DNA of 53,367 nucleotides, from the NCBI GenBank assembly GCA_016125285.1, contig WGMA01000081.1, positions 1 through 53,367 on the forward strand, read 5' to 3'. Origin of the DNA: Phycisphaera sp. (GTDB taxonomy: Bacteria > Planctomycetota > Phycisphaerae > Phycisphaerales > Zrk34). Below, one piece after another: positions 1 through 53,367 of this stretch. The translations under genes were made by a program, and so were the position numbers. Numbering within the stretch: the first letter of the stretch is position 1; the number at the start of each line of letters is the position of its first letter. Under the pieces are notes generated by a model. The model was not told the origin of the DNA, did not search any database, and saw nothing but the letters and a program-made list of their open reading frames with translations.

Positions 1-1
1 C

Positions 2-76
2 ATCATCAAGGGCAAACCCGGCGCCGACCTGATCATCCCCGGCGACGGCATCGACCTGCTCAACCACCTGCGGTAA
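2..76 (+). CDS. C-terminal end of an unidentified protein (truncated by window edge)
   Basis: The last 24 codons of a reading frame enter from the left edge and end at TAA 74-76. The visible peptide ends in ...DGIDLLNHLR. The base use (G/C in most third positions) matches the rest of the window, and a hairpin terminator follows 30 bases later; both support a real gene end. Too little is visible to name a family. Confidence 0.55.
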   Translation: MIKGKPGADLIIPGDGIDLLNHLR

Positions 77-104
77 GACGCCGGTCGACACATCACCCAA
101 CCAC

Positions 105-142
105 AAAAAAGGTCGCGCCGCTCAACACGGCGCGACCTTTTC
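105..142. terminator. Bidirectional Rho-independent terminator
   Basis: A 10-bp perfect GC-rich stem (111-120 with 128-137, 7-nt loop) has an A-run on its left (105-110) and TTTT on its right (138-141). It can therefore end transcription of the rightward gene that stops at 76 and of the leftward ABC-F gene that stops at 179. The position between two convergent stops fits this. Confidence 0.85.
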
Positions 143-178
143 ATTGGCTTCCTGGGTCCGGGGCGCCGTCCGCCGAGG

Positions 179-2119
179 CTACTGACGCAGCGCGTCCAGG
201 AACTCCCACCGCGTGAACGCCGCGGCGAGTTCCGCATCAATCCGTTCGAGTTCAGATGTCGTCTGAGCGATCTTCTTCGGCTCGCCCTGGTAGAACGCGG
301 GATCGGACATGCGTGCGTAGAGTTCCTTGCGCTGTGTTTCGAGGGACTCAATCCGATCCGGCAGCGACTCCAGTTCACGCCGCTCGTTGTAGCTGATCTT
401 TCTCGTCGTCGCGGCGGTCTCCGTTGCCGCGGCGGTTCGGGGCGCCGCTGCCGCGTCGGCATTCTGCTTCGTGATCTGCTTAGCGCCGTCCGACGCAGAG
501 GCCGCCGGCGCCTCGCTCGGGCTGCTCCGCTGGCGCAACCAGTCGTCGTAGCCGCCAACGTACTCCTTGATCACGCCGTCTCCCTCAAACGCCAGCGTGC
601 TCGTGACGACGTTGTTGAGGAACGTGCGATCGTGGCTCACGAGGAAGACGGTGCCGGGAAACTCGACGAGCAGTTCCTCGAGCAGTTCGAGCGTGTCGGT
701 GTCGAGGTCGTTGGTCGGTTCGTCGAGGACCAGCACGTTGGCCGGCCGGGTGAACATGCGAGCGAGCATCAGGCGATTCCGCTCGCCGCCCGACAGCAGA
801 TCGACACGCAGCTGTGCCCGCTCCGGCGTGAACAGAAAGTCCTGAAGGTAGCTGAGCACGTGTCGCGACTTGCCGTTGACCTCGACGGACTCCGCGTCGT
901 ACGCGACCACGTCCCGCACGGACTTCGACCCGTCGAGCTGTTCGCGCAGCTGGTCGAAATAGGCGACCGACATCTTCGTGCCGAGCGACACGTCGCCGCT
1001 CTGCGGTTCGAGTTGGCCGAGCAGCACGCGGAGCATCGTGGTCTTACCAACGCCGTTCGGACCGATGAGCCCGATCTTGTCGCCGCGATACACCTCGACC
1101 GAAAACTCGCGGATAACCGGCTTGTCGTCATAGCTGAACGACACGTTGTCGGCTCGCGCCACCAGCGCCCCGGAACGCTCGGCCTCCTGCGCGGTCAGCT
1201 TCGCCGTGCCGACCTTCTGGCGGCGCGCTCGCCGCTGCTCGCGCATCTTCACGAGCGATCGCACACGCCCCTGGTTGCGCTTCCGGCGTGCCTTGATGCC
1301 CTGGCGGATCCATCGCTCCTCCTCGGCGAGGCGCTTGTCGAACAACGCCTGCTGCTTGTCCTCCGCTTCGAGCAGCTCCTCGCGCCGACGAACAAACGTT
1401 TCGTAGTCGCACGTCATGTCCAGCAGGCGTCCGCGCTCGATCTCGACGATACGCGTCGACAGCGCCTGGAGGAACGCGCGGTCGTGTGTGACGAACATCA
1501 GCGTGCCGGTGAACCGCTGGAGGTAGTCCTGCAGCCAGATGATCGAATCGATGTCCAGGTGGTTGGTCGGTTCGTCGAGCAGCAGCAGGTCGGGCTTGTC
1601 GACGATCGCGCGGGCGAGCAGGGCGCGGCGCTTCATCCCGGCGGACAGGGCGTCGAACGGCGCGTCGGCGTCGAGGTCCATCTCCTCAATCGTGCGTTCA
1701 ACACGATGAAGGCCGTCCCACAGATTGTGTTCGCTGAGCAGGTCCGCGGCGTGCGCCATCACGTCCTGCTCGTCGTCGGTCAGCGTCGATGTCAGCGACC
1801 GCTCGTGGAGGCGGTGATAGGTTCCCACGGCGCCGGCGTGCTCGCCCAGTCCATCGGCGACGCGCTCAAATATGGACCGGCCAAGGTCGGTCGGGACATG
1901 CTGGGTGAGATACGCGACCTTCGCGCCGGTCTCGAACATGACCTGTCCGTCCTCGGGCGCGAGGTCGCCGAGGATCAGGCGCATCAGCGTCGACTTGCCG
2001 ACGCCGTTGCGTCCGAGCAGGCCGACCCGCTCGCCGCGTTCGACGTTGAGCGTGACGCCGTCGAGCAGCGGCGGGCGGGTGTGGCCGAATGTCAGGTCTC
2101 TGATTCGAAGGATTGCCAT
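179..2119 (-). CDS. uup: ABC-F family ATPase, Uup type
   Basis: Cytoplasmic tandem-ABC protein of 646 residues, without membrane segments; ABC-F proteins act on ribosomes or, for Uup, also on nucleic-acid structures. Both nucleotide-binding domains are complete: Walker A GRNGVGKST and GPNGVGKTT, signatures LSAGMKRR and LSGGERNR, Walker B LLLLDEPTNHLD and VLVLDEPTNDLD. A basic linker lies between them (QGIKARRKRNQGR). The last ~75 residues form the charged coiled-coil domain typical of Uup. The frame is open upstream to 2245, but ATG 2119 (MAILRIRDLTF) matches the usual ABC-F N-terminus and the extra 42 codons are arginine/proline-rich shadow sequence. It lies 122 bp downstream of putA on the same strand and may share its transcript. 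Assignment to Uup rather than another ABC-F class rests on the C-terminal domain. Confidence 0.9.
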   Translation of the reverse strand: MAILRIRDLTFGHTRPPLLDGVTLNVERGERVGLLGRNGVGKSTLMRLILGDLAPEDGQVMFETGAKVAYLTQHVPTDLGRSIFERVADGLGEHAGAVGTYHRLHERSLTSTLTDDEQDVMAHAADLLSEHNLWDGLHRVERTIEEMDLDADAPFDALSAGMKRRALLARAIVDKPDLLLLDEPTNHLDIDSIIWLQDYLQRFTGTLMFVTHDRAFLQALSTRIVEIERGRLLDMTCDYETFVRRREELLEAEDKQQALFDKRLAEEERWIRQGIKARRKRNQGRVRSLVKMREQRRARRQKVGTAKLTAQEAERSGALVARADNVSFSYDDKPVIREFSVEVYRGDKIGLIGPNGVGKTTMLRVLLGQLEPQSGDVSLGTKMSVAYFDQLREQLDGSKSVRDVVAYDAESVEVNGKSRHVLSYLQDFLFTPERAQLRVDLLSGGERNRLMLARMFTRPANVLVLDEPTNDLDTDTLELLEELLVEFPGTVFLVSHDRTFLNNVVTSTLAFEGDGVIKEYVGGYDDWLRQRSSPSEAPAASASDGAKQITKQNADAAAAPRTAAATETAATTRKISYNERRELESLPDRIESLETQRKELYARMSDPAFYQGEPKKIAQTTSELERIDAELAAAFTRWEFLDALRQ

Positions 2120-2241
2120 AGGTACGTCGTGGTTCGCGGGTCTTCGTCCCGGCGGTCGCCGGTGCGCAGGCGGAGATTGTAGGCGAACCGCCCGTCGCAC
2201 GTGCAATCGAGTTGGCGGACGGATGCGAGAAGGTGTCGGGC

Positions 2242-5200
2242 TCACCGCGGCTCTTGGCGGCTTTCCCTGGCGCGCGCGCCGAGGTTGCCGTAGCGGTGGT
2301 AGTCGACGCAGAGGCTCTGTTCACGCAGGTACCAAAGCAGTTCGATCCGGCCTTCGCACAACACGGCGTCCGTCGCGAGGTAGACGCCGGACTCGGCCGC
2401 GGCGCGGCGCACGCTGTCGGCGACACGGTCGTCGGCAGCGTAGCGCACGCGATCGGTCTGTCCGGCGCGGATCACCCTGGCCAACTCGTCGTCGGTCTCG
2501 TCGACGAACTCGATCGCCGCGGCCCAAAGCTCGGTCAGGCTGTGCAGCAGGTCGGGCAGCGATGAATCCCCGTCGCCGTCGTAGCTCACGGCGATGCGGC
2601 ACCCCGCCAGTTTCGCGGCGCACACACGCGCGGCCACGTCAAACAGCGTGTCATCGGCGTGGACGCGGATACGCAGGTGATCGACGGGTCGGTACAGGCG
2701 GAAGTTGTCCTGCCCGATCAGGCGGAAGTGATCGTGACGCGTGCCGAACTCTTCGTTCATCTGCGACTGATAGCTGAGCACGGCGCGGTCAAGCCGGTCG
2801 AGTTCCGCGGTGTCGAGATTGTCGATGCGGCGCAGGTTGTCAAGCAGGTCGCACACGTACGGGTCGGTCACGTCGTTCTCGTCGCTCGGTGAGCCGGTCT
2901 CGGTCACACGCATCAGCGGGACGACGTAGTTCGGTCCGCCGGCCTTGATGCCGGGTCCGAACGCGCTGCGCCCCATGCCGCCGAACGGCTGGCGGAGGAC
3001 GATCGCGCCGGTGGTGCCGCGGTTGACGTAAAGGTTGCCCGCACGCAGCGACTCGATCCACTCGGCGTGCTCACGGTCGTCGAGGCTGTGCAGGCCGGAC
3101 GTCAGGCCGTAGCCCGTGGCGTTGGCGATGCGGATCGCCTCGTGCAGGTTCTTCGCACGCATGACGCCGAGCACGGGGCCGAAGAACTCGGTCGTGTGGG
3201 TGACGCTGCCGGGGGTGACGCCGTACTTGATGCCGGGTGACCAGAGGCAGGCGTTCTCGCCGATCTGCTTGGGCATCAGGGCCCACGACTCGCCGGGCTC
3301 GAGTTCTTTCAACGCCTTCTCGAGTTTGTTTGCGGGTGGGCGGATCAGCGGTCCCATGCGGTTGTTCAGGTCCCACGCGGAGCCGACGTGCAATGACCGC
3401 GCCGCGTCGCACAGGGCCTCGCGGAAGTCCTCGTCGTCGTAGACCTCCGCTTCGAGGATGAGCAGCGACGTGGCCGAACATTTCTGCCCGGCGTGTCCGA
3501 ACGCCGAGTGCACGATGTGCTTGATCGCCAGATCGCGGTCGGACATCGCGGTGACGATCGTGGCGTTCTTGCCGCCGGTTTCGGCGAGCAGGTGCATCGT
3601 CGGCTTGAGTTCGAGGAGGTGCTCGGCCGTGGCGGTGCCGCCGGTGAAGACGACGGCGTCGACGTCGTCGTGCGTGACGAGCCGTGTAGCGACCGTTTCG
3701 TTGGGGCCGATGACGAACTGCAACGTCTTTTTCGACACGCCCGCCCGCCAGAAGCATTCGCACAGCAGATACGCGGTGAGCACCGTCGACGGCGCGGGCT
3801 TGAGGACGACCGTGTTGCCCGCCGCGAGCGCCGCCGCGACGCCGCCGCACGGGATGGCGATTGGGAAGTTCCACGGCGGCACGACGGCCACGACGCCGCG
3901 GCCGCGCACGTCGATATTCGCCATCGCCTCGATGGACACGGCGGCGCGTCCGTAGAACTCGCAGAAGTCGATCGCCTCGGAAACTTCCGGGTCGGACTCC
4001 GGCAGCACCTTGCCGCCCTCGGCCATCGCGATGCCCATCAGGTCGGCGCGGGCGCCGCGCAGTTCCTGTGCGGCTCGCGCGAGCACCCCGGCGCGCTCCG
4101 CCGCGGACAACGCCCGCCAGCCGTCATTGTCGCGCACGGCGCACGCGACGGCGGCGTCGACGTCGTCCTCCGTCGCCACGCGATACCGGCCGACGACCAC
4201 ACCGGGTCGCGACGGATCGACGGTCTCGCCGATCGTGCGGTCGTCGCTGACATCCTGCCCGTCAATCACCAGCGGACAGCTTGTCGCGTTGTCATCGCAG
4301 CGATCCTGCCACGTCGTGACGATCGACTCGGCCCAGTCGACGTTGTGCGGCAGCGAAAAGTCCGTATCCGATTCGTTGACGAACTCGGTCCACGGTTGGT
4401 CGTTACGCATTGTCGGCTTCGGCGCGGCGCGCCGGTCCTGATCACGCCGCGGTGTGTCGGGCAGCGTGTCGATGTCGTCGAACGCCTTGACGAAGTCTCC
4501 CGCCAGCGCGTGCCACTCGTCGCTGTCGAGAGCCAGCTTGAACGCGTGGCTGAGGAAGTTGTCGGGGCCCGTGTTCTCGTCGAGGCGGCGGATGAGGTAG
4601 CCGATCGCGTGGATGAGCTCTTCCTGTCGGCACGCCGGGGCGTAGAGCAGCACGTTGTGTACGAGTTCGAACAGGGCGCGGCGCTGGTGGTTTGCCATGC
4701 CCTCGAGCATCTCGAACTGCACCTTGTCGAGCACGCCCATTTCGTCGGCGAGGACGAGGCCGTACGACACGTCAAAGAGGTTGTGCGACGCGATGCCGAG
4801 GCGCACCGCGTCGATGTTGCCGTCGGCCATCCCGTAGTGCAGCATCCGTTTGTAGTTGGCGTCGGTGTCGCGTTTGACCATGAAGGGCGCCTGCGCCCAG
4901 CCCATCAGCGACGCCTCGACGCGTTCCATCTCCATGTTGGCGCCCTTGACGATGCGGATCGTTGCGGGCCCGCCGCCGGACTCGACACGCCGCCTCGCCC
5001 ACTCGGTGATGCGGCGCTGCACGGTGAACGAGTCGGGGATGTACGCCTGCAGCGCGATGCCCGCGCTGACACCCGCGAGGCCCGGTCGATCGAGCGTCCG
5101 CATGAACGCCTCCGACGTCACCGTCAGGTCGCGGTACTCCTCCATGTCGAGGTAGACGAACTTGGGCACGACGGTGCCGTCGCCGCGCGTGAACGTCGCC

Positions 5201-5886
5201 TCGGCCGCGGCGCGGTAGAGCAACTCGAGCCGGTCGCACAGCGTGCGCAGCGTGTGCTTGCGGCCGAGCAGCGAGATCTGCGAGTAGATCGTCGAGATCT
5301 TCACGGAGATGACCTCGATGTCCGGCGCCTGCAGCGCCGCGAGGTAGCGCTCGAATCGATGCTCCGCTTGTGTCTCGCCGAGCATCGCCTCGCCGAGGTA
5401 GTTGACGTTCATGCGCACGCCCTCGTCGCGGCGTCGCTGCAGGTGCTTGTGCAGCATGTCCGGCTCGGCGGGCAGCACGACGTTGGCCGTCTCCTGGTGC
5501 ATCTTCGCCTTGACCAGCGGCACGGCGACGCCCGGCAGGTATCCGCCGAACGACTGGAACCCGCGCAGCATCGTGCGGTCGAGCGTCGAGAAGAATCGCG
5601 GGATGCCCTGCACGTCCAGCACGTGGACCATCTGATCGACGGACCGCCACGACTCGCGGGCGCGGAACGCCTGGTCGGTCAGCTGCACCAGCGTCGCCTT
5701 GTCGGCCGGGTGCTGGATCATGCGGTCGAGCTCGGCCTGCTGGCGTCGCTCGGCGGGGGTCTGTAGCTCCGTGGCGCGCTGCTGGAGCAGGCGGGCGAGG
5801 TGCAGGGCTTTCTGGACGCGCAGCGGGGGCGCTCCGTCGCCGGTGTCCGGCACGAAATCAGCGAGATTGCTCAACAATGTGGTCAC
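2242..5886 (-). CDS. putA: Bifunctional proline dehydrogenase / glutamate-semialdehyde dehydrogenase
   Basis: Oxidises proline to glutamate in two coupled steps (FAD-dependent PRODH, then NAD-dependent P5C dehydrogenase). The protein has 1214 residues. PRODH barrel about 80-460, with RIVKGANMEMERVE at ~311-324 and YKRML at 345-349. Aldehyde dehydrogenase about 540-1000, with PPWNFP (670-675), general base Glu769 in LLAETGGKN and nucleophile Cys803 in HAGQKCSA. The C-terminal ~200 residues end in the PutA-type REQ..CVDYHRYGNLG motif. There is no N-terminal ribbon-helix-helix domain, so it should not repress its own operon as enterobacterial PutA does. The start is GTG 5886 (MTTLLSNLADF); the ribosome site is weak. 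The glycine-rich motif reads FTGGT where FTGS is more usual. Confidence 0.95.
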   Translation of the reverse strand: MTTLLSNLADFVPDTGDGAPPLRVQKALHLARLLQQRATELQTPAERRQQAELDRMIQHPADKATLVQLTDQAFRARESWRSVDQMVHVLDVQGIPRFFSTLDRTMLRGFQSFGGYLPGVAVPLVKAKMHQETANVVLPAEPDMLHKHLQRRRDEGVRMNVNYLGEAMLGETQAEHRFERYLAALQAPDIEVISVKISTIYSQISLLGRKHTLRTLCDRLELLYRAAAEATFTRGDGTVVPKFVYLDMEEYRDLTVTSEAFMRTLDRPGLAGVSAGIALQAYIPDSFTVQRRITEWARRRVESGGGPATIRIVKGANMEMERVEASLMGWAQAPFMVKRDTDANYKRMLHYGMADGNIDAVRLGIASHNLFDVSYGLVLADEMGVLDKVQFEMLEGMANHQRRALFELVHNVLLYAPACRQEELIHAIGYLIRRLDENTGPDNFLSHAFKLALDSDEWHALAGDFVKAFDDIDTLPDTPRRDQDRRAAPKPTMRNDQPWTEFVNESDTDFSLPHNVDWAESIVTTWQDRCDDNATSCPLVIDGQDVSDDRTIGETVDPSRPGVVVGRYRVATEDDVDAAVACAVRDNDGWRALSAAERAGVLARAAQELRGARADLMGIAMAEGGKVLPESDPEVSEAIDFCEFYGRAAVSIEAMANIDVRGRGVVAVVPPWNFPIAIPCGGVAAALAAGNTVVLKPAPSTVLTAYLLCECFWRAGVSKKTLQFVIGPNETVATRLVTHDDVDAVVFTGGTATAEHLLELKPTMHLLAETGGKNATIVTAMSDRDLAIKHIVHSAFGHAGQKCSATSLLILEAEVYDDEDFREALCDAARSLHVGSAWDLNNRMGPLIRPPANKLEKALKELEPGESWALMPKQIGENACLWSPGIKYGVTPGSVTHTTEFFGPVLGVMRAKNLHEAIRIANATGYGLTSGLHSLDDREHAEWIESLRAGNLYVNRGTTGAIVLRQPFGGMGRSAFGPGIKAGGPNYVVPLMRVTETGSPSDENDVTDPYVCDLLDNLRRIDNLDTAELDRLDRAVLSYQSQMNEEFGTRHDHFRLIGQDNFRLYRPVDHLRIRVHADDTLFDVAARVCAAKLAGCRIAVSYDGDGDSSLPDLLHSLTELWAAAIEFVDETDDELARVIRAGQTDRVRYAADDRVADSVRRAAAESGVYLATDAVLCEGRIELLWYLREQSLCVDYHRYGNLGARARESRQEPR

Positions 5887-6016
5887 CTAAACTCAATCCG
5901 TGGTTCGGGTGCTGGTACCATCACACACGGTCGGCCGCCATGCAACACCCCACATGACACCGCCTGACATCTTTACACGTGCCGGGGGACCGGATTGACG
6001 CACGACGGCGCAATGA

Positions 6017-7189
6017 TCACTTGAGTTCGCGGACGAAGATGTTGGCCAGGTCAACAGGACCCATCGGCGTCAGGCGCAGCGGCCCGGTATCGGCGACGTT
6101 GCCGATCGGCTTGTCCTTGCAGACCTCGACGTCGTTCATGATCAGCGTCAGCTTGTCGCCGCGTAGCTCGCCGGTGAAACGCACGAAGCCGTTGGTCGCC
6201 GCCGCGCCTTTGATCGTGTCGGGCGTGACGACGAACGCGGGCTCCTTACCGCCGCGGAGGCCGATCGCCAGACCGTCGGAGCCTTTGCCGAGCTTGACAT
6301 CAACGACAAATCCAACGTCGCCGAACTGCTCCGTGCTCGTCAGCGATACGTCGCCCTCGGCCTTGCCGCCGTCGTACTTCAGCACCCAGTCGCTGGGTTT
6401 CCAGTGCTCGCGGCCCGCCTCGCCGAGGGTCCAGCCCTCGAGGTTAACGCCGCGATAGAGGCACCGGTAGCCGCGGTCGGCGGTCGCCACGTCCTTGTCG
6501 TCGATCGGCGTGTCGGGCAATGCCTGGATTCGCATGTTGCGATACTCGGCCACGCCGCCCTCGGACTCGATGCAGATGTAGCCCTTGCTCGGCGAAGCGT
6601 TGTCGCCCTTCGTGACGACCTTGCCGTTGACCGCGAGGCTGATCGCACCGTCGCGGCACTCGATGCGATAGTGGTTCCACTCGGGCGCGGGCTTCGAGAG
6701 ATGCTCCGTCGGGAACGCCCGGGCCGACGCCTTGCCGACGTTTTTGCCGGTGAGCGGCCGCATGCGAGCGCCGTGGATGGGGAACATGTCACCGTGAGTG
6801 GTGTGACCGGAGCCATCGCCGTATGCGTTCTCCAGCACCTGCACCTCGATGGCGCGGTGGAACGGTTGGCCGCGCGCCGTGATGTCGTCCGCCCAGATGA
6901 AGATGCCCGCGTTGCCCTTCGGCTCGAGGTGACGCCAGTCGACTTCGAGGATGAAATTCTGGTACATGCGATCGGTGCGCAGTTCGCCGATCGGTTTGCC
7001 GGTGCAGTGCAGCACGCCGTCCTGCACGGACCACGTCGATTCGTCCGTGGTCACACGGACCCAGCCGTCGAGGTCCTTGCCGTTGAACAGCGGCCGGAAG
7101 CCGTCGTCGGTTTGTGCGTGCGTGGTGGTGAGCGGCAGGGCGGTGAACACGAGGGCCGCGATGAGCGTGAGGGGCTTCGGACGAATCAC
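6017..7189 (-). CDS. Secreted protein with two DUF1080 (3-keto-disaccharide hydrolase) domains
   Basis: A secreted protein of 390 residues. The start is taken at GTG 7189 because GGAGG lies 6 bases before it and a signal peptide follows at once (VIRPKPLTLIAALVFTALP, cleavage near THAQ). ATG 7249 would add 20 unlikely residues. The first domain (~residues 28-225) carries the classic FRPLFNGKDLDGW opening and GNAGIFIW; a second, more divergent jelly-roll copy opens with YRCLYRGVNLEGW. DUF1080 members in Planctomycetota are tied to polysaccharide or 3-keto-glycoside breakdown, but the substrate here cannot be read. It is divergent from the ThuA/propeller gene, which suggests shared control. Confidence 0.88.
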   Translation of the reverse strand: MIRPKPLTLIAALVFTALPLTTTHAQTDDGFRPLFNGKDLDGWVRVTTDESTWSVQDGVLHCTGKPIGELRTDRMYQNFILEVDWRHLEPKGNAGIFIWADDITARGQPFHRAIEVQVLENAYGDGSGHTTHGDMFPIHGARMRPLTGKNVGKASARAFPTEHLSKPAPEWNHYRIECRDGAISLAVNGKVVTKGDNASPSKGYICIESEGGVAEYRNMRIQALPDTPIDDKDVATADRGYRCLYRGVNLEGWTLGEAGREHWKPSDWVLKYDGGKAEGDVSLTSTEQFGDVGFVVDVKLGKGSDGLAIGLRGGKEPAFVVTPDTIKGAAATNGFVRFTGELRGDKLTLIMNDVEVCKDKPIGNVADTGPLRLTPMGPVDLANIFVRELK

Positions 7190-7267
7190 AGGGCCTCCGA
7201 TCGGTTTAGGTTTTGCGTCATTGTATTCGAATTTTACGTACAAGCTCACCGGTTGGGTTCAGCCAAC

Positions 7268-7273
7268 TATAAT
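7268..7273 (+). promoter_or_regulatory. Candidate -10 box for the ThuA/propeller gene
   Basis: A perfect TATAAT lies 33 bases before the ATG at 7307. No convincing -35 hexamer sits 16-18 bases upstream (CTCACC at 7245-7250), so activation by a regulator is possible. The site lies in the 117-bp gap between divergent genes. Confidence 0.4.
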
Positions 7274-7306
7274 CGGCCGCTCCCGTACTTCATTGGAGGA
7301 CGCGTT

Positions 7307-10300
7307 ATGCATCAGCTTCGTGCCGCGGCTACGGTGTGGATCGCTCTTGTCACACTCGCGAGCGCCGCGGTTGAACCGGGGGCGGCGGCGCCGAAGAAGG
7401 CGGGGGACGCCCCGAAGATCGTGCTGATTGCCGGACACACCGATCATCCTCCGGGTACGCACGAGCACCGACGCGGCATGGACCTGTTTGCCTATGCGCT
7501 CAAGCGGTTCAAGCGTGAAGCGACCGTCGAGGTGTACGACAACGGCTGGCCCGACAAGCCCGACACGCTCGATGACGCCGACACGATCGTGTTCTTCACC
7601 GACGGCTCGAACGAGAAGAATCCGCTCGGCCACCCGCTGCTCAAGGGCGACCGCCTCGACGTGCTCGAGAAGCAGATGAAGCGCGGCTGCGGTCTGGTGC
7701 TGCTGCACTACGCGAACATCATGCCGACCGATCCGATGGGCAAGAAGATGCTCGACTGGGTCGGCGGCTATTTCGACTTCGAGTCCGGGCCGGAGCAGAA
7801 CGGCAAGAAGTGGTGGTCGGCGATTTCGACGTGCGAGTCAGACGTCACGCCAGCGTCGCCGCAGCACCCGATCCTCAGCGGCGTTAAGCCGTTCAAGATC
7901 AAGGACGAGTGGTACTACAACCTGCGTTTCACCGGGACCGAGTCGCGTAACGATCCGACGCAGGATCCGCGGGTGACGCCGATCTTCAACGTAGCGATTC
8001 CCGGTGCGGGGAATCCGCAGACGGTGGCGTGGGCGGTGCAGCGCACGGCGGAGCAGGGCGGCGGGCGCGGCTTCGCGTTCACCGGCGGCCACTTCCACGC
8101 GAACTGGCGCGACCCCGAGTTGTTCCGCACGATGCTCAACGCCGTGGTCTGGACCGCGGGTATGAAGGTGCCGGCGGAAGGCGTCAAGCCGCAATACTCG
8201 CAATGGGAGAACCCGCCGCGCTGGGCGCAGATGGACGTCGGGCCGTTCCTCACGCACACGCTCGACCCGCGCACCGATCAGAACAGCGTCGGGCTGAAGA
8301 CGATCGCAATCCGCATCGGCGACAAGGGCGAGGCGGCGATGGCGTACGACACGGACATGATGCGCCTGATCAGCGGGTGGCGCGGCGAGTTCATCGAGTA
8401 CAACAACGGCCGCGGCGCGCTGCTCGGGTTTCACCGCGCCGGTGCGACCAGCGCGTTCTCCACGCCGGTCACACCCGGGTGGTCGAGCCCCGACGGCGGC
8501 ATGGACAACCCCGCGGGTCATCGCTGGGGCCCGCTGCCGACCGATTGGCTGCGGTATGACGGGCTCTACACGCACGGCGATCGGATCACGCTGTCGTACA
8601 CCGTCGGCGCGGCACGCGTGCTGGAGGCGCCGTGGTACGAGTCGTCGTCGGGCACCGGCGCGTTCGTCCGCAACCTCGATTTGTCCGGCGTCACGAAGCC
8701 GATGACGACGCTGATCACGTTCCCCGCCGGCGGGCAGGGCGACACGAAAACGATCAACGGTGTCGAGATGCAGATGATCGTCGACGGCGCCAACGTCACC
8801 GCCGTGGCGATCAAACGCGGCGGGGCGAGCACGCAGGCGGTCGACGGCTGGCTGAGGCGTGACGACCGGCGCGTCACGCTGAACATCCCCGCCGATCAGC
8901 GCGACGTGCAGGTCAAGGTGTTCATCTGGAACGGCCCCGTGCAGCAACTCGGCAAGTTCACGTCGCTGGTCAAGGCGTCGCCGTTCGCCGAGCCGCTGGA
9001 GCCGCTGACAAAGCCCGGCCCGACGCGGTGGGGCGAGCCGCTCGTCACGAAGGGCGTCGTGGGCAAGGGCGAAGGCGCGTACCTCATCGACACGATCACG
9101 CCGCCGTTCGACAATCCCTGGCACGCGCTGCTGCACTTCGGCGGGTTCGACTTCTTCGACAACGGCGATGCGGCGATCTGCACGATGGAGGGCGACGTGT
9201 GGATCGTCAGCGGCATCGATGGCGACCTGGACAAGCTGACGTGGAAGCGATACGCGACGGGCATGTTCTACCCGCTCGGGCTGAAGATCGTTGACGGCAA
9301 GGTCTACGTGCTGGGGCGCGATCAGATCACGCGCCTGCACGATCGCGACGGCGACGGCGAGGCCGACTGGTACGAGAACTTCTGCAACCTGTTCCAGAAC
9401 GCGAATTACACGCACGGCTACGCGACGTGCCTCGAAACCGATCCGCAGGGCAACTTCTACTTCGTGAGCTGCGCGTCGCAGACGCCGCACGGCGGGACGC
9501 TGCTGAAGGTCACGCCGGACGGCCGCAGCATCGAGGTGCTCGCGACGGGTTTCCGCAATCCCAACGGCATGAGCGTGAGTCCGACGGGGGTGATCACCGA
9601 GGCCGACCAGCAGGGCACCTGGGTGCCCGCATCGCGTATCGACGTGCTCGAACGCGGCGGGTTCTACGGGTACGTGCCGTCAAGCAAACGCAAGGAGGAT
9701 CCGACGACGTACGACGGGCCGCTGTGCTGGATCCCGCACGGCGTGGACAACTCGTGCGGCGGGCAGACGTGGGTGACCGGCGGCAAGTGGGGCGCGTTCG
9801 ACGGACACATGATCCACCTGTCGTACGGCAAGTGCACGGCGTTCGTCGTGCTCGACGAAACGGTCGATGGCGCGCGGCAGGGTGGCGTCGTGCAACTGCC
9901 GGGCACGTATGCGTCCGGCGTGATGCGCGCACGGTTCAACCCGCGCGACGGACAGCTCTACGTGTGCGGCCTCCAGGGCTGGCAGACGTCCGGACCGATG
10001 GACGGCTGCTTCCAGCGCCTCCGCTACACCGGCGAGAAGGTCTACATGCCCAACGCGTTGCACGTGCATGCCAACGGCGTGTCGATCTCGTTCACGCAGC
10101 CGCTCGACAAGGAGGTCGCGCTGGACCCCGAGAGCTGGGCGATCGAGCAGTGGCAGTACCGCTGGACGAAGAACTACGGCTCGCCGGAGTTCTCCGTCGC
10201 CGAACCCGACAAGCAGGCGCACGACCCGGTCGCGATCAAGTCCGTGAAGCTCTCGGCGGACGGGCGGACCGTGTTCCTGGAGGCGCCCGACATCAAGCCG

Positions 10301-10402
10301 GTGATGCAGATGAAGATCAGCTACGACGTCGACGCCGCCGACGGCGAACTGATCAACGGCGCGATCTACAACACGATCCACAAGCTGGGTCCCGCGAAGT
10401 AA
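7307..10402 (+). CDS. Secreted ThuA-domain / beta-propeller protein
   Basis: Exported protein of 1031 residues with a signal peptide (VWIALVTLASAAVEPGAAA). The start is ATG 7307, with GGAGGA at 7295-7300. The ThuA-like flavodoxin-type domain covers ~35-260 (IVLIAGHTDHPPGTHEH at the start and an HPLLKGDRL stretch). A middle region (~320-400) begins TDQNSVGLKTIAIRIG. Residues ~595-875 form a glucose/sorbosone-dehydrogenase-like propeller (PLGLKIVDGKVYVLGRD, GFRNPNGMSVSPTG). A beta-rich C-terminal domain follows. No haem motif is visible. Such multi-domain proteins are common beside DUF1080 genes in planctomycetes, and a role in extracellular sugar oxidation or breakdown is inferred. Domain boundaries are approximate. 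Confidence 0.85.
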   Translation: MHQLRAAATVWIALVTLASAAVEPGAAAPKKAGDAPKIVLIAGHTDHPPGTHEHRRGMDLFAYALKRFKREATVEVYDNGWPDKPDTLDDADTIVFFTDGSNEKNPLGHPLLKGDRLDVLEKQMKRGCGLVLLHYANIMPTDPMGKKMLDWVGGYFDFESGPEQNGKKWWSAISTCESDVTPASPQHPILSGVKPFKIKDEWYYNLRFTGTESRNDPTQDPRVTPIFNVAIPGAGNPQTVAWAVQRTAEQGGGRGFAFTGGHFHANWRDPELFRTMLNAVVWTAGMKVPAEGVKPQYSQWENPPRWAQMDVGPFLTHTLDPRTDQNSVGLKTIAIRIGDKGEAAMAYDTDMMRLISGWRGEFIEYNNGRGALLGFHRAGATSAFSTPVTPGWSSPDGGMDNPAGHRWGPLPTDWLRYDGLYTHGDRITLSYTVGAARVLEAPWYESSSGTGAFVRNLDLSGVTKPMTTLITFPAGGQGDTKTINGVEMQMIVDGANVTAVAIKRGGASTQAVDGWLRRDDRRVTLNIPADQRDVQVKVFIWNGPVQQLGKFTSLVKASPFAEPLEPLTKPGPTRWGEPLVTKGVVGKGEGAYLIDTITPPFDNPWHALLHFGGFDFFDNGDAAICTMEGDVWIVSGIDGDLDKLTWKRYATGMFYPLGLKIVDGKVYVLGRDQITRLHDRDGDGEADWYENFCNLFQNANYTHGYATCLETDPQGNFYFVSCASQTPHGGTLLKVTPDGRSIEVLATGFRNPNGMSVSPTGVITEADQQGTWVPASRIDVLERGGFYGYVPSSKRKEDPTTYDGPLCWIPHGVDNSCGGQTWVTGGKWGAFDGHMIHLSYGKCTAFVVLDETVDGARQGGVVQLPGTYASGVMRARFNPRDGQLYVCGLQGWQTSGPMDGCFQRLRYTGEKVYMPNALHVHANGVSISFTQPLDKEVALDPESWAIEQWQYRWTKNYGSPEFSVAEPDKQAHDPVAIKSVKLSADGRTVFLEAPDIKPVMQMKISYDVDAADGELINGAIYNTIHKLGPAK

Positions 10403-10408
10403 CGACCG

Positions 10409-10681
10409 TCATTCGGTCGGCTCCTCGGCGTCGTCCGGAAAGTCCGGCCACTCGTACTCGATGGGCTCGTCCCGCCACTCGGTCAGCAGGGCGTGCGCGC
10501 GTTCGAGGTCGGACGGGCGCACGAGCAGCTGCACTACGCCCGGCGCCTCGGCGCGAAGCCCGGCCGTCATTTCACCAACCATGAACGCCTGAATGTCGTG
10601 CGCAGCGAGGTGTGCGACCAGTATGCCCGCTTCCATCTCGTTCGGGGCGGTCGTCAGGTCGACGGGGTCATCTTGCGACAT
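10409..10681 (-). CDS. Small DUF2007-type protein
   Basis: A cytoplasmic protein of 90 residues. ATG 10681 (MSQDDPVDLTTAPNEMEAGILVAHLA) gives the compact DUF2007 fold, in which a short alpha/beta domain recognises position-specific residues around the MEAGILVAHL helix; it ends in an acidic tail. The frame is open further upstream, but that part looks non-coding. DUF2007 proteins are called putative signal-transducing proteins; no activity is established. The gene converges on the propeller gene with a 6-bp gap, and a short hairpin (10403-10419) spans both stops. Confidence 0.7.
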   Translation of the reverse strand: MSQDDPVDLTTAPNEMEAGILVAHLAAHDIQAFMVGEMTAGLRAEAPGVVQLLVRPSDLERAHALLTEWRDEPIEYEWPDFPDDAEEPTE

Positions 10682-10854
10682 CGGTAGCTCTCTGTACGGG
10701 TATCCGCATTGTCGGTCGGGTGATGGCTGGGGGCAAGTGGTCCGATACCTTCGCGCGCATTTGTTCAAGCGGCGCGGGCCGCGCGGACGAAGAAATCGGT
10801 GTTGCGCCTGCCTTATCACCCGGAAGCGGATTCCGGGGCGCGGAGTCACGGAAG

Positions 10855-11496
10855 ATGCATACGCTGCCCGTATTAACCGACGAACTGCTGGAAATGCTCG
10901 AGGACATCGCGCGCCAGTTCGACGAGTTGGGCGAAGAGATCGTCTACACGCTGATCGACCCCGAAGAGCTGGACGAACTCCGCGAGGCGTGGGACGGCAC
11001 GCCGGGCTGCTACCGCAATCACCTGTCGGTGCTCCGCCGTCGGCGCCAGCTGACCGACGACGCCGACTTCGACGACCGCCTGACGCGCCGCTACGCCAAG
11101 TCGCACCTCAACCCGCTGACGCTGACACGCTGTCAGCACCTGTTGGCGGACGGTCATTACCTGTATCGCTGCGACAACGAAGAGATCGGTGAGTTGGAGG
11201 ACACGTTCAGCGCCTGGACGCGCGAGCAGGTTCAGGCCGCACGGGAAGCGTGTCTCCGGCGCATCGCCGAAGAACTCGCCGCCGAAGACGCCGTGAGCGA
11301 CGACGCGGCCGAAACCAAGGCGAAGCCGCCGGTGCGACTGCCCGATCGCATGCCGCTGAACCCCAACTACAAGAACCCCGGCTACAAGCCCTCCAAGGCC
11401 AAGGCGAACAAGAAGATCCGCATCGCCAAGAGCAAGGCCAACGCCAAGCCGAAGCCGAAGCCGCGGGCCAAAGCAAACGCCCCGGCCAGGGGTTGA
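10855..11496 (+). CDS. Unrecognised protein with basic Lys/Ala/Pro tail
   Basis: Not recognised. Starting at ATG 10855 (MHTLPVLTDELLEMLED) it has 213 residues. Residues 1-145 are acidic and mostly helical, with HLNPLTLTRCQHLLADGHY and two conserved-looking cysteines. From about 150 to the end the sequence becomes a basic, disordered KAKANKKIRIAKSKANA-type tail of the kind seen on nucleic-acid-binding proteins. An earlier ATG in frame (10723) is possible but has no ribosome site. A strong terminator follows. RNA or DNA binding through the tail is inference from composition only. Confidence 0.6.
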   Translation: MHTLPVLTDELLEMLEDIARQFDELGEEIVYTLIDPEELDELREAWDGTPGCYRNHLSVLRRRRQLTDDADFDDRLTRRYAKSHLNPLTLTRCQHLLADGHYLYRCDNEEIGELEDTFSAWTREQVQAAREACLRRIAEELAAEDAVSDDAAETKAKPPVRLPDRMPLNPNYKNPGYKPSKAKANKKIRIAKSKANAKPKPKPRAKANAPARG

Positions 11497-11548
11497 ATGA
11501 ATCATCACCGTCGAGCAGTTTTCGTTGCTCCGGCCGAGACGCGATGCC

Positions 11549-11582
11549 ACCCCGTTGCGACGCCGCAGCGGGGTATTTTTTT
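11549..11582 (+). terminator. Rho-independent terminator
   Basis: A 10-bp stem (11549-11558 with 11565-11574, one G-T pair, 6-nt loop) is followed by ATTTTTTT. It ends transcription of the gene that stops at 11496 and insulates the TonB operon downstream. Confidence 0.88.
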
Positions 11583-11636
11583 GAATCTCGTGTCGTTCGA
11601 GGCGGTTGCGACGGTGTGCAAACCGTGCCCACCGAA

Positions 11637-11664
11637 TTGTGAGCGATTCCGCCAGCGATATAAT
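11637..11664 (+). promoter_or_regulatory. Candidate sigma-70-type promoter of the TonB operon
   Basis: TTGTGA (11637-11642), a 16-bp spacer and a perfect TATAAT (11659-11664) lie between the preceding terminator and the ATG at 11720. It is the best promoter match in this part of the window. Confidence 0.6.
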
Positions 11665-11719
11665 GCGTCGCTCGTGCCGATGGCTCGTTTCGCGGTCGGG
11701 CGACCACAGAGATCCGACC

Positions 11720-12538
11720 ATGTTCACTGCGGTCACACATCCTTGGGCACGCGTATCGATCACGCTGGTGTTGTGCCTCGCGACCGGCGTGGCGCGCGCC
11801 GACGAGGCGGCCGACGTGGCGCGCCGCATCGAGCAGGCCGTGCGTGAGCTGCACGCGCTGCGCGAGCAGCGTGCCGCCGCGGCCGAACGGCATCGCGACG
11901 CGACCGCCGAGCTGGATCGGCAGATCGATCGGCTCCAGCAGGACGTCGACCGCGTGCGCGAGCGCGTGGTCAAGGCGCGTGACGAGGTCCGCACGCTTGA
12001 GCGTCACAAGACCGACACGCAGGTGGCGACCGCGGCGATCAAGTCGCGGATTGACCGCGTGGCCGGAGCGGTTGAACCGGCGGCGACGTCGGTCGACGGG
12101 CGCATCACCGCGGGCATCCCGTTCGAACGCGACACGCGTTCGGCGCGTGCGAAGGAAGCGACGACGGGGTTGGGCGCGGAGGATCGCGCGCTGCGCGCCC
12201 GCGCAGTGGCCGGCTACTTCACGCTCATCGCTGACGAGTTGAAGTACGGCAACACGGTCGCGTTGTGGAACGACGAGGTGCTGCTCGACGGCGGCGCCCG
12301 CAAGCTCAACGCGTATCACATCCGACTTGGCCTCGTCACGCAGGCGTTTGTCTCCGAGGACCGCACGACGGTTGGTCTGTACGATCGCGCCGCGGCCGAC
12401 GGTTGGAATACATCGCTCGACGCGCCGCAGCGCCAGTCCGTGATCGACGCGCTGGAGATCATGCAGGCGCAGCGCCCGCCGCGTCTGATCGCCGTGCCGA
12501 TGTCCGCCGCGGAGCCGTCGGCGGGGGTGTCGAAATGA
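11720..12538 (+). CDS. DUF3450 periplasmic coiled-coil protein of the TonB operon
   Basis: Exported protein of 272 residues, first gene of a five-gene unit. ATG 11720 gives a signal peptide (VSITLVLCLATGVARAD). It is followed by a long heptad-rich helix (~30-130: ELHALREQRAAAAERH...RLQQDVDRVRERV) and a C-terminal domain with NAYHIRLGLVTQAFVS and an end ARPPRLIAVPM-like, the DUF3450 pattern. DUF3450 genes stand next to ttpC/exbB-exbD-tonB in marine gammaproteobacteria, where TtpC is required for TonB2 function. The role is taken to be a periplasmic partner of the motor complex. The stop overlaps the next start (ATGA). Confidence 0.8.
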   Translation: MFTAVTHPWARVSITLVLCLATGVARADEAADVARRIEQAVRELHALREQRAAAAERHRDATAELDRQIDRLQQDVDRVRERVVKARDEVRTLERHKTDTQVATAAIKSRIDRVAGAVEPAATSVDGRITAGIPFERDTRSARAKEATTGLGAEDRALRARAVAGYFTLIADELKYGNTVALWNDEVLLDGGARKLNAYHIRLGLVTQAFVSEDRTTVGLYDRAAADGWNTSLDAPQRQSVIDALEIMQAQRPPRLIAVPMSAAEPSAGVSK

Positions 12539-14055
12539 CGGGGCCGCACGCGGAACGCCTGAGCCGCTGGCTATGCGTGTGCGCGGTGACTTTGACCGCG
12601 TGCGCGGTGAATTGTTCCGCACAAGACGCGCCCGCCGCGGCGCCCGCCACAAAGGCCGTCGATGTCGATACGCTCAAGGCGAAGCTGGCCGCGCTCGAAG
12701 CCGAGGTGAACGCGGAGAAGGCCGCGGTCGCCGAAGCCGAAGACCTCGCCGCCAGGGAAATGCAGGCCCTCCAGCAGCGGCGCAGCAAGCTAGCCGACGA
12801 GGCGGTCACGCTCCAGACGGAGGTGCTCACGCTGCAGCGCCAACGCGGTGAGCTGGCCGACGAGATCCGCACGGCCGACCCGTCGCTCGCCGAACTGACG
12901 AAGGCGGATCAGGCGATGCGCGCCGCCGGGTCGGCGCTCGCCGAGCGTCTGCGGATCTACCTCCGCGAGGTTCCGGCGCATGACGAGACGCGTGCGACGC
13001 TCACGAAGCTGCTTGATGCGTGCGGCGGCGATAGGGCGCCGGAGGCGGACGCCGCGCTCGGGCGGGTCGCGACGATCGGCGCGGAGGTGATCGACGAGGC
13101 GTCGACATTGCGGGCCCGCGACACGCAGGTGTGGATCGCCGATGGCACGAAGCAGCCGGTGACGCTGCTGACCGCCGGGCACGTCGCGTTCGCCTATCGC
13201 ACGGGCGACGGTCGCATCGGGCTGGCGCTGAACAGCCCGGCCGACGCGTCGGGCTACCGCTGGACCGAGACCTTGTCGCCCGAGCAGGCGTCGCTCGTCG
13301 CGTCGGCGATCGACGCGACGCTCGCACACGCTGCCGGGGTGATGACGCCGATGGACGTGAGCGGGCAGCTGCGCCCGGACAGCGTGCGGTCGAAGCAGTC
13401 GATGCGCGAGTGGTTCGAGTCGGGCGGGCCGATCATGTACGCGCTGGCGGGTGTGGCGGCGCTGGCGGTGCTGCTGATCCTCGAGCGGGCGTTGGTGTTG
13501 TACCTGGCCAACGGCACGAACCGCGGTCTGGTCATGCGGGTGATGCGCGCCGCGCGCGAGCGGCGGATCGAGGACGCGGTCTCGGCCAGCCGGGCGGGTC
13601 GCGGCGCGGTCGCTCGGACGCTCGCCGCGTGCCTCCAGCGACACGACCGCGACCTGCACGCGATGGAAGACAGCGTGCAGGAACAGCTGCTGCACGAGAT
13701 GCCGCGCCTCGAGCGGTTCCTCGGCGGCATCGCGATCCTCGCCGCGGTCGCGCCGCTGCTGGGCCTGCTCGGCACGGTGACCGGCATCATCCAGACGTTC
13801 GGCGTGATCCGCGCGTTCGGCAACGCGAACCCGGGCGCGATGGCCGGCGGCATCTCCGAGGCGCTGGTCACCACGGCCGCGGGCCTGATGATCGCCATCC
13901 CGATCCTGCTGCTGCACGGCGTGCTGCGCGGGCGGGTCGATCGCATCATCGCCGACGCCGAGAAGCACGCCGCGACGCTGCTCAACGTCGTCGCCCACGA
14001 CCGCGCATCCGACGAACCGACGGATGGCCTCGACACCGATACGGAGGTGAGCTGA
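12535..14055 (+). CDS. ttpC: TtpC-like ExbB: periplasmic DUF3450-like region fused to a MotA/TolQ/ExbB channel
   Basis: Inner-membrane proton channel subunit of 506 residues, about twice the size of plain ExbB. An N-terminal signal segment is followed by a coiled coil (~40-125). A beta-rich piece (TLLTAGHVAFAYRTGDGRIG and SLVASAIDATLA) resembles the end of the preceding DUF3450 protein. Then comes the ExbB core: a first membrane helix (IMYALAGVAALAVLLILER), and the conserved pair LGGIAILAAVAPLLGLLGTV and GGISEALVTTAAGLMIAIP. This is the TtpC architecture known from Vibrio TonB2 clusters, but no separate ExbB2 gene follows, so this protein probably serves both purposes. Translation is coupled to the upstream gene through ATGA. 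Confidence 0.85.
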   Translation: MTGPHAERLSRWLCVCAVTLTACAVNCSAQDAPAAAPATKAVDVDTLKAKLAALEAEVNAEKAAVAEAEDLAAREMQALQQRRSKLADEAVTLQTEVLTLQRQRGELADEIRTADPSLAELTKADQAMRAAGSALAERLRIYLREVPAHDETRATLTKLLDACGGDRAPEADAALGRVATIGAEVIDEASTLRARDTQVWIADGTKQPVTLLTAGHVAFAYRTGDGRIGLALNSPADASGYRWTETLSPEQASLVASAIDATLAHAAGVMTPMDVSGQLRPDSVRSKQSMREWFESGGPIMYALAGVAALAVLLILERALVLYLANGTNRGLVMRVMRAARERRIEDAVSASRAGRGAVARTLAACLQRHDRDLHAMEDSVQEQLLHEMPRLERFLGGIAILAAVAPLLGLLGTVTGIIQTFGVIRAFGNANPGAMAGGISEALVTTAAGLMIAIPILLLHGVLRGRVDRIIADAEKHAATLLNVVAHDRASDEPTDGLDTDTEVS

Positions 14056-14057
14056 AC

Positions 14058-14471
14058 GTGTTCCGCTCCGTGAGACAACGCGACCGGCAGGGCGCCGACG
14101 CGGGCGTCGACATGGCGCCGCTGATCGACGTGGTGTTCATCCTGCTGATCTTCTTTCTTGTCACCGCGACGTTCGTGCACGACTCGGGGCTGACGGTGAC
14201 GCGGCCCGACGCGGTCGCTGCGTCCGTGGTCGAGTCCGCGGCGTTGCGCGTCGAACTCGACGCCGCCGGGGCGATGAGCATCGACAGGCGGGCGGTCGAC
14301 GTGTCGGAGCTGCGGACGAGGGTGATCGCGTTCCTCGCGGCGAACCCGCGCGGCGCGATCGTCGTCGTGCCCGAGCGGACGACCCCGGCGGATCGGCTGG
14401 TCACGGCGATCGATACGGCGACCGCCGCGGGCGCGAAGGACGTGGCGATCGCCACGCGGATGGTGCGATGA
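14058..14471 (+). CDS. exbD: ExbD/TolR biopolymer transport protein
   Basis: Motor subunit of 137 residues. The start GTG 14058 is preceded by GGAGG at 14043-14047. The single membrane helix starts with the proton-carrying aspartate in MAPLIDVVFILLIFFLV, the diagnostic ExbD/TolR motif. The periplasmic domain ends with the TTPADRLVTAIDTATAAGAK helix and a short strand. It follows ttpC by 2 bases and precedes tonB by 1 base. Confidence 0.93.
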   Translation: MFRSVRQRDRQGADAGVDMAPLIDVVFILLIFFLVTATFVHDSGLTVTRPDAVAASVVESAALRVELDAAGAMSIDRRAVDVSELRTRVIAFLAANPRGAIVVVPERTTPADRLVTAIDTATAAGAKDVAIATRMVR

Positions 14472-14472
14472 C

Positions 14473-15186
14473 ATGAGCGACACGCGTCACAGGATGAAGC
14501 GCGCGACGCACGTGCTGGCGGCGGTGGTGGTCGCGTTGGTGATCAACGCGATGCTGTTCGTCACGCTCGAGTCGCTGAACCGCGCGGCCAACGCGGAAGG
14601 GGTGCGACGCGCGGAGCTGACCGTGGTGCGCCTGATGCCGCCGCAGTTGTCCGCGCCGCGGCCGCCCGAGCCGCCGAAGCCGAAACCGTCGAAGCCCGAG
14701 CCGATGGAGGTCTCGCTCGACGTGCGTTTCGAGCCGACGCAGGCCGACGTGTCGGAGGTAGCACAGACGCCGCTCGACGTGTCGCCGCCGACGGTCGCGC
14801 CCGTGCGCGTGGCGGTGGCGCGTCCGTCGATCGCGCCGCCGGCGCCGGTAGAGGCGGCCCCCGCGCCGCGGCCGACAGCGCCGAGCGCGCCGCGGAACGC
14901 GGAGGACATCGATCAGCCGCCGAGCGAACTGGCGACGCCCGACATCCAGTACCCGCGCGCGGCGCTTCGTCGACGACAGTCGGGATCGGTCACGCTGCGC
15001 CTGCTGATCAACGAGCGCGGCCGCGTCGAGGACATGCGCGTGGTGAACGTCGTGGGGTCGGACGCGTTCCGTGACGCGGTGACGCGCAACATGTCGGCCT
15101 GGCGGTTCACCGTGCCGAAGGACGACGGCGTGCCGGTGAAGGTGTGGGCGACGAAAACGATCACGTTTGAGCCGAGGGCGGAATGA
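14473..15186 (+). CDS. tonB: TonB energy-transducing protein
   Basis: TonB spans the periplasm and passes energy from the ExbBD motor to outer-membrane receptors. The 237-residue protein has one N-terminal membrane helix (VLAAVVVALVINAMLFVTL), a Pro/Lys/Glu-rich spacer (~55-145, with PKPKPSKPEP) and a complete C-terminal TonB domain (IQYPRAALRRRQSGSVTLRL, RVVNVVGSDAFRDAV, W171-F type end). No TonB-dependent receptor gene is present in the window. The start of the next gene overlaps the stop by 4 bases. Confidence 0.92.
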   Translation: MSDTRHRMKRATHVLAAVVVALVINAMLFVTLESLNRAANAEGVRRAELTVVRLMPPQLSAPRPPEPPKPKPSKPEPMEVSLDVRFEPTQADVSEVAQTPLDVSPPTVAPVRVAVARPSIAPPAPVEAAPAPRPTAPSAPRNAEDIDQPPSELATPDIQYPRAALRRRQSGSVTLRLLINERGRVEDMRVVNVVGSDAFRDAVTRNMSAWRFTVPKDDGVPVKVWATKTITFEPRAE

Positions 15187-16439
15187 TGCGCGAGCGACGT
15201 CTGACAGATCGGCTGGCGGTGCTTGCGGCCTGGCTGTTGTCGTCCGCATGTGTGTACGCCGCGCCGCCCATCGCGGGCACGCCGCACAAGGGCAACACGG
15301 CGGAGGCGCCGGCCGCGCCCGCGGTGGCGTCGCCCTTCACGCCCGAGCAGGCGGACACGCTGACGCAGGCGAACGCGGCGTTCGAGCGGGGCGCGTACGC
15401 CCAGGCGTTAACGCTGCTGCGGAAGCTGCGCGACGATCGGCCGGACTTCGTCGACGTGCATCGCCTGATGGGGCACTGCTACTACGAGCTCGGCCGCATC
15501 GACGAGGCGCGTGCGGCGATGATCGAATCGATCACGCGCGGCCGGGCCACCGCCGACGTGCTGCAGCGGCTCGTGCAGATCGACCGCGAGGCGGATCGCC
15601 CGCTCGCCGAGCTCGGATCGCTGCGCATGCTCATGTTGATTCAGCCGGACGATCGCCAGACACAGATGCTCTACGCGGACGCGCTGACGCGCGCCGGCGC
15701 GATCGATGAGGCGGCGGGGGCGTTCGAGCGGATCATCGCGGCGGATCCTTTGAACACCGACGCTCGCGTGCGTCTGGGCAATCTACAGATGCAGCGCGGC
15801 GAGCGGCGTCAGGCGGCGGCGGTGTTCGCGACGGCGTATCGCCTTGGCGCCGAGTCGCCTCAGCTGGCGCAGACGATCGCGGAGCTGTGGGTGTCGTTCG
15901 GCGACGCACGGCAGGCGCTGGCGTGGTACGACAAGGCGGCTTCGCTCACCGAGCCGCTGTCGGCGCGTCGGCAGCTCAGGCGGGCCGAGCTGCTCATCGA
16001 GGTCGGTGACATCGATCAGGCGATCAAGCTGGCGACGCCGATCGCGAACGCGGGTGACAAGGAGCTCGCAGCGAAGGCCGCGACGCTGCTGGGCCGCGCG
16101 GCGATCGTACGCGGGCAGCCCGACGAGGCGATGGCGCAGTGGCGCGTCGCGATCGACAAGGGCGTCGACGATCCGCAGGTGCTGGCGTATGTCGGCGGGC
16201 AGTGCTTCAACGCCAAGCGATACGACGACGCGGCCCGCTACCTCGGCCGGTACGTCGACAAGGGCGTCGCCAATCCGAGCATGCATCGCTTCCTGGTGAT
16301 CGCGCTGACACGCAGCGATCAGCGTGACGCGGCCCACGAGCGGCTGCGCGGGTACATCGAGCGATACGGTCTAGACGAGATCGCCGAGGACCTGATCCGT
16401 CAGTGGGGCGCGGCGGGCCACGCGAAGGGCGCGGAGTAG
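15183..16439 (+). CDS. Periplasmic TPR-repeat protein of the TonB operon
   Basis: Exported solenoid protein of 418 residues. The signal peptide is LAVLAAWLLSSACVYA. It is followed by at least eight tetratricopeptide repeats, for example ANAAFERGAYAQALTLLRKL, LMGHCYYELGRIDEAR and LYADALTRAGAIDEAAGAFE. A TPR gene also closes the comparable TtpC/TonB2 clusters of gammaproteobacteria, so its place here is part of the conserved order. A scaffold role at the periplasmic face of the TonB complex is inferred. The second in-frame ATG (15186) is an equally possible start. Confidence 0.85.
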   Translation: MMRERRLTDRLAVLAAWLLSSACVYAAPPIAGTPHKGNTAEAPAAPAVASPFTPEQADTLTQANAAFERGAYAQALTLLRKLRDDRPDFVDVHRLMGHCYYELGRIDEARAAMIESITRGRATADVLQRLVQIDREADRPLAELGSLRMLMLIQPDDRQTQMLYADALTRAGAIDEAAGAFERIIAADPLNTDARVRLGNLQMQRGERRQAAAVFATAYRLGAESPQLAQTIAELWVSFGDARQALAWYDKAASLTEPLSARRQLRRAELLIEVGDIDQAIKLATPIANAGDKELAAKAATLLGRAAIVRGQPDEAMAQWRVAIDKGVDDPQVLAYVGGQCFNAKRYDDAARYLGRYVDKGVANPSMHRFLVIALTRSDQRDAAHERLRGYIERYGLDEIAEDLIRQWGAAGHAKGAE

Positions 16440-16465
16440 TTCGTCACGCCCGACCGACGCGAGCG

Positions 16466-18148
16466 TCACGCCATCGGCAGCAGCCACGCCGCGATCATCG
16501 TCACGATCAGCCCGACGACGCCCATCAACGCCATCATCGTCGACGCGGTCTTGAGTGTTTCGCCCTCGGTCATGCCCGACATGCGGCCGATGATCCAGAA
16601 GCCCGAGTCGTTCATCCACGAGATGGGCTTGGACCCGCAGCCGATCGCCAGCGCGAGGTAGACGGGGTGGAAGCCGAGCGGTGCGGCCGCGGCGAGCGGC
16701 GCGACGACGCCGACCGCGGTGATCATCGCGACGGTCGCCGAGCCCTGCGCGATGCGCACGAGCGTGGTGATGCCGAACGCCAGCGGCAGCAGCAGCCACG
16801 CGGACGTGGACCCGTTCAGCATGTCGGCGAGGTAGCCGGCGATTCCCGTCTGCTTGAGCACGTGCCCGAACGCGCCGCCGGCCGCGGTCACGAGGATGAT
16901 CACGCCGCCGGACTCCAACGCGACCTGCACCGACTTCGACAGCTGCGCGGGCGGGATGTGCTTCTGCCGACCCAGCAGCCACAGCGAGACGACCGCCGCG
17001 ATCACCAGCGCAATGTTCTTGTTGCCGATGACGTCCATCGTCGGCAGCAGGTTCGCCGCCCACTCGGCGTCGAAGTTCTTCGCCATCAGCTTGAGGATGG
17101 TCGCTCCGGCGATGAGCACGACCGGCAGGACAATCGGCAGCAGCGACAGCCCGAGCGGAGGCAGCGTGGCCGGATCGCGGTGGGCCATGGCGTCGAGCTC
17201 GCTGGCGGTGAGCTCCGCCGACGCACGCAGCGGGATGTCCCAGCGGCGGTTCGCCCACTTCGCATAGACGTAGCCCGCTGTGACGGTGCACAGGCCGAGG
17301 CCCAGGCCGGCGAGCATCATCGCGCCGACGTCGACGCCGAGCTCCGCGGCGACAAACAGCGGCCCCGGCGTCGGGGGCACCAGCGAGTGCGCCATCGTCG
17401 CGCCTGCGACGATGCACAGGATGTACAGCACGTAGTTCCGCCCGGTGCGCAAGCGCATCGCCTTGCCCAGCGGCATCAGCAGGTAGAACACGGTGTCGAA
17501 GAACACGGGCACGCCGAGCGTGAAGCCGCTGATGAGGAAGGCGATGGGCGTCCGCGGCTCGCCGAGCAGCGACTGCACCGCGACGACGATCCGCTCCGCC
17601 GCGCCGCTTTCAAGCAGGCACTTGCCGATGATCGCCGCCATCGCGATCAGGATGCCGATGCTGACCGCCGTCTTGCCGAACCCGTCCGCGACACGATTGC
17701 CGATCGGCTCGTTGGCCTCGTCGTTCGCGGCAATGATCTGCGTGTGATGGATCACCCGGTCGCCGGGCTGAAGGATCACCTGGGCGCCGCCGTCGTGCAG
17801 GGTCACCGCGGTCAGCCCGCCGGCCTTGCCGACCTCGTCGAGCTCGGCATCCAGAACCGTCAGCGGCGGACCGCCCATCGGGTCGTCGCGGAGGACGTGC
17901 ACCCGGCCCGGGACGACCGACTGCTTCTTCCCGACGCGCAGCAGCGCCACGCCGTCGCCTTTATTGCTCACCTGCACGACCCTTAACGAGTCGGCGTTGA
18001 CGCCTTCGCGGTAGATCGCGTCTCGCGGCGTCAGCGCGGCGACGATCAACGCCCCGAGGATCAACGCCAGGAACGCGTGCAGCCGCAGCACGAGGATGCC
18101 GCCGACCACGACGATCATCCCGATCAGCAATATCACCAGGGGGTTCAC
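16466..18148 (-). CDS. GntP-family gluconate/sugar-acid permease with an inserted soluble segment
   Basis: Inner-membrane permease of 560 residues, about 110 longer than typical GntP. The core family features are clear: ALILGALIVAALTP near the start, GVPVFFDTVFYLLMPL, AHSLVPPTPGPLF, the RIAQGSATVAMITA motif and the SKPISWMNDSGFWI motif. Between membrane helices 2 and 3 (~residues 45-150) lies a soluble beta-rich insertion (RVVQVSNKGDGVALLRVGKK, HDGGAQVILQPGDRVI) not found in E. coli GntP-type transporters. The start GTG 18148 follows a weak GAGG. It is divergent from a sugar-acid dehydratase and an aldolase, so an aldonate is the likely substrate; which one cannot be told. Confidence 0.9.
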   Translation of the reverse strand: MNPLVILLIGMIVVVGGILVLRLHAFLALILGALIVAALTPRDAIYREGVNADSLRVVQVSNKGDGVALLRVGKKQSVVPGRVHVLRDDPMGGPPLTVLDAELDEVGKAGGLTAVTLHDGGAQVILQPGDRVIHHTQIIAANDEANEPIGNRVADGFGKTAVSIGILIAMAAIIGKCLLESGAAERIVVAVQSLLGEPRTPIAFLISGFTLGVPVFFDTVFYLLMPLGKAMRLRTGRNYVLYILCIVAGATMAHSLVPPTPGPLFVAAELGVDVGAMMLAGLGLGLCTVTAGYVYAKWANRRWDIPLRASAELTASELDAMAHRDPATLPPLGLSLLPIVLPVVLIAGATILKLMAKNFDAEWAANLLPTMDVIGNKNIALVIAAVVSLWLLGRQKHIPPAQLSKSVQVALESGGVIILVTAAGGAFGHVLKQTGIAGYLADMLNGSTSAWLLLPLAFGITTLVRIAQGSATVAMITAVGVVAPLAAAAPLGFHPVYLALAIGCGSKPISWMNDSGFWIIGRMSGMTEGETLKTASTMMALMGVVGLIVTMIAAWLLPMA

Positions 18149-18169
18149 CAGCGAGTGCCTCAATCCGCG

Positions 18170-18198
18170 TTGGTTGACGTAACGATCGCCCGTACAAT
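18170..18198 (+). promoter_or_regulatory. Candidate promoter of the dehydratase-aldolase genes
   Basis: TTGGTT (18170-18175), a 17-bp spacer and TACAAT (18193-18198) lie about 30 bases before ATG 18230, within the 81-bp divergent gap shared with the GntP gene. Confidence 0.5.
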
Positions 18199-18229
18199 AC
18201 CGGCCCGCCCCGACGAACGCGAGTGACTC

Positions 18230-19963
18230 ATGACCGACCGACCCCGCAAGAAGCCCGAAGACCTCCGCAGCGCCAAGTGGTTCGCACCCGACGACGTGCG
18301 CAGCTTCGGGCACCGCTCGCGCCTCAAGCAGATGGGCTTCGACGACGTCGACTACCGCGGCAAGCCCGTTATCGCGATCCTCAACACGTGGTCGGAGATG
18401 AACACCTGCCACACACACCTTCGCCAGCGCGCCGAGGAGGTGAAGCGCGGCGTGTACCAGATGGGTGGCCTGCCGCTCGAGGTGCCCGTCATGTCGCTCG
18501 GCGAGATGTTCATGAAGCCGACGACGATGCTCTACCGCAACCTGCTGGCGATGGAGGCCGAGGAGGTCATCCGATGCCACCCGGTCGACGGCGTCGTGCT
18601 GCTGGGCGGGTGCGACAAGACGAACCCCGCGCTGATCATGGGCGCAACGACGGCGAACGTCCCGGCGATTTACGTCTCGGCCGGACCGATGATCAAGGGC
18701 GGCTGGCGCGGCCAGACGCTCGGCAGCGGCAGCGACACGTGGAAGTACTGGGACGAACGCCGCGCCGGCAACCTGTGCGACGAGGCGTGGACCGAGATCG
18801 AGAACGGCATCGCGCGTTCCGCCGGCCACTGCATGACGATGGGCACCGCGTCGACGATGGGCTCGATCGCCGAGGCGCTGGGCATGTCGCTGCCGGGATC
18901 GTCGAGCATCCCCGCGGTGTTCGCCGAGCATCAGCGGATGGCCGTGCAGTCCGGCCGGCGCATCGTCGAGATGGTGTGGGAAGACCTCAAGCCGAGCGAC
19001 ATCCTCACCGCCGCGGCGTTCGACAACGCGATCGTAACCGACATGGCGATCGGCGGGTCGACCAACGCGATCGTCCACCTGCTGGCGATGGCGCACCGCG
19101 CGGGCGTCGACCTGACGCTCGACCGCTTCGACGAGCTGTCGCAGCGCACGCCGTTCCTCGGAAACGTGCGGCCGTCCGGCAAGCACCTGATGCCGGATTT
19201 CCACGACGCCGGCGGCCTGCGCGGGCTCATGTCGCGCATTACCGACCTGCTCAACCTCGACTGCCTGACCGTCACCGGCAAGACGATCGGCGAGAACATC
19301 GCCGGCGCTGAGGTGTACGACGACGACGTGATCCGCCCGCGTGACAACCCCGTGTCGCCGACCGGCGGGACGTGCGTCGTGCGCGGCAACATCGCGCCGG
19401 ACGGCGCGGTCATCAAACGCACCGCGGCCGACCCGAAACTGCTCAAGCACACCGGGCCCGCCGTCGTGTTCCGCGATTACAACGACATGGCGGTTCGCAT
19501 CGACGACCCCGACCTCGACGTCACCGCCGACTCGGTCATCGTGCTGCAGACGGCCGGCCCGCTCGGCGCGCCGGGCATGCCCGAGTGGGGCATGCTGCCG
19601 ATCCCGAAGAAGCTGCTCAAGCAGGGCGTGCGCGACATGGTCCGCATCAGCGACGCGCGCATGTCCGGCACGAGCTATGGCACGTGCGTGTTGCACGTGT
19701 CGCCAGAGTCGTACGTCGGCGGGCCGTTCGCCTTCGTGCAGGACGGCGACCGGATCACGCTCGACGTCGAGGCGCGGTCGATCCACCTGCACGTCGACGA
19801 CGCCGAATTGCAACGCCGCCGCGACGCGTGGCAGAAGCCCGCCCCGCGCTACACGCGCGGCTTCGGCAAGCTCTACTCCGACCAGGTTACGCAGGCCCAC
19901 CAGGGCTGCGATTTCGTTTTCCTCGAGGGCCCGGACCACACGCCCGAGCCCGAGATCCACTGA
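18230..19963 (+). CDS. IlvD/Edd-family sugar-acid dehydratase (arabonate/pentonate dehydratase type)
   Basis: Removes water from an aldonic acid to give a 2-keto-3-deoxy acid, using an iron-sulfur cluster. It has 577 residues, the usual length of the pentonate dehydratase branch. The opening LRSAKWFAPDDVRSFGHRSR and the cluster cysteines Cys60 (EMNTCHTH), Cys128 (GGCDKTNPA) and Cys201 (AGHCMTMG) match the L-arabonate dehydratase pattern; Lys130 occupies the position of the carbamylated metal-ligand lysine. The neighbouring GntP permease and DapA-type aldolase support sugar-acid catabolism rather than branched-chain amino-acid synthesis (IlvD). The exact substrate is unresolved. Confidence 0.88.
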   Translation: MTDRPRKKPEDLRSAKWFAPDDVRSFGHRSRLKQMGFDDVDYRGKPVIAILNTWSEMNTCHTHLRQRAEEVKRGVYQMGGLPLEVPVMSLGEMFMKPTTMLYRNLLAMEAEEVIRCHPVDGVVLLGGCDKTNPALIMGATTANVPAIYVSAGPMIKGGWRGQTLGSGSDTWKYWDERRAGNLCDEAWTEIENGIARSAGHCMTMGTASTMGSIAEALGMSLPGSSSIPAVFAEHQRMAVQSGRRIVEMVWEDLKPSDILTAAAFDNAIVTDMAIGGSTNAIVHLLAMAHRAGVDLTLDRFDELSQRTPFLGNVRPSGKHLMPDFHDAGGLRGLMSRITDLLNLDCLTVTGKTIGENIAGAEVYDDDVIRPRDNPVSPTGGTCVVRGNIAPDGAVIKRTAADPKLLKHTGPAVVFRDYNDMAVRIDDPDLDVTADSVIVLQTAGPLGAPGMPEWGMLPIPKKLLKQGVRDMVRISDARMSGTSYGTCVLHVSPESYVGGPFAFVQDGDRITLDVEARSIHLHVDDAELQRRRDAWQKPAPRYTRGFGKLYSDQVTQAHQGCDFVFLEGPDHTPEPEIH

Positions 19964-20005
19964 ACTCCGCCGCGAGTCGCATCGCGGCCTGATGGGCACA
20001 CCTAC

Positions 20006-20950
20006 ATGGATACCAACACGATCACCGCCGAACGTCTCGCCGCCTCCGTTGTCGCCGTGCCGCCGCTGTGCCGCGACGCCAACGGCCACCTCGACCGCGA
20101 GCAGAACACACGTCTCGTCCGCCACATCGAGGCCGGCGGCGTCAACACGCTGCTGTATGGCGGCAACGCCAACCTCTATCACGTGCCGCTCAGCGAGTAC
20201 GGAGACCTGCTCGAGATGCTCGCCGACATCGCCGCCGCCGACACGCTCGTCGTGCCCGCCGTCGGCCCGGCGTTCGGCCTGATGATGGACCAGGCCGCGT
20301 TCCTCCGTGACACCGACTTCCCGACCGCGATGGTCCTGCCGCATCAGGGCATCACCACCTCCGCCGGCGTCGAGACCGGCGTGCGACGCTTCGTCGAAGC
20401 CATGGGCAAGCCCGCCGTGCTCTACATCAAGCACCTCGGCTTCATCGACCCGGCCGGCGCCAAACGCCTCGTCGACGACGGCCTGATCTCGTGGATCAAG
20501 TACGCGATCGTTCGCGACGAGCCCGCCGAGGACCCGTACCTCAGCCAACTCGTCGACCTCGTCGACCCCAACCTCATCGTCAGCGGCATCGGCGAACAGC
20601 CGGCCATCGTGCACATGCGCGACTTCAACGTCGTGAGCTTCACGTCGGGTTGCGTGTGCGTCGCGCCGCGGCTGTCGCAGCAGATGCTGGGCGCCATCAG
20701 GGCCGGCGACTACGACGCGGCCGAGCAGATCCGCCAGACGTTCCGCGGCCTCGAGGACGAGCGCAACCGCGTCAACCCGATCCGCGTGCTGCACGAAGCG
20801 GTCGCGATGGCGGGCATCGCCGACACCGGCCCGATCCAGCCGCTGCTCAGCGCGCTCGGTGACGCCGACCGCGCCGCGGCGGGCAAGGCGGCCAAGGCGT
20901 TGCTGGAGATCGAGCGATCCTCCGCCCAGCAGCAGGCGCAGCAGCAGTAA
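20006..20950 (+). CDS. DapA-family aldolase, probably for a 2-keto-3-deoxy sugar acid
   Basis: TIM-barrel class I aldolase/lyase of the dihydrodipicolinate synthase superfamily, 314 residues. The Schiff-base lysine is Lys165 in LISWIKYAIVRDE and the assisting tyrosine is Tyr140 in AVLYIKHLG. In true DapA the lysine is followed by E (IKE); here it is IKY, which argues against lysine biosynthesis. The position 42 bp after the dehydratase suggests that it cleaves or processes the keto-deoxy product. The Gln-rich end (QQQAQQQ) is unremarkable. Confidence 0.82.
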   Translation: MDTNTITAERLAASVVAVPPLCRDANGHLDREQNTRLVRHIEAGGVNTLLYGGNANLYHVPLSEYGDLLEMLADIAAADTLVVPAVGPAFGLMMDQAAFLRDTDFPTAMVLPHQGITTSAGVETGVRRFVEAMGKPAVLYIKHLGFIDPAGAKRLVDDGLISWIKYAIVRDEPAEDPYLSQLVDLVDPNLIVSGIGEQPAIVHMRDFNVVSFTSGCVCVAPRLSQQMLGAIRAGDYDAAEQIRQTFRGLEDERNRVNPIRVLHEAVAMAGIADTGPIQPLLSALGDADRAAAGKAAKALLEIERSSAQQQAQQQ

Positions 20951-21085
20951 CGCACGCCGGTCATCACCACCTACATGCCGATCCGACGCGACGTTTTTGC
21001 GCGTTCCGTGGAACCGCCGCGCGGTCGCCGCGTCCAACTCATTGCCCCCGCAAGGCAACCGACGCAGTGAACAGGAGGCCGAGCC

Positions 21086-22129
21086 ATGTGGTTCAGCTCG
21101 AACGCCCATCGTACGCCCGCACCCACCCCGCAACCGCACGCCAACCCGAGCCCTTCCGACGCGGGGTCCGCGACCGCGACGCTCGACACGCCGCGCGATC
21201 TGAACGACGAGATCCGCGACGTGCTGCAGCCGATCGTGCCGTGGTTCACGTCGCTGCTGTTTCATCTCGGCCTGATCGTGCTGGCGCTGTTCATCGCGTG
21301 GGTCGTGATCCAGCCGGTCGACGAAGAGCCGATCGTGCCGATCGTCAATCCGAGCCTCGCTCCGCGGACGTCTCTCGACACGACGCGGCCGATCGAGATG
21401 GACCGCACGTCGAGCTCGTTGCCGCGCGATGTCCGCAACGCGTTCGCGCCGACACAGGCGGACGCCGTGGAGCTGTCCACGAAGCGGGACTCGCTGATTA
21501 AGCTGATCGGGCTGGCGGGCGGCGCGTCCGGTGGCAAGCTCGGCGGGATTGGCGACAACCTCGGCAAGTCGAACGACATCGGCAAGTGCATGTTCAGGAT
21601 CGGCGAAGGCGCCAACAAGATCCTCTTCGTCGTCGACGCCTCCGGCTCGCTGATCGACACGATGCCGTTCGTGATCAAGGAGCTCAAGGACTCGATCGTG
21701 CAACTGACGCCGGATCAGGAGTTCGGCGTGCTCTTCTTCCAGGCGGGCGAGCCGCGTGAGGCCGGGCTGCGCGGGATGCACAAGGCGACCGCCGATTACA
21801 AGAAGCGCGTGCTGGAGTACATCGACCTCGACGCCGGCAACATCGTCCCGCGCGGCGTGACCGACCCCGTCGCGACCCTCCAGCGGGCGATGAGCTACAA
21901 GCCCGAGCTCGTGCTCCTGCTGTCGGACAACATCACCGGACGCGGCAAGTACGAGGTCGACCGTGCGGCGCTGCTCGACATGCTCGACAAGCTCAACCGC
22001 GATCACCGCACGATGATCAGCACGATCCAGTTCCTGCACCCCGATCCGCTCAACACGCTCAAAGAGATTGCGACGCGACACGGCGGCGAGTACAAATACA
22101 TTACCGCAGCCGATCTGGGGCTGCGGTGA
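21086..22129 (+). CDS. Membrane-anchored von Willebrand factor A domain protein
   Basis: A 347-residue protein with a cytoplasmic Pro/Ala-rich start, one membrane helix (~52-77: WFTSLLFHLGLIVLALFIAW), a linker, and a VWA domain (~165-345) outside the membrane. The metal site is intact: DASGS in LFVVDASGSLIDTM, a threonine/serine segment and LLLSDNITGRG. The ribosome site is strong (GGAGG 8 bases before ATG 21086). The next gene encodes an ExbD-like protein, so the pair may belong to an ExbB/D-type membrane motor, but no ExbB lies next to it. Function unknown. Confidence 0.85.
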   Translation: MWFSSNAHRTPAPTPQPHANPSPSDAGSATATLDTPRDLNDEIRDVLQPIVPWFTSLLFHLGLIVLALFIAWVVIQPVDEEPIVPIVNPSLAPRTSLDTTRPIEMDRTSSSLPRDVRNAFAPTQADAVELSTKRDSLIKLIGLAGGASGGKLGGIGDNLGKSNDIGKCMFRIGEGANKILFVVDASGSLIDTMPFVIKELKDSIVQLTPDQEFGVLFFQAGEPREAGLRGMHKATADYKKRVLEYIDLDAGNIVPRGVTDPVATLQRAMSYKPELVLLLSDNITGRGKYEVDRAALLDMLDKLNRDHRTMISTIQFLHPDPLNTLKEIATRHGGEYKYITAADLGLR

Positions 22130-22141
22130 GCCCGTCGCCCT

Positions 22142-22663
22142 ATGAGCAACGAACCCGGACATCCCGTCCGACGTTTGCCACACCGATACGACCGCCCGCT
22201 TCACAAGGTGGCGCCGCTGCACCTCACGGCCTTGCTCGCGCTGGCGTTTGTGCTGCTGCTGGTCTGCCTGATCACCGCCGGGTTCGCGCTGCCCGAGGGC
22301 GTGCTGCCCGCCGAGCTGCCCGTCGCCCAGAGCGGCGACGACACGACCACGCCCGTGCTGCCGCTGATCATCCGCCTCCGCGCCGTGAACAAGGACGGCG
22401 TCTACGTGCAGGTCGCCGGCATCGATCACGCCCCTGCCAACTACGACGAGCTGGCGAACCTGCTGTACGCGATGCAGCAGAATTCCGGCGGATCGAACGC
22501 GGTCTACGGCGCCGACGATCCGGTGATCATCGAGCCCGATCCGACCGTCAAGTGGGAGCACGCGGTCAACGCGCTCAACGCCGCGCGCCGCGCGGGGTTT
22601 ACGCACGTGTCGTTCGGCAACTTCAACGTCGACGCCGCGCCGCCGGCCCATGCCGATCCGTGA
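22142..22663 (+). CDS. ExbD/TolR-like membrane protein
   Basis: 173 residues with one N-terminal membrane helix (LHLTALLALAFVLLLVCLI) and a periplasmic ExbD/TolR-type domain: a strand pair ending in VIIEPDPTVKWEHAVNALNA, then the final strand FTHVSFGNF. The membrane helix lacks the proton-carrying aspartate of real ExbD (compare LIDVVF in the gene at 14058), so a channel-driving role is doubtful. It starts 12 bp after the VWA gene and is probably cotranscribed with it. Confidence 0.75.
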   Translation: MSNEPGHPVRRLPHRYDRPLHKVAPLHLTALLALAFVLLLVCLITAGFALPEGVLPAELPVAQSGDDTTTPVLPLIIRLRAVNKDGVYVQVAGIDHAPANYDELANLLYAMQQNSGGSNAVYGADDPVIIEPDPTVKWEHAVNALNAARRAGFTHVSFGNFNVDAAPPAHADP

Positions 22664-22716
22664 TCCGGTTTCCATGCCTCTCCCCTCGATGTCGTGACGC
22701 CGAGCCGTTCGCGTCG

Positions 22717-23631
22717 TTACCCCGCGTAGCGCTGCATGATCGACACGCAGCCCGAGCGGTAGCCGCTGCCGAACAGGTTCAGGTGGTTCAGCAGGTGGTA
22801 CAGCTTGTAGACATCGACGCGGTCGTCGGCGCCGTCGGCCAGCGGCCACGCCTCGTGGTACGCCGCGTAGAACCGCGCGTCGAACCCGCCGAACAGGTAC
22901 GTCATCGCCAGGTCCGCCTCGCGCCGGCCGCGGTACGCCGCGGGATCGATCAGCACCGGCTCGCCGGCCGCGTCGCACAGGTAGTTGCCGCCCCAAAGGT
23001 CGCCGTGCAGCAGGCACGCCGGCTCGGCCGGCTCGCCGATCAGCGTGTCGAGGCGGTCGAGCAGCTTGTCGCCGAGCCGATCCATCGTCGCATCGCTCAA
23101 TCCCGCACGTCGCGCCAGCCGCAGCTGATGGCCGAGCCGATGCTCGCGAAAGAACGTCACCCAGTCGTCGCACCACGTGTTCGGCTGCGGCGTGGCGCCG
23201 ATGTAGTTGTCGTGATCGAAGCCGAAGCGCTCGCCCGTCGTGGCGCGGTGCAGTTCGGCGAACGCCCGGCCGAACGTCTCTGAAAACCCGCCGCCACGCG
23301 AGCCCGTCTCGATCGCCTCCATCACGATGAACGGCTCAACGCCTGGCGCGTCACCGTCACCTTCATTGCCGCCGCCCGTGCCGACCGGGCGCGGCACGCG
23401 GATCGTCGCCGCGTCCGCCAACGCCGCCAGTCCCTCCGCCTCGCGTTCGAACATGCCCGGCAGCGGCGCGGCGTTGGACTTCACGAAATACCGCCGCCCG
23501 TCGGCCAGCGTGATCACCTGTGCGTTGTTGATGCAGCCGCCGCCCGCGTGCGACGCGCGGTCGATCCGCGCCGGCTCGCCCGTCGCCTCGCCGATCAGGC
23601 GTTCGATCGCGTGTTGCAGCGCGGTGTTCAT
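22717..23631 (-). CDS. Fructosamine kinase family protein
   Basis: 304 residues. Members phosphorylate fructosamines or ribulosamines on glycated proteins and amines, starting their repair. Visible signatures are the GGGCINNAQ nucleotide-loop segment, FVKSN with the ATP-binding lysine, the catalytic loop LLHGDLWGGNYL, and the metal-binding VLIDPAAYRGRREADLAM. The start ATG 23631 has GGGGAG 5 bases upstream. A phosphatase of the LMW-PTP family is the next gene upstream (46-bp gap). LMW-PTP and fructosamine kinase genes are neighbours in several bacteria, which supports a protein-deglycation unit; that link is inference here. Confidence 0.9.
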   Translation of the reverse strand: MNTALQHAIERLIGEATGEPARIDRASHAGGGCINNAQVITLADGRRYFVKSNAAPLPGMFEREAEGLAALADAATIRVPRPVGTGGGNEGDGDAPGVEPFIVMEAIETGSRGGGFSETFGRAFAELHRATTGERFGFDHDNYIGATPQPNTWCDDWVTFFREHRLGHQLRLARRAGLSDATMDRLGDKLLDRLDTLIGEPAEPACLLHGDLWGGNYLCDAAGEPVLIDPAAYRGRREADLAMTYLFGGFDARFYAAYHEAWPLADGADDRVDVYKLYHLLNHLNLFGSGYRSGCVSIMQRYAG

Positions 23632-23677
23632 CGTGCTCCCCGTTGAACGCGACGCGCGTGTGCGCCTCGCCGTGTCG

Positions 23678-24187
23678 TCACGCGTTCGACTTCGCGTCGG
23701 CCAGCGTCAGCAGGTGCTCGAGGATCGTCGGGCACGCCGCCTCGATCATGTCGATGACGTGCTCGAAGCCCGCGTCGCCGCCGTAGTACGGGTCCGGCAC
23801 GTCGACGCCGAAGCCGCTGCCGTCGGGCAGAAACGCGCTGAGCAACCGGATGCGATCGCCGAACACGTTGTCGCGGTCGAGCCTTCGGATGTTGTCGAGG
23901 TTGTCGGAGTCCATCGCGACGATCAGATCGAACGTCGCCAGGTCACGCGGCTTGATCTGCCGGGCGATGCTTGTCAGGTCGTACCCGCGGTTCGCCGCGG
24001 CGCGCCGCATGCGTGCGTCGGCCGGGTTGCCTTCGTGGTAGCTGATCGTCCCGGCGGAGTCGACGGCGACGCGGCCCGCGTGCCCGCGCTCGGCGACGAG
24101 GCGCTTCATCACGCCCTCGCCGGTCGGCGATCGACAGATGTTGCCCATGCACACAAACAGCACGCTGACGGTGTTGGAGTCGCTCAT
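23678..24187 (-). CDS. Low-molecular-weight protein tyrosine phosphatase
   Basis: 169 residues from ATG 24187 (MSDSNTVSVLFVCMGN); an ATG at 24196 would add three. The active-site loop CMGNICRSP (C-x5-R-S) lies near the N-terminus, and the general-acid aspartate is in VPDPYYGG near residue 130. It probably removes phosphate from tyrosine or phosphoramidate on proteins or, given the fructosamine-kinase neighbour, from phosphorylated glycation products. Confidence 0.92.
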   Translation of the reverse strand: MSDSNTVSVLFVCMGNICRSPTGEGVMKRLVAERGHAGRVAVDSAGTISYHEGNPADARMRRAAANRGYDLTSIARQIKPRDLATFDLIVAMDSDNLDNIRRLDRDNVFGDRIRLLSAFLPDGSGFGVDVPDPYYGGDAGFEHVIDMIEAACPTILEHLLTLADAKSNA

Positions 24188-24217
24188 GTCGTGCATGATA
24201 ACGGCCTGTAACACGCA

Positions 24218-24250
24218 ACAGGAGCGCCGGCGTTGGTCCGGCACTCCTGT
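24218..24250 (-). terminator. Strong hairpin downstream of the sigma/PDZ operon
   Basis: A 7+5 bp stem (24218-24224 with 24244-24250, then 24226-24230 with 24238-24242, one C/A mismatch, 7-nt loop) lies 60 bases past the PDZ gene stop and just ahead of the phosphatase gene. There is no U-run on either side, so it may act as an RNA 3'-end stabiliser or a weak terminator. Confidence 0.4.
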
Positions 24251-24309
24251 GCGATGGGCTCACGTTGCGCGTGACGCGGTGCGCCACACGGCGTATGTCG
24301 TTCGATCGA

Positions 24310-25491
24310 TCAGATGTCGACCGGCTTTTCCTTCTTCTTCTGCTCGGGGCGTGGCTGCGGCTGCGGGCGATGGTTGAACTCGACGCCGCCGGGCTGGCCG
24401 GGGTTCACGTGGATCTCGATACGCGTGGTCTCTTCGAGGCGGTCAAGCTTCGCGCGGATATCCGCGGGGATCTTCGCACGCTGCTCGGGCAGGTCGATCG
24501 GGCCGTCGAACAGCACCTTGCCGTTCTTGTCGGTCGCCACGAGCTTGCGGGAGTCTTTGTCGCCGGTGACCTTCAGCGTGTGCTCGCCGTCGGAGTAGCT
24601 CATCGACATCGAGGTGTTGCCGTTGGCGCCGATGACGATGGACTGCGCGTGCGCCTCGCCGTTGCCGCGGATGTTGATGTGCGGGGGCTCGCCGGGGTGG
24701 CCGGCGTCGCCGTGGTCGTTGCGCGGATCGCCGTTGCCGGGCTCGACGCGACGCAGGCGGAACTGCATGTCCTGGTGTTCCTGAAAGTTCTTGCGCATCT
24801 GGTCGACGATCTTGTTGATGTGCTCCTCGTCGAGGCCGGACTTGCGGAGGTTCTGCCGCATCTGCTCGGCCATCTGGTCGGGGTCGACGTTGCGCAGCTC
24901 AAACACGTTGCCGTTGACGCCGCCCTCGATGCGGAACCCGTTGGCGTTGTCGTTGGGCATGTTGGGGGGCATCGGCATGCGGGTGACCTCGCGCTCGCCG
25001 AGCGTGACGTCGACGTTCGCGGACTTGCCGCCGGTGATCACGGTCAGCGTGACCTTGTCGCCGGGCTTGTGCAGCTGCAGCAGGGTGGCGAGCTGCTCGC
25101 GGTTGATCAGCACCTGATCGCCGACCTTGTGGAGCACGGAGTAGGGCTTGATGCCGGCCTTCGCGGCGGGCGAGCCTTCCTGCACGAAGTGGACGACGAG
25201 GCCGACGCCTTCGGGCAGGTCGAGCTGGGCGCGGAGCGCCGGGTCGACCCCGCCGGTCGCGACGCCGAGGAACGTCACCTTGACCTTCTCGGGCTGCGGC
25301 ATGGGCGGGCGATTGGCGTCGTGCGGTCCCTGCGGCCCGTCATGCGGCGGCTGGGGTGCGTCGTTCGGCGCTGGGGGCGCGGGCGGCGCCGGGGGCGGCG
25401 GCGCGTCGGCCGCGGCGTACGAGAGCGACGCGCCCGACAGCATCATCAGTGTCGCGGCGATCGCGGCGAAAAGTGTGTGGTTGCGGCTCAT
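24310..25491 (-). CDS. Secreted PDZ-domain protein of an ECF sigma operon
   Basis: Exported protein of 393 residues. ATG 25491 has GGAG at proper distance and a signal peptide (LFAAIAATLMMLSGASLSYA). A proline-rich stretch (~33-70) leads into a PDZ domain (~75-165) with VQEGSPAAKAGIKPYSVL and VLINREQLATLL. The remainder is a low-complexity, charged region with a helical middle (DQMAEQMRQNLRKSGLDEEH) and a basic end (EQKKKEKPVDI). No protease triad is present, so it is a binding or scaffold protein rather than a DegP-like protease. It is the third gene after an ECF sigma factor and a membrane protein; a sensing role in the periplasm is inferred. Confidence 0.78.
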   Translation of the reverse strand: MSRNHTLFAAIAATLMMLSGASLSYAAADAPPPPAPPAPPAPNDAPQPPHDGPQGPHDANRPPMPQPEKVKVTFLGVATGGVDPALRAQLDLPEGVGLVVHFVQEGSPAAKAGIKPYSVLHKVGDQVLINREQLATLLQLHKPGDKVTLTVITGGKSANVDVTLGEREVTRMPMPPNMPNDNANGFRIEGGVNGNVFELRNVDPDQMAEQMRQNLRKSGLDEEHINKIVDQMRKNFQEHQDMQFRLRRVEPGNGDPRNDHGDAGHPGEPPHINIRGNGEAHAQSIVIGANGNTSMSMSYSDGEHTLKVTGDKDSRKLVATDKNGKVLFDGPIDLPEQRAKIPADIRAKLDRLEETTRIEIHVNPGQPGGVEFNHRPQPQPRPEQKKKEKPVDI

Positions 25492-25547
25492 TGCGTGCTC
25501 CAATTCTGTCGGAACCTGTGCGTGTGTGCGTTCGTGGTGTCGGCGGG

Positions 25548-26057
25548 TCAGTCCACCGACATCGCGACGAAGCGGATCTTCTCTCGGGGGACGGTCATCT
25601 CGATCTGGACGTTATCGTTGGGGTCGATCCAGCGACGGTGCTCGATGGTCTGCTCCATGACGGGCATGACCGGACCGGTGTCGTCGAGGACGATCACGTC
25701 ACCGGCGGGCTGGTACTTCGTCCAGGTCTGTGCGATCTGGATGGGCTGCGTGGCGGGGTCGGTCGTGGTCGAGTCGCCGGGTGAGTTGATCGCGACGGGA
25801 TGCGTGCCGCGCGTCTCGGGTGAGTCGATCGCGGGCGTGTGGACGATCACCGCCAGGGCGAGCGACGCGGCGAGCGCGGACCCGATCGCCCAGACGAGCG
25901 GCGAGCGCCAGCGGAGGATCAGCGGGCCGGACCCGCCGTCGTCGGCGCGGTTCAGCGTCGACTGCACGCGTTTGTCGAGCGAGCGGCTCGGCTCACGCAG
26001 CGGCTGGCTGAGCAGCAGGGTCTCGATGTCGTTGTGTTCTTCGTGATTGAGGTTCAT
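25548..26057 (-). CDS. Single-pass membrane protein, probable anti-sigma factor
   Basis: 169 residues: a cytoplasmic N-terminal ~50 residues (MNLNHEEHNDIETLLLSQPL), one membrane helix (~54-76, LVWAIGSALAASLALAVIV) and a periplasmic domain. The start overlaps the sigma-factor stop (ATGA), the usual coupling for a sigma/anti-sigma pair. The zinc motif (H-x3-C-x2-C) common in anti-sigma factors is absent. The call rests on position and topology, not on sequence similarity. Confidence 0.65.
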   Translation of the reverse strand: MNLNHEEHNDIETLLLSQPLREPSRSLDKRVQSTLNRADDGGSGPLILRWRSPLVWAIGSALAASLALAVIVHTPAIDSPETRGTHPVAINSPGDSTTTDPATQPIQIAQTWTKYQPAGDVIVLDDTGPVMPVMEQTIEHRRWIDPNDNVQIEMTVPREKIRFVAMSVD

Positions 26058-26545
26058 ACCAGTGCCTCCACGGATTCTCTCAGGCGGTCCAGCCCGCGCC
26101 GGTATCGGCTGCTGACGGTGGACAGTGGTTCTCCCGACGCCTGGGCGATCTGCTCGAAGGTCAGGCCGCCGTACAGTTTCATCACGATCGTTTCGCGCTG
26201 CGCCGGCGACAGTTGCTCGAGCGCTTCTCGGATCAGCCGGGCACGCTCGGTGTCCTCGGCGGCGCCGAGCGGTGTCGAGCCGGTGTCGACGACGGTGTCG
26301 GCGTAGATCGACACGGGCTGGCTGCGGCGCGCCTGTTTGCGGATCTGGTCGATCGCCGCGTTCCGTACGGCCGCGTACACATACGCCGTGGGATCTCCCT
26401 CCGCCTTGCGCTGCGTCCGGCACAACCGGACGAACGCCTCGTGCACCGCGTCCTCGGCCTGCTCGGGGCGACGCGTGATCGACAAGGCCAACGTATAGAG
26501 GCCTTGGCGGTGCTGCCGGTAAATCCCTTCGAGTTGCCTTCTCAT
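26054..26545 (-). CDS. ECF-type RNA polymerase sigma factor
   Basis: 163 residues with sigma region 2 (LALSITRRPEQAEDAVHEAF, then YVYAAVRNAAIDQIRKQ) and region 4 (LSPAQRETIVMKLYGGLTFE, STVSSRYRRGLDRLR). The linker between is short, as in ECF factors. It probably directs its own operon and others in response to an envelope signal passed through the two downstream products. Confidence 0.92.
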   Translation of the reverse strand: MRRQLEGIYRQHRQGLYTLALSITRRPEQAEDAVHEAFVRLCRTQRKAEGDPTAYVYAAVRNAAIDQIRKQARRSQPVSIYADTVVDTGSTPLGAAEDTERARLIREALEQLSPAQRETIVMKLYGGLTFEQIAQASGEPLSTVSSRYRRGLDRLRESVEALV

Positions 26546-26658
26546 CGGCGCGTCCTATTCGGTCGTCATCCAGGCGGCTTCACCCTTAACACGGGGGCAC
26601 GCTGAGGAATTGTGCATGGTATCCGACCAGTTCATGTAATAAACCCCGAATTCTCGTA

Positions 26659-26664
26659 ATTATA
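26659..26664 (-). promoter_or_regulatory. Candidate -10 box upstream of the ECF sigma gene
   Basis: TATAAT on the minus strand lies about 115 bases before the sigma-factor start, in an AT-rich island. No good -35 partner is visible. It sits between the 331-nt repeat element and the operon. Confidence 0.3.
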
Positions 26665-26712
26665 GGGACCTGCAGGGATGCGGCGGGGCGCGGATGGGGT
26701 CCGCGGGGGGGC

Positions 26713-27043
26713 GGGGATTTTCCATTTCCCGTTTTCCAATGGTCATTTTCCATTTGGGGGGAGGGGGGGTGGCAACGCGTGTCGCGTTGACAGTGCAAAA
26801 TGCAAAATGATCCATGCAAAATGCAAATTGACAGCGAACCCGATTCGTGCCGGGTTGGCGCGCGGCGAGATTGTCGTTTGGGTCATGTGATCGCCCTCTA
26901 CAAATGGTTTCCGCGACGCGCAGGTGCGCACGGGGACGTCGCGACGTGTGCGGGGCGGCGATGTAAGTCGCGTTACGCGGGGGCGATGACTATTTCGTGG
27001 CAAAATGTCGCTGAGCAGGGTTGGTCGGCGCGTTGGTGCGCAC
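26713..27043 (-). repeat. Copy A of a 331-nt dispersed element (inverted relative to copy B at 46674-47004)
   Basis: It fills most of the 606-base gene-free gap 26546-27151. Read on the minus strand from 27043 it holds: GTGCGCACCAACGCG; a conserved core (27006-26913) that matches copy B at 84 of 94 hand-aligned positions without gaps; a second GTGCGCACC 112 bases after the first; a ribosome-site-like GAGGG with ATG (26886) opening 47 codons to 26743; six heptamers of the CAATTTG type (26830-26789); a C-rich tract; and six heptamers of the AATGGAA type (26754-26713). It lies upstream of the ECF sigma operon and downstream of the rpmB terminator. Confidence 0.85.
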
Positions 27044-27092
27044 CGGGGCGGCGCGGCGGTCGGTAAGCCGATGGGGTCACGCGTGATAGGCG

Positions 27093-27124
27093 CAAAAAAA
27101 AGACCGTGGACGGGGCCACGGTCT
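27093..27124 (-). terminator. Rho-independent terminator of rpmB
   Basis: On the minus strand a 9-bp stem (27124-27116 with 27109-27101, 6-nt loop) is followed by eight T residues (27100-27093), 28 bases past the rpmB stop. Confidence 0.92.
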
Positions 27125-27151
27125 TCGGTCGGTCGGGTTGGTGCGTCGGCT

Positions 27152-27424
27152 TTACGCCTCAGCGGGGGTTTCGGCCTTGTAGGCGAACTTCCGCTTGAGG
27201 GGCTTGACGACGAGGCCCATGCGGATGGCCTTGGCGGAGACCTTGACGCGGGTGGCCTTGCCATCGACGACCGCGGTGACGGTCTGGATGTTCGGGCGAA
27301 ACTTCCGCTTGGTCTTGCCGGTGATTTTCTTGCCGACACCGCCGAGGTACTTGGCCTTACCGCGGTACTTGAGGCTGTTGCCGGTGGTGGTTCGGCGACC
27401 GGTAAATGCACATTCGCGTGACAT
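27152..27424 (-). CDS. rpmB: Large ribosomal subunit protein bL28
   Basis: Structural ribosomal protein of 90 residues. The N-terminus MSRECAFTGRRTTTGNSLKY and the basic KRKFRPNIQTV segment are diagnostic for bL28. The first position keeps only one of the zinc-ribbon cysteines, so it is a C-minus form. It has its own promoter and terminator and is divergent from rpsU. Confidence 0.95.
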   Translation of the reverse strand: MSRECAFTGRRTTTGNSLKYRGKAKYLGGVGKKITGKTKRKFRPNIQTVTAVVDGKATRVKVSAKAIRMGLVVKPLKRKFAYKAETPAEA

Positions 27425-27488
27425 GGCAGCTTCCCGCCTTTGCTCTTGGGTTCAAGTCAGTCATCGCCCACCAGTGGACGAGCCACGC

Positions 27489-27517
27489 AATATACACGCC
27501 GGTATCTGGGTGGGCAA
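27489..27517 (-). promoter_or_regulatory. Candidate sigma-70 promoter of rpmB
   Basis: On the minus strand TTGCCC (27517-27512), 17-bp spacer, TATATT (27494-27489), about 65 bases before the ATG at 27424. Confidence 0.6.
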
Positions 27518-27535
27518 GTCTTTGCGGGTGAAAAC

Positions 27536-27564
27536 TTGCATTGCGCGGGCGGCCTCGGCATAAT
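27536..27564 (+). promoter_or_regulatory. Candidate sigma-70 promoter of rpsU
   Basis: TTGCAT (27536-27541), 17-bp spacer, CATAAT (27559-27564), 65 bases before ATG 27630. It is back-to-back with the rpmB promoter. Confidence 0.6.
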
Positions 27565-27629
27565 GTCCCGTTCGCAAGCGGTTGCGAAGTGGACTGGTAC
27601 TCTTAACCCCGAGAGGATCGAAGAGGCAA

Positions 27630-27836
27630 ATGGCGATTCGTATCAAAGCGCGGAACGGCGAGCAGGTCGAGCAGATGCTCCGTCGGTTCAAGAAGATGTG
27701 TGAGAAGGAAGGGCTGACCAAGGACGTCAAGAAGCACGCCTACTACGAGAAGCCCTCCGAGCGCCGTCGTCGCGCGGCCCGCAAGAGCCAGAAGCGCGGC
27801 GGCATCGTCGCCCGTCCGGCTCGCGGTCGCCGCTAA
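27630..27836 (+). CDS. rpsU: Small ribosomal subunit protein bS21
   Basis: 68 residues, starting MAIRIKARNGEQVEQMLRRF. The helix-rich, strongly basic body and the AYYEKPSERRRR segment are diagnostic for bS21, which binds near the 3' end of 16S rRNA and helps initiation. The C-terminal RGGIVARPARGRR tail is longer and more basic than in E. coli. ATG 27630 is chosen over the upstream in-frame ATG because it matches the family start and has AGAGG just before it. Confidence 0.95.
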   Translation: MAIRIKARNGEQVEQMLRRFKKMCEKEGLTKDVKKHAYYEKPSERRRRAARKSQKRGGIVARPARGRR

Positions 27837-27897
27837 ACCGCGGCCCATACCGCTCACGGTCGCGCCGCTGCGCGCGCCGAAGCCCTCTCGATTTACG

Positions 27898-28314
27898 ATG
27901 TCAACCGATCACCCCGCACCACGGTCCGCCGATACCCCGGCGGACCCCGAGCGCTTCGTTTGTCACGTTGCCCGCCTCCTGGCCGACAGCAACTGTGAGG
28001 GCGTCGTTGCGCTCGACCTGCGCGGCATCAGCCAGGTGACCGACTTCTTCATCATCGGCTCCGGCACGTCCGATCGGCAGATCCGGTCGGTCGTCGACGA
28101 CCTCAAGAAGCTCGCCCGCGAGTCCGGCGAGGCCGTCGCGGGGACCAGCGGCGAGGACTCGGCCCAGTGGATGGTGATCGATCTGTTCAGCGTGGTGGTG
28201 CACCTGTTCGAGCCGCAGCTCCGCGCGTACTACGACCTGGAGTCGCTGTGGGCGGACGGCAAGAAGGTTGACTGGCAGTCGCGGACGAAGCCCGGGCAGT
28301 TCGCGCGGCTCTGA
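27898..28314 (+). CDS. rsfS: Ribosomal silencing factor RsfS
   Basis: 138 residues. Binds uL14 and blocks subunit joining when nutrients are short. Family motifs are ALDLRGISQVTDFFIIGSGT, SDRQIRSVVDDLK, and QWMVIDLFSVVVHLFEP followed by YYDLESLW. The N-terminal ~20 residues are a poorly conserved extension. It lies 61 bp after rpsU and is probably cotranscribed. Confidence 0.95.
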   Translation: MSTDHPAPRSADTPADPERFVCHVARLLADSNCEGVVALDLRGISQVTDFFIIGSGTSDRQIRSVVDDLKKLARESGEAVAGTSGEDSAQWMVIDLFSVVVHLFEPQLRAYYDLESLWADGKKVDWQSRTKPGQFARL

Positions 28315-28397
28315 TCCGTCGAACGCCCGACGGCCTCGCGGCCCCCGCGGCCCGGGGCGTGACCAATCCGCCGCCGGTCGCATCCTAATGTTTGACC

Positions 28398-28426
28398 TTG
28401 GCCCTGAAGGCCCGAATCGTTACGAT
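28398..28426 (+). promoter_or_regulatory. Candidate promoter of panD
   Basis: TTGGCC (28398-28403), 17-bp spacer, TACGAT (28421-28426), 28 bases before ATG 28455. Both hexamers are moderate matches. Confidence 0.4.
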
Positions 28427-28454
28427 GCGGTTTTCCTAACGTGAGACCAGCGCG

Positions 28455-28853
28455 ATGTTCTGCAAAGTCCTGCGAGCGAAGATCCACAACGCCACGATCA
28501 CCCAGACCGACGTGGACTACGTTGGCTCGATCACGATCGACGAGGACCTGCTGCGCGCCAGCGGCATCAAGCCCAACGAGGTGGTGCTGATCGCTGACAG
28601 CGACAACGGCGCCCGCTTCGAGACGTACGTGCTCAAGGGCGAGGCCGGGTCGGGCATCATCGGCGTCAACGGCGCCGCGGCGCGGCTGGTCAACAAGGGT
28701 GACCGCGTGATCATCTTCGCGCACCTGCTCATGCACCCCGACCAGATGGACAGCCACGAGGCGAAGGTGGTGCTCGTCGACGACCACAACCACATCACGC
28801 GTGAGCTGTGGTACCCCAGCTCGCTGGAAGAAACGGCGCCCGTGCCGCACTGA
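28455..28853 (+). CDS. panD: Aspartate 1-decarboxylase (pyruvoyl enzyme)
   Basis: Makes beta-alanine from aspartate for pantothenate and CoA. 132 residues. The self-cleavage site Gly24-Ser25 is seen in DYVGSITID and gives the pyruvoyl group on the new alpha chain. NGAAARLVNKGDRVII is also characteristic. The C-terminus extends past the usual end by about ten residues (PSSLEETAPVPH). No panB or panC is nearby. Confidence 0.96.
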   Translation: MFCKVLRAKIHNATITQTDVDYVGSITIDEDLLRASGIKPNEVVLIADSDNGARFETYVLKGEAGSGIIGVNGAAARLVNKGDRVIIFAHLLMHPDQMDSHEAKVVLVDDHNHITRELWYPSSLEETAPVPH

Positions 28854-28854
28854 G

Positions 28855-28889
28855 TTTTGGGGTTCGGGGTTGGGGGCTTGGGGTTGGGG
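28855..28889 (+). repeat. G-rich heptamer array (TTGGGG type), left arm
   Basis: About five 7-bp units of the TTGGGGG/TTCGGGG type immediately follow the panD stop. Five runs of four or more G separated by 2-3 bases fit the G-quadruplex pattern. It is inverted relative to the array at 28986-29030. Confidence 0.85.
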
Positions 28890-28985
28890 AAGCTCATATC
28901 CATTCGTGTGGAACCGGCCCTCCCGAGCCTGGCCAGGCCGTGCGCGGGTTCGTGCATCGTATTATGATGGAACGAAGTCCCCAGG

Positions 28986-29030
28986 CCCTAACCCCCAACC
29001 CCTAACCCCTAACCCCTAACCCCCAACCCC
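28986..29030 (+). repeat. C-rich heptamer array (CCCTAAC), right arm
   Basis: Six in-register 7-bp units, four CCCTAAC and two CCCCAAC, plus CCC. It ends 7 bases before the kinase ATG and occupies the place of a ribosome-binding site. It is complementary in kind to the G-rich arm at 28855-28889; 96 bases separate the arms. Confidence 0.9.
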
Positions 29031-29037
29031 GCACCTC

Positions 29038-30648
29038 ATGCCCATGCCCCGGCTCAGACTCAGCCTCGCCAACAAGTGCCAGATCCTTTTCGGCGCGGCG
29101 GTGTTGTTGATCCTCATCGCGGCGCTGGCGGTGCCGTGGCTGCGCATGCACACGCTGGTGACCAACGGCCAGCGGGAGATCGCGCGCGAGCTGGCCGACG
29201 CGTGGCTGGGCGACCTGATCCAGCTCGTCGGCGTGGTGCACTCGACGCCCGAGCCGCTGATCGACGCCGACGACCAGCAGCCGCGCCGCCTGCGGCTGAT
29301 CACCGCCGAGGAGTTCGACACCGTCGCGGAGCGCGACCCGTACGTCGGCGAGGCGATCGCGAAGTTCGAGTCGTCGCCGACGACACGCGACCTGATGGAG
29401 ACGCAGACGGTCGACGGGACGCGGCTGTACCGCTACGTCCGCGCGGTGCGGCAGTCGGACGTCGAGCGGATGAACGGCGGGTTCGTCCCGTCGCTGTCGA
29501 TCACGCAGTTCAGCGATCCGCTGCGTGCGGTGCTGATCATCGACATGCAGGCGGCCTGGGCCGAGCGGCAGCTGACGCTCAACCTCGTCTACACGATCAC
29601 CGCCGGCCTGCTGGCGCTGCTGCTGGCGATCGCGGTGTTCTGGTTCATCACGACGCGCATCATCCTCTCGCCGGTGCGCGTGCTGCGCGAGACCGCGGAG
29701 AAGGTGACCGACGGCGACCTGAACATCCGCGCCGACATCAACACCGGCGACGAGTTCGAGCAGCTGTCCGACACGTTCAACTCGATGCTCGGATCGCTGA
29801 AGGGATCGCAGGACCAGCTGCGCGACCTCAACAAGCAGCTCGACCTGAAGCTGGGCGAGCTGGCGGAGTCGAACCTGTCGCTGCACGAGGCGAACCGCAT
29901 CAAGGGTGACTTCCTGGCGAACGTCTCGCACGAGCTGCGCACGCCGCTGAACAGCATCATCGGCTTCGCGGAGGTGCTCAGCGAGACGCTGCCGGCGGAC
30001 GGCGAGGCGGGCGACAAGCAGCGGCGTTACGTGCACAACATCGCCACGTCGAGCCGGTCGCTGCTGCAGCTGATCAACGAGCTGCTGGACCTGGCGAAGA
30101 TCGAGGCGGGGCGTATCGACCTGCACGTCGAGCCGATGTCGGTGGTCGACATCTGCGAGACGCTGCTGAGCCTGATCCGCCCGCAGGCCGACGCGAAGAA
30201 GATCACGCTGAAGCTGGCGATGGCGCGGCGGCTGCCGATGGTCGAGTCGGACCCCGGCAAGTTCCAGCAGGTGCTGTTCAACTTCCTGTCGAACGCGGTG
30301 AAGTTCACGCCGGAGGGCGGCACGGTGGAGCTGGGCGCGCGGGCGCTGTCGGACGAGTCGACGGGGGACCCGACGTCGGTGCAGGTGTGGGTGAAGGACA
30401 GCGGGCCGGGCATCGCCGAGGACATGCACGCCGCGGTGTTCGACAAGTTCCGGCAGGTCGACGCGGCGCACACCAAGGCGCACGGCGGCACGGGGCTGGG
30501 GCTGGCGATCTGCAAGGAGCTGGCGCGACTGCTGGGCGGGAAGATCGATCTCGACTCGACGCCCGATCACGGCGCGACGTTTACGCTGACGATCCCGATG
30601 ATGATCACGTCGCGGTCCGAGCCGCTGATGCCGGACCTGGCGGACTGA
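29038..30648 (+). CDS. Membrane sensor histidine kinase
   Basis: 536 residues: membrane helix 1 (~14-34), a periplasmic sensor of ~145 residues, membrane helix 2 (~183-207), HAMP (~207-260), a coiled linker, HisKA with phospho-acceptor His298 (ANVSHELRTPLNSIIGF), and HATPase_c with N-box NFLSNAVKF, G1 DSGPGIAED and G2 GGTGLGLAI. No response regulator lies nearby, so the partner is encoded elsewhere. The start is ATG 29038 (or 29044); neither has a Shine-Dalgarno sequence because a CCCTAAC array abuts it. Confidence 0.92.
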   Translation: MPMPRLRLSLANKCQILFGAAVLLILIAALAVPWLRMHTLVTNGQREIARELADAWLGDLIQLVGVVHSTPEPLIDADDQQPRRLRLITAEEFDTVAERDPYVGEAIAKFESSPTTRDLMETQTVDGTRLYRYVRAVRQSDVERMNGGFVPSLSITQFSDPLRAVLIIDMQAAWAERQLTLNLVYTITAGLLALLLAIAVFWFITTRIILSPVRVLRETAEKVTDGDLNIRADINTGDEFEQLSDTFNSMLGSLKGSQDQLRDLNKQLDLKLGELAESNLSLHEANRIKGDFLANVSHELRTPLNSIIGFAEVLSETLPADGEAGDKQRRYVHNIATSSRSLLQLINELLDLAKIEAGRIDLHVEPMSVVDICETLLSLIRPQADAKKITLKLAMARRLPMVESDPGKFQQVLFNFLSNAVKFTPEGGTVELGARALSDESTGDPTSVQVWVKDSGPGIAEDMHAAVFDKFRQVDAAHTKAHGGTGLGLAICKELARLLGGKIDLDSTPDHGATFTLTIPMMITSRSEPLMPDLAD

Positions 30649-30655
30649 GCGGGGC

Positions 30656-30690
30656 AATGACGAATGACGAAATTCGAATGACGAATCAAG
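30656..30690 (+). repeat. Heptamer array (AATGACG type), left arm
   Basis: Five in-register 7-bp units (three AATGACG, one AAATTCG, one AATCAAG) begin 8 bases after the kinase stop. The inverted partner lies at 30770-30810. Confidence 0.85.
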
Positions 30691-30769
30691 TTCCAATACT
30701 CAAACCCGGATGATCAAACGGCGAGCCGAGCCCGTACGTCACGACGCTGCATTTGAACATCTGGGCTTC

Positions 30770-30810
30770 GGTCATTGTTTCGTCATTCGGAATTCGGAAT
30801 TCGTCTTTCC
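30770..30810 (-). repeat. Heptamer array (AATGACG type), right arm, inverted
   Basis: Read on the minus strand this gives units of the GACGAAT, TCCGAAT and CAATGAC type at 7-bp spacing. Together with 30656-30690 it forms a long imperfect inverted repeat between the convergent kinase and rsmB genes. Confidence 0.8.
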
Positions 30811-30814
30811 GCAG

Positions 30815-32137
30815 TCACCTGATGAGCGCGTAGTAGGACCCGTCGTGGTACGACGTGTCGTCGCTGCCGCCGGGCAGGGTGGTGCTCTGGTCGACGACCG
30901 CGCCGTTGAGCTGCTGCGCGGCATGCGCGGCCTGCACCTCGTTCTCGGCCGGCTCGATGCTGCATGTGCTGTAGAGCATCGCGCCGCCTGTCTTCAGCAG
31001 CGGCAGGGCGTCGTCGATGATGCCGCGCTGCAGGTCGAGCACGGAGTTGAGGGACTTGTCCTGGTAGCGATAGCGAGCCTCGGGCCGGCGGGCGAGCGTG
31101 CCGGTGTTGGAGCACGGCGCGTCGATCGCGAGCAGGTCGACGGCGCCGTTGTGCTCGTGGATGCGGTCGAACGGCACGACGTCGACACGCGGGTGTTCGG
31201 CGAACGTCTCGGCGAGCTGGGCGTAGCGTTGCTCGTTGACGTCGGTGGCGACGATGCGTGCGTCGGGGTGCATCGCGGCGAGTTGGCGTGTCTTGGTGCC
31301 GAGGCCGGCGCAGAGGTCGAGGATCAGCGCGGGCTTGAGGTCGGCGGTGGCGGTGACGGGGATGGAGGAGGCGGGGTCCTGCACCCAGCGCGTGGGCGAT
31401 GCGTCGAGGAACGCCCGCAGCGCCGCGCCGTCGCCGCGCCACACGAAGAATCCCGCCGACGCGTGCGGTGTGAGGTGCTCGGCGAGCGCCGGGTCGATCG
31501 CCTCGGCGTCGACGTCCGGGGCGTGCACGATGATCGGGGGATTGGTCAGGCTGTGCAGGAACAGGCGCGTGGCGTCTTTCTTGCCGAAGTGCTCAACCCA
31601 CGCGTGCACGAGCTGGCGGGGGTGCGAGGTGGCGACGCCGAGGTGGAAGTTCATGTCGGTCACGTCGGGCAGCAGGTCGCCGCGAAGCTTCATGTAGCCG
31701 CTGCGCCAGGGCACGCGGTTGCGCGCCGGTTGCCAGCCGCCGTCGTCGATGCGTTCGACCACGAGTTCGGAGGCGCGGCGGAGCACGGCGTTGGTCAGCT
31801 TCGATGCGCCGGTGCCGACGAGCTGCTTGGTGATCTCGACCGAGTCGTGGACCACGGCGTGCGGCGGCATCTTCTCCATGAAGATCAGCTGCGCGCCGGC
31901 GCTGAGGAGGATCGCCTGCAGCTTGGGCTGCATGGAGCGCGGCTGACGCTTGAGCAGTCCGCCGAGCAGGTACTCGATGGTCAGCCAGCGCTGCAGCGTC
32001 GTGCGGTGGATCGCCATCGCGAGCTGGGCGTCGCGTGCGTCGAGGCCACGCGTGTCGGGCGACAGCAGCGGCATGTCACGCGGCGTGCGCGCCTGCCGGT
32101 TGAGCGTTTTAACGACTTCCATCCGTGCGGGATTCAT
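30815..32137 (-). CDS. rsmB: 16S rRNA (cytosine-5) methyltransferase, RsmB type
   Basis: 440 residues. A NusB-like helical RNA-binding domain (~1-150, with AVVHDSVEITKQLVGTGASK) precedes the SAM-dependent catalytic domain. SAM motif LDLCAGLGTKTRQLA, motif IV DAPCSNTGTLARRPE with the releasing cysteine, and motif VI MLYSTCSIEPAENE with the nucleophilic cysteine are all present. Family members methylate C967 of 16S rRNA; that target is assumed from the domain layout. Confidence 0.92.
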   Translation of the reverse strand: MNPARMEVVKTLNRQARTPRDMPLLSPDTRGLDARDAQLAMAIHRTTLQRWLTIEYLLGGLLKRQPRSMQPKLQAILLSAGAQLIFMEKMPPHAVVHDSVEITKQLVGTGASKLTNAVLRRASELVVERIDDGGWQPARNRVPWRSGYMKLRGDLLPDVTDMNFHLGVATSHPRQLVHAWVEHFGKKDATRLFLHSLTNPPIIVHAPDVDAEAIDPALAEHLTPHASAGFFVWRGDGAALRAFLDASPTRWVQDPASSIPVTATADLKPALILDLCAGLGTKTRQLAAMHPDARIVATDVNEQRYAQLAETFAEHPRVDVVPFDRIHEHNGAVDLLAIDAPCSNTGTLARRPEARYRYQDKSLNSVLDLQRGIIDDALPLLKTGGAMLYSTCSIEPAENEVQAAHAAQQLNGAVVDQSTTLPGGSDDTSYHDGSYYALIR

Positions 32138-32226
32138 GGGGCAAGACTATAGCGGAATCCGCCCGCCGCGCGGGAATGCGTCGCGGCGTCGGCGCGCTTC
32201 CCGAGTTCGTCGCGAGCCCGTATCGT

Positions 32227-32517
32227 ATGAGGATGGCAGAGATCGATGTGAAGACCGAGCAGGACCAGGGCCGCGGATGGGCGTTCGAGGTGGACGTCAC
32301 CGACGCGGGCCAGACGCACTGCTACGACGTGACGCTGAGCTGGTCGGACTACGACCTGTGGTGTCACGGGCAGGTGGCGCCGGAGCGCGTGGTGCGTGCG
32401 GCGTTCCGATTCCTGCTGGAGCGCGAGCCGGCGTCGGCGATCCTGTCGCGGTTCGACTGCGCGGTGATCCGCCGGTACTTCCCCGACGTCGACAAGCTGC
32501 TGCCGGGCATGCTGTGA
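32227..32517 (+). CDS. Small conserved-looking protein of unknown function
   Basis: 96 residues from ATG 32227 (MRMAEIDVKTEQ); ATG 32233 is also possible. Aromatic-rich strands (CYDVTLSWSDYDLWCHG) are followed by helices (VRAAFRFLLEREPASAILSRFD) and the ending FPDVDKLLPGML. Codon use is like that of its neighbours and a rightward gene between two leftward ones is plausible. The family was not recognised. Confidence 0.65.
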   Translation: MRMAEIDVKTEQDQGRGWAFEVDVTDAGQTHCYDVTLSWSDYDLWCHGQVAPERVVRAAFRFLLEREPASAILSRFDCAVIRRYFPDVDKLLPGML

Positions 32518-32524
32518 CGGCATG

Positions 32525-32553
32525 AAAAACGGCCGCCCCCGGAAGGGCGGCCG
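32525..32553 (-). terminator. Rho-independent terminator of the small secreted protein gene
   Basis: A 9-bp GC-only stem (32553-32545 with 32538-32530, 6-nt loop) is followed on the minus strand by TTTTT (32529-32525), 42 bases past the stop at 32595. Confidence 0.85.
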
Positions 32554-32594
32554 CGAACCCCAGAACGCGGCGGACGTTGCGGCGGGCGTTGTGC

Positions 32595-32963
32595 TTACTT
32601 CGTCTCGGCGGGCTTGTCCTCGGCGTCCTTCTTTTCGTCGTCGCCTTCCTCGGCCTTCTTCTTCTCACGGTACTTCTTGGCGTACTCGGCGCGCTTCTTG
32701 CGGGCCTCGTCTTCCTGCTTCGCGTACTCGGCCTTCTGCTCGGCGGTCAACATCGACATGACCTTGTCGTTCATCTCCTGCTCGAGCGCGGCGATCTTCT
32801 CGCGGTACTCGGCCTGAACGGCGGCGATCTTCGCCTGCTGCTCCGGCGTGTAGGTCAGCTTGTGGAACGGCGCGTAGACGTGCGTCGGCTTGGAATCGGC
32901 TGCGACAGCGGCGCCGACGGCGATCACGGTCGCGAGAAACGCGGTGCTCAGGATCCGGTTCAT
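32595..32963 (-). CDS. Small secreted, highly charged helical protein
   Basis: 122 residues from ATG 32963, with GAGGAGA about 10 bases upstream. A signal peptide (ILSTAFLATVIAVGAAVAAD) is followed by a helical, Lys/Glu-rich body: YTPEQQAKIAAVQAEYREKI, ALEQEMNDKVMSMLTAEQKA, and a disordered KKAEEGDDEKKDAED end. The spaced TxEQ motifs recall the LTxxQ periplasmic chaperones (Spy/CpxP), but this is weak resemblance. It has its own terminator. Confidence 0.75.
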   Translation of the reverse strand: MNRILSTAFLATVIAVGAAVAADSKPTHVYAPFHKLTYTPEQQAKIAAVQAEYREKIAALEQEMNDKVMSMLTAEQKAEYAKQEDEARKKRAEYAKKYREKKKAEEGDDEKKDAEDKPAETK

Positions 32964-33081
32964 GACTGGTGTCTCCTCGACAGGGGGCAACGCGGCCCGG
33001 AATAGTGAATCCCCAACAAAACTGAGACATGAATACCTTAACTGGTCCAACGTGTCAACAAAAAGCTACACACGGCGGGTT

Positions 33082-33109
33082 AAAAAAACATGTGCCTTTT
33101 AGCACATGT
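33082..33109 (-). terminator. Rho-independent terminator of the HAD-kinase pair
   Basis: A perfect 8-bp stem (33109-33102 with 33095-33088, 6-nt loop) is followed on the minus strand by a run of seven T, 37 bases past the stop at 33146. Confidence 0.88.
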
Positions 33110-33145
33110 ATGGGGGCGTGATCTGGGTAGAGGCGGCGGTCGGCG

Positions 33146-34432
33146 TCAGGAGTGGCCGACCTTCTTGGCGATCTCTTCGAGGCCTTGGAGCACGTCGCGG
33201 GCCGAGCGATACTTCGGCCGCTTGGGATCCTCGGGCATCAGGACCTTGTCCGTCAGCTTCTGGATCTCGACGGCCACGTCGCTGCCGTCCTCGAACTCCA
33301 CGACTTCCTTGATCTCCGGGTTGGAGTGCGGCTTGGCCATCTGGAGCACGAGGTAGAACAGGTCCACGGCCTTGTCGACCTTCTGGTGGGAACTGGTGAT
33401 CAGTTCGCTGGTGACCTTGCCCTTCTTGCGCATCGCGCCGAGCATGCGCTGGATCTGCGAGCTCTTGAGGATCTCGCCGAAGAGGTTGGACAGGAAGGGG
33501 CTCTCGGAGATGTTCTCGCCGACGCGGGCCGAGGAGCCGTAGTCGATGAGGCCGACGCCGAAGTCGGTCATCACGAAGTTGTCGAGGCGGAGGTCGAGGT
33601 GGATGATGCGTGCGTTCTCGTGGAGGCGCATCAGCATGTCGGCCGACTGCAGGGCGAAGGTCATGTGGTCCATGATCTTCGTGGTCTTGCGGAGCCACTT
33701 GAGGTAGAGCTTCTTGACGTAGCCCTTGTCGTCCTTCTCGAGGTCGGTGGCCAGCGGGAAGCGTCCGTGGTACTCCTCGGGCAGGTCGCGTTCGAGGATC
33801 TTGAGGAACGCGGCCTCACGCGTGAGGAACACCGGGAAGATCGTCTCGCAGAGCTTGCGTGCTCGCTTCTGCACGAACGCCTCGTCGGCGTCGGGGAAGC
33901 GGTGTCGCAGGCGCTCGCCGACCTGTTCGACGGTCGGGATCTCCTTGGCCACGACGTACTCCGGCGAGTTCGACGACGCCTTCTGGAGGAACACGTGGTA
34001 GGTGAACCGGTCGGTGAAGTCGCCGGGGTAGATCAGCAGCACCTTGCGGGCGACGAAGAACCAGACCTTCGTGCCGAAGAACGGCAGGCCCATGAACGAC
34101 TTGCGGACGAGCGTCGGGTAGACGTCGAGGTTGAAGCCGCAGCGGGGGTACTGGCGTGCGAGTTTCTCAACGAGGTCCTTGTTGGGCGAGAGGAACACGA
34201 ACAGGCCGCCCCAGCGCAGGCGCTGGAATACCTCGGCGGGCTGGTGCGGGTCCTCGTGCGTGGCAAAGACGTAGTTGACGGTCTTGTCAGCCTTCTGGGT
34301 GTCCCACTTTTTGTTGTACCACTGCTGGAACTCGGCGTCGGTCGTGAAGGCCTGATCCTGGACGAGCTTGATCAGGGCCTGACTCTTGGCCGAAGGCTGA
34401 TGCTGTGCGAATTGAGCGGTTTGAGAAGTCAT
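33146..34432 (-). CDS. Protein-kinase-fold protein of unknown target
   Basis: 428 residues. The C-terminal half has protein-kinase catalytic elements: IIHLDLRLDNFVM (HLDxxxxN, a catalytic loop) and VGLIDYGSSARVG (DYG in the DFG position). The N-terminal half (FNLDVYPTLVRKSFMGLPFFGTKVWFFV) has no recognised domain and shows no glycine-rich loop. This resembles RIO/ABC1-like atypical kinases rather than the Hanks-type kinases common in planctomycetes. It follows a Cof-type HAD phosphatase by 66 bp, and both probably share one transcript. Confidence 0.7.
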   Translation of the reverse strand: MTSQTAQFAQHQPSAKSQALIKLVQDQAFTTDAEFQQWYNKKWDTQKADKTVNYVFATHEDPHQPAEVFQRLRWGGLFVFLSPNKDLVEKLARQYPRCGFNLDVYPTLVRKSFMGLPFFGTKVWFFVARKVLLIYPGDFTDRFTYHVFLQKASSNSPEYVVAKEIPTVEQVGERLRHRFPDADEAFVQKRARKLCETIFPVFLTREAAFLKILERDLPEEYHGRFPLATDLEKDDKGYVKKLYLKWLRKTTKIMDHMTFALQSADMLMRLHENARIIHLDLRLDNFVMTDFGVGLIDYGSSARVGENISESPFLSNLFGEILKSSQIQRMLGAMRKKGKVTSELITSSHQKVDKAVDLFYLVLQMAKPHSNPEIKEVVEFEDGSDVAVEIQKLTDKVLMPEDPKRPKYRSARDVLQGLEEIAKKVGHS

Positions 34433-34498
34433 TGTTTCGGATTACTTCGCGGTCGAGACAGCGGCAATGATAACGTAAGGGGCCTACCCGGGCAGGAC

Positions 34499-35422
34499 TC
34501 AACGTTCCTTCAGCACGAACTCCTCGATGGCCATGCCGACGCCACCCTGGTTGTTGGAGCACACGACCGCGTCGGCGAGGTCCTGCACTTCGGGCCAGGC
34601 GTTGGCGACGGCGACGCCCCAACCGGCCCACTGGATCATCTTCGAATCGTTCGGCGCATCCCCGATGGCCATGATCGCTTCGCGCTTGACGCCGTAGTGA
34701 GCGGCGACCCATTGTAACGCGGTCGCCTTCTCCACGTCATGATGCACGACGTTGAGCAGGCGCTTGTCGGATACCGGCATGTCGACGTGCTTGCCGAACT
34801 TGCGGTTGATCATGTAGCGGACCTTGTCGATGGTCTCGGACTTGGCGACGAACATGAGCTTCGTGACGCCCACGGACATGATCGCGTCGAGCGGGCCGAT
34901 GAAGTCCGGCACGTGCGCGTTGCCGCTGCCGACGCTGCCCTCGAACTTGTCGGTGTACCACTTGTCGCCGATGTCGGCACGCAGCAGGATGTCCGGCTCG
35001 ATCTTGCGGGCGATCTTGACCATCTTCTTGGCCATGTCTTTGTCGATCGACAGGTGCTGCAGCTTCTTGTTCTGCCTCACGTCGTAGATCAGGGCGCCGT
35101 TGAAGTTGATCGTCACGGTGTTCAGGCCCAGGGCCTCGTGGATGCCGTTGACGTCGCGCGGCGGACGGGCGGTGACGATCACCACGTGCACGCCCATCGC
35201 GGTGGCGCGTTTGACGGCCCGGAGCACGTCGGGCTTGATGCTGTTGTCCGAACGCAGCAGCGTGCCGTCGAGGTCGATGCCGATCAGGTCGATTCTGGCG
35301 GGGGGCGGCGGGGCATGCAGGGCCATGCGCGGGTAGTCGCCAACGGGTAATGCGACCGTTTGCCGCGGCGCGTGGCCGTGAGCGGAAGGCGTCTTCAGGA
35401 ATTCCTTGAATTTCTCAAGCAT
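34499..35422 (-). CDS. Cof-type HAD-superfamily phosphatase
   Basis: 307 residues. HAD motif I is DLDGTLL (nucleophile Asp50, acid Asp52), motif II is VIVTARPP, and motif IV is AIGDAPNDSKM. The large C2 cap is of the Cof/YbiV sugar-phosphate or nucleotide phosphatase kind. The first ~40 residues (MLEKFKEFLKTPSAHGHAPR) are an extension; a start at a later ATG (MALHAPPPPA) is possible. Substrate unknown. Confidence 0.87.
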   Translation of the reverse strand: MLEKFKEFLKTPSAHGHAPRQTVALPVGDYPRMALHAPPPPARIDLIGIDLDGTLLRSDNSIKPDVLRAVKRATAMGVHVVIVTARPPRDVNGIHEALGLNTVTINFNGALIYDVRQNKKLQHLSIDKDMAKKMVKIARKIEPDILLRADIGDKWYTDKFEGSVGSGNAHVPDFIGPLDAIMSVGVTKLMFVAKSETIDKVRYMINRKFGKHVDMPVSDKRLLNVVHHDVEKATALQWVAAHYGVKREAIMAIGDAPNDSKMIQWAGWGVAVANAWPEVQDLADAVVCSNNQGGVGMAIEEFVLKER

Positions 35423-35462
35423 GCGGACCTGACGATGCAGCCTCCTGCCTCGATTGCCAGAT

Positions 35463-35468
35463 ATTATA
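35463..35468 (-). promoter_or_regulatory. Candidate -10 box of the HAD-kinase pair
   Basis: TATAAT on the minus strand, 41 bases before the ATG at 35422, within GTTGTATAATAT. No good -35 box. Confidence 0.4.
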
Positions 35469-35646
35469 CAACGATCGCTAACCTCCGAAAGGGCATCCGG
35501 AAACGAATCTTACCCGGCGTGCGGATACCCCTTTTCCAACCCGTGGCAGATCATACCGGATTTGGGGGCGTTTGTGTGCAACCGCACAGGACTTTGTGTG
35601 GACGTTACCGGGCCTTGATCGATGCGGCGTCCGACCGGGCCGCGGC

Positions 35647-35672
35647 GCGTCCGTCGGCTGCGCGGCGGACGC
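35647..35672 (-). terminator. Hairpin after the IclR gene
   Basis: A 10-bp stem (35647-35656 with 35663-35672, one G-T pair, 6-nt loop) lies 10 bases past the IclR stop. There is no T-run, so termination is uncertain. Confidence 0.35.
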
Positions 35673-35681
35673 TTATACGGA

Positions 35682-36482
35682 TCAGCCGTCGTAGCCGAAT
35701 CGACGCGAGATCCGGGCCGCGGCGTCGCGCAGAATATGGCCGACCGGTTCAAAGCGATCATCGGTGATGCGGAACTCCGGGCCGGTGACCCAGATCGCCC
35801 CGGCGGGGTGTCCACGCTGGTCCAGCACCGCGGCGCTGACGCAGCGGATCGTGGGGTTGTGCTCGCCGTTGTCCAACGCGAAGCCCATGTCGCGGACCCG
35901 CCCGAGCTCTTCAAGCATCTGCCGCTTTGAAGTGATCGTCGTGTCGGTGAACCGCGGGTACTCGATGCGGTCGAGCAGGTGATTGAGTTCGCTCTCGGGC
36001 AGGTGGGCGATCATCGCCTTGCCGGGCGCTGCGGTGTGCAGCGGGAAGCGGGCCCCGATGCCGACCGTCACCTTCAGCTGCTGCATCGGCAGCACCTGCT
36101 CGAGCACCACGCCCTCGGTGCCGTCGAGGATGCCGATCAGCACGGTCTCGTCCGTCTCGTCGCGCACCGCGCGCATCACGTCCAGCGACTTCTCAATAAG
36201 GTGGCCTTCCTGCACCGCCGCGTACCCGATCGACAGCAGCTTCGACCCCAGCGTGTACTGCTTTGAGGCGTCGTCGCGGTTGAGGTAGCCGTGCGCGTGC
36301 AGCGTCGAGACGATGCGGAACACGCTGTTCTTGGGGAAGCCCAGCTGCTCGGACAGTTCGGTCACGCCCATCGGCGTCGCGTGCTCGGCGAGGTGCTCGA
36401 TGATCTGAAGCGCCCGCTCGAGGTTGGGCACGTGATAACGCTCGGTGTCGTTGGCCGTCATGGACTTGGCGGTCGGGCTCAT
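35682..36482 (-). CDS. IclR-family transcriptional regulator
   Basis: 266 residues from ATG 36482 (MSPTAKSMTANDTER). The N-terminal winged helix-turn-helix (~18-80: VTELSEQLGFPKNSVFRIVS) is followed by the IclR effector domain (~95-260: HTAAPGKAMIAHLPE, GFALDNGEHNPTIRCVSAAV). IclR proteins often control catabolic operons next to them; here the PSD1/DUF1501/sulfatase operon diverges from it. Confidence 0.93.
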   Translation of the reverse strand: MSPTAKSMTANDTERYHVPNLERALQIIEHLAEHATPMGVTELSEQLGFPKNSVFRIVSTLHAHGYLNRDDASKQYTLGSKLLSIGYAAVQEGHLIEKSLDVMRAVRDETDETVLIGILDGTEGVVLEQVLPMQQLKVTVGIGARFPLHTAAPGKAMIAHLPESELNHLLDRIEYPRFTDTTITSKRQMLEELGRVRDMGFALDNGEHNPTIRCVSAAVLDQRGHPAGAIWVTGPEFRITDDRFEPVGHILRDAAARISRRFGYDG

Positions 36483-36565
36483 GGCAATCTCACTTAGTTC
36501 GGTAAAGCAATTCGGTCTTTTTTGTCGCAAGCGTTGACCCGGTTAGCGGGACCGGATACTCTGTT

Positions 36566-36579
36566 TGTTATATAGAACA
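36566..36579. promoter_or_regulatory. Candidate IclR-type operator
   Basis: A 14-bp interrupted palindrome with arms TGTT and AACA around ATATAG lies in the 195-bp gap between the iclR start (36482) and the PSD1-fusion start (36678). It is the most AT-rich and symmetrical stretch there. Confidence 0.4.
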
Positions 36580-36677
36580 TCGGTTGAGGACGCAAGGCTT
36601 CCCAGAGAATTACCCATACTAATGTCTTGCGGACACGCGTAGAATCGAACGTATTCCCTCTGCAACGAGGCACATCC

Positions 36678-39600
36678 ATGCGGAATGACTCACGGATCTG
36701 GACACGGTTGTCGACCCCACTGGCCGCTCTGGTGATGCTATGCACGCTGGTCGGCGTGGGCCGGGACGCGTCGGCCGCCGACGGCAAGTATTACGTCATG
36801 GCGGCCGACTCCTCGACGCATCGCATCGCGATCATCGATCCGGACGGCAAGACGCTCTGGGAGAACAAGATCGGCTCGATCCACGATCTGCACATGCTGC
36901 CGAGCGGGAACGTGCTGTTCCAGCGGGACATGCAGCACCTGGTCGAGGTTGACCCGGCGACGAACAAGGTGGTCTGGGAATACGACGCCTCGAAGATGAA
37001 CGGCAACCAGGGCAAGCCCGTGCAGGTGCACGCGTTTCAGCGCCTGGCGGACGGCACGACGATGATCTCCGAGTCCGGGCCGGCCCGGATCATCGAGGTC
37101 GACCCCTCCGGCAAGATCGTCCACGAGTTCAAGATGACGGTCGACCACCCCAGCACGCACCGCGACACGCGGCTGGCGCGCCGGCTCGACAACGGTCATT
37201 ACCTGCTCTGTCACGAAGGCGACGGCAAGGTCCGCGAGTACGACCACGACGGCAAGGTCGTGTGGGAGTACGAGGCGCCGATGTTCGGCAAGCAGGCGAA
37301 GGGCGGGCACGGCGTCGAGGCGTTCGGCAACGCGGTGTTCTGCGCGATCCGCCTGCGTAACGGCAACACGCTGGTCGCCACCGGCAACGGGCACAGCGTG
37401 CTCGAGGTCACGCCGGACAAGCAGATCGTCTGGAAGATCGAGCAGAACGACCTCGACGGGATTCAGTTGGCGTGGGTCACGACGCTGCAGGAGATGCCCA
37501 ACGGCAACTTCATCATCGGCAACTGTCACGCCGGGCCGAGCAACCCGCAGATCATCGAGGTGACGCGCGACAAGCGGGTCGTGTGGAAATTCCATGACTT
37601 CGAGCGTTTCGGCGACGCGTTGTCGAACTCGTTGGTGATGACGGAGCGGCCCAAGCGCCTGCCGGGCGAAGAGGGCAAGGCGGCCGCGGCGGCCGATGCG
37701 CCGCTCGATGACGCGGCGAAGGTGACGTTCTTTGAGAAGGAAGTGAAGCCGCTGCTGGAGTCGACGTGCTTCAAGTGCCACGGGGCCGACCCGGAGAAGA
37801 TCCGCGGCGGGATGTGGCTGACGAGCCGGGCGAACATCCTGCACGGCGGCGACAGCGGCGGGCCGGCGGTCGATCTCGACAGCCCCGACAAGAGCCTGCT
37901 GGTGAAGATGATCAACTACGTGGACGACGATCACCAGATGCCGCCGAAGGGCAAGATGAGCGCGGAGAAGATCGCGTTGCTGGAGAAGTGGGTGAAGATG
38001 GGCGTGCCGTGGACGCCGGGCGAGGCGGACGTGCTGGCCGACGCGTTGAACAAGCCCAAGAGCAAGATCACCGACGAGGACCGCGCGTACTGGGCGTACG
38101 TCAAGCCCGTGCAGGCGCCGGCGCCGCAGGTGAAGAACAAGGCGTGGGTGCGTAACCCGATCGACGCGTTCATCCTCCAGAAGCTGGAGGCGAAGGGCAT
38201 CGAGCCGGTGGGCCCGGCGGACAAGGTCGCGCTGGTGCGTCGCGTGTACTACGACCTGATCGGCCTGCCGCCGACGCCGCAGCAGGTGCGCGACTTCGTT
38301 AATGACAAGTCGCCCGACGCCTACGAGAAGCTGCTCGACACGCTGCTCGCCTCGCCGCACTACGGTGAGAAGTGGGGCCGGCACTGGCTCGACGTCGTGC
38401 GCTACGCCGAGACGAACGGCTACGAGCGTGACAGCAGCAAGCCGAACGTCTGGCGGTACCGCGACTACGTGATCCGCAGCTTCAACGACGACAAGCCGTA
38501 CGATCAGTTCCTCAAGGAGCAGCTGGCCGGCGACGAGCTCGACGAGGTCACGCGTGACTCGCTGATCGCCACCGGCTACTTCCGCCTGGGCACGTGGGAC
38601 GACGAGCCGGCCGACAAGGAGCTGGCTCAGTACGACGTGCTCAACGACATGCTGGCGACGACCGGCAGCGGCATGCTCGGCATGTCGATCGGCTGCACGC
38701 GGTGCCACACGCACAAGCGCGACCCGATCCCGCACGAGGACTACTACCGCCTGCTGGCGTTCTTCCGCGACGTGTCGACGGACATGCGCTACGAGGGCGA
38801 GCAGCGTCACGCCACGCCGGAGGAGCAGGCCGCGTACGACGAGAAGATCGCCGAGCGCGACGCCGACGTCGCGAAGCTGTACGGGCAGCTGTTCAACATG
38901 CGGCAGCGTTTCACCGCGGCGATGGCGGAGAAGAAGCCCGAGGTCCGCGTCAGCCTGATGCCCGCGTCGGACATGGTCGACCTGAGCTTCCGCTTCTACC
39001 GCGACACGTGGACGACGCTGCCGGACAACTTCGACGCGCTGCGTCACGAGAGCGCCGGCGCGCTCGCCGAAGGGTTCTTTACGCTGTCGCCGGCGTCGCG
39101 CGACGAGGCGATCGGCCTGGTCTTCGAGGGCAAGCTGCGTGTCCCGGCGGAGGGCGACTACACGTTCCGCATCGATGCGACGGAGGGCGCCCGGCTGAGC
39201 ATCGCCGGCCAGCCCGTGCTCGAACGCAAGGAGGGCGGCCGCTTCCAGGGCAAGGCGGAGGTCGCGCTGAAGGCCGGTGACGTGCCGATCCGGCTGGAGT
39301 ACTTCAACGGGTATCAGAAGCCGCAGCTGAAGGTGTGGTGGTCCGGGCCGAGCTTCGACGAGCGTCCGCTCAGCGCCGAAGCGGTGTCCGCCGAGTCGCG
39401 CACGGTGCTGGCCGACTCGCGCGACGAGCCGCAACAGTGGAAGGTCCGCTTCGAGAAGCCCGAGGGCAAGGACCTGGCGTGGACGAAGCCGAACTACGCC
39501 GACGACGCGTGGGAGACGAAGCCCGGCGGATTCGGCACCAACGGCACCCCGGGCGCGAAGGTCCGCACGACGTGGGACACCAACGACATCTACCTGCGTC

Positions 39601-41015
39601 GACACTTCACCGTCGAGACCCTGCCGAACTCGCTGTCGCTGGTCATGCACCACGACGAAGACACCGAGGTGTACGTCAACGGCCGACTGATCAAGAAGGT
39701 CACCGCGTTCACCCGCGACTACGAGACCTTCGACCTGTACGACAAGGCGTTCAAGACGATCAAGCAGGGCGACAACGTGATCGCCGTGCACTGCAAGCAG
39801 ACGGCCGGCGGGCAGTACATCGACGTGGGCCTGGTCACGGAGGCGGCGCCGAAGGACATCGACCTGTTGGTCAAGGAAAACGGTCGTGAGGTGATGAGCC
39901 CCGAGGAGGTGGATCACTACGCGGACCTGGTCGATCAGCTGAAGCTGGCGCGTGAGAAGAAGATCCCCGAGCCGGGCATCAAGGTGCTGGCGGTGGCGGA
40001 GAAGGGGCGCGCCAAGACGTACGTGCTGGGTCGCGGCAACCCGGCGCTGCAGCGTGAGGAGGTCCAGCCGGGCTTCCCGCAGGTGCTGGGCGTGCCGGAC
40101 CCGGTGATCGCCGAGCCGAAGAACGGCGAACACGACAAGCGGCGTCTCGCGCTGGCAAACTGGATCACCAGCCGCGACAATCCGCTGACGGCGCGCGTGA
40201 TGATGAACCGCGTGTGGCAGCACCACTTCGGCCGTGGCATCGTGCCGACCGCCAACGACTTCGGCAAGCTCGGCGAGATGCCCACACACCCCGAGCTGCT
40301 CGACTGGCTCGCCGTGGAGTTCATGAACCGCGGCTGGTCCGTCAAGGCGATGCACAAGCTGATCATGACCTCGAACGCCTACCGCATGTCGTCGGCCGAC
40401 GGCGCGAGCGGCCTGGCGAAGGACCCCGCGAACATGCTGTTCTGGCGGATGAATATGCGCCGCCTGACCGCCGAGGAGATCCGCGACACGATCCTCGCGG
40501 CCAACGGCACGCTGAACCTGAAGATGTACGGCCCGAGCATCTACACCGAGATCCCCGCGGCCGTGCTCGCCACCGCGTCGCGTCCGGACCAGGCGTGGGG
40601 CAAGTCGACGCCGGAAGAGGCCGCGCGTCGCAGCGTGTACATCCACGTCAAGCGGTCGCTCGTCGAGCCGTTCCTCCAGACGTTCGACCTGCCGGACACC
40701 GACGCGAGCTGCGCGATGCGGTTCACCACGACCGTGCCGACGCAGGCGCTGACGTGCCTCAACAGCGACTTCATGCACAAGCAGGCGAGCATCTTCGCCA
40801 GCCGCCTCCGCGCCGAGGCGGGCGACAACCCGGCGGACCAGGTCACGCTGGCGCTGAAGCTCGTCAGCGGCCGCGAGCCGACGCAGTCGGAGATCCTCCG
40901 CGGCGTGAAGGTGATGGACGACTGGCAGACGCAGGACGGCATCACGAAGGAGAAGTCGCTGGACTACTTCTGTCTGATCGCGCTGAATCTCAACGAGTTC
41001 CTATATCTGGATTGA
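36678..41015 (+). CDS. Planctomycete cytochrome fusion: beta-propeller, PSCyt1, PSCyt2, PA14, PSD1
   Basis: Secreted protein of 1445 residues with a signal peptide (TPLAALVMLCTLVGVG). Residues ~35-325 are a PQQ-like beta-propeller with repeated GKIVWKIE/GKVVWEYE blades. PSCyt1 follows, with a single haem-c motif CFKCH at 364-368 and MPPKG. PSCyt2 (DUF1549) begins near 493 (NPIDAFILQKL, GRHWLDVVRYAETNG). A PA14 module lies at ~810-890 (GDYTFRIDATEGARLSIAGQ), then a jelly-roll (~935-1055), and PSD1 (DUF1553) from ~1150 (MMNRVWQHHFGRGIV). The propeller in front of the PSCyt core is the less usual part. DUF1501 and sulfatase genes follow. A role in oxidising extracellular sugars is inferred. Confidence 0.9.
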   Translation: MRNDSRIWTRLSTPLAALVMLCTLVGVGRDASAADGKYYVMAADSSTHRIAIIDPDGKTLWENKIGSIHDLHMLPSGNVLFQRDMQHLVEVDPATNKVVWEYDASKMNGNQGKPVQVHAFQRLADGTTMISESGPARIIEVDPSGKIVHEFKMTVDHPSTHRDTRLARRLDNGHYLLCHEGDGKVREYDHDGKVVWEYEAPMFGKQAKGGHGVEAFGNAVFCAIRLRNGNTLVATGNGHSVLEVTPDKQIVWKIEQNDLDGIQLAWVTTLQEMPNGNFIIGNCHAGPSNPQIIEVTRDKRVVWKFHDFERFGDALSNSLVMTERPKRLPGEEGKAAAAADAPLDDAAKVTFFEKEVKPLLESTCFKCHGADPEKIRGGMWLTSRANILHGGDSGGPAVDLDSPDKSLLVKMINYVDDDHQMPPKGKMSAEKIALLEKWVKMGVPWTPGEADVLADALNKPKSKITDEDRAYWAYVKPVQAPAPQVKNKAWVRNPIDAFILQKLEAKGIEPVGPADKVALVRRVYYDLIGLPPTPQQVRDFVNDKSPDAYEKLLDTLLASPHYGEKWGRHWLDVVRYAETNGYERDSSKPNVWRYRDYVIRSFNDDKPYDQFLKEQLAGDELDEVTRDSLIATGYFRLGTWDDEPADKELAQYDVLNDMLATTGSGMLGMSIGCTRCHTHKRDPIPHEDYYRLLAFFRDVSTDMRYEGEQRHATPEEQAAYDEKIAERDADVAKLYGQLFNMRQRFTAAMAEKKPEVRVSLMPASDMVDLSFRFYRDTWTTLPDNFDALRHESAGALAEGFFTLSPASRDEAIGLVFEGKLRVPAEGDYTFRIDATEGARLSIAGQPVLERKEGGRFQGKAEVALKAGDVPIRLEYFNGYQKPQLKVWWSGPSFDERPLSAEAVSAESRTVLADSRDEPQQWKVRFEKPEGKDLAWTKPNYADDAWETKPGGFGTNGTPGAKVRTTWDTNDIYLRRHFTVETLPNSLSLVMHHDEDTEVYVNGRLIKKVTAFTRDYETFDLYDKAFKTIKQGDNVIAVHCKQTAGGQYIDVGLVTEAAPKDIDLLVKENGREVMSPEEVDHYADLVDQLKLAREKKIPEPGIKVLAVAEKGRAKTYVLGRGNPALQREEVQPGFPQVLGVPDPVIAEPKNGEHDKRRLALANWITSRDNPLTARVMMNRVWQHHFGRGIVPTANDFGKLGEMPTHPELLDWLAVEFMNRGWSVKAMHKLIMTSNAYRMSSADGASGLAKDPANMLFWRMNMRRLTAEEIRDTILAANGTLNLKMYGPSIYTEIPAAVLATASRPDQAWGKSTPEEAARRSVYIHVKRSLVEPFLQTFDLPDTDASCAMRFTTTVPTQALTCLNSDFMHKQASIFASRLRAEAGDNPADQVTLALKLVSGREPTQSEILRGVKVMDDWQTQDGITKEKSLDYFCLIALNLNEFLYLD

Positions 41016-41030
41016 GCGTACGCTGAAAAT

Positions 41031-41072
41031 CACTTTGCAATTTGCAATGACCAATTTGCAATTTGCAATTTC
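41031..41072 (+). repeat. Heptamer array (CAATTTG type)
   Basis: Six in-register 7-bp units (CACTTTG, CAATTTG, CAATGAC, CAATTTG, CAATTTG, CAATTTC) fill most of the 69-bp gap between the PSD1 fusion and the DUF1501 gene and end directly at its ribosome site (GGAGA). The same unit recurs in both copies of the 331-nt element. Confidence 0.9.
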
Positions 41073-41084
41073 CTGGAGACGATC

Positions 41085-42557
41085 ATGAAATCCAACCAGT
41101 ACAACAATCAGTTCTGCGGCCGCACCCGTCGCGAGTTTCTCTGGCAGACCGGCGGCGGGTTCGGGTCGCTCGCGCTGGCGGGGCTGCTCGGCAACGACTT
41201 CTTCGCGAAGCAGGCCGGCGCCGCCGAAGCCGCGTCGCCCTACGCCAGCATCAACCCGCTGGCGCCGAAGGGCGGCTTCTACCAGGGCAAGGCCAAATCG
41301 GTCATCTTTCTGTTCATGTACGGCGGGCCCAGCCACGTCGATACGTTCGATTACAAGCCGAACCTGTATCCGCTGGACGGCAAGACGATCGACGTCAAGA
41401 CGTTCGGCCGCGGCGGTCACAAGAGCCAGGGCCGCGTGATCGGTCCGCAGTGGAAGTTCAAGCAGTACGGCGAGTGCGGCAAGTACGTCAGCGACCTGTT
41501 CCCGCACATCGGCTCGTGCGTCGACGACATCGCGTTCGTCCACTCGATGTACGCCGACTCGCCGATCCACGGCTCGGCGATGCTCATGATGAACACCGGC
41601 CGCATCCTCTCCGGCAACCCGTGCCTCGGCTCGTGGGTGAACTACGGCCTGGGCAGCGTCAACCAGAACCTGCCGGGCTTCGTGGTGATGCTCGATCCGT
41701 CGGGCGGCCCGATCAGCGGCGCGAAGAACTGGACCAGCGGCTACATGCCCGCGTCGTTCCAGGGCGTGCAGCTGCGCCCGAAGGGCGAACCGATCCTCGA
41801 CCTCAAGCCCCCGGCCGGCATGACCGACGCGGCGCAGGTCCGCCTGATTCAGCAGCTCAACGCGTACAACCACGAGCACCGCGCGGGCCGGGCGTCGAAC
41901 ACCGACCTCGAAGCCCGCATCTCGAGCCTCGAGCTGGCGTACAAGATGCAGCAGTACGCACCGGAGGCCGTGGACGTCGACAAGGAGCCGGAGCACATCA
42001 AGGAGATGTACGGCCTGGACAACAAGGTGACGCAGGAGTTCGGCCGCAAGTGCCTGCTCGCCCGTCGCCTCGTCGAGCGCGGCGTGCGGTTCATCCAGGT
42101 CTACTCCGGCGGCAACCACAACGACTTCAACTGGGACGCGCACACCGACATGGAGGCGAACCACGGCAAGCACGCGCCGGAGACGGATCAGCCGATCGCC
42201 GCGCTGCTGCGTGACCTCAAGCAGCGCGGGCTGCTCGAGGAGACGATCGTGGTGTGGGGCGGCGAGTTCGGGCGTCAGCCCACCGCCGAGTACGCCAAGG
42301 GCACCGGCCGCGACCACAACAGCTACGGGTTCACGATGTGGATGGCCGGCGGCGGCATCAAGGGCGGCACGTCCGTCGGCGCGACCGACGAGCTCGGCTC
42401 CGCCGCCGTCGAGAACCGCTTCCACGTCAAGAACCTCCACGCGACGATCCTGCACCAGATGGGACTCGACCCGAATCGCCTGAGCTACTTCTACAACGGC
42501 CTCGATCAGAAACTCGTCGGCGTCGAAGGCGCGGACCCGATCAGGCAGATCATCTGA
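41085..42557 (+). CDS. Tat-exported DUF1501 protein
   Basis: 490 residues with a twin-arginine signal (RTRREFLWQTGGGFGSLALA). The DUF1501 fold is sulfatase/alkaline-phosphatase-like: IFLFMYGGPSHVDTFDYKP at the start, HGSAMLMMNTGR, VRFIQVYSGG and TIVVWGGEFGRQP. DUF1501 proteins are nearly always encoded right after a PSD1/PSCyt protein in planctomycetes, as here. The partnership is established by genome context; the reaction is not known. Confidence 0.93.
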   Translation: MKSNQYNNQFCGRTRREFLWQTGGGFGSLALAGLLGNDFFAKQAGAAEAASPYASINPLAPKGGFYQGKAKSVIFLFMYGGPSHVDTFDYKPNLYPLDGKTIDVKTFGRGGHKSQGRVIGPQWKFKQYGECGKYVSDLFPHIGSCVDDIAFVHSMYADSPIHGSAMLMMNTGRILSGNPCLGSWVNYGLGSVNQNLPGFVVMLDPSGGPISGAKNWTSGYMPASFQGVQLRPKGEPILDLKPPAGMTDAAQVRLIQQLNAYNHEHRAGRASNTDLEARISSLELAYKMQQYAPEAVDVDKEPEHIKEMYGLDNKVTQEFGRKCLLARRLVERGVRFIQVYSGGNHNDFNWDAHTDMEANHGKHAPETDQPIAALLRDLKQRGLLEETIVVWGGEFGRQPTAEYAKGTGRDHNSYGFTMWMAGGGIKGGTSVGATDELGSAAVENRFHVKNLHATILHQMGLDPNRLSYFYNGLDQKLVGVEGADPIRQII

Positions 42558-42602
42558 CCGCTGCGCGGAATGACGAACAACGCCGCTGCGCGGAATGACG
42601 AA
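42558..42602 (+). repeat. 20-bp direct repeat at the DUF1501 stop
   Basis: The same 20 bases, which end in GGAATGACGAA, occur at 42558-42577 and 42583-42602. The second copy runs into the heptamer array, so this looks like slippage or duplication of the array edge. Confidence 0.85.
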
Positions 42603-42627
42603 TGACGAAACTCGAATGACGAAACAC
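42593..42627 (+). repeat. Heptamer array (GAATGAC type), left arm
   Basis: Five in-register 7-bp units (three GAATGAC, GAAACTC, GAAACAC). The inverted partner is at 42701-42718. Confidence 0.85.
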
Positions 42628-42700
42628 ACCTGATCGATCATCTGATGTCGGCGTCAGGTGCTTTGCTATTCGGGCAATGTGATTTGATTCGACATTTGGA

Positions 42701-42718
42701 TTTCGTCATTCGTCATTC
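42701..42718 (-). repeat. Heptamer array (GAATGAC type), right arm, inverted
   Basis: On the minus strand: GAATGAC, GAATGAC, GAAA. It stops 14 bases before the sulfatase ATG, next to its GGAGG. It makes the third inverted heptamer pair in the window. Confidence 0.8.
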
Positions 42719-42732
42719 TCGAGGAGGCGCAC

Positions 42733-44118
42733 ATGGTGCGATCGATGCTGGTCATCCTGTTGTTGTTCGCCGCAACGTCACACGCCGCGGCGCGCCCCAA
42801 CATCATCCTCGTCCTCATCGACGACATGGGCTGGTCGGACTTCTCGTGCTTCGGCAACCCCGACGCCAGGACGCCGAACATCGATCGGCTCGCGTCGGAA
42901 GGGATCGCGTTCGAGCAGTTCTACGTCAACTCGCCGATCTGCTCGCCGTCGCGCGTGGCGCTGTCCACCGGGCAGTACCCGCAGCGGTGGCGGATCACGT
43001 CGTACCTCGCGCACCGCAAGATCAACGACGAGCGCGGCCTGGCGCAGTGGCTCGACCCCAGGGCCCCGATGCTCGCGCGCGAACTGCACAAGGCGGGCTA
43101 CGCGACGGGGCACTTCGGCAAGTGGCACATGGGCGGACAGCGTGACGTCGAAGAAGCGCCGCCGATCACCGACTACGGCTTCGACGAGTCGCTGACGAAC
43201 TTCGAGGGCATGGGTCCGAAGCTGCTGCCGCTGACGCAGAAGCCCGGCAAGGACGGTAAGGTGATCGAGGGCCGCATCTGGGCCGACGCCGTGCGCCTCG
43301 GCGGGCCGGTCACGTGGATGCAGCGGTCGAAGATCACCGGCGGTTTCGTCGACGCGGCGTTGAAGTTCATCGACAAGCAGGCCGCGGCGGACAAGCCGTT
43401 CTACGTCAACGTCTGGCCCGACGACGTGCACAGCCCGTACTTCCCGCCGATCGACAAGTGGGGGCCCACGAAACGCGACATCTACCTCGGCGTGCTCGTC
43501 GAGGCCGACCGCCAGCTCGCCGCGCTGTTCGACCGCGTGCGCAACGACCCCAAGCTCCGCGACAACACGCTGATCCTCGTCTGCTCCGACAACGGCTACG
43601 AGCCCGGCGCCGGGCAGGCGGGCGTCTTCAAGGGATGCAAGACGAACCTCTACGAGGGCGGGATCCGCTCGCCGCTGATCGTGTGGGGCCCGGGCGTTAT
43701 CGACAGGAAGGCGACCGGCACGCGCAACACGACGTCCGTCTTCGCGGCGATCGACCTCGCGCCGTCGCTGCTGAAGCTCGCGAAGGTCGAGCCGAAGTCC
43801 GACCTCGGATTCGACGGCGAAGACATGCTCGACACGCTGCTGGGCAGGGCGGCGGCGTCGCGCTCGGCGGCGATCTTCTTCAGCCGACCGCCCGACCGCA
43901 AGAACTACTACGGCTACAAGGACCTGCCCGACCTCGCCGTGCGCGAGGGCCGCTGGAAGCTGCTGTGCGACTACGACGGCGCGCGGCCCGAGCTGTACGA
44001 CCTCAACGCCGATCCCGCCGAGTCGAAGAACCTCGCCGACCTGCAGCCCGACATCGTCAAGGACCTGACCGGCAGGGCGACCGCGTGGTACCACCGCGTC
44101 ACGCCGACCGGGCAGTGA
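42733..44118 (+). CDS. Secreted type I sulfatase
   Basis: 461 residues with a signal peptide (MLVILLLFAATSHAAA). Metal ligands Asp30 and Asp31 lie in LVLIDDMGW. The formylglycine site is Cys70 in CSPSRVALSTG, so it needs a formylglycine-generating enzyme encoded elsewhere. Other core motifs are GHFGKWHMGG and LVCSDNGYEPG. Planctomycetes carry many such enzymes for sulfated polysaccharides; the substrate here is unknown. It is probably cotranscribed with the DUF1501 gene across the heptamer pair. Confidence 0.94.
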   Translation: MVRSMLVILLLFAATSHAAARPNIILVLIDDMGWSDFSCFGNPDARTPNIDRLASEGIAFEQFYVNSPICSPSRVALSTGQYPQRWRITSYLAHRKINDERGLAQWLDPRAPMLARELHKAGYATGHFGKWHMGGQRDVEEAPPITDYGFDESLTNFEGMGPKLLPLTQKPGKDGKVIEGRIWADAVRLGGPVTWMQRSKITGGFVDAALKFIDKQAAADKPFYVNVWPDDVHSPYFPPIDKWGPTKRDIYLGVLVEADRQLAALFDRVRNDPKLRDNTLILVCSDNGYEPGAGQAGVFKGCKTNLYEGGIRSPLIVWGPGVIDRKATGTRNTTSVFAAIDLAPSLLKLAKVEPKSDLGFDGEDMLDTLLGRAAASRSAAIFFSRPPDRKNYYGYKDLPDLAVREGRWKLLCDYDGARPELYDLNADPAESKNLADLQPDIVKDLTGRATAWYHRVTPTGQ

Positions 44119-44163
44119 GTTTTGCTTGACCATCCGTCCGCCGCGTGCGACCTTGGTCGGATC

Positions 44164-45459
44164 ATGCACACCCGGCGGATCAACATCTACATCGCAACGC
44201 TGCTGCTATCGCTCACCGTGCTCGGCGGGTGCGAGCGTCGCATGATGGGCACGCCGCTGATGTACTGCTGCCAGCCCGGCGCGGCCGACTGCTTCGAGAC
44301 GGTGCCTCAGGGACTGCGCGGCTGCGGCGTCGACGTCATGTACGTCACGGATCGCCTGCCGGTCCACGTCGACGATCTGCCGCCGACGCAGACACGCTAC
44401 GGCTCCGGCCGCGCGTACGGCCTGGCGTTCGGCGACGCGTGCGTATCCATGCGCAACACCGCCGATGACTGGGCCGCGATCGTGTCGACCACGGTCAGCC
44501 GCGGCGCCGCCAACAGCGTGTCGCTCGACGTGTCGAGCGTGCGCGAGCTGGGCCGCCTGCCGAACACGCCGTCGAGTTCCGACATAAACGCCGACGCCGC
44601 GCCGCCCGACGCCCTCGCCGCGATGCAGGCCGAGATCCGCCGCCGCCTCGCGCTGACCGACCGCAAGGAGGTCTTCGTCTACGTGCACGGCGTCAACAAC
44701 AGCTTCGACGACGCGGTCATGTCGATGGCGGAGCTCTGGCACTTCCTCGGCCGCGAGGGCGTGCCGATCGCGTACACCTGGCCCAGCCGCCGCGAGGTCT
44801 CGCTGACGGGCTACGCGTACGACCGCGAGTCCGGCGAGTTCACCGTCTACCACCTCAAGCAGTTCATCCGCGCCGTCGCCGCGTGCGCCGAGGTGAAGAA
44901 GCTGCACATCCTCGCCCACAGCCGCGGCTGCGACGTGACGATCTCCGCCCTGCGCGAGCTGTTCATCGAGTCCCGCGCCGCCGGTCGCGACCCGCACGAA
45001 ACCTACCGCATCGGCAACCTCGTCTTCGCCGCGCCCGACCTCGACGTCGACGTCGCCAGCCAGCGCTTCGGCGCCGAACGCATGGGCGACGCCGCCGACC
45101 GCATCACCATGTACGTCTCGGAAAACGACAAGGCCCTGGGCATCGCGTCGTGGATGTTCTCCAGCGTCAAGCGCCTCGGACGCCTCGGCCTCGGCGACCT
45201 GCTCGGCGACAACGCCGCGCTCAACCTCAACCTCCCCAAGGTCGACACCATCGACGTCACCGCCCAGCTCGACTTCCTCGGTCACACCTACTTCACCAAC
45301 AGCCCGGCCGTCAGCTCCGACCTCGTCCTGCTGCTCCGCGACAACCGCGCCCCCGGCGCCGCGCACGGCCGACCGCTCAAGCCGATCGCCGAGGGCTACT
45401 GGGAACTGCCCGATGGGTACCCGGGCAACGCGACGCCGACGGTGCGCACGGCGGAGTAG
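44164..45459 (+). CDS. Lipoprotein with DUF900-type alpha/beta-hydrolase domain
   Basis: 431 residues. ATG 44164 gives a lipoprotein signal (YIATLLLSLTVLGGCERR, lipobox LGGC). The domain has VFVYVHGVNNSFDDAV, a strand with the oxyanion region, and the nucleophile elbow ILAHSRGCD, where AHSRG replaces the usual GxSxG first glycine. VTDRLPVHVDDLPPTQTRYG near the N-terminus is typical of DUF900. Cysteines are clustered before the domain (MYCCQPGAADC). Substrate unknown. Confidence 0.83.
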   Translation: MHTRRINIYIATLLLSLTVLGGCERRMMGTPLMYCCQPGAADCFETVPQGLRGCGVDVMYVTDRLPVHVDDLPPTQTRYGSGRAYGLAFGDACVSMRNTADDWAAIVSTTVSRGAANSVSLDVSSVRELGRLPNTPSSSDINADAAPPDALAAMQAEIRRRLALTDRKEVFVYVHGVNNSFDDAVMSMAELWHFLGREGVPIAYTWPSRREVSLTGYAYDRESGEFTVYHLKQFIRAVAACAEVKKLHILAHSRGCDVTISALRELFIESRAAGRDPHETYRIGNLVFAAPDLDVDVASQRFGAERMGDAADRITMYVSENDKALGIASWMFSSVKRLGRLGLGDLLGDNAALNLNLPKVDTIDVTAQLDFLGHTYFTNSPAVSSDLVLLLRDNRAPGAAHGRPLKPIAEGYWELPDGYPGNATPTVRTAE

Positions 45460-45540
45460 CGCGCGACTGCGTGCGGCGTGCGTTTTGTCTTTGCCCCTCA
45501 CCGCCATCTGCGTTACGTTTTGTACGGGAGGATGTATCTC

Positions 45541-46659
45541 ATGAAACACGTCGCACGTGTGTGGACCTGTCTGGCAGTCGCAGCAGCGGCGGTGGGGTTG
45601 TTCGTGGACGCGGCGAGCGCGCAGAACGCCGCGACCACGCCCGACGCGCCCGCCGCGCCCGTCAGAAAGCTCGTCGTCGGCGTCAAGCAGGCGCCGCCGT
45701 TCGCGATGAAGGCCAAGGACGGCGAGTGGTCCGGCATCAGCGTCGAACTCTGGCGGAACGTCGCCGAGGAACTCGAGCTCCCTTACGACCTGCGCGAGGT
45801 CACGCTGCCCGAGATGATCGACGGCCTCAAGGACGGCTCGATCGACGTCGGCGTCGGCGCGCTGACCGTCACCGCCGAACGCGAAGAGATGTTCGACTTC
45901 AGCCACCCGTTCTACTCCTCCGGCCTGGGCATCGCGGCGTCGACACGCGGCGACAACGAGTGGATCGGCGTGCTCAAACGCGTCTTCTCCGCGAAGTTCC
46001 TCACCGTCGTCGCGGGCCTGGCGATGCTGCTGCTGGTCGTCGGCGGCGTCATGTGGCTCTTCGAACGCAACGCCAACCCCGACCACTTCGGCGCCGGTCG
46101 CGGCAAGGGCATCGGCGCGGGCTTCTGGTGGGCCGCGGTCACCATGACCACCGTCGGCTACGGCGACAAGGCGCCCGTCACGCTGCCCGGGCGACTCGTC
46201 GGTCTCGTGTGGATGTTCGCCAGCATCATCCTCATCTCGATCTTCACCGCCGGCATCACCACCGCCCTGACCGTCAGCTCGCTCGGCTCGTCGATCGCCG
46301 GCCCCGAAGACCTGCCGCACGTCCGCGTCGGCTCCGTCGACGCCACCACCAGCGCCACCTACCTCCAGGACCACGGCATCGGCTACACCGCGTACGACAC
46401 CGTCGCCGACGCGATGGACGCGCTCGCCGACGGCAAGATCGACGCCGTGCTCTACGACGAGCCGATCCTCCGCTGGCTCGTGCAGCAGAAGGGCCAGGGC
46501 ACGCTCGAAGTGCTGCCCAACACCGTCGAGCGCCAGGACTACGGCCTCGGCCTCCAGCAGGACAGCCCGCTGCGCGAACGCGTCAACCGGGCCGTGCTCC
46601 AACACCTTGCGACCTCGACGTGGGACGCGACGCTGCAGCGCTATCTCGGCAAGCAGTGA
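45541..46659 (+). CDS. GluR0-like ligand-gated potassium channel
   Basis: 372 residues, close to the size of cyanobacterial GluR0 (~400). Start ATG 45541 has GGGAGG 9 bases upstream and a signal peptide. A split solute-binding-protein ligand domain surrounds a channel: lobe 1 ~42-140 (VVGVKQAPPFAMK, VGVGALTVTAEREEMFDFS with the ligand-arginine Arg114), membrane helix ~152-174, pore with the selectivity filter TTVGYGD at 203-209, membrane helix ~217-243, and lobe 2 ~258-372 (DGKIDAVLYDEPILRW). The filter predicts potassium selectivity, and the layout is that of prokaryotic glutamate receptors. The ligand is unknown. Confidence 0.9.
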   Translation: MKHVARVWTCLAVAAAAVGLFVDAASAQNAATTPDAPAAPVRKLVVGVKQAPPFAMKAKDGEWSGISVELWRNVAEELELPYDLREVTLPEMIDGLKDGSIDVGVGALTVTAEREEMFDFSHPFYSSGLGIAASTRGDNEWIGVLKRVFSAKFLTVVAGLAMLLLVVGGVMWLFERNANPDHFGAGRGKGIGAGFWWAAVTMTTVGYGDKAPVTLPGRLVGLVWMFASIILISIFTAGITTALTVSSLGSSIAGPEDLPHVRVGSVDATTSATYLQDHGIGYTAYDTVADAMDALADGKIDAVLYDEPILRWLVQQKGQGTLEVLPNTVERQDYGLGLQQDSPLRERVNRAVLQHLATSTWDATLQRYLGKQ

Positions 46660-46673
46660 GCCGACGCCACACC

Positions 46674-47004
46674 GTGCGCACCAACGCGCACGCCAACGCG
46701 CCTCAGCGCGATTTTGCCACAAAAAAGTCATCGCCCCCGCGCGACGCGACTTACATCGCCGACCCGCGCCCGTCGCGACACCCCCGTGCGCACCAGCGCG
46801 TCGCTTCGCCCATATATGGAGGGTTCACACATGCTCCAACCCACAGACACGCTGCGCGCCGAGCCCGCACCATCCGGGTCCGCTGTCAATTTGCAATTTG
46901 CACTTTGCATTTTGCAATTTGCATTGCAGACGCCCGGCGTCTGCCACCCCCCCTCCCCCCCCAATGGAAAATGGAAACTGACAAATGGAAAATGGAAAAT
47001 GATT
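46674..47004 (+). repeat. Copy B of the 331-nt dispersed element
   Basis: It occupies most of the 403-base gap 46660-47062 between the channel gene and gltX; nothing else is seen there. Order: GTGCGCACCAACGCG (46674), core 46711-46804 (84 of 94 positions equal to copy A, no gaps), a second GTGCGCACC at 46786 (112 bases after the first, as in copy A), GGAGGG with ATG at 46831 opening an 80-codon frame that runs to 47073, five CAATTTG-type heptamers (46887-46921), a C-rich tract, and six AATGGAA-type heptamers (46963-47004). Confidence 0.85.
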
Positions 47005-47062
47005 CCCGCCCCTTCCGCGCAACTGGGAACCGATCCCCAACCCCGCTACAATCGCGCCCCCT

Positions 47063-48706
47063 ATGACCGCTAACACACCCGTAGTGACCCGTTTCGCACC
47101 CAGCCCGACCGGCGCCCTGCACGTCGGCGGCGCCCGCACGGCCCTGTACAACTGGGCCTACGCCCGGCGACACGGCGGCCGGTTCATCCTCCGCCTCGAG
47201 GACACCGACCAGAAGCGCTCCACCGCCGAGTCGACACGCGGCATCCTCCGCGACCTCGCCTGGCTCGGCATCGACTGGGACGAGGGCCCCGACGCCAACG
47301 CCGACAACTGGGATGATGGCGCAAACCAAAGGGGTGCAAACGGCCCGTATTTCCAGTCGCAGCGGCTCAAGATTTACGACGAGTACTTTGACAAACTGAT
47401 CGCTGCGGGGCTTACGAAGAAGGAAGACAATGGCGCGCTACGTTTCATGAATCCCAAAAGGTCGATTGCAGTGCGCGACGAAGTGCTTCCCACGGCAACC
47501 ATCGGACCTTTGGCTCAAGAGGACTTCATCATTAGGAAGGCTGACGGCTTCCCCACATACCACTTCGCCGTCGTCGTCGACGATGCGACCATGGGCGTCA
47601 CCCACGTGATTCGCGGTCAGGAGCATCACAGCAACACACCAAAGCACATTGCGCTACAAGACGCGCTTGGATTACCGCGCCCGATTTATGCACACATCCC
47701 GCTGATCTTGAATCAGGACAACTCCAAGATGTCAAAGCGGGACAAGGCAAAGACTGCACGTGACGAAGTCCAGAAGTGGATTTGTAACGGTGGAAGCATC
47801 GATGAACTCGCTGAGCGAATGGTTGCAAACGAGGAGAAGGCTCGCCAGCTTTATCCCACGATGCAGTCGCCATCGGTAACAGCCTCGGAAATCGTGGACT
47901 TCCTAACAAAGAAGTCTGCGGATTTCACCCAGAACGATGTGGAAGTGATTCCGGGAATGATGGCGCGAGAGTTGGGCTTCCATCTTCCAGAGATCGAGGT
48001 GAATGATTTTCGATGGAACGGATACCTGCCTGAATCGCTGTGCAACTATTTGGCGCTACTTGGGTGGAATCCTGGCAATAACCTTGAGCGATTCGATACC
48101 GACGATCTCAAGGAGGAGTTCTCACTTGACCGAGTTGGCAAATCAGCAGCGAAGTTTGACCGTGAAAAGCTTGCGGCGTTTAACGCCGATCGTATCGCCG
48201 GCTTAAGGCCTGAGGTCTTTCGTCAGAAGCTTTGGGAAGTCTGCTTCAGGGGGCGTGGCATTGCAAACCAGTTCCAGAACGATCCGAATGGTCCGCGTTT
48301 TGTCGCCTTCGCTGAAGCATATCAGTCACGCAGTAAGACGCTGAGTGATACCGTCGAACAAGGGCGATTCTTCTTTCTCGACGCCGACGCGATCGCTTAC
48401 GACGACAAGGCCGTGGACAAGGTGCTGGCGAAAAACGACGGGCAGGGTTTCGGCGTGCTCGAAGGGCTGCGGGCGGTGTTTGCGGAGCTGCCCGATGATG
48501 GCTTCGGCCACGCGGCGCACGAGGCGATCAAGGCGTATTCGGAGCAGCACGAGCTGGGTATGGGCAAGGTCGCCCAGCCGGTGCGGGTCGCGGTGAGCGG
48601 GTCGACGGTGAGCCCGCCGATCGATCAGACGCTGGACATCCTGGGCAAGGCCGAGACGCTGGCGCGGATCGATCGATGCCTCCAACTACGAACGGCGACC
48701 TCATGA
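47063..48706 (+). CDS. gltX: Glutamate-tRNA ligase
   Basis: 547 residues, class I synthetase. The HIGH region is APSPTGALHVGGARTALYNW near the start. The KMSKS region is SKMSKRDKAK (~220-230). GQEHHSNTPKHI is the usual GluRS dimer strand. The C-terminal anticodon-binding helices follow. The frame is intact throughout. The first ~80 codons and the last ~110 have the high-GC codon use of the window, while codons ~84-436 are much lower in GC. It overlaps the EVE gene (ATGA). Confidence 0.95.
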   Translation: MTANTPVVTRFAPSPTGALHVGGARTALYNWAYARRHGGRFILRLEDTDQKRSTAESTRGILRDLAWLGIDWDEGPDANADNWDDGANQRGANGPYFQSQRLKIYDEYFDKLIAAGLTKKEDNGALRFMNPKRSIAVRDEVLPTATIGPLAQEDFIIRKADGFPTYHFAVVVDDATMGVTHVIRGQEHHSNTPKHIALQDALGLPRPIYAHIPLILNQDNSKMSKRDKAKTARDEVQKWICNGGSIDELAERMVANEEKARQLYPTMQSPSVTASEIVDFLTKKSADFTQNDVEVIPGMMARELGFHLPEIEVNDFRWNGYLPESLCNYLALLGWNPGNNLERFDTDDLKEEFSLDRVGKSAAKFDREKLAAFNADRIAGLRPEVFRQKLWEVCFRGRGIANQFQNDPNGPRFVAFAEAYQSRSKTLSDTVEQGRFFFLDADAIAYDDKAVDKVLAKNDGQGFGVLEGLRAVFAELPDDGFGHAAHEAIKAYSEQHELGMGKVAQPVRVAVSGSTVSPPIDQTLDILGKAETLARIDRCLQLRTATS

Positions 48707-49119
48707 ACTACTGGCTCGTCAAATCGGAGCCGGACGTCTGGTCGTGGTCAGACCAGTGCAAGGCGAAGGGCAGGACCACGGCGTGGGAAGGCGTGCGCAA
48801 CGCACAGGCGTGCAACAACATGAAGCTGATGCGGAAGGGCGACCGCGCGTTCTTCTACCACTCGAACAAGGACCGCCAGATCGTCGGCGTCGTCGAGGTC
48901 GTCAAGGAGGCGTACCCGGACCCGACGGACGAGACCGGCCGATTCGTGATGGTGGACCTCCGGGCGCTCGAGGCGCTCAAGGCGCCGGTGACGCTGGCGG
49001 AGATCAAGGCCGCGCCGCGCCTGTCGGAGATGGCGCTGGTGCGGCAGTCGCGTTTATCGGTGATGCCGATCGATCCGTCGGCGTGGAAGACGATCATGAA
49101 AATGGCTGAAATGAAGTGA
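48703..49119 (+). CDS. EVE-domain protein
   Basis: 138 residues from ATG 48703 (MNYWLVKSEPDVWSWSDQ), a complete EVE (PUA-like) domain: AWEGVRNAQACNNM, GDRAFFYHSNKDRQIVGVVE and the ending MPIDPSAWKTIMKMA. EVE domains bind modified bases or nucleotides; small stand-alone members like this are widespread, without a settled role. It is translationally coupled to gltX, and PfkB follows 10 bp later. Confidence 0.92.
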   Translation: MNYWLVKSEPDVWSWSDQCKAKGRTTAWEGVRNAQACNNMKLMRKGDRAFFYHSNKDRQIVGVVEVVKEAYPDPTDETGRFVMVDLRALEALKAPVTLAEIKAAPRLSEMALVRQSRLSVMPIDPSAWKTIMKMAEMK

Positions 49120-49129
49120 AAGGATTGAC

Positions 49130-50044
49130 ATGTCTCTGATTGTGACCGGCAGCATCGGGATCGACACCGTCATCACGCCCACGGGCCGCGCCGACGACAT
49201 CCTCGGCGGGTCGTGCACGTACTTCGCCGCGGCGGCGAGCTTCTTCACGCCGGTGCGCGTGGTCGGCGCGGTGGGTGAAGACTTCCCCGACGAGCACGTG
49301 AAGCTGATGGACAAGTTCGGCGTCGACCTGTCGGGCCTGGAGCGCCGCGCGGGCTCCAAGACGTTCCGCTGGACCGGCGAGTATCACGAGAACATGAACG
49401 ACCGCGACACGCTCGACGTGCAGCAGAACGTGCTCGCCGAGCCGCTGCCGAAGGTGCCGGACAACTTCCGCGACAGCAAGTTCGTGTTCCTTGCCAACAC
49501 GCACCCGGCGGGGCAGATGGAACTGCTCGAGCAGTTCCCCGACGCCGAGCTGGTCGTCGCGGACACGATGGACCTGTGGATCAACACGGCGCTGGAAGAG
49601 CTGAAGGCGCTGATGAAGCGGATCGACGGGCTGGTGCTCAACGACTCCGAGGCGAAGCTGCTGACGGGCGAGAGCAACATGGTCGTCGCGTCCGGCAAGA
49701 TCGTGGAGATGGGGCCGCGGTTCGTGGTGATCAAGAAGGGCGAGCACGGCTGCCTGCTGAATCACACCGACGGCATCGGCGTGCTTCACGCGTATCCCGC
49801 GGCGAACGTCGTCGACCCGACCGGCGCCGGCGACAGCTTCGCGGGCGGCATGATGGGTTACCTCGCGTCGGACGACGTGAAGGACCACCTGGACCTGGCG
49901 GCGATCAAGCGGGCGCTGGCGTACGGCACGATCGTCGCGAGCTTCAACATCGAGTCGTTCAGCCTGAAGCGTCTCACGGAGATCAGCCGGCACGACATCG
50001 ACCAGCGTCTCGAAGAGTACGCGGACTGCGTGCGGTTCGACTAA
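49130..50044 (+). CDS. PfkB-family carbohydrate kinase
   Basis: 304 residues. Family signatures: LIVTGSIGIDTVITP and DILGGSCTYFAAAASFF (substrate loop), and the second signature VVDPTGAGDSFAGGMMGYL with the catalytic aspartate. VLNDSEAKLLTG is the central strand. The sugar or nucleoside substrate cannot be predicted; the length and GGSCTYFAAAA resemble the sugar-kinase branch close to adenosine/ribo-kinases. Confidence 0.92.
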   Translation: MSLIVTGSIGIDTVITPTGRADDILGGSCTYFAAAASFFTPVRVVGAVGEDFPDEHVKLMDKFGVDLSGLERRAGSKTFRWTGEYHENMNDRDTLDVQQNVLAEPLPKVPDNFRDSKFVFLANTHPAGQMELLEQFPDAELVVADTMDLWINTALEELKALMKRIDGLVLNDSEAKLLTGESNMVVASGKIVEMGPRFVVIKKGEHGCLLNHTDGIGVLHAYPAANVVDPTGAGDSFAGGMMGYLASDDVKDHLDLAAIKRALAYGTIVASFNIESFSLKRLTEISRHDIDQRLEEYADCVRFD

Positions 50045-50141
50045 GCGTGTGCTTGCGATAGGGGGAGAACGGTGAAGAGGGGAGACGAGGGCAGGCGGTG
50101 GTGTTGCTGCGCGGGGAGGCGCGCGCCGCGCAAGCAAGTCA

Positions 50142-50178
50142 GACCCTCACCCCGGCCCTCTCCCCGGGAGGGAGCGGG
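50142..50178. repeat. Pyrimidine-rich intergenic hairpin-forming repeat
   Basis: A CCCTCACCCCGGCCCTCTCC type sequence with a following GGGAGGGAGCGGGGG lies directly after the PfkB gene and before the stop of the leftward gene. Motifs of this kind recur between genes in many high-GC bacteria. Short stems can form in both strands, so it may serve as a terminator region for the convergent genes. Confidence 0.4.
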
Positions 50179-50182
50179 GGAT

Positions 50183-52123
50183 TTACTTCGCGACCTTCGG
50201 TACGTCCTGCACCTGCCAGTCGGTCTTGCCGTCGAGGTAGAGCAGGTACTGCGACGCGGCGCTGATCAGGTGCGCGTACCCGCCGGACTCGCTGATGGTG
50301 TCCCACGTGGCGCCGTTGTAGTGGCCGAGGTTCTGGCCGAGCGACAGCGGCACGAAGCCGGAGTCGTTGACGACGTCGCGCCACGTGCTCAGGCCGACGG
50401 TCAGCTCGTTGAGCAGCGCCGCCTCGACGTCTTCGCGTGTGCTCATCGCGTAGAAGTTGCGGGGCTCGCCCGTGCCGACCGCCAGCGAGTACCGGCCGTG
50501 CTCAACGCCGTTGAGCCACTCCTGCTGACCGTTGATCACGGTGAACGGCACGTAGACCTCGAACGTGAACGCGTCGCCGTCGCCCTTGACGACCGACTTG
50601 TCGTACAGCATGTCCTGCGACCTGTAGTTCACGACCGACGCGTCGCCCTCGCGGTTGATGCGGATCTTGGTTTCGCGGCCCTTGCCATCGGGCAGCGAGA
50701 ACACGCTCAGCCACGCCGACGTCCGCGCCGCGCCCTGCACGTAAAAGCCCTTGTGATCCATCACGACGCGCGCGGTCATGCCGCTGGCCTCGACGGGCTT
50801 CGAGTACGTGTCGTCGGCGACGCCGTCGACGTCGGGGGATTTCGAGGCGATCCGCACGAGCAGATCGTCGGCGAACTGTTTGTGGTAGCGGTCCTCCCAG
50901 GCGTCGGGGAACGCCTTGAGCGCCTGCAGCGCCAACGCCGTGAGCACCATCGTCTGCGGTCCCATGCGCGAGCCGAACGCCCACTTCGGCTGCAGCGAGC
51001 GGTAGGGTTCGGGCCTGCCGTTGGCGAAGGCGAAGCTGTAGTGCTCGTCGCGGTTGAACCCGGCGGGGGCGCCGCGGCCGTCCCACCAGTAGCGGTACAG
51101 CCAGGGCAGCGTGACCGCGGGGTAGATCACGTGCATGGCCGTCTCGCGCGTGAGCCCGCCGTCGCGCGCCACGAGCATGTGGTAGTCGTACATCTGCCCG
51201 TCGACGAAGCCGGGCGCGGTGCGCGGCTTGTCGGTGTCGTAGGCGTAGAGCGAGTAGGTGTAGTCGTCGCGGCCAGGCTCCCACGCGCCGGGGCCGACGC
51301 CGGCCAGCAGCGTCGCGTCGCCGTTCGTCAGGCCCGCCGCGGCCTTGCACATCGGCACGGCGCCGGCCTTCGTGTCCGTGCGCGACTTGTTCAGATTCAT
51401 CGCGGCCTCGGCGATGCGATCCTCACGCAGCACCAGCCACGTGTCCATCAGCATCACCGCCAGGTCCTGCGCCATGTGATTCGAGCAACCCAGCGAGAAG
51501 CCGTTGAGCGCGAACTTGCTCTGATCCTTCTTCGCCAGCGCGTCGTAGTCGACGCACTCGTAGGGGTGCTTGCCGTTGAGCTTCTGCCATTCCAGCTCGA
51601 TGCTCATCGACGCGCCGTCGTCCCACCAGTACGGCACGAAGCCCTTTTCGCCCGCGTAACGGTGCGACTTTTCGAACCTGCGATTTGTCGGCGCGAGCTT
51701 CGCGTCCTTCAGGCCGTCGGCGAACAGTTCGTCAGAGTGGTTGAGCATGTTGGTGTAAAAGGGCACCTGGTACTTCGTGAGGAAGTCGCGGTAATACGCG
51801 TCGCCGGTGGCGCGGAACGCGTGCGACATCGCCATGGCGTACCACGCGCCGTCGTGCATCGTGTCGAGCGCCTCGCCCTGCAGCCACTGGCCGTACCGGC
51901 CGATCTTCGCGGTGTCGACGTATTCGTAGACCATGCCGAACTGCGGCGAGTCCTTGTCGGACTTGAGGTGGTTCTTCTCGACGTACGTCGCGAGCTTCTT
52001 CATGAACGCCTCGACGTCGCCGCGCGGCAGCGACGCCGACTGAGCCGACGCGACGGTCGTGATTATCAGCAGGGTGGCAACGGACGCAACGGATACGGAC
52101 GAACGGTGATGTGTGCGATTCAT
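50183..52123 (-). CDS. Large secreted protein, family not recognised
   Basis: 646 residues from ATG 52123, with a signal peptide (SVSVASVATLLIITTVASAQ). The N-terminal ~400 residues are helical and rich in aromatic and acidic residues (ALDTMHDGAWYAMAMSHAFR, YYRDFLTKYQVPFYTNML, YWWDDGASMSIELEWQKL), a look shared with alpha/alpha-toroid glycosidases and lyases. The last ~200 are beta-rich (VLMDHKGFYVQGAART-like, VPFTVINGQQEWLNG). No motif allows a family assignment; polysaccharide binding or cleavage is a guess from composition and from the sugar-active genes nearby. Confidence 0.8.
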   Translation of the reverse strand: MNRTHHRSSVSVASVATLLIITTVASAQSASLPRGDVEAFMKKLATYVEKNHLKSDKDSPQFGMVYEYVDTAKIGRYGQWLQGEALDTMHDGAWYAMAMSHAFRATGDAYYRDFLTKYQVPFYTNMLNHSDELFADGLKDAKLAPTNRRFEKSHRYAGEKGFVPYWWDDGASMSIELEWQKLNGKHPYECVDYDALAKKDQSKFALNGFSLGCSNHMAQDLAVMLMDTWLVLREDRIAEAAMNLNKSRTDTKAGAVPMCKAAAGLTNGDATLLAGVGPGAWEPGRDDYTYSLYAYDTDKPRTAPGFVDGQMYDYHMLVARDGGLTRETAMHVIYPAVTLPWLYRYWWDGRGAPAGFNRDEHYSFAFANGRPEPYRSLQPKWAFGSRMGPQTMVLTALALQALKAFPDAWEDRYHKQFADDLLVRIASKSPDVDGVADDTYSKPVEASGMTARVVMDHKGFYVQGAARTSAWLSVFSLPDGKGRETKIRINREGDASVVNYRSQDMLYDKSVVKGDGDAFTFEVYVPFTVINGQQEWLNGVEHGRYSLAVGTGEPRNFYAMSTREDVEAALLNELTVGLSTWRDVVNDSGFVPLSLGQNLGHYNGATWDTISESGGYAHLISAASQYLLYLDGKTDWQVQDVPKVAK

Positions 52124-52189
52124 GCCGACATGATAACGTAGCCTGCCGCGGCGGTGCACCCGTCGCCGCGCCGCGAACGGTGACACGCC

Positions 52190-52789
52190 ATGCCCGACTA
52201 TCACGTCAAACGCTGCTTCGTCGCGATCTGGCCGGACGACGTCGTGCGCGCCGATCTCGACGACCTGACCGACGCGATCGAGATCCCCGGCATGCGCGCC
52301 ACGCCGGGCGATCAGCGGCACATCACCGTCAAGTTCCTCGGCGACGTGGAGGACCCGAAGCTGCCTGGTGTCATCGACGCCGTGCGCCGGGCCGCGGAGG
52401 GCGTGGGCGTGTTCGACGTGGAGGTGACGGGCGTGACGTATCTGCCCGACCGTCGCCGACCGCGTGCGTTCGCCGCGACGATCGCGCCGTGCGCCCCGCT
52501 GCAGCGGCTGTTCAACCAGATGGAGGACGCGATGGCCGCGGTAGGGTTCCGCCGCGAGGGTCGAGCGTACCATCCGCACATCACGCTCGGCCGGTTCAAG
52601 AAGCCGCGCGGCGGGGGGCGTGTCCGCGGTCGTCACCAGCCGGTCGTGGCGTCGGGCGATCTGCCGGGGGTCAACGAGCTTGACCTGGCCGCGACGGGGT
52701 TCACCGCGGATCGCGTGCTGCTCATCCAGTCGTCGCTGGATTCGACCGGCCCGACCTACACCCCGCTGGCCGAAGTCCCGCTGGGCTGA
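52190..52789 (+). CDS. thpR: RNA 2',3'-cyclic phosphodiesterase (2'-5' RNA ligase family)
   Basis: 199 residues. Both catalytic HxTx motifs of the 2H phosphoesterase fold are present: HITVKFLGD near residue 44 and HPHITLGRFK near residue 128. CFVAIWPDDVVRADL at the start and a basic linker (KPRGGGRVRGRHQ) fit. It opens cyclic phosphates on RNA or tRNA ends. Confidence 0.92.
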   Translation: MPDYHVKRCFVAIWPDDVVRADLDDLTDAIEIPGMRATPGDQRHITVKFLGDVEDPKLPGVIDAVRRAAEGVGVFDVEVTGVTYLPDRRRPRAFAATIAPCAPLQRLFNQMEDAMAAVGFRREGRAYHPHITLGRFKKPRGGGRVRGRHQPVVASGDLPGVNELDLAATGFTADRVLLIQSSLDSTGPTYTPLAEVPLG

Positions 52790-52874
52790 CTCGTTGCCGC
52801 GATCCGGCCGGCGGACAAAATCACCGCAGGGACATTGCCAAACGGCGAGCGACTTCATAGAGTATTCCGCTCAC

Positions 52875-52948
52875 GCCACCCTAGCTCAGCTGGTCAGAGC
52901 GGCGCTTTCGTAAAGCGCAGGTCGTGGGTTCGAATCCCATGGGTGGCT
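52875..52948 (+). tRNA. tRNA-Thr (anticodon CGT)
   Basis: Clover-leaf complete: acceptor stem GCCACCC with GGGTGGC, D-arm GCTC/GAGC, anticodon stem GCGCT/AGCGC with loop TTCGTAA giving anticodon CGT (codon ACG, Thr), T-arm GTGGG-TTCGAAT-CCCAT, discriminator T. CCA is not encoded. A T-run and TTCTTCCC follow. Confidence 0.97.
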
Positions 52949-53078
52949 TTTTCTTCCCAATCAGGACAATCTGTACGTCTGGCCCGATCGGCGGTGTGAC
53001 GCCGGCCCCGGGGCGCTATCGGTGTGGTATGTAATGTGTGACACAGCAGATGGGGCGGGGCCTGTCGGCGGGCAATAT

Positions 53079-53093
53079 ATGAAATGTTCATAA
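53079..53093. promoter_or_regulatory. Perfect 6+3+6 palindrome upstream of the adhesin gene
   Basis: TATGAA, ATG, TTCATA lies 105 bases before ATG 53198, in an AT-rich region unlike its surroundings. It could bind a dimeric regulator. A small hairpin (53140-53155) also lies between it and the start. Confidence 0.4.
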
Positions 53094-53197
53094 AAAGAGT
53101 TTCCGTAAATCGCTTTGGTGAAGTAAACTTCTAAAAATATCGCCTCGCCAGGCGAAGGGGAAAGAAACTCGATCTGGAAGGGATTCGGGAGTCACTT

Positions 53198-53367
53198 ATG
53201 AAACTTGTCCGCCGTACGCGTCGTGCCACACGGGTGGCTGTTATCGGCCTGAGTATCACCGCGTTGCTGATGAACATGGCGGGCCCGGCGCTGGCTGCGC
53301 CGCGGGGCGGGCAGACCGTCCGCGGCGACGTCGACATCCAGCAGTCGGGCGCCGCGACGACGATCCG
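53198..53367 (+). CDS. Start of a filamentous-haemagglutinin-like secreted adhesin (truncated by window edge)
   Basis: 56 codons are visible. ATG 53198 has GGGAG upstream. The signal peptide is long (VAVIGLSITALLMNMAGPALA). The mature start APRGGQTVRGDVDIQQSGAA matches the opening strands of the two-partner-secretion (TPS) haemagglutination-activity domain. The remainder lies outside the window; a matching TpsB transporter is not in view. Confidence 0.65.
   Translation, partial: MKLVRRTRRATRVAVIGLSITALLMNMAGPALAAPRGGQTVRGDVDIQQSGAATTI

Follow-up and report, generated by a model that had tools for sequence, protein, structure and literature searches.

A putative twin-site promoter of a gene-transfer-agent-like cluster and its dispersed copies in a Phycisphaera genome

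Two inverted copies of a 331-nt intergenic element lie within 20 kb of the 53,367-nt stretch of Phycisphaera sp. contig WGMA01000081.1 that was analyzed here (the window). Their presence raises the question of whether such an element is a mobile repeat, a structured RNA, or a control region. In a preliminary description of the window, the copies were said to align end to end without gaps, to be equal at 84 of 94 core positions, and each to carry a motif pair 112 bases apart. These observations were reproduced. Ungapped alignment of 46674-47004 (+) with 26713-27043 (-) gave 250 identical positions of 331, compared with a mean of 89 and a maximum of 114 in 500 shuffles. The core count was exact, and GTGCGCACC was found at offsets 0 and 112 in both copies. 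Chance similarity, which a score at the level of shuffled sequence would have indicated, was thereby rejected. The pair is also the longest inverted repeat found in the window by a repeat search (327 nt, 76%). The two copies are located as follows.

46674-47004, plus strand: copy A, with the core at 46674-46833 and the tail at 46887-47004, between a ligand-gated-channel-like gene and gltX
26713-27043, minus strand: copy B, between the ribosomal protein L28 gene and an ECF sigma gene

The suggestion that the two copies belong to a dispersed family was borne out by a search of their own genome (6.09 Mb in 90 contigs), where 20 core matches were found at E ≤ 0.001. Seventeen of these loci are uninterrupted and three are broken by an insertion sequence; the 3' halves of two broken copies (L018 and L022) appeared as extra matches. 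Because contigs end at the broken copies, further copies may be hidden. A sequence-only core model gave 19 matches in this genome, and the heptamer tail alone had additional matches without a core. The 20 aligned copies share a core of ~160 nt, in which conserved blocks alternate with spacers that hardly vary in length. Mean pairwise identity was 0.84 in site 1 (CGTGCGCACC), 0.82 in an A/T-rich block (0.47-0.52 in its adjoining spacers), 0.71 in GACTTACA, 0.89 in CGTCGCGAC, 0.94 in site 2 with GCGCGTCG, and 0.73 in CCATTTATAGAGG; the four core spacers had values of 0.45-0.53. The core features of the window copies are listed below.

46674-46682, plus strand: site 1, GTGCGCACC, a putative operator 112 nt from site 2
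46703-46730, plus strand: conserved A/T-rich block TCAGCGCGATTTTGCCACAAAAAAGTCA (identity 0.82), read as a possible -35/bend region
46749-46755, plus strand: ACTTACA, a -10-like block within GACTTACA (identity 0.71)
46786-46803, plus strand: site 2, GTGCGCACC followed by AGCGCGTCG (identity 0.94, 20 copies)
46810-46823, plus strand: leader box CCATATATGGAGGG, the insertion sequence target in three other copies
27035-27043, minus strand: site 1 of copy B, aligned to copy A
26962-26968, minus strand: ACTTACA of copy B, aligned to copy A
26923-26931, minus strand: site 2 of copy B, 112 nt from its site 1

A structured RNA had been proposed for the element, with a conserved CGCGAC...GTCGCG stem in the core. 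This stem did not rise above the shuffled level: 71.7% of cells were paired compared with 71.1% in the shuffles, 223 of 500 of which were as high. Compensatory changes were found in 0 of 16 predicted pairs of the core, and a folded RNA in this part was rejected on both grounds. In its behavior the core resembles a pair of DNA sites on either side of a promoter-like stretch. The further proposal that a nucleic acid rather than a protein is conserved was partly supported. In the mini-ORF, mean identity was 0.60, 0.65, and 0.54 at codon positions 1, 2, and 3 (15 copies), with little codon-position bias and little coding signal after the ATG, and a coding mini-ORF was rejected. The Shine-Dalgarno-like GGAGG before this ATG proved a weak assignment. 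In a genus of the sister family described below, the GGAGG of the leader box is the 5' side of a hairpin predicted there, in which some changes are compensatory, and inspection by eye showed no ATG at the equivalent position.

The proposal of a structured RNA fared better downstream of the core. The tail contains the following features.

46887-46923, plus strand: CAATTTG/TTTGCA heptamer array
46926-46944, plus strand: tail hairpin GCAGACGC-CCG-GCGTCTGC, with compensatory changes across 12 copies
46947-46962, plus strand: C tract 3' of the hairpin
46963-47002, plus strand: AATGGAA heptamer array, a repeat present elsewhere without a core too
26773-26789, minus strand: tail hairpin of copy B, CAACGCG-ACA-CGCGTTG, from the same 12-copy hairpin alignment

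Across the 12 copies, 95.3% of the hairpin cells were paired and 10 cells carried a two-sided change, values that 0 of 500 shuffles reached in either case; two-sided change occurred in three of nine pairs, which 25 of 500 shuffles equaled. The count covers copies with a recognizable hairpin, L012 (broken hairpin) having been excluded beforehand. In a consensus fold of the entire post-core stretch (10 copies), 4 of 27 pairs had two-sided changes, and each of the four belongs to the tail hairpin. A model of hairpin plus C tract matched 13 places, all inside core copies of this genome, and gave no match in 40 relatives (1 of 41 genomes, the present one). A C-tract pattern occurred 30 times in the genome, but it reads the same backwards and so has no usable control. 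The CAATTTG and AATGGAA heptamers that had been reported are present in the tail, but AATGGAA and TTTGCA heptamers were also found away from the core and are therefore not specific to the element. Rfam relatives of the element RNAs were rejected, as no family reached its curated score. At gathering scores the window yielded tRNA only, and nothing at E ≤ 5 reached the gathering score in 18 element loci; among the sub-threshold matches in these loci, only one, at chance level (E 4.5), overlaps an element RNA.

Of 151 genomes of the order, 21 had matches to the sequence-only core model at E ≤ 0.01; several have more than one copy, and G066 and G069 have seven matches each. Some of the 21 look false by eye: L090, L094-L102, and L138 seem to be coding or lack the blocks. 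In a class-wide sample, only this genome (1 of 198) had a match at E ≤ 0.001, which counts against the promoter/leader explanation favored below. When a genome collection was scanned with a 21-base core pattern, nine genomes had a single match each, all from bacterial phyla other than this one as judged by title; full copies were unsupported by the core profile, whose best match had an E of 0.00095 over 33 model positions. Two matches in viral contigs were equally short by the core profile. In a genus of the sister family (G069, G072, G108, and G129), a structured RNA of ~300 nt comes after the core, the stretch from site 2 onward being 281-359 nt. Ten of 13 loci were folded (L105, L109, and L132 were left out). 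Of 72 predicted pairs, 19 were changed on both sides, in 44 cells, and 94.8% of cells were paired. In 0 of 500 shuffles was the percentage paired, the number of two-sided pairs or cells, or the covariation score as high, although this alignment also served to predict the structure, which is therefore favored by the slid controls. Further pair types were equaled in 46 of 500 shuffles. The seven copies in G066 have another common downstream sequence, as far as the contigs reach, and blocks and downstream sequence are nearly identical between them. By eye, the downstream sequences of different genera are not recognizably alike, which also counts against the favored explanation. Judged from these alignments, the dispersed copies carry lineage-specific predicted RNAs.

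The preliminary description had left room for a MITE-like mobile element. By eye, neither terminal inverted repeats nor target duplications were seen; the ends differ, the 5' end having GTGCGCACC and the 3' end either heptamers or some other sequence. Within the sister genus, copy L140 is in the same place in G108 and G072, with 78% identity in the element stretch and 81-88% in the flanks; at this place in G069 the core was not detected and the flank is not collinear. Around L092, G108, G072, and G129 have element-like stretches downstream of the same gene at differing distances. A clean empty site was not found at either of the two loci compared in the sister genus. The sister-genus copies look old rather than freshly moved, and a MITE was not supported by the flanks and ends read by eye or by this locus comparison. 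One and the same insertion sequence interrupts the three broken copies in the present genome, in each case at a TTATA that precedes GAGG. The assembly has four occurrences of one of its ends, of which three are in elements and one is outside them. It is of the DDE type (Pfam DDE_Tnp_1) with the ends GGAGGTTATGC (loci L014, L015, L018, L019, L022, and L213).

The genes around the copies were called by codon usage. Sixteen of 19 judgeable copies are co-directional with the next gene (one-sided binomial, 0.0022), and the orientation of the upstream genes is split 10 to 10. The position 5' of a housekeeping or regulatory gene noted earlier for the window copies thus extends to the family as far as direction is concerned, but 11 next genes scanned with Pfam have mixed functions and none in common. 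Among them are gltX, an ECF sigma factor, inositol monophosphatase, an S49 peptidase, a GDSL lipase, an ammonium transporter, an aminotransferase, an FHA histidine kinase, an amidohydrolase, and an NADH dehydrogenase subunit. The scanned genes are unrelated to phage functions, which counts against the reading of the core as a promoter of a gene transfer agent. In G005, two related proteins of uncharacterized function (L141 and L142), one with a weak MerR-type match, begin directly after the leader box of element copies; since they begin right there, a few copies may drive real genes.

Flank comparison connected the family with phage-derived genes. Copies in this genome (L030), G003, G005, and G087 precede the same gene. 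L030, the copy least like copy A, lies upstream of an SPP1-type phage portal gene, and in G003 the portal gene is followed by a gene for a SU10-type major capsid protein. The scaffold match was below the curated cut-off. The terminase large subunit scored near the Pfam cut-offs and had an E of 1.3e-13 in PHROGs; its gene in the present genome lies ~6 kb from the portal copy, beside a gene for an XRE-S24 repressor, which was found in 29 of 41 genomes. The head and packaging genes are of phage origin. In the order, 71 of 121 genomes have the portal gene, and in the class 88 of 198 have it, mostly as a single gene; where a genome had two matches, these were mostly fragments of one gene. The family labels on a portal protein tree with 51 members (30 from the order and 21 from the remaining class, the split gene of the present genome excluded) need 12 changes, which is the minimum, compared with 35.6 for shuffled labels. 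The portal gene is thus inherited vertically with its host. Eleven records of a phage collection match the portal protein, and among the ten listed, identity is 21-27% over 43-79% of the protein. Six peptide patterns from one portal protein had no match in viral contigs. By these comparisons, the cluster is distinct from known self-propagating phages.

Vertically inherited head and packaging genes are what is expected for a gene transfer agent. On this basis the cluster appears gene-transfer-agent-like, consisting of vertically inherited, domesticated phage head genes, and it would make DNA-carrying particles. The portal gene of the present strain is split, which counts against this view. On contig 41 (~58179-73087, L143), the N-terminal part of the portal is in one frame with a serine recombinase, and the C-terminal part is encoded on the opposite strand at a distance of ~13.5 kb; phage capsid, sigma-like, and helicase genes occupy the interval. 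In G035, a gene that is recombinase-like by eye closely follows the portal gene. A second phage may use the cluster as an integration site. Among the titles and abstract openings of the papers listed, there was no report of such a cluster in planctomycetes.

If the core belongs to the control region of this cluster, its sites should recur upstream of other portal genes. The 30 best-scoring portal loci of the order were examined for pairs of GTGCGCAC with at most one mismatch, 100-122 nt apart and within 330 nt upstream. Such pairs precede 15 of the 30 portal genes, whereas none of the 905 other windows taken from these loci has one; resampled regions gave a mean of 0.11 of 30 and a maximum of 2. 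Several counts weaken the case. Only 2 of the 30 portal regions have exact pairs. When two mismatches were tolerated, pairs were found in 23 of 30 portal regions but also in 185 of 905 controls. The dispersed-core profile had its best plus-strand match upstream of the portal gene in 13 of 30 loci, only 7 of them at E < 0.02. Upstream of a number of portal genes, ACTTACA also stands between the two sites of the pair, and a box similar to the leader box, CCAAGGGTGRAGG, is present by eye upstream of many portal genes. The A/T block with ACTTAC was found in 6 of 30 portal regions compared with 10 of 905 control windows in the order, and in 8 of 21 compared with 51 of 667 in the class.

Outside the order, the GTGCGCAC pair was present in 1 of 21 portal regions (controls, 0 of 667), which counts against the control-region reading. 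Another repeated 14-mer was found in 7 of 20 testable regions (shuffle p ≤ 0.01), with G188 and G290 near relatives among these seven genomes and the repeat in G297 A/T-rich and of low complexity. These repeats vary by lineage, for example TCGAACCATTTGTG, TTTGCGCGCGCAAA, and CAAAAACGCGCAAC, with spacings of 109-115 nt. Within the order the same test was passed by only 3 of 30 loci, which again counts against this reading. Twin sites that change together at a constant distance are the trace that a bound regulator would leave. The XRE-S24 repressor was unsupported as this regulator, as by eye a different motif, ATACCAAACAT, stands before its own gene. By eye, a motif of the TATACCAAACATTA type, often with TTGACA, precedes the start of the XRE-S24 gene in several genomes (L147-L156). 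The core or paired sites lie just 3' of the XRE-S24 gene in G003, G005, G006, G029, and G069.

We favor an explanation, with a probability of about 0.6, in which the core is a composite promoter/leader of the gene-transfer-agent-like cluster and the window copies are dispersed versions of it that make short RNAs. It draws on the copies and their fixed architecture, the twin sites before portal genes, the vertical inheritance of the portal gene, and the covariation of the downstream RNAs. Two palindromic operators, GTGCGCAC, ~112 nt apart would frame the A/T-rich region and the ACTTACA -10-like box, with a GGAGG-type leader box after the second operator. A single ancestral copy would drive the portal, scaffold, and major capsid genes, and 19 further copies of the core would be dispersed versions between genes in this genome. 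The core would act as a promoter, one regulator would bind both of its sites, and the copies would be transcribed together with the cluster. Every dispersed copy would probably answer to the same regulator and make a short leader RNA, predicted in most copies as the covarying hairpin plus C tract, possibly reading into the next gene. The dispersed copies would thus probably switch on short RNAs together with the virus-like cluster. A bolder extension, which we offer tentatively and consider rather doubtful, is that a class-wide domesticated phage runs a stand-alone RNA gene network. Copies of its own twin-operator promoter, fused to lineage-specific structured RNAs and scattered, would be switched on with particle production, and the RNAs would act as regulators or as particle-spread, RNA-only selfish elements.

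Other explanations account for part of these data. A mobile MITE-like or satellite element with a phage-type promoter and RNA, spreading alone or with phage-derived particles, would fit the lineage-specific expansions (20 copies here, 7 each in G066 and G069) with their lineage-specific downstream sequences, and the near identity of blocks and downstream sequence in G066 as far as the contigs reach. However, conserved blocks next to strongly diverged spacers are unlike recent copies, the orientation is biased (16 of 19 co-directional), L140 occupies the same place in G108 and G072, and the ends by eye have neither terminal inverted repeats nor target duplications. We therefore regard this as unlikely. 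Somewhat less likely still is a pac- or cos-like packaging site of the cluster, whose dispersal would let packaging of chromosomal DNA begin at many points. The location directly before the portal gene, the repeated recognition sites, and the terminase large subunit gene ~6 kb from the portal copy are in its favor, but no terminase gene adjoins the site, the twin sites enclose a promoter-like box, and structured RNAs follow the dispersed copies.

Equally improbable is a set of unrelated host-gene promoters of one regulon, whose similarity would reflect common regulation without copying and whose targets would be the downstream host genes. That 16 of 19 copies point into the next gene agrees with such a regulon, but ~160 nt in common, in many copies with a specific hairpin and C tract, exceeds the needs of binding sites, and the next genes are functionally mixed. 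The leader of a small translated peptide with a common ATG frame is very improbable. Most copies do have GGAGG before an ATG and a common frame start; yet the codon-position identities are 0.60/0.65/0.54 (15 copies), the frame diverges after ~13 codons by eye, and, also by eye, several copies, as well as those of the sister genus, lack the ATG or have it displaced.

The favored promoter/leader explanation has partial parallels in known systems. At the lambda pR'-6S RNA/Q system, a phage late promoter is followed by a leader with hairpins, antitermination, and then the late genes. The order of promoter, hairpin leader, and late genes is similar here, whereas many stand-alone copies are found only in the present case. 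Mobile promoters, or dispersed intergenic promoter repeats, are homologous promoter-bearing stretches before unrelated genes; the present family differs in its constrained fixed blocks, an ancestral locus at a phage-derived cluster, and the covarying RNA hairpin. The closest analogue appears to be the gene transfer agent (GTA) regulon of Caulobacter crescentus. In that system the promoter of the GTA cluster is activated by GafY together with IHF, as are ~18 promoters dispersed elsewhere, while antitermination is contributed by GafZ (PMC11150451). The likeness is one of outline: a multi-element promoter with a far-upstream site and a palindrome, a phage-derived cluster, and dispersed promoters bound by the same activator. 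In contrast to Caulobacter, the dispersed copies here share ~160 nt and carry their own predicted RNA, the twin sites flank the promoter-like stretch, and the capsid is of the SU10 type. Because the architecture differs, membership in the GafY/GafZ system is not claimed. The present data point to a gene-transfer-agent-like cluster inherited through a bacterial class. Its control region gains a testable anatomy, in which the twin-site sequence varies by lineage and the spacing stays, and this region appears to have undergone repeated copying, with new structured RNAs attached to the copies.

The tail arrays have a parallel of their own. Intergenic heptanucleotide repeats such as TAACTGA are described for Beggiatoaceae (PMC4679880), and as seven-base direct intergenic repeats they resemble the TTTGCAA and AATGGAA arrays. 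The arrays here, however, are only an appendage, and the core is unrelated. Other heptamer arrays in the window lie at 28856-29030, 30656-30704, 41030-41088, and 42594-42640; their heptamers are CCCTAAC, AATGACG, and TTTGCAA, and some arrays form inverted pairs. At 45478-46659 of the window, a solute-binding domain match spans an ion-channel domain, the arrangement of a prokaryotic ligand-gated (glutamate-receptor-like) channel.
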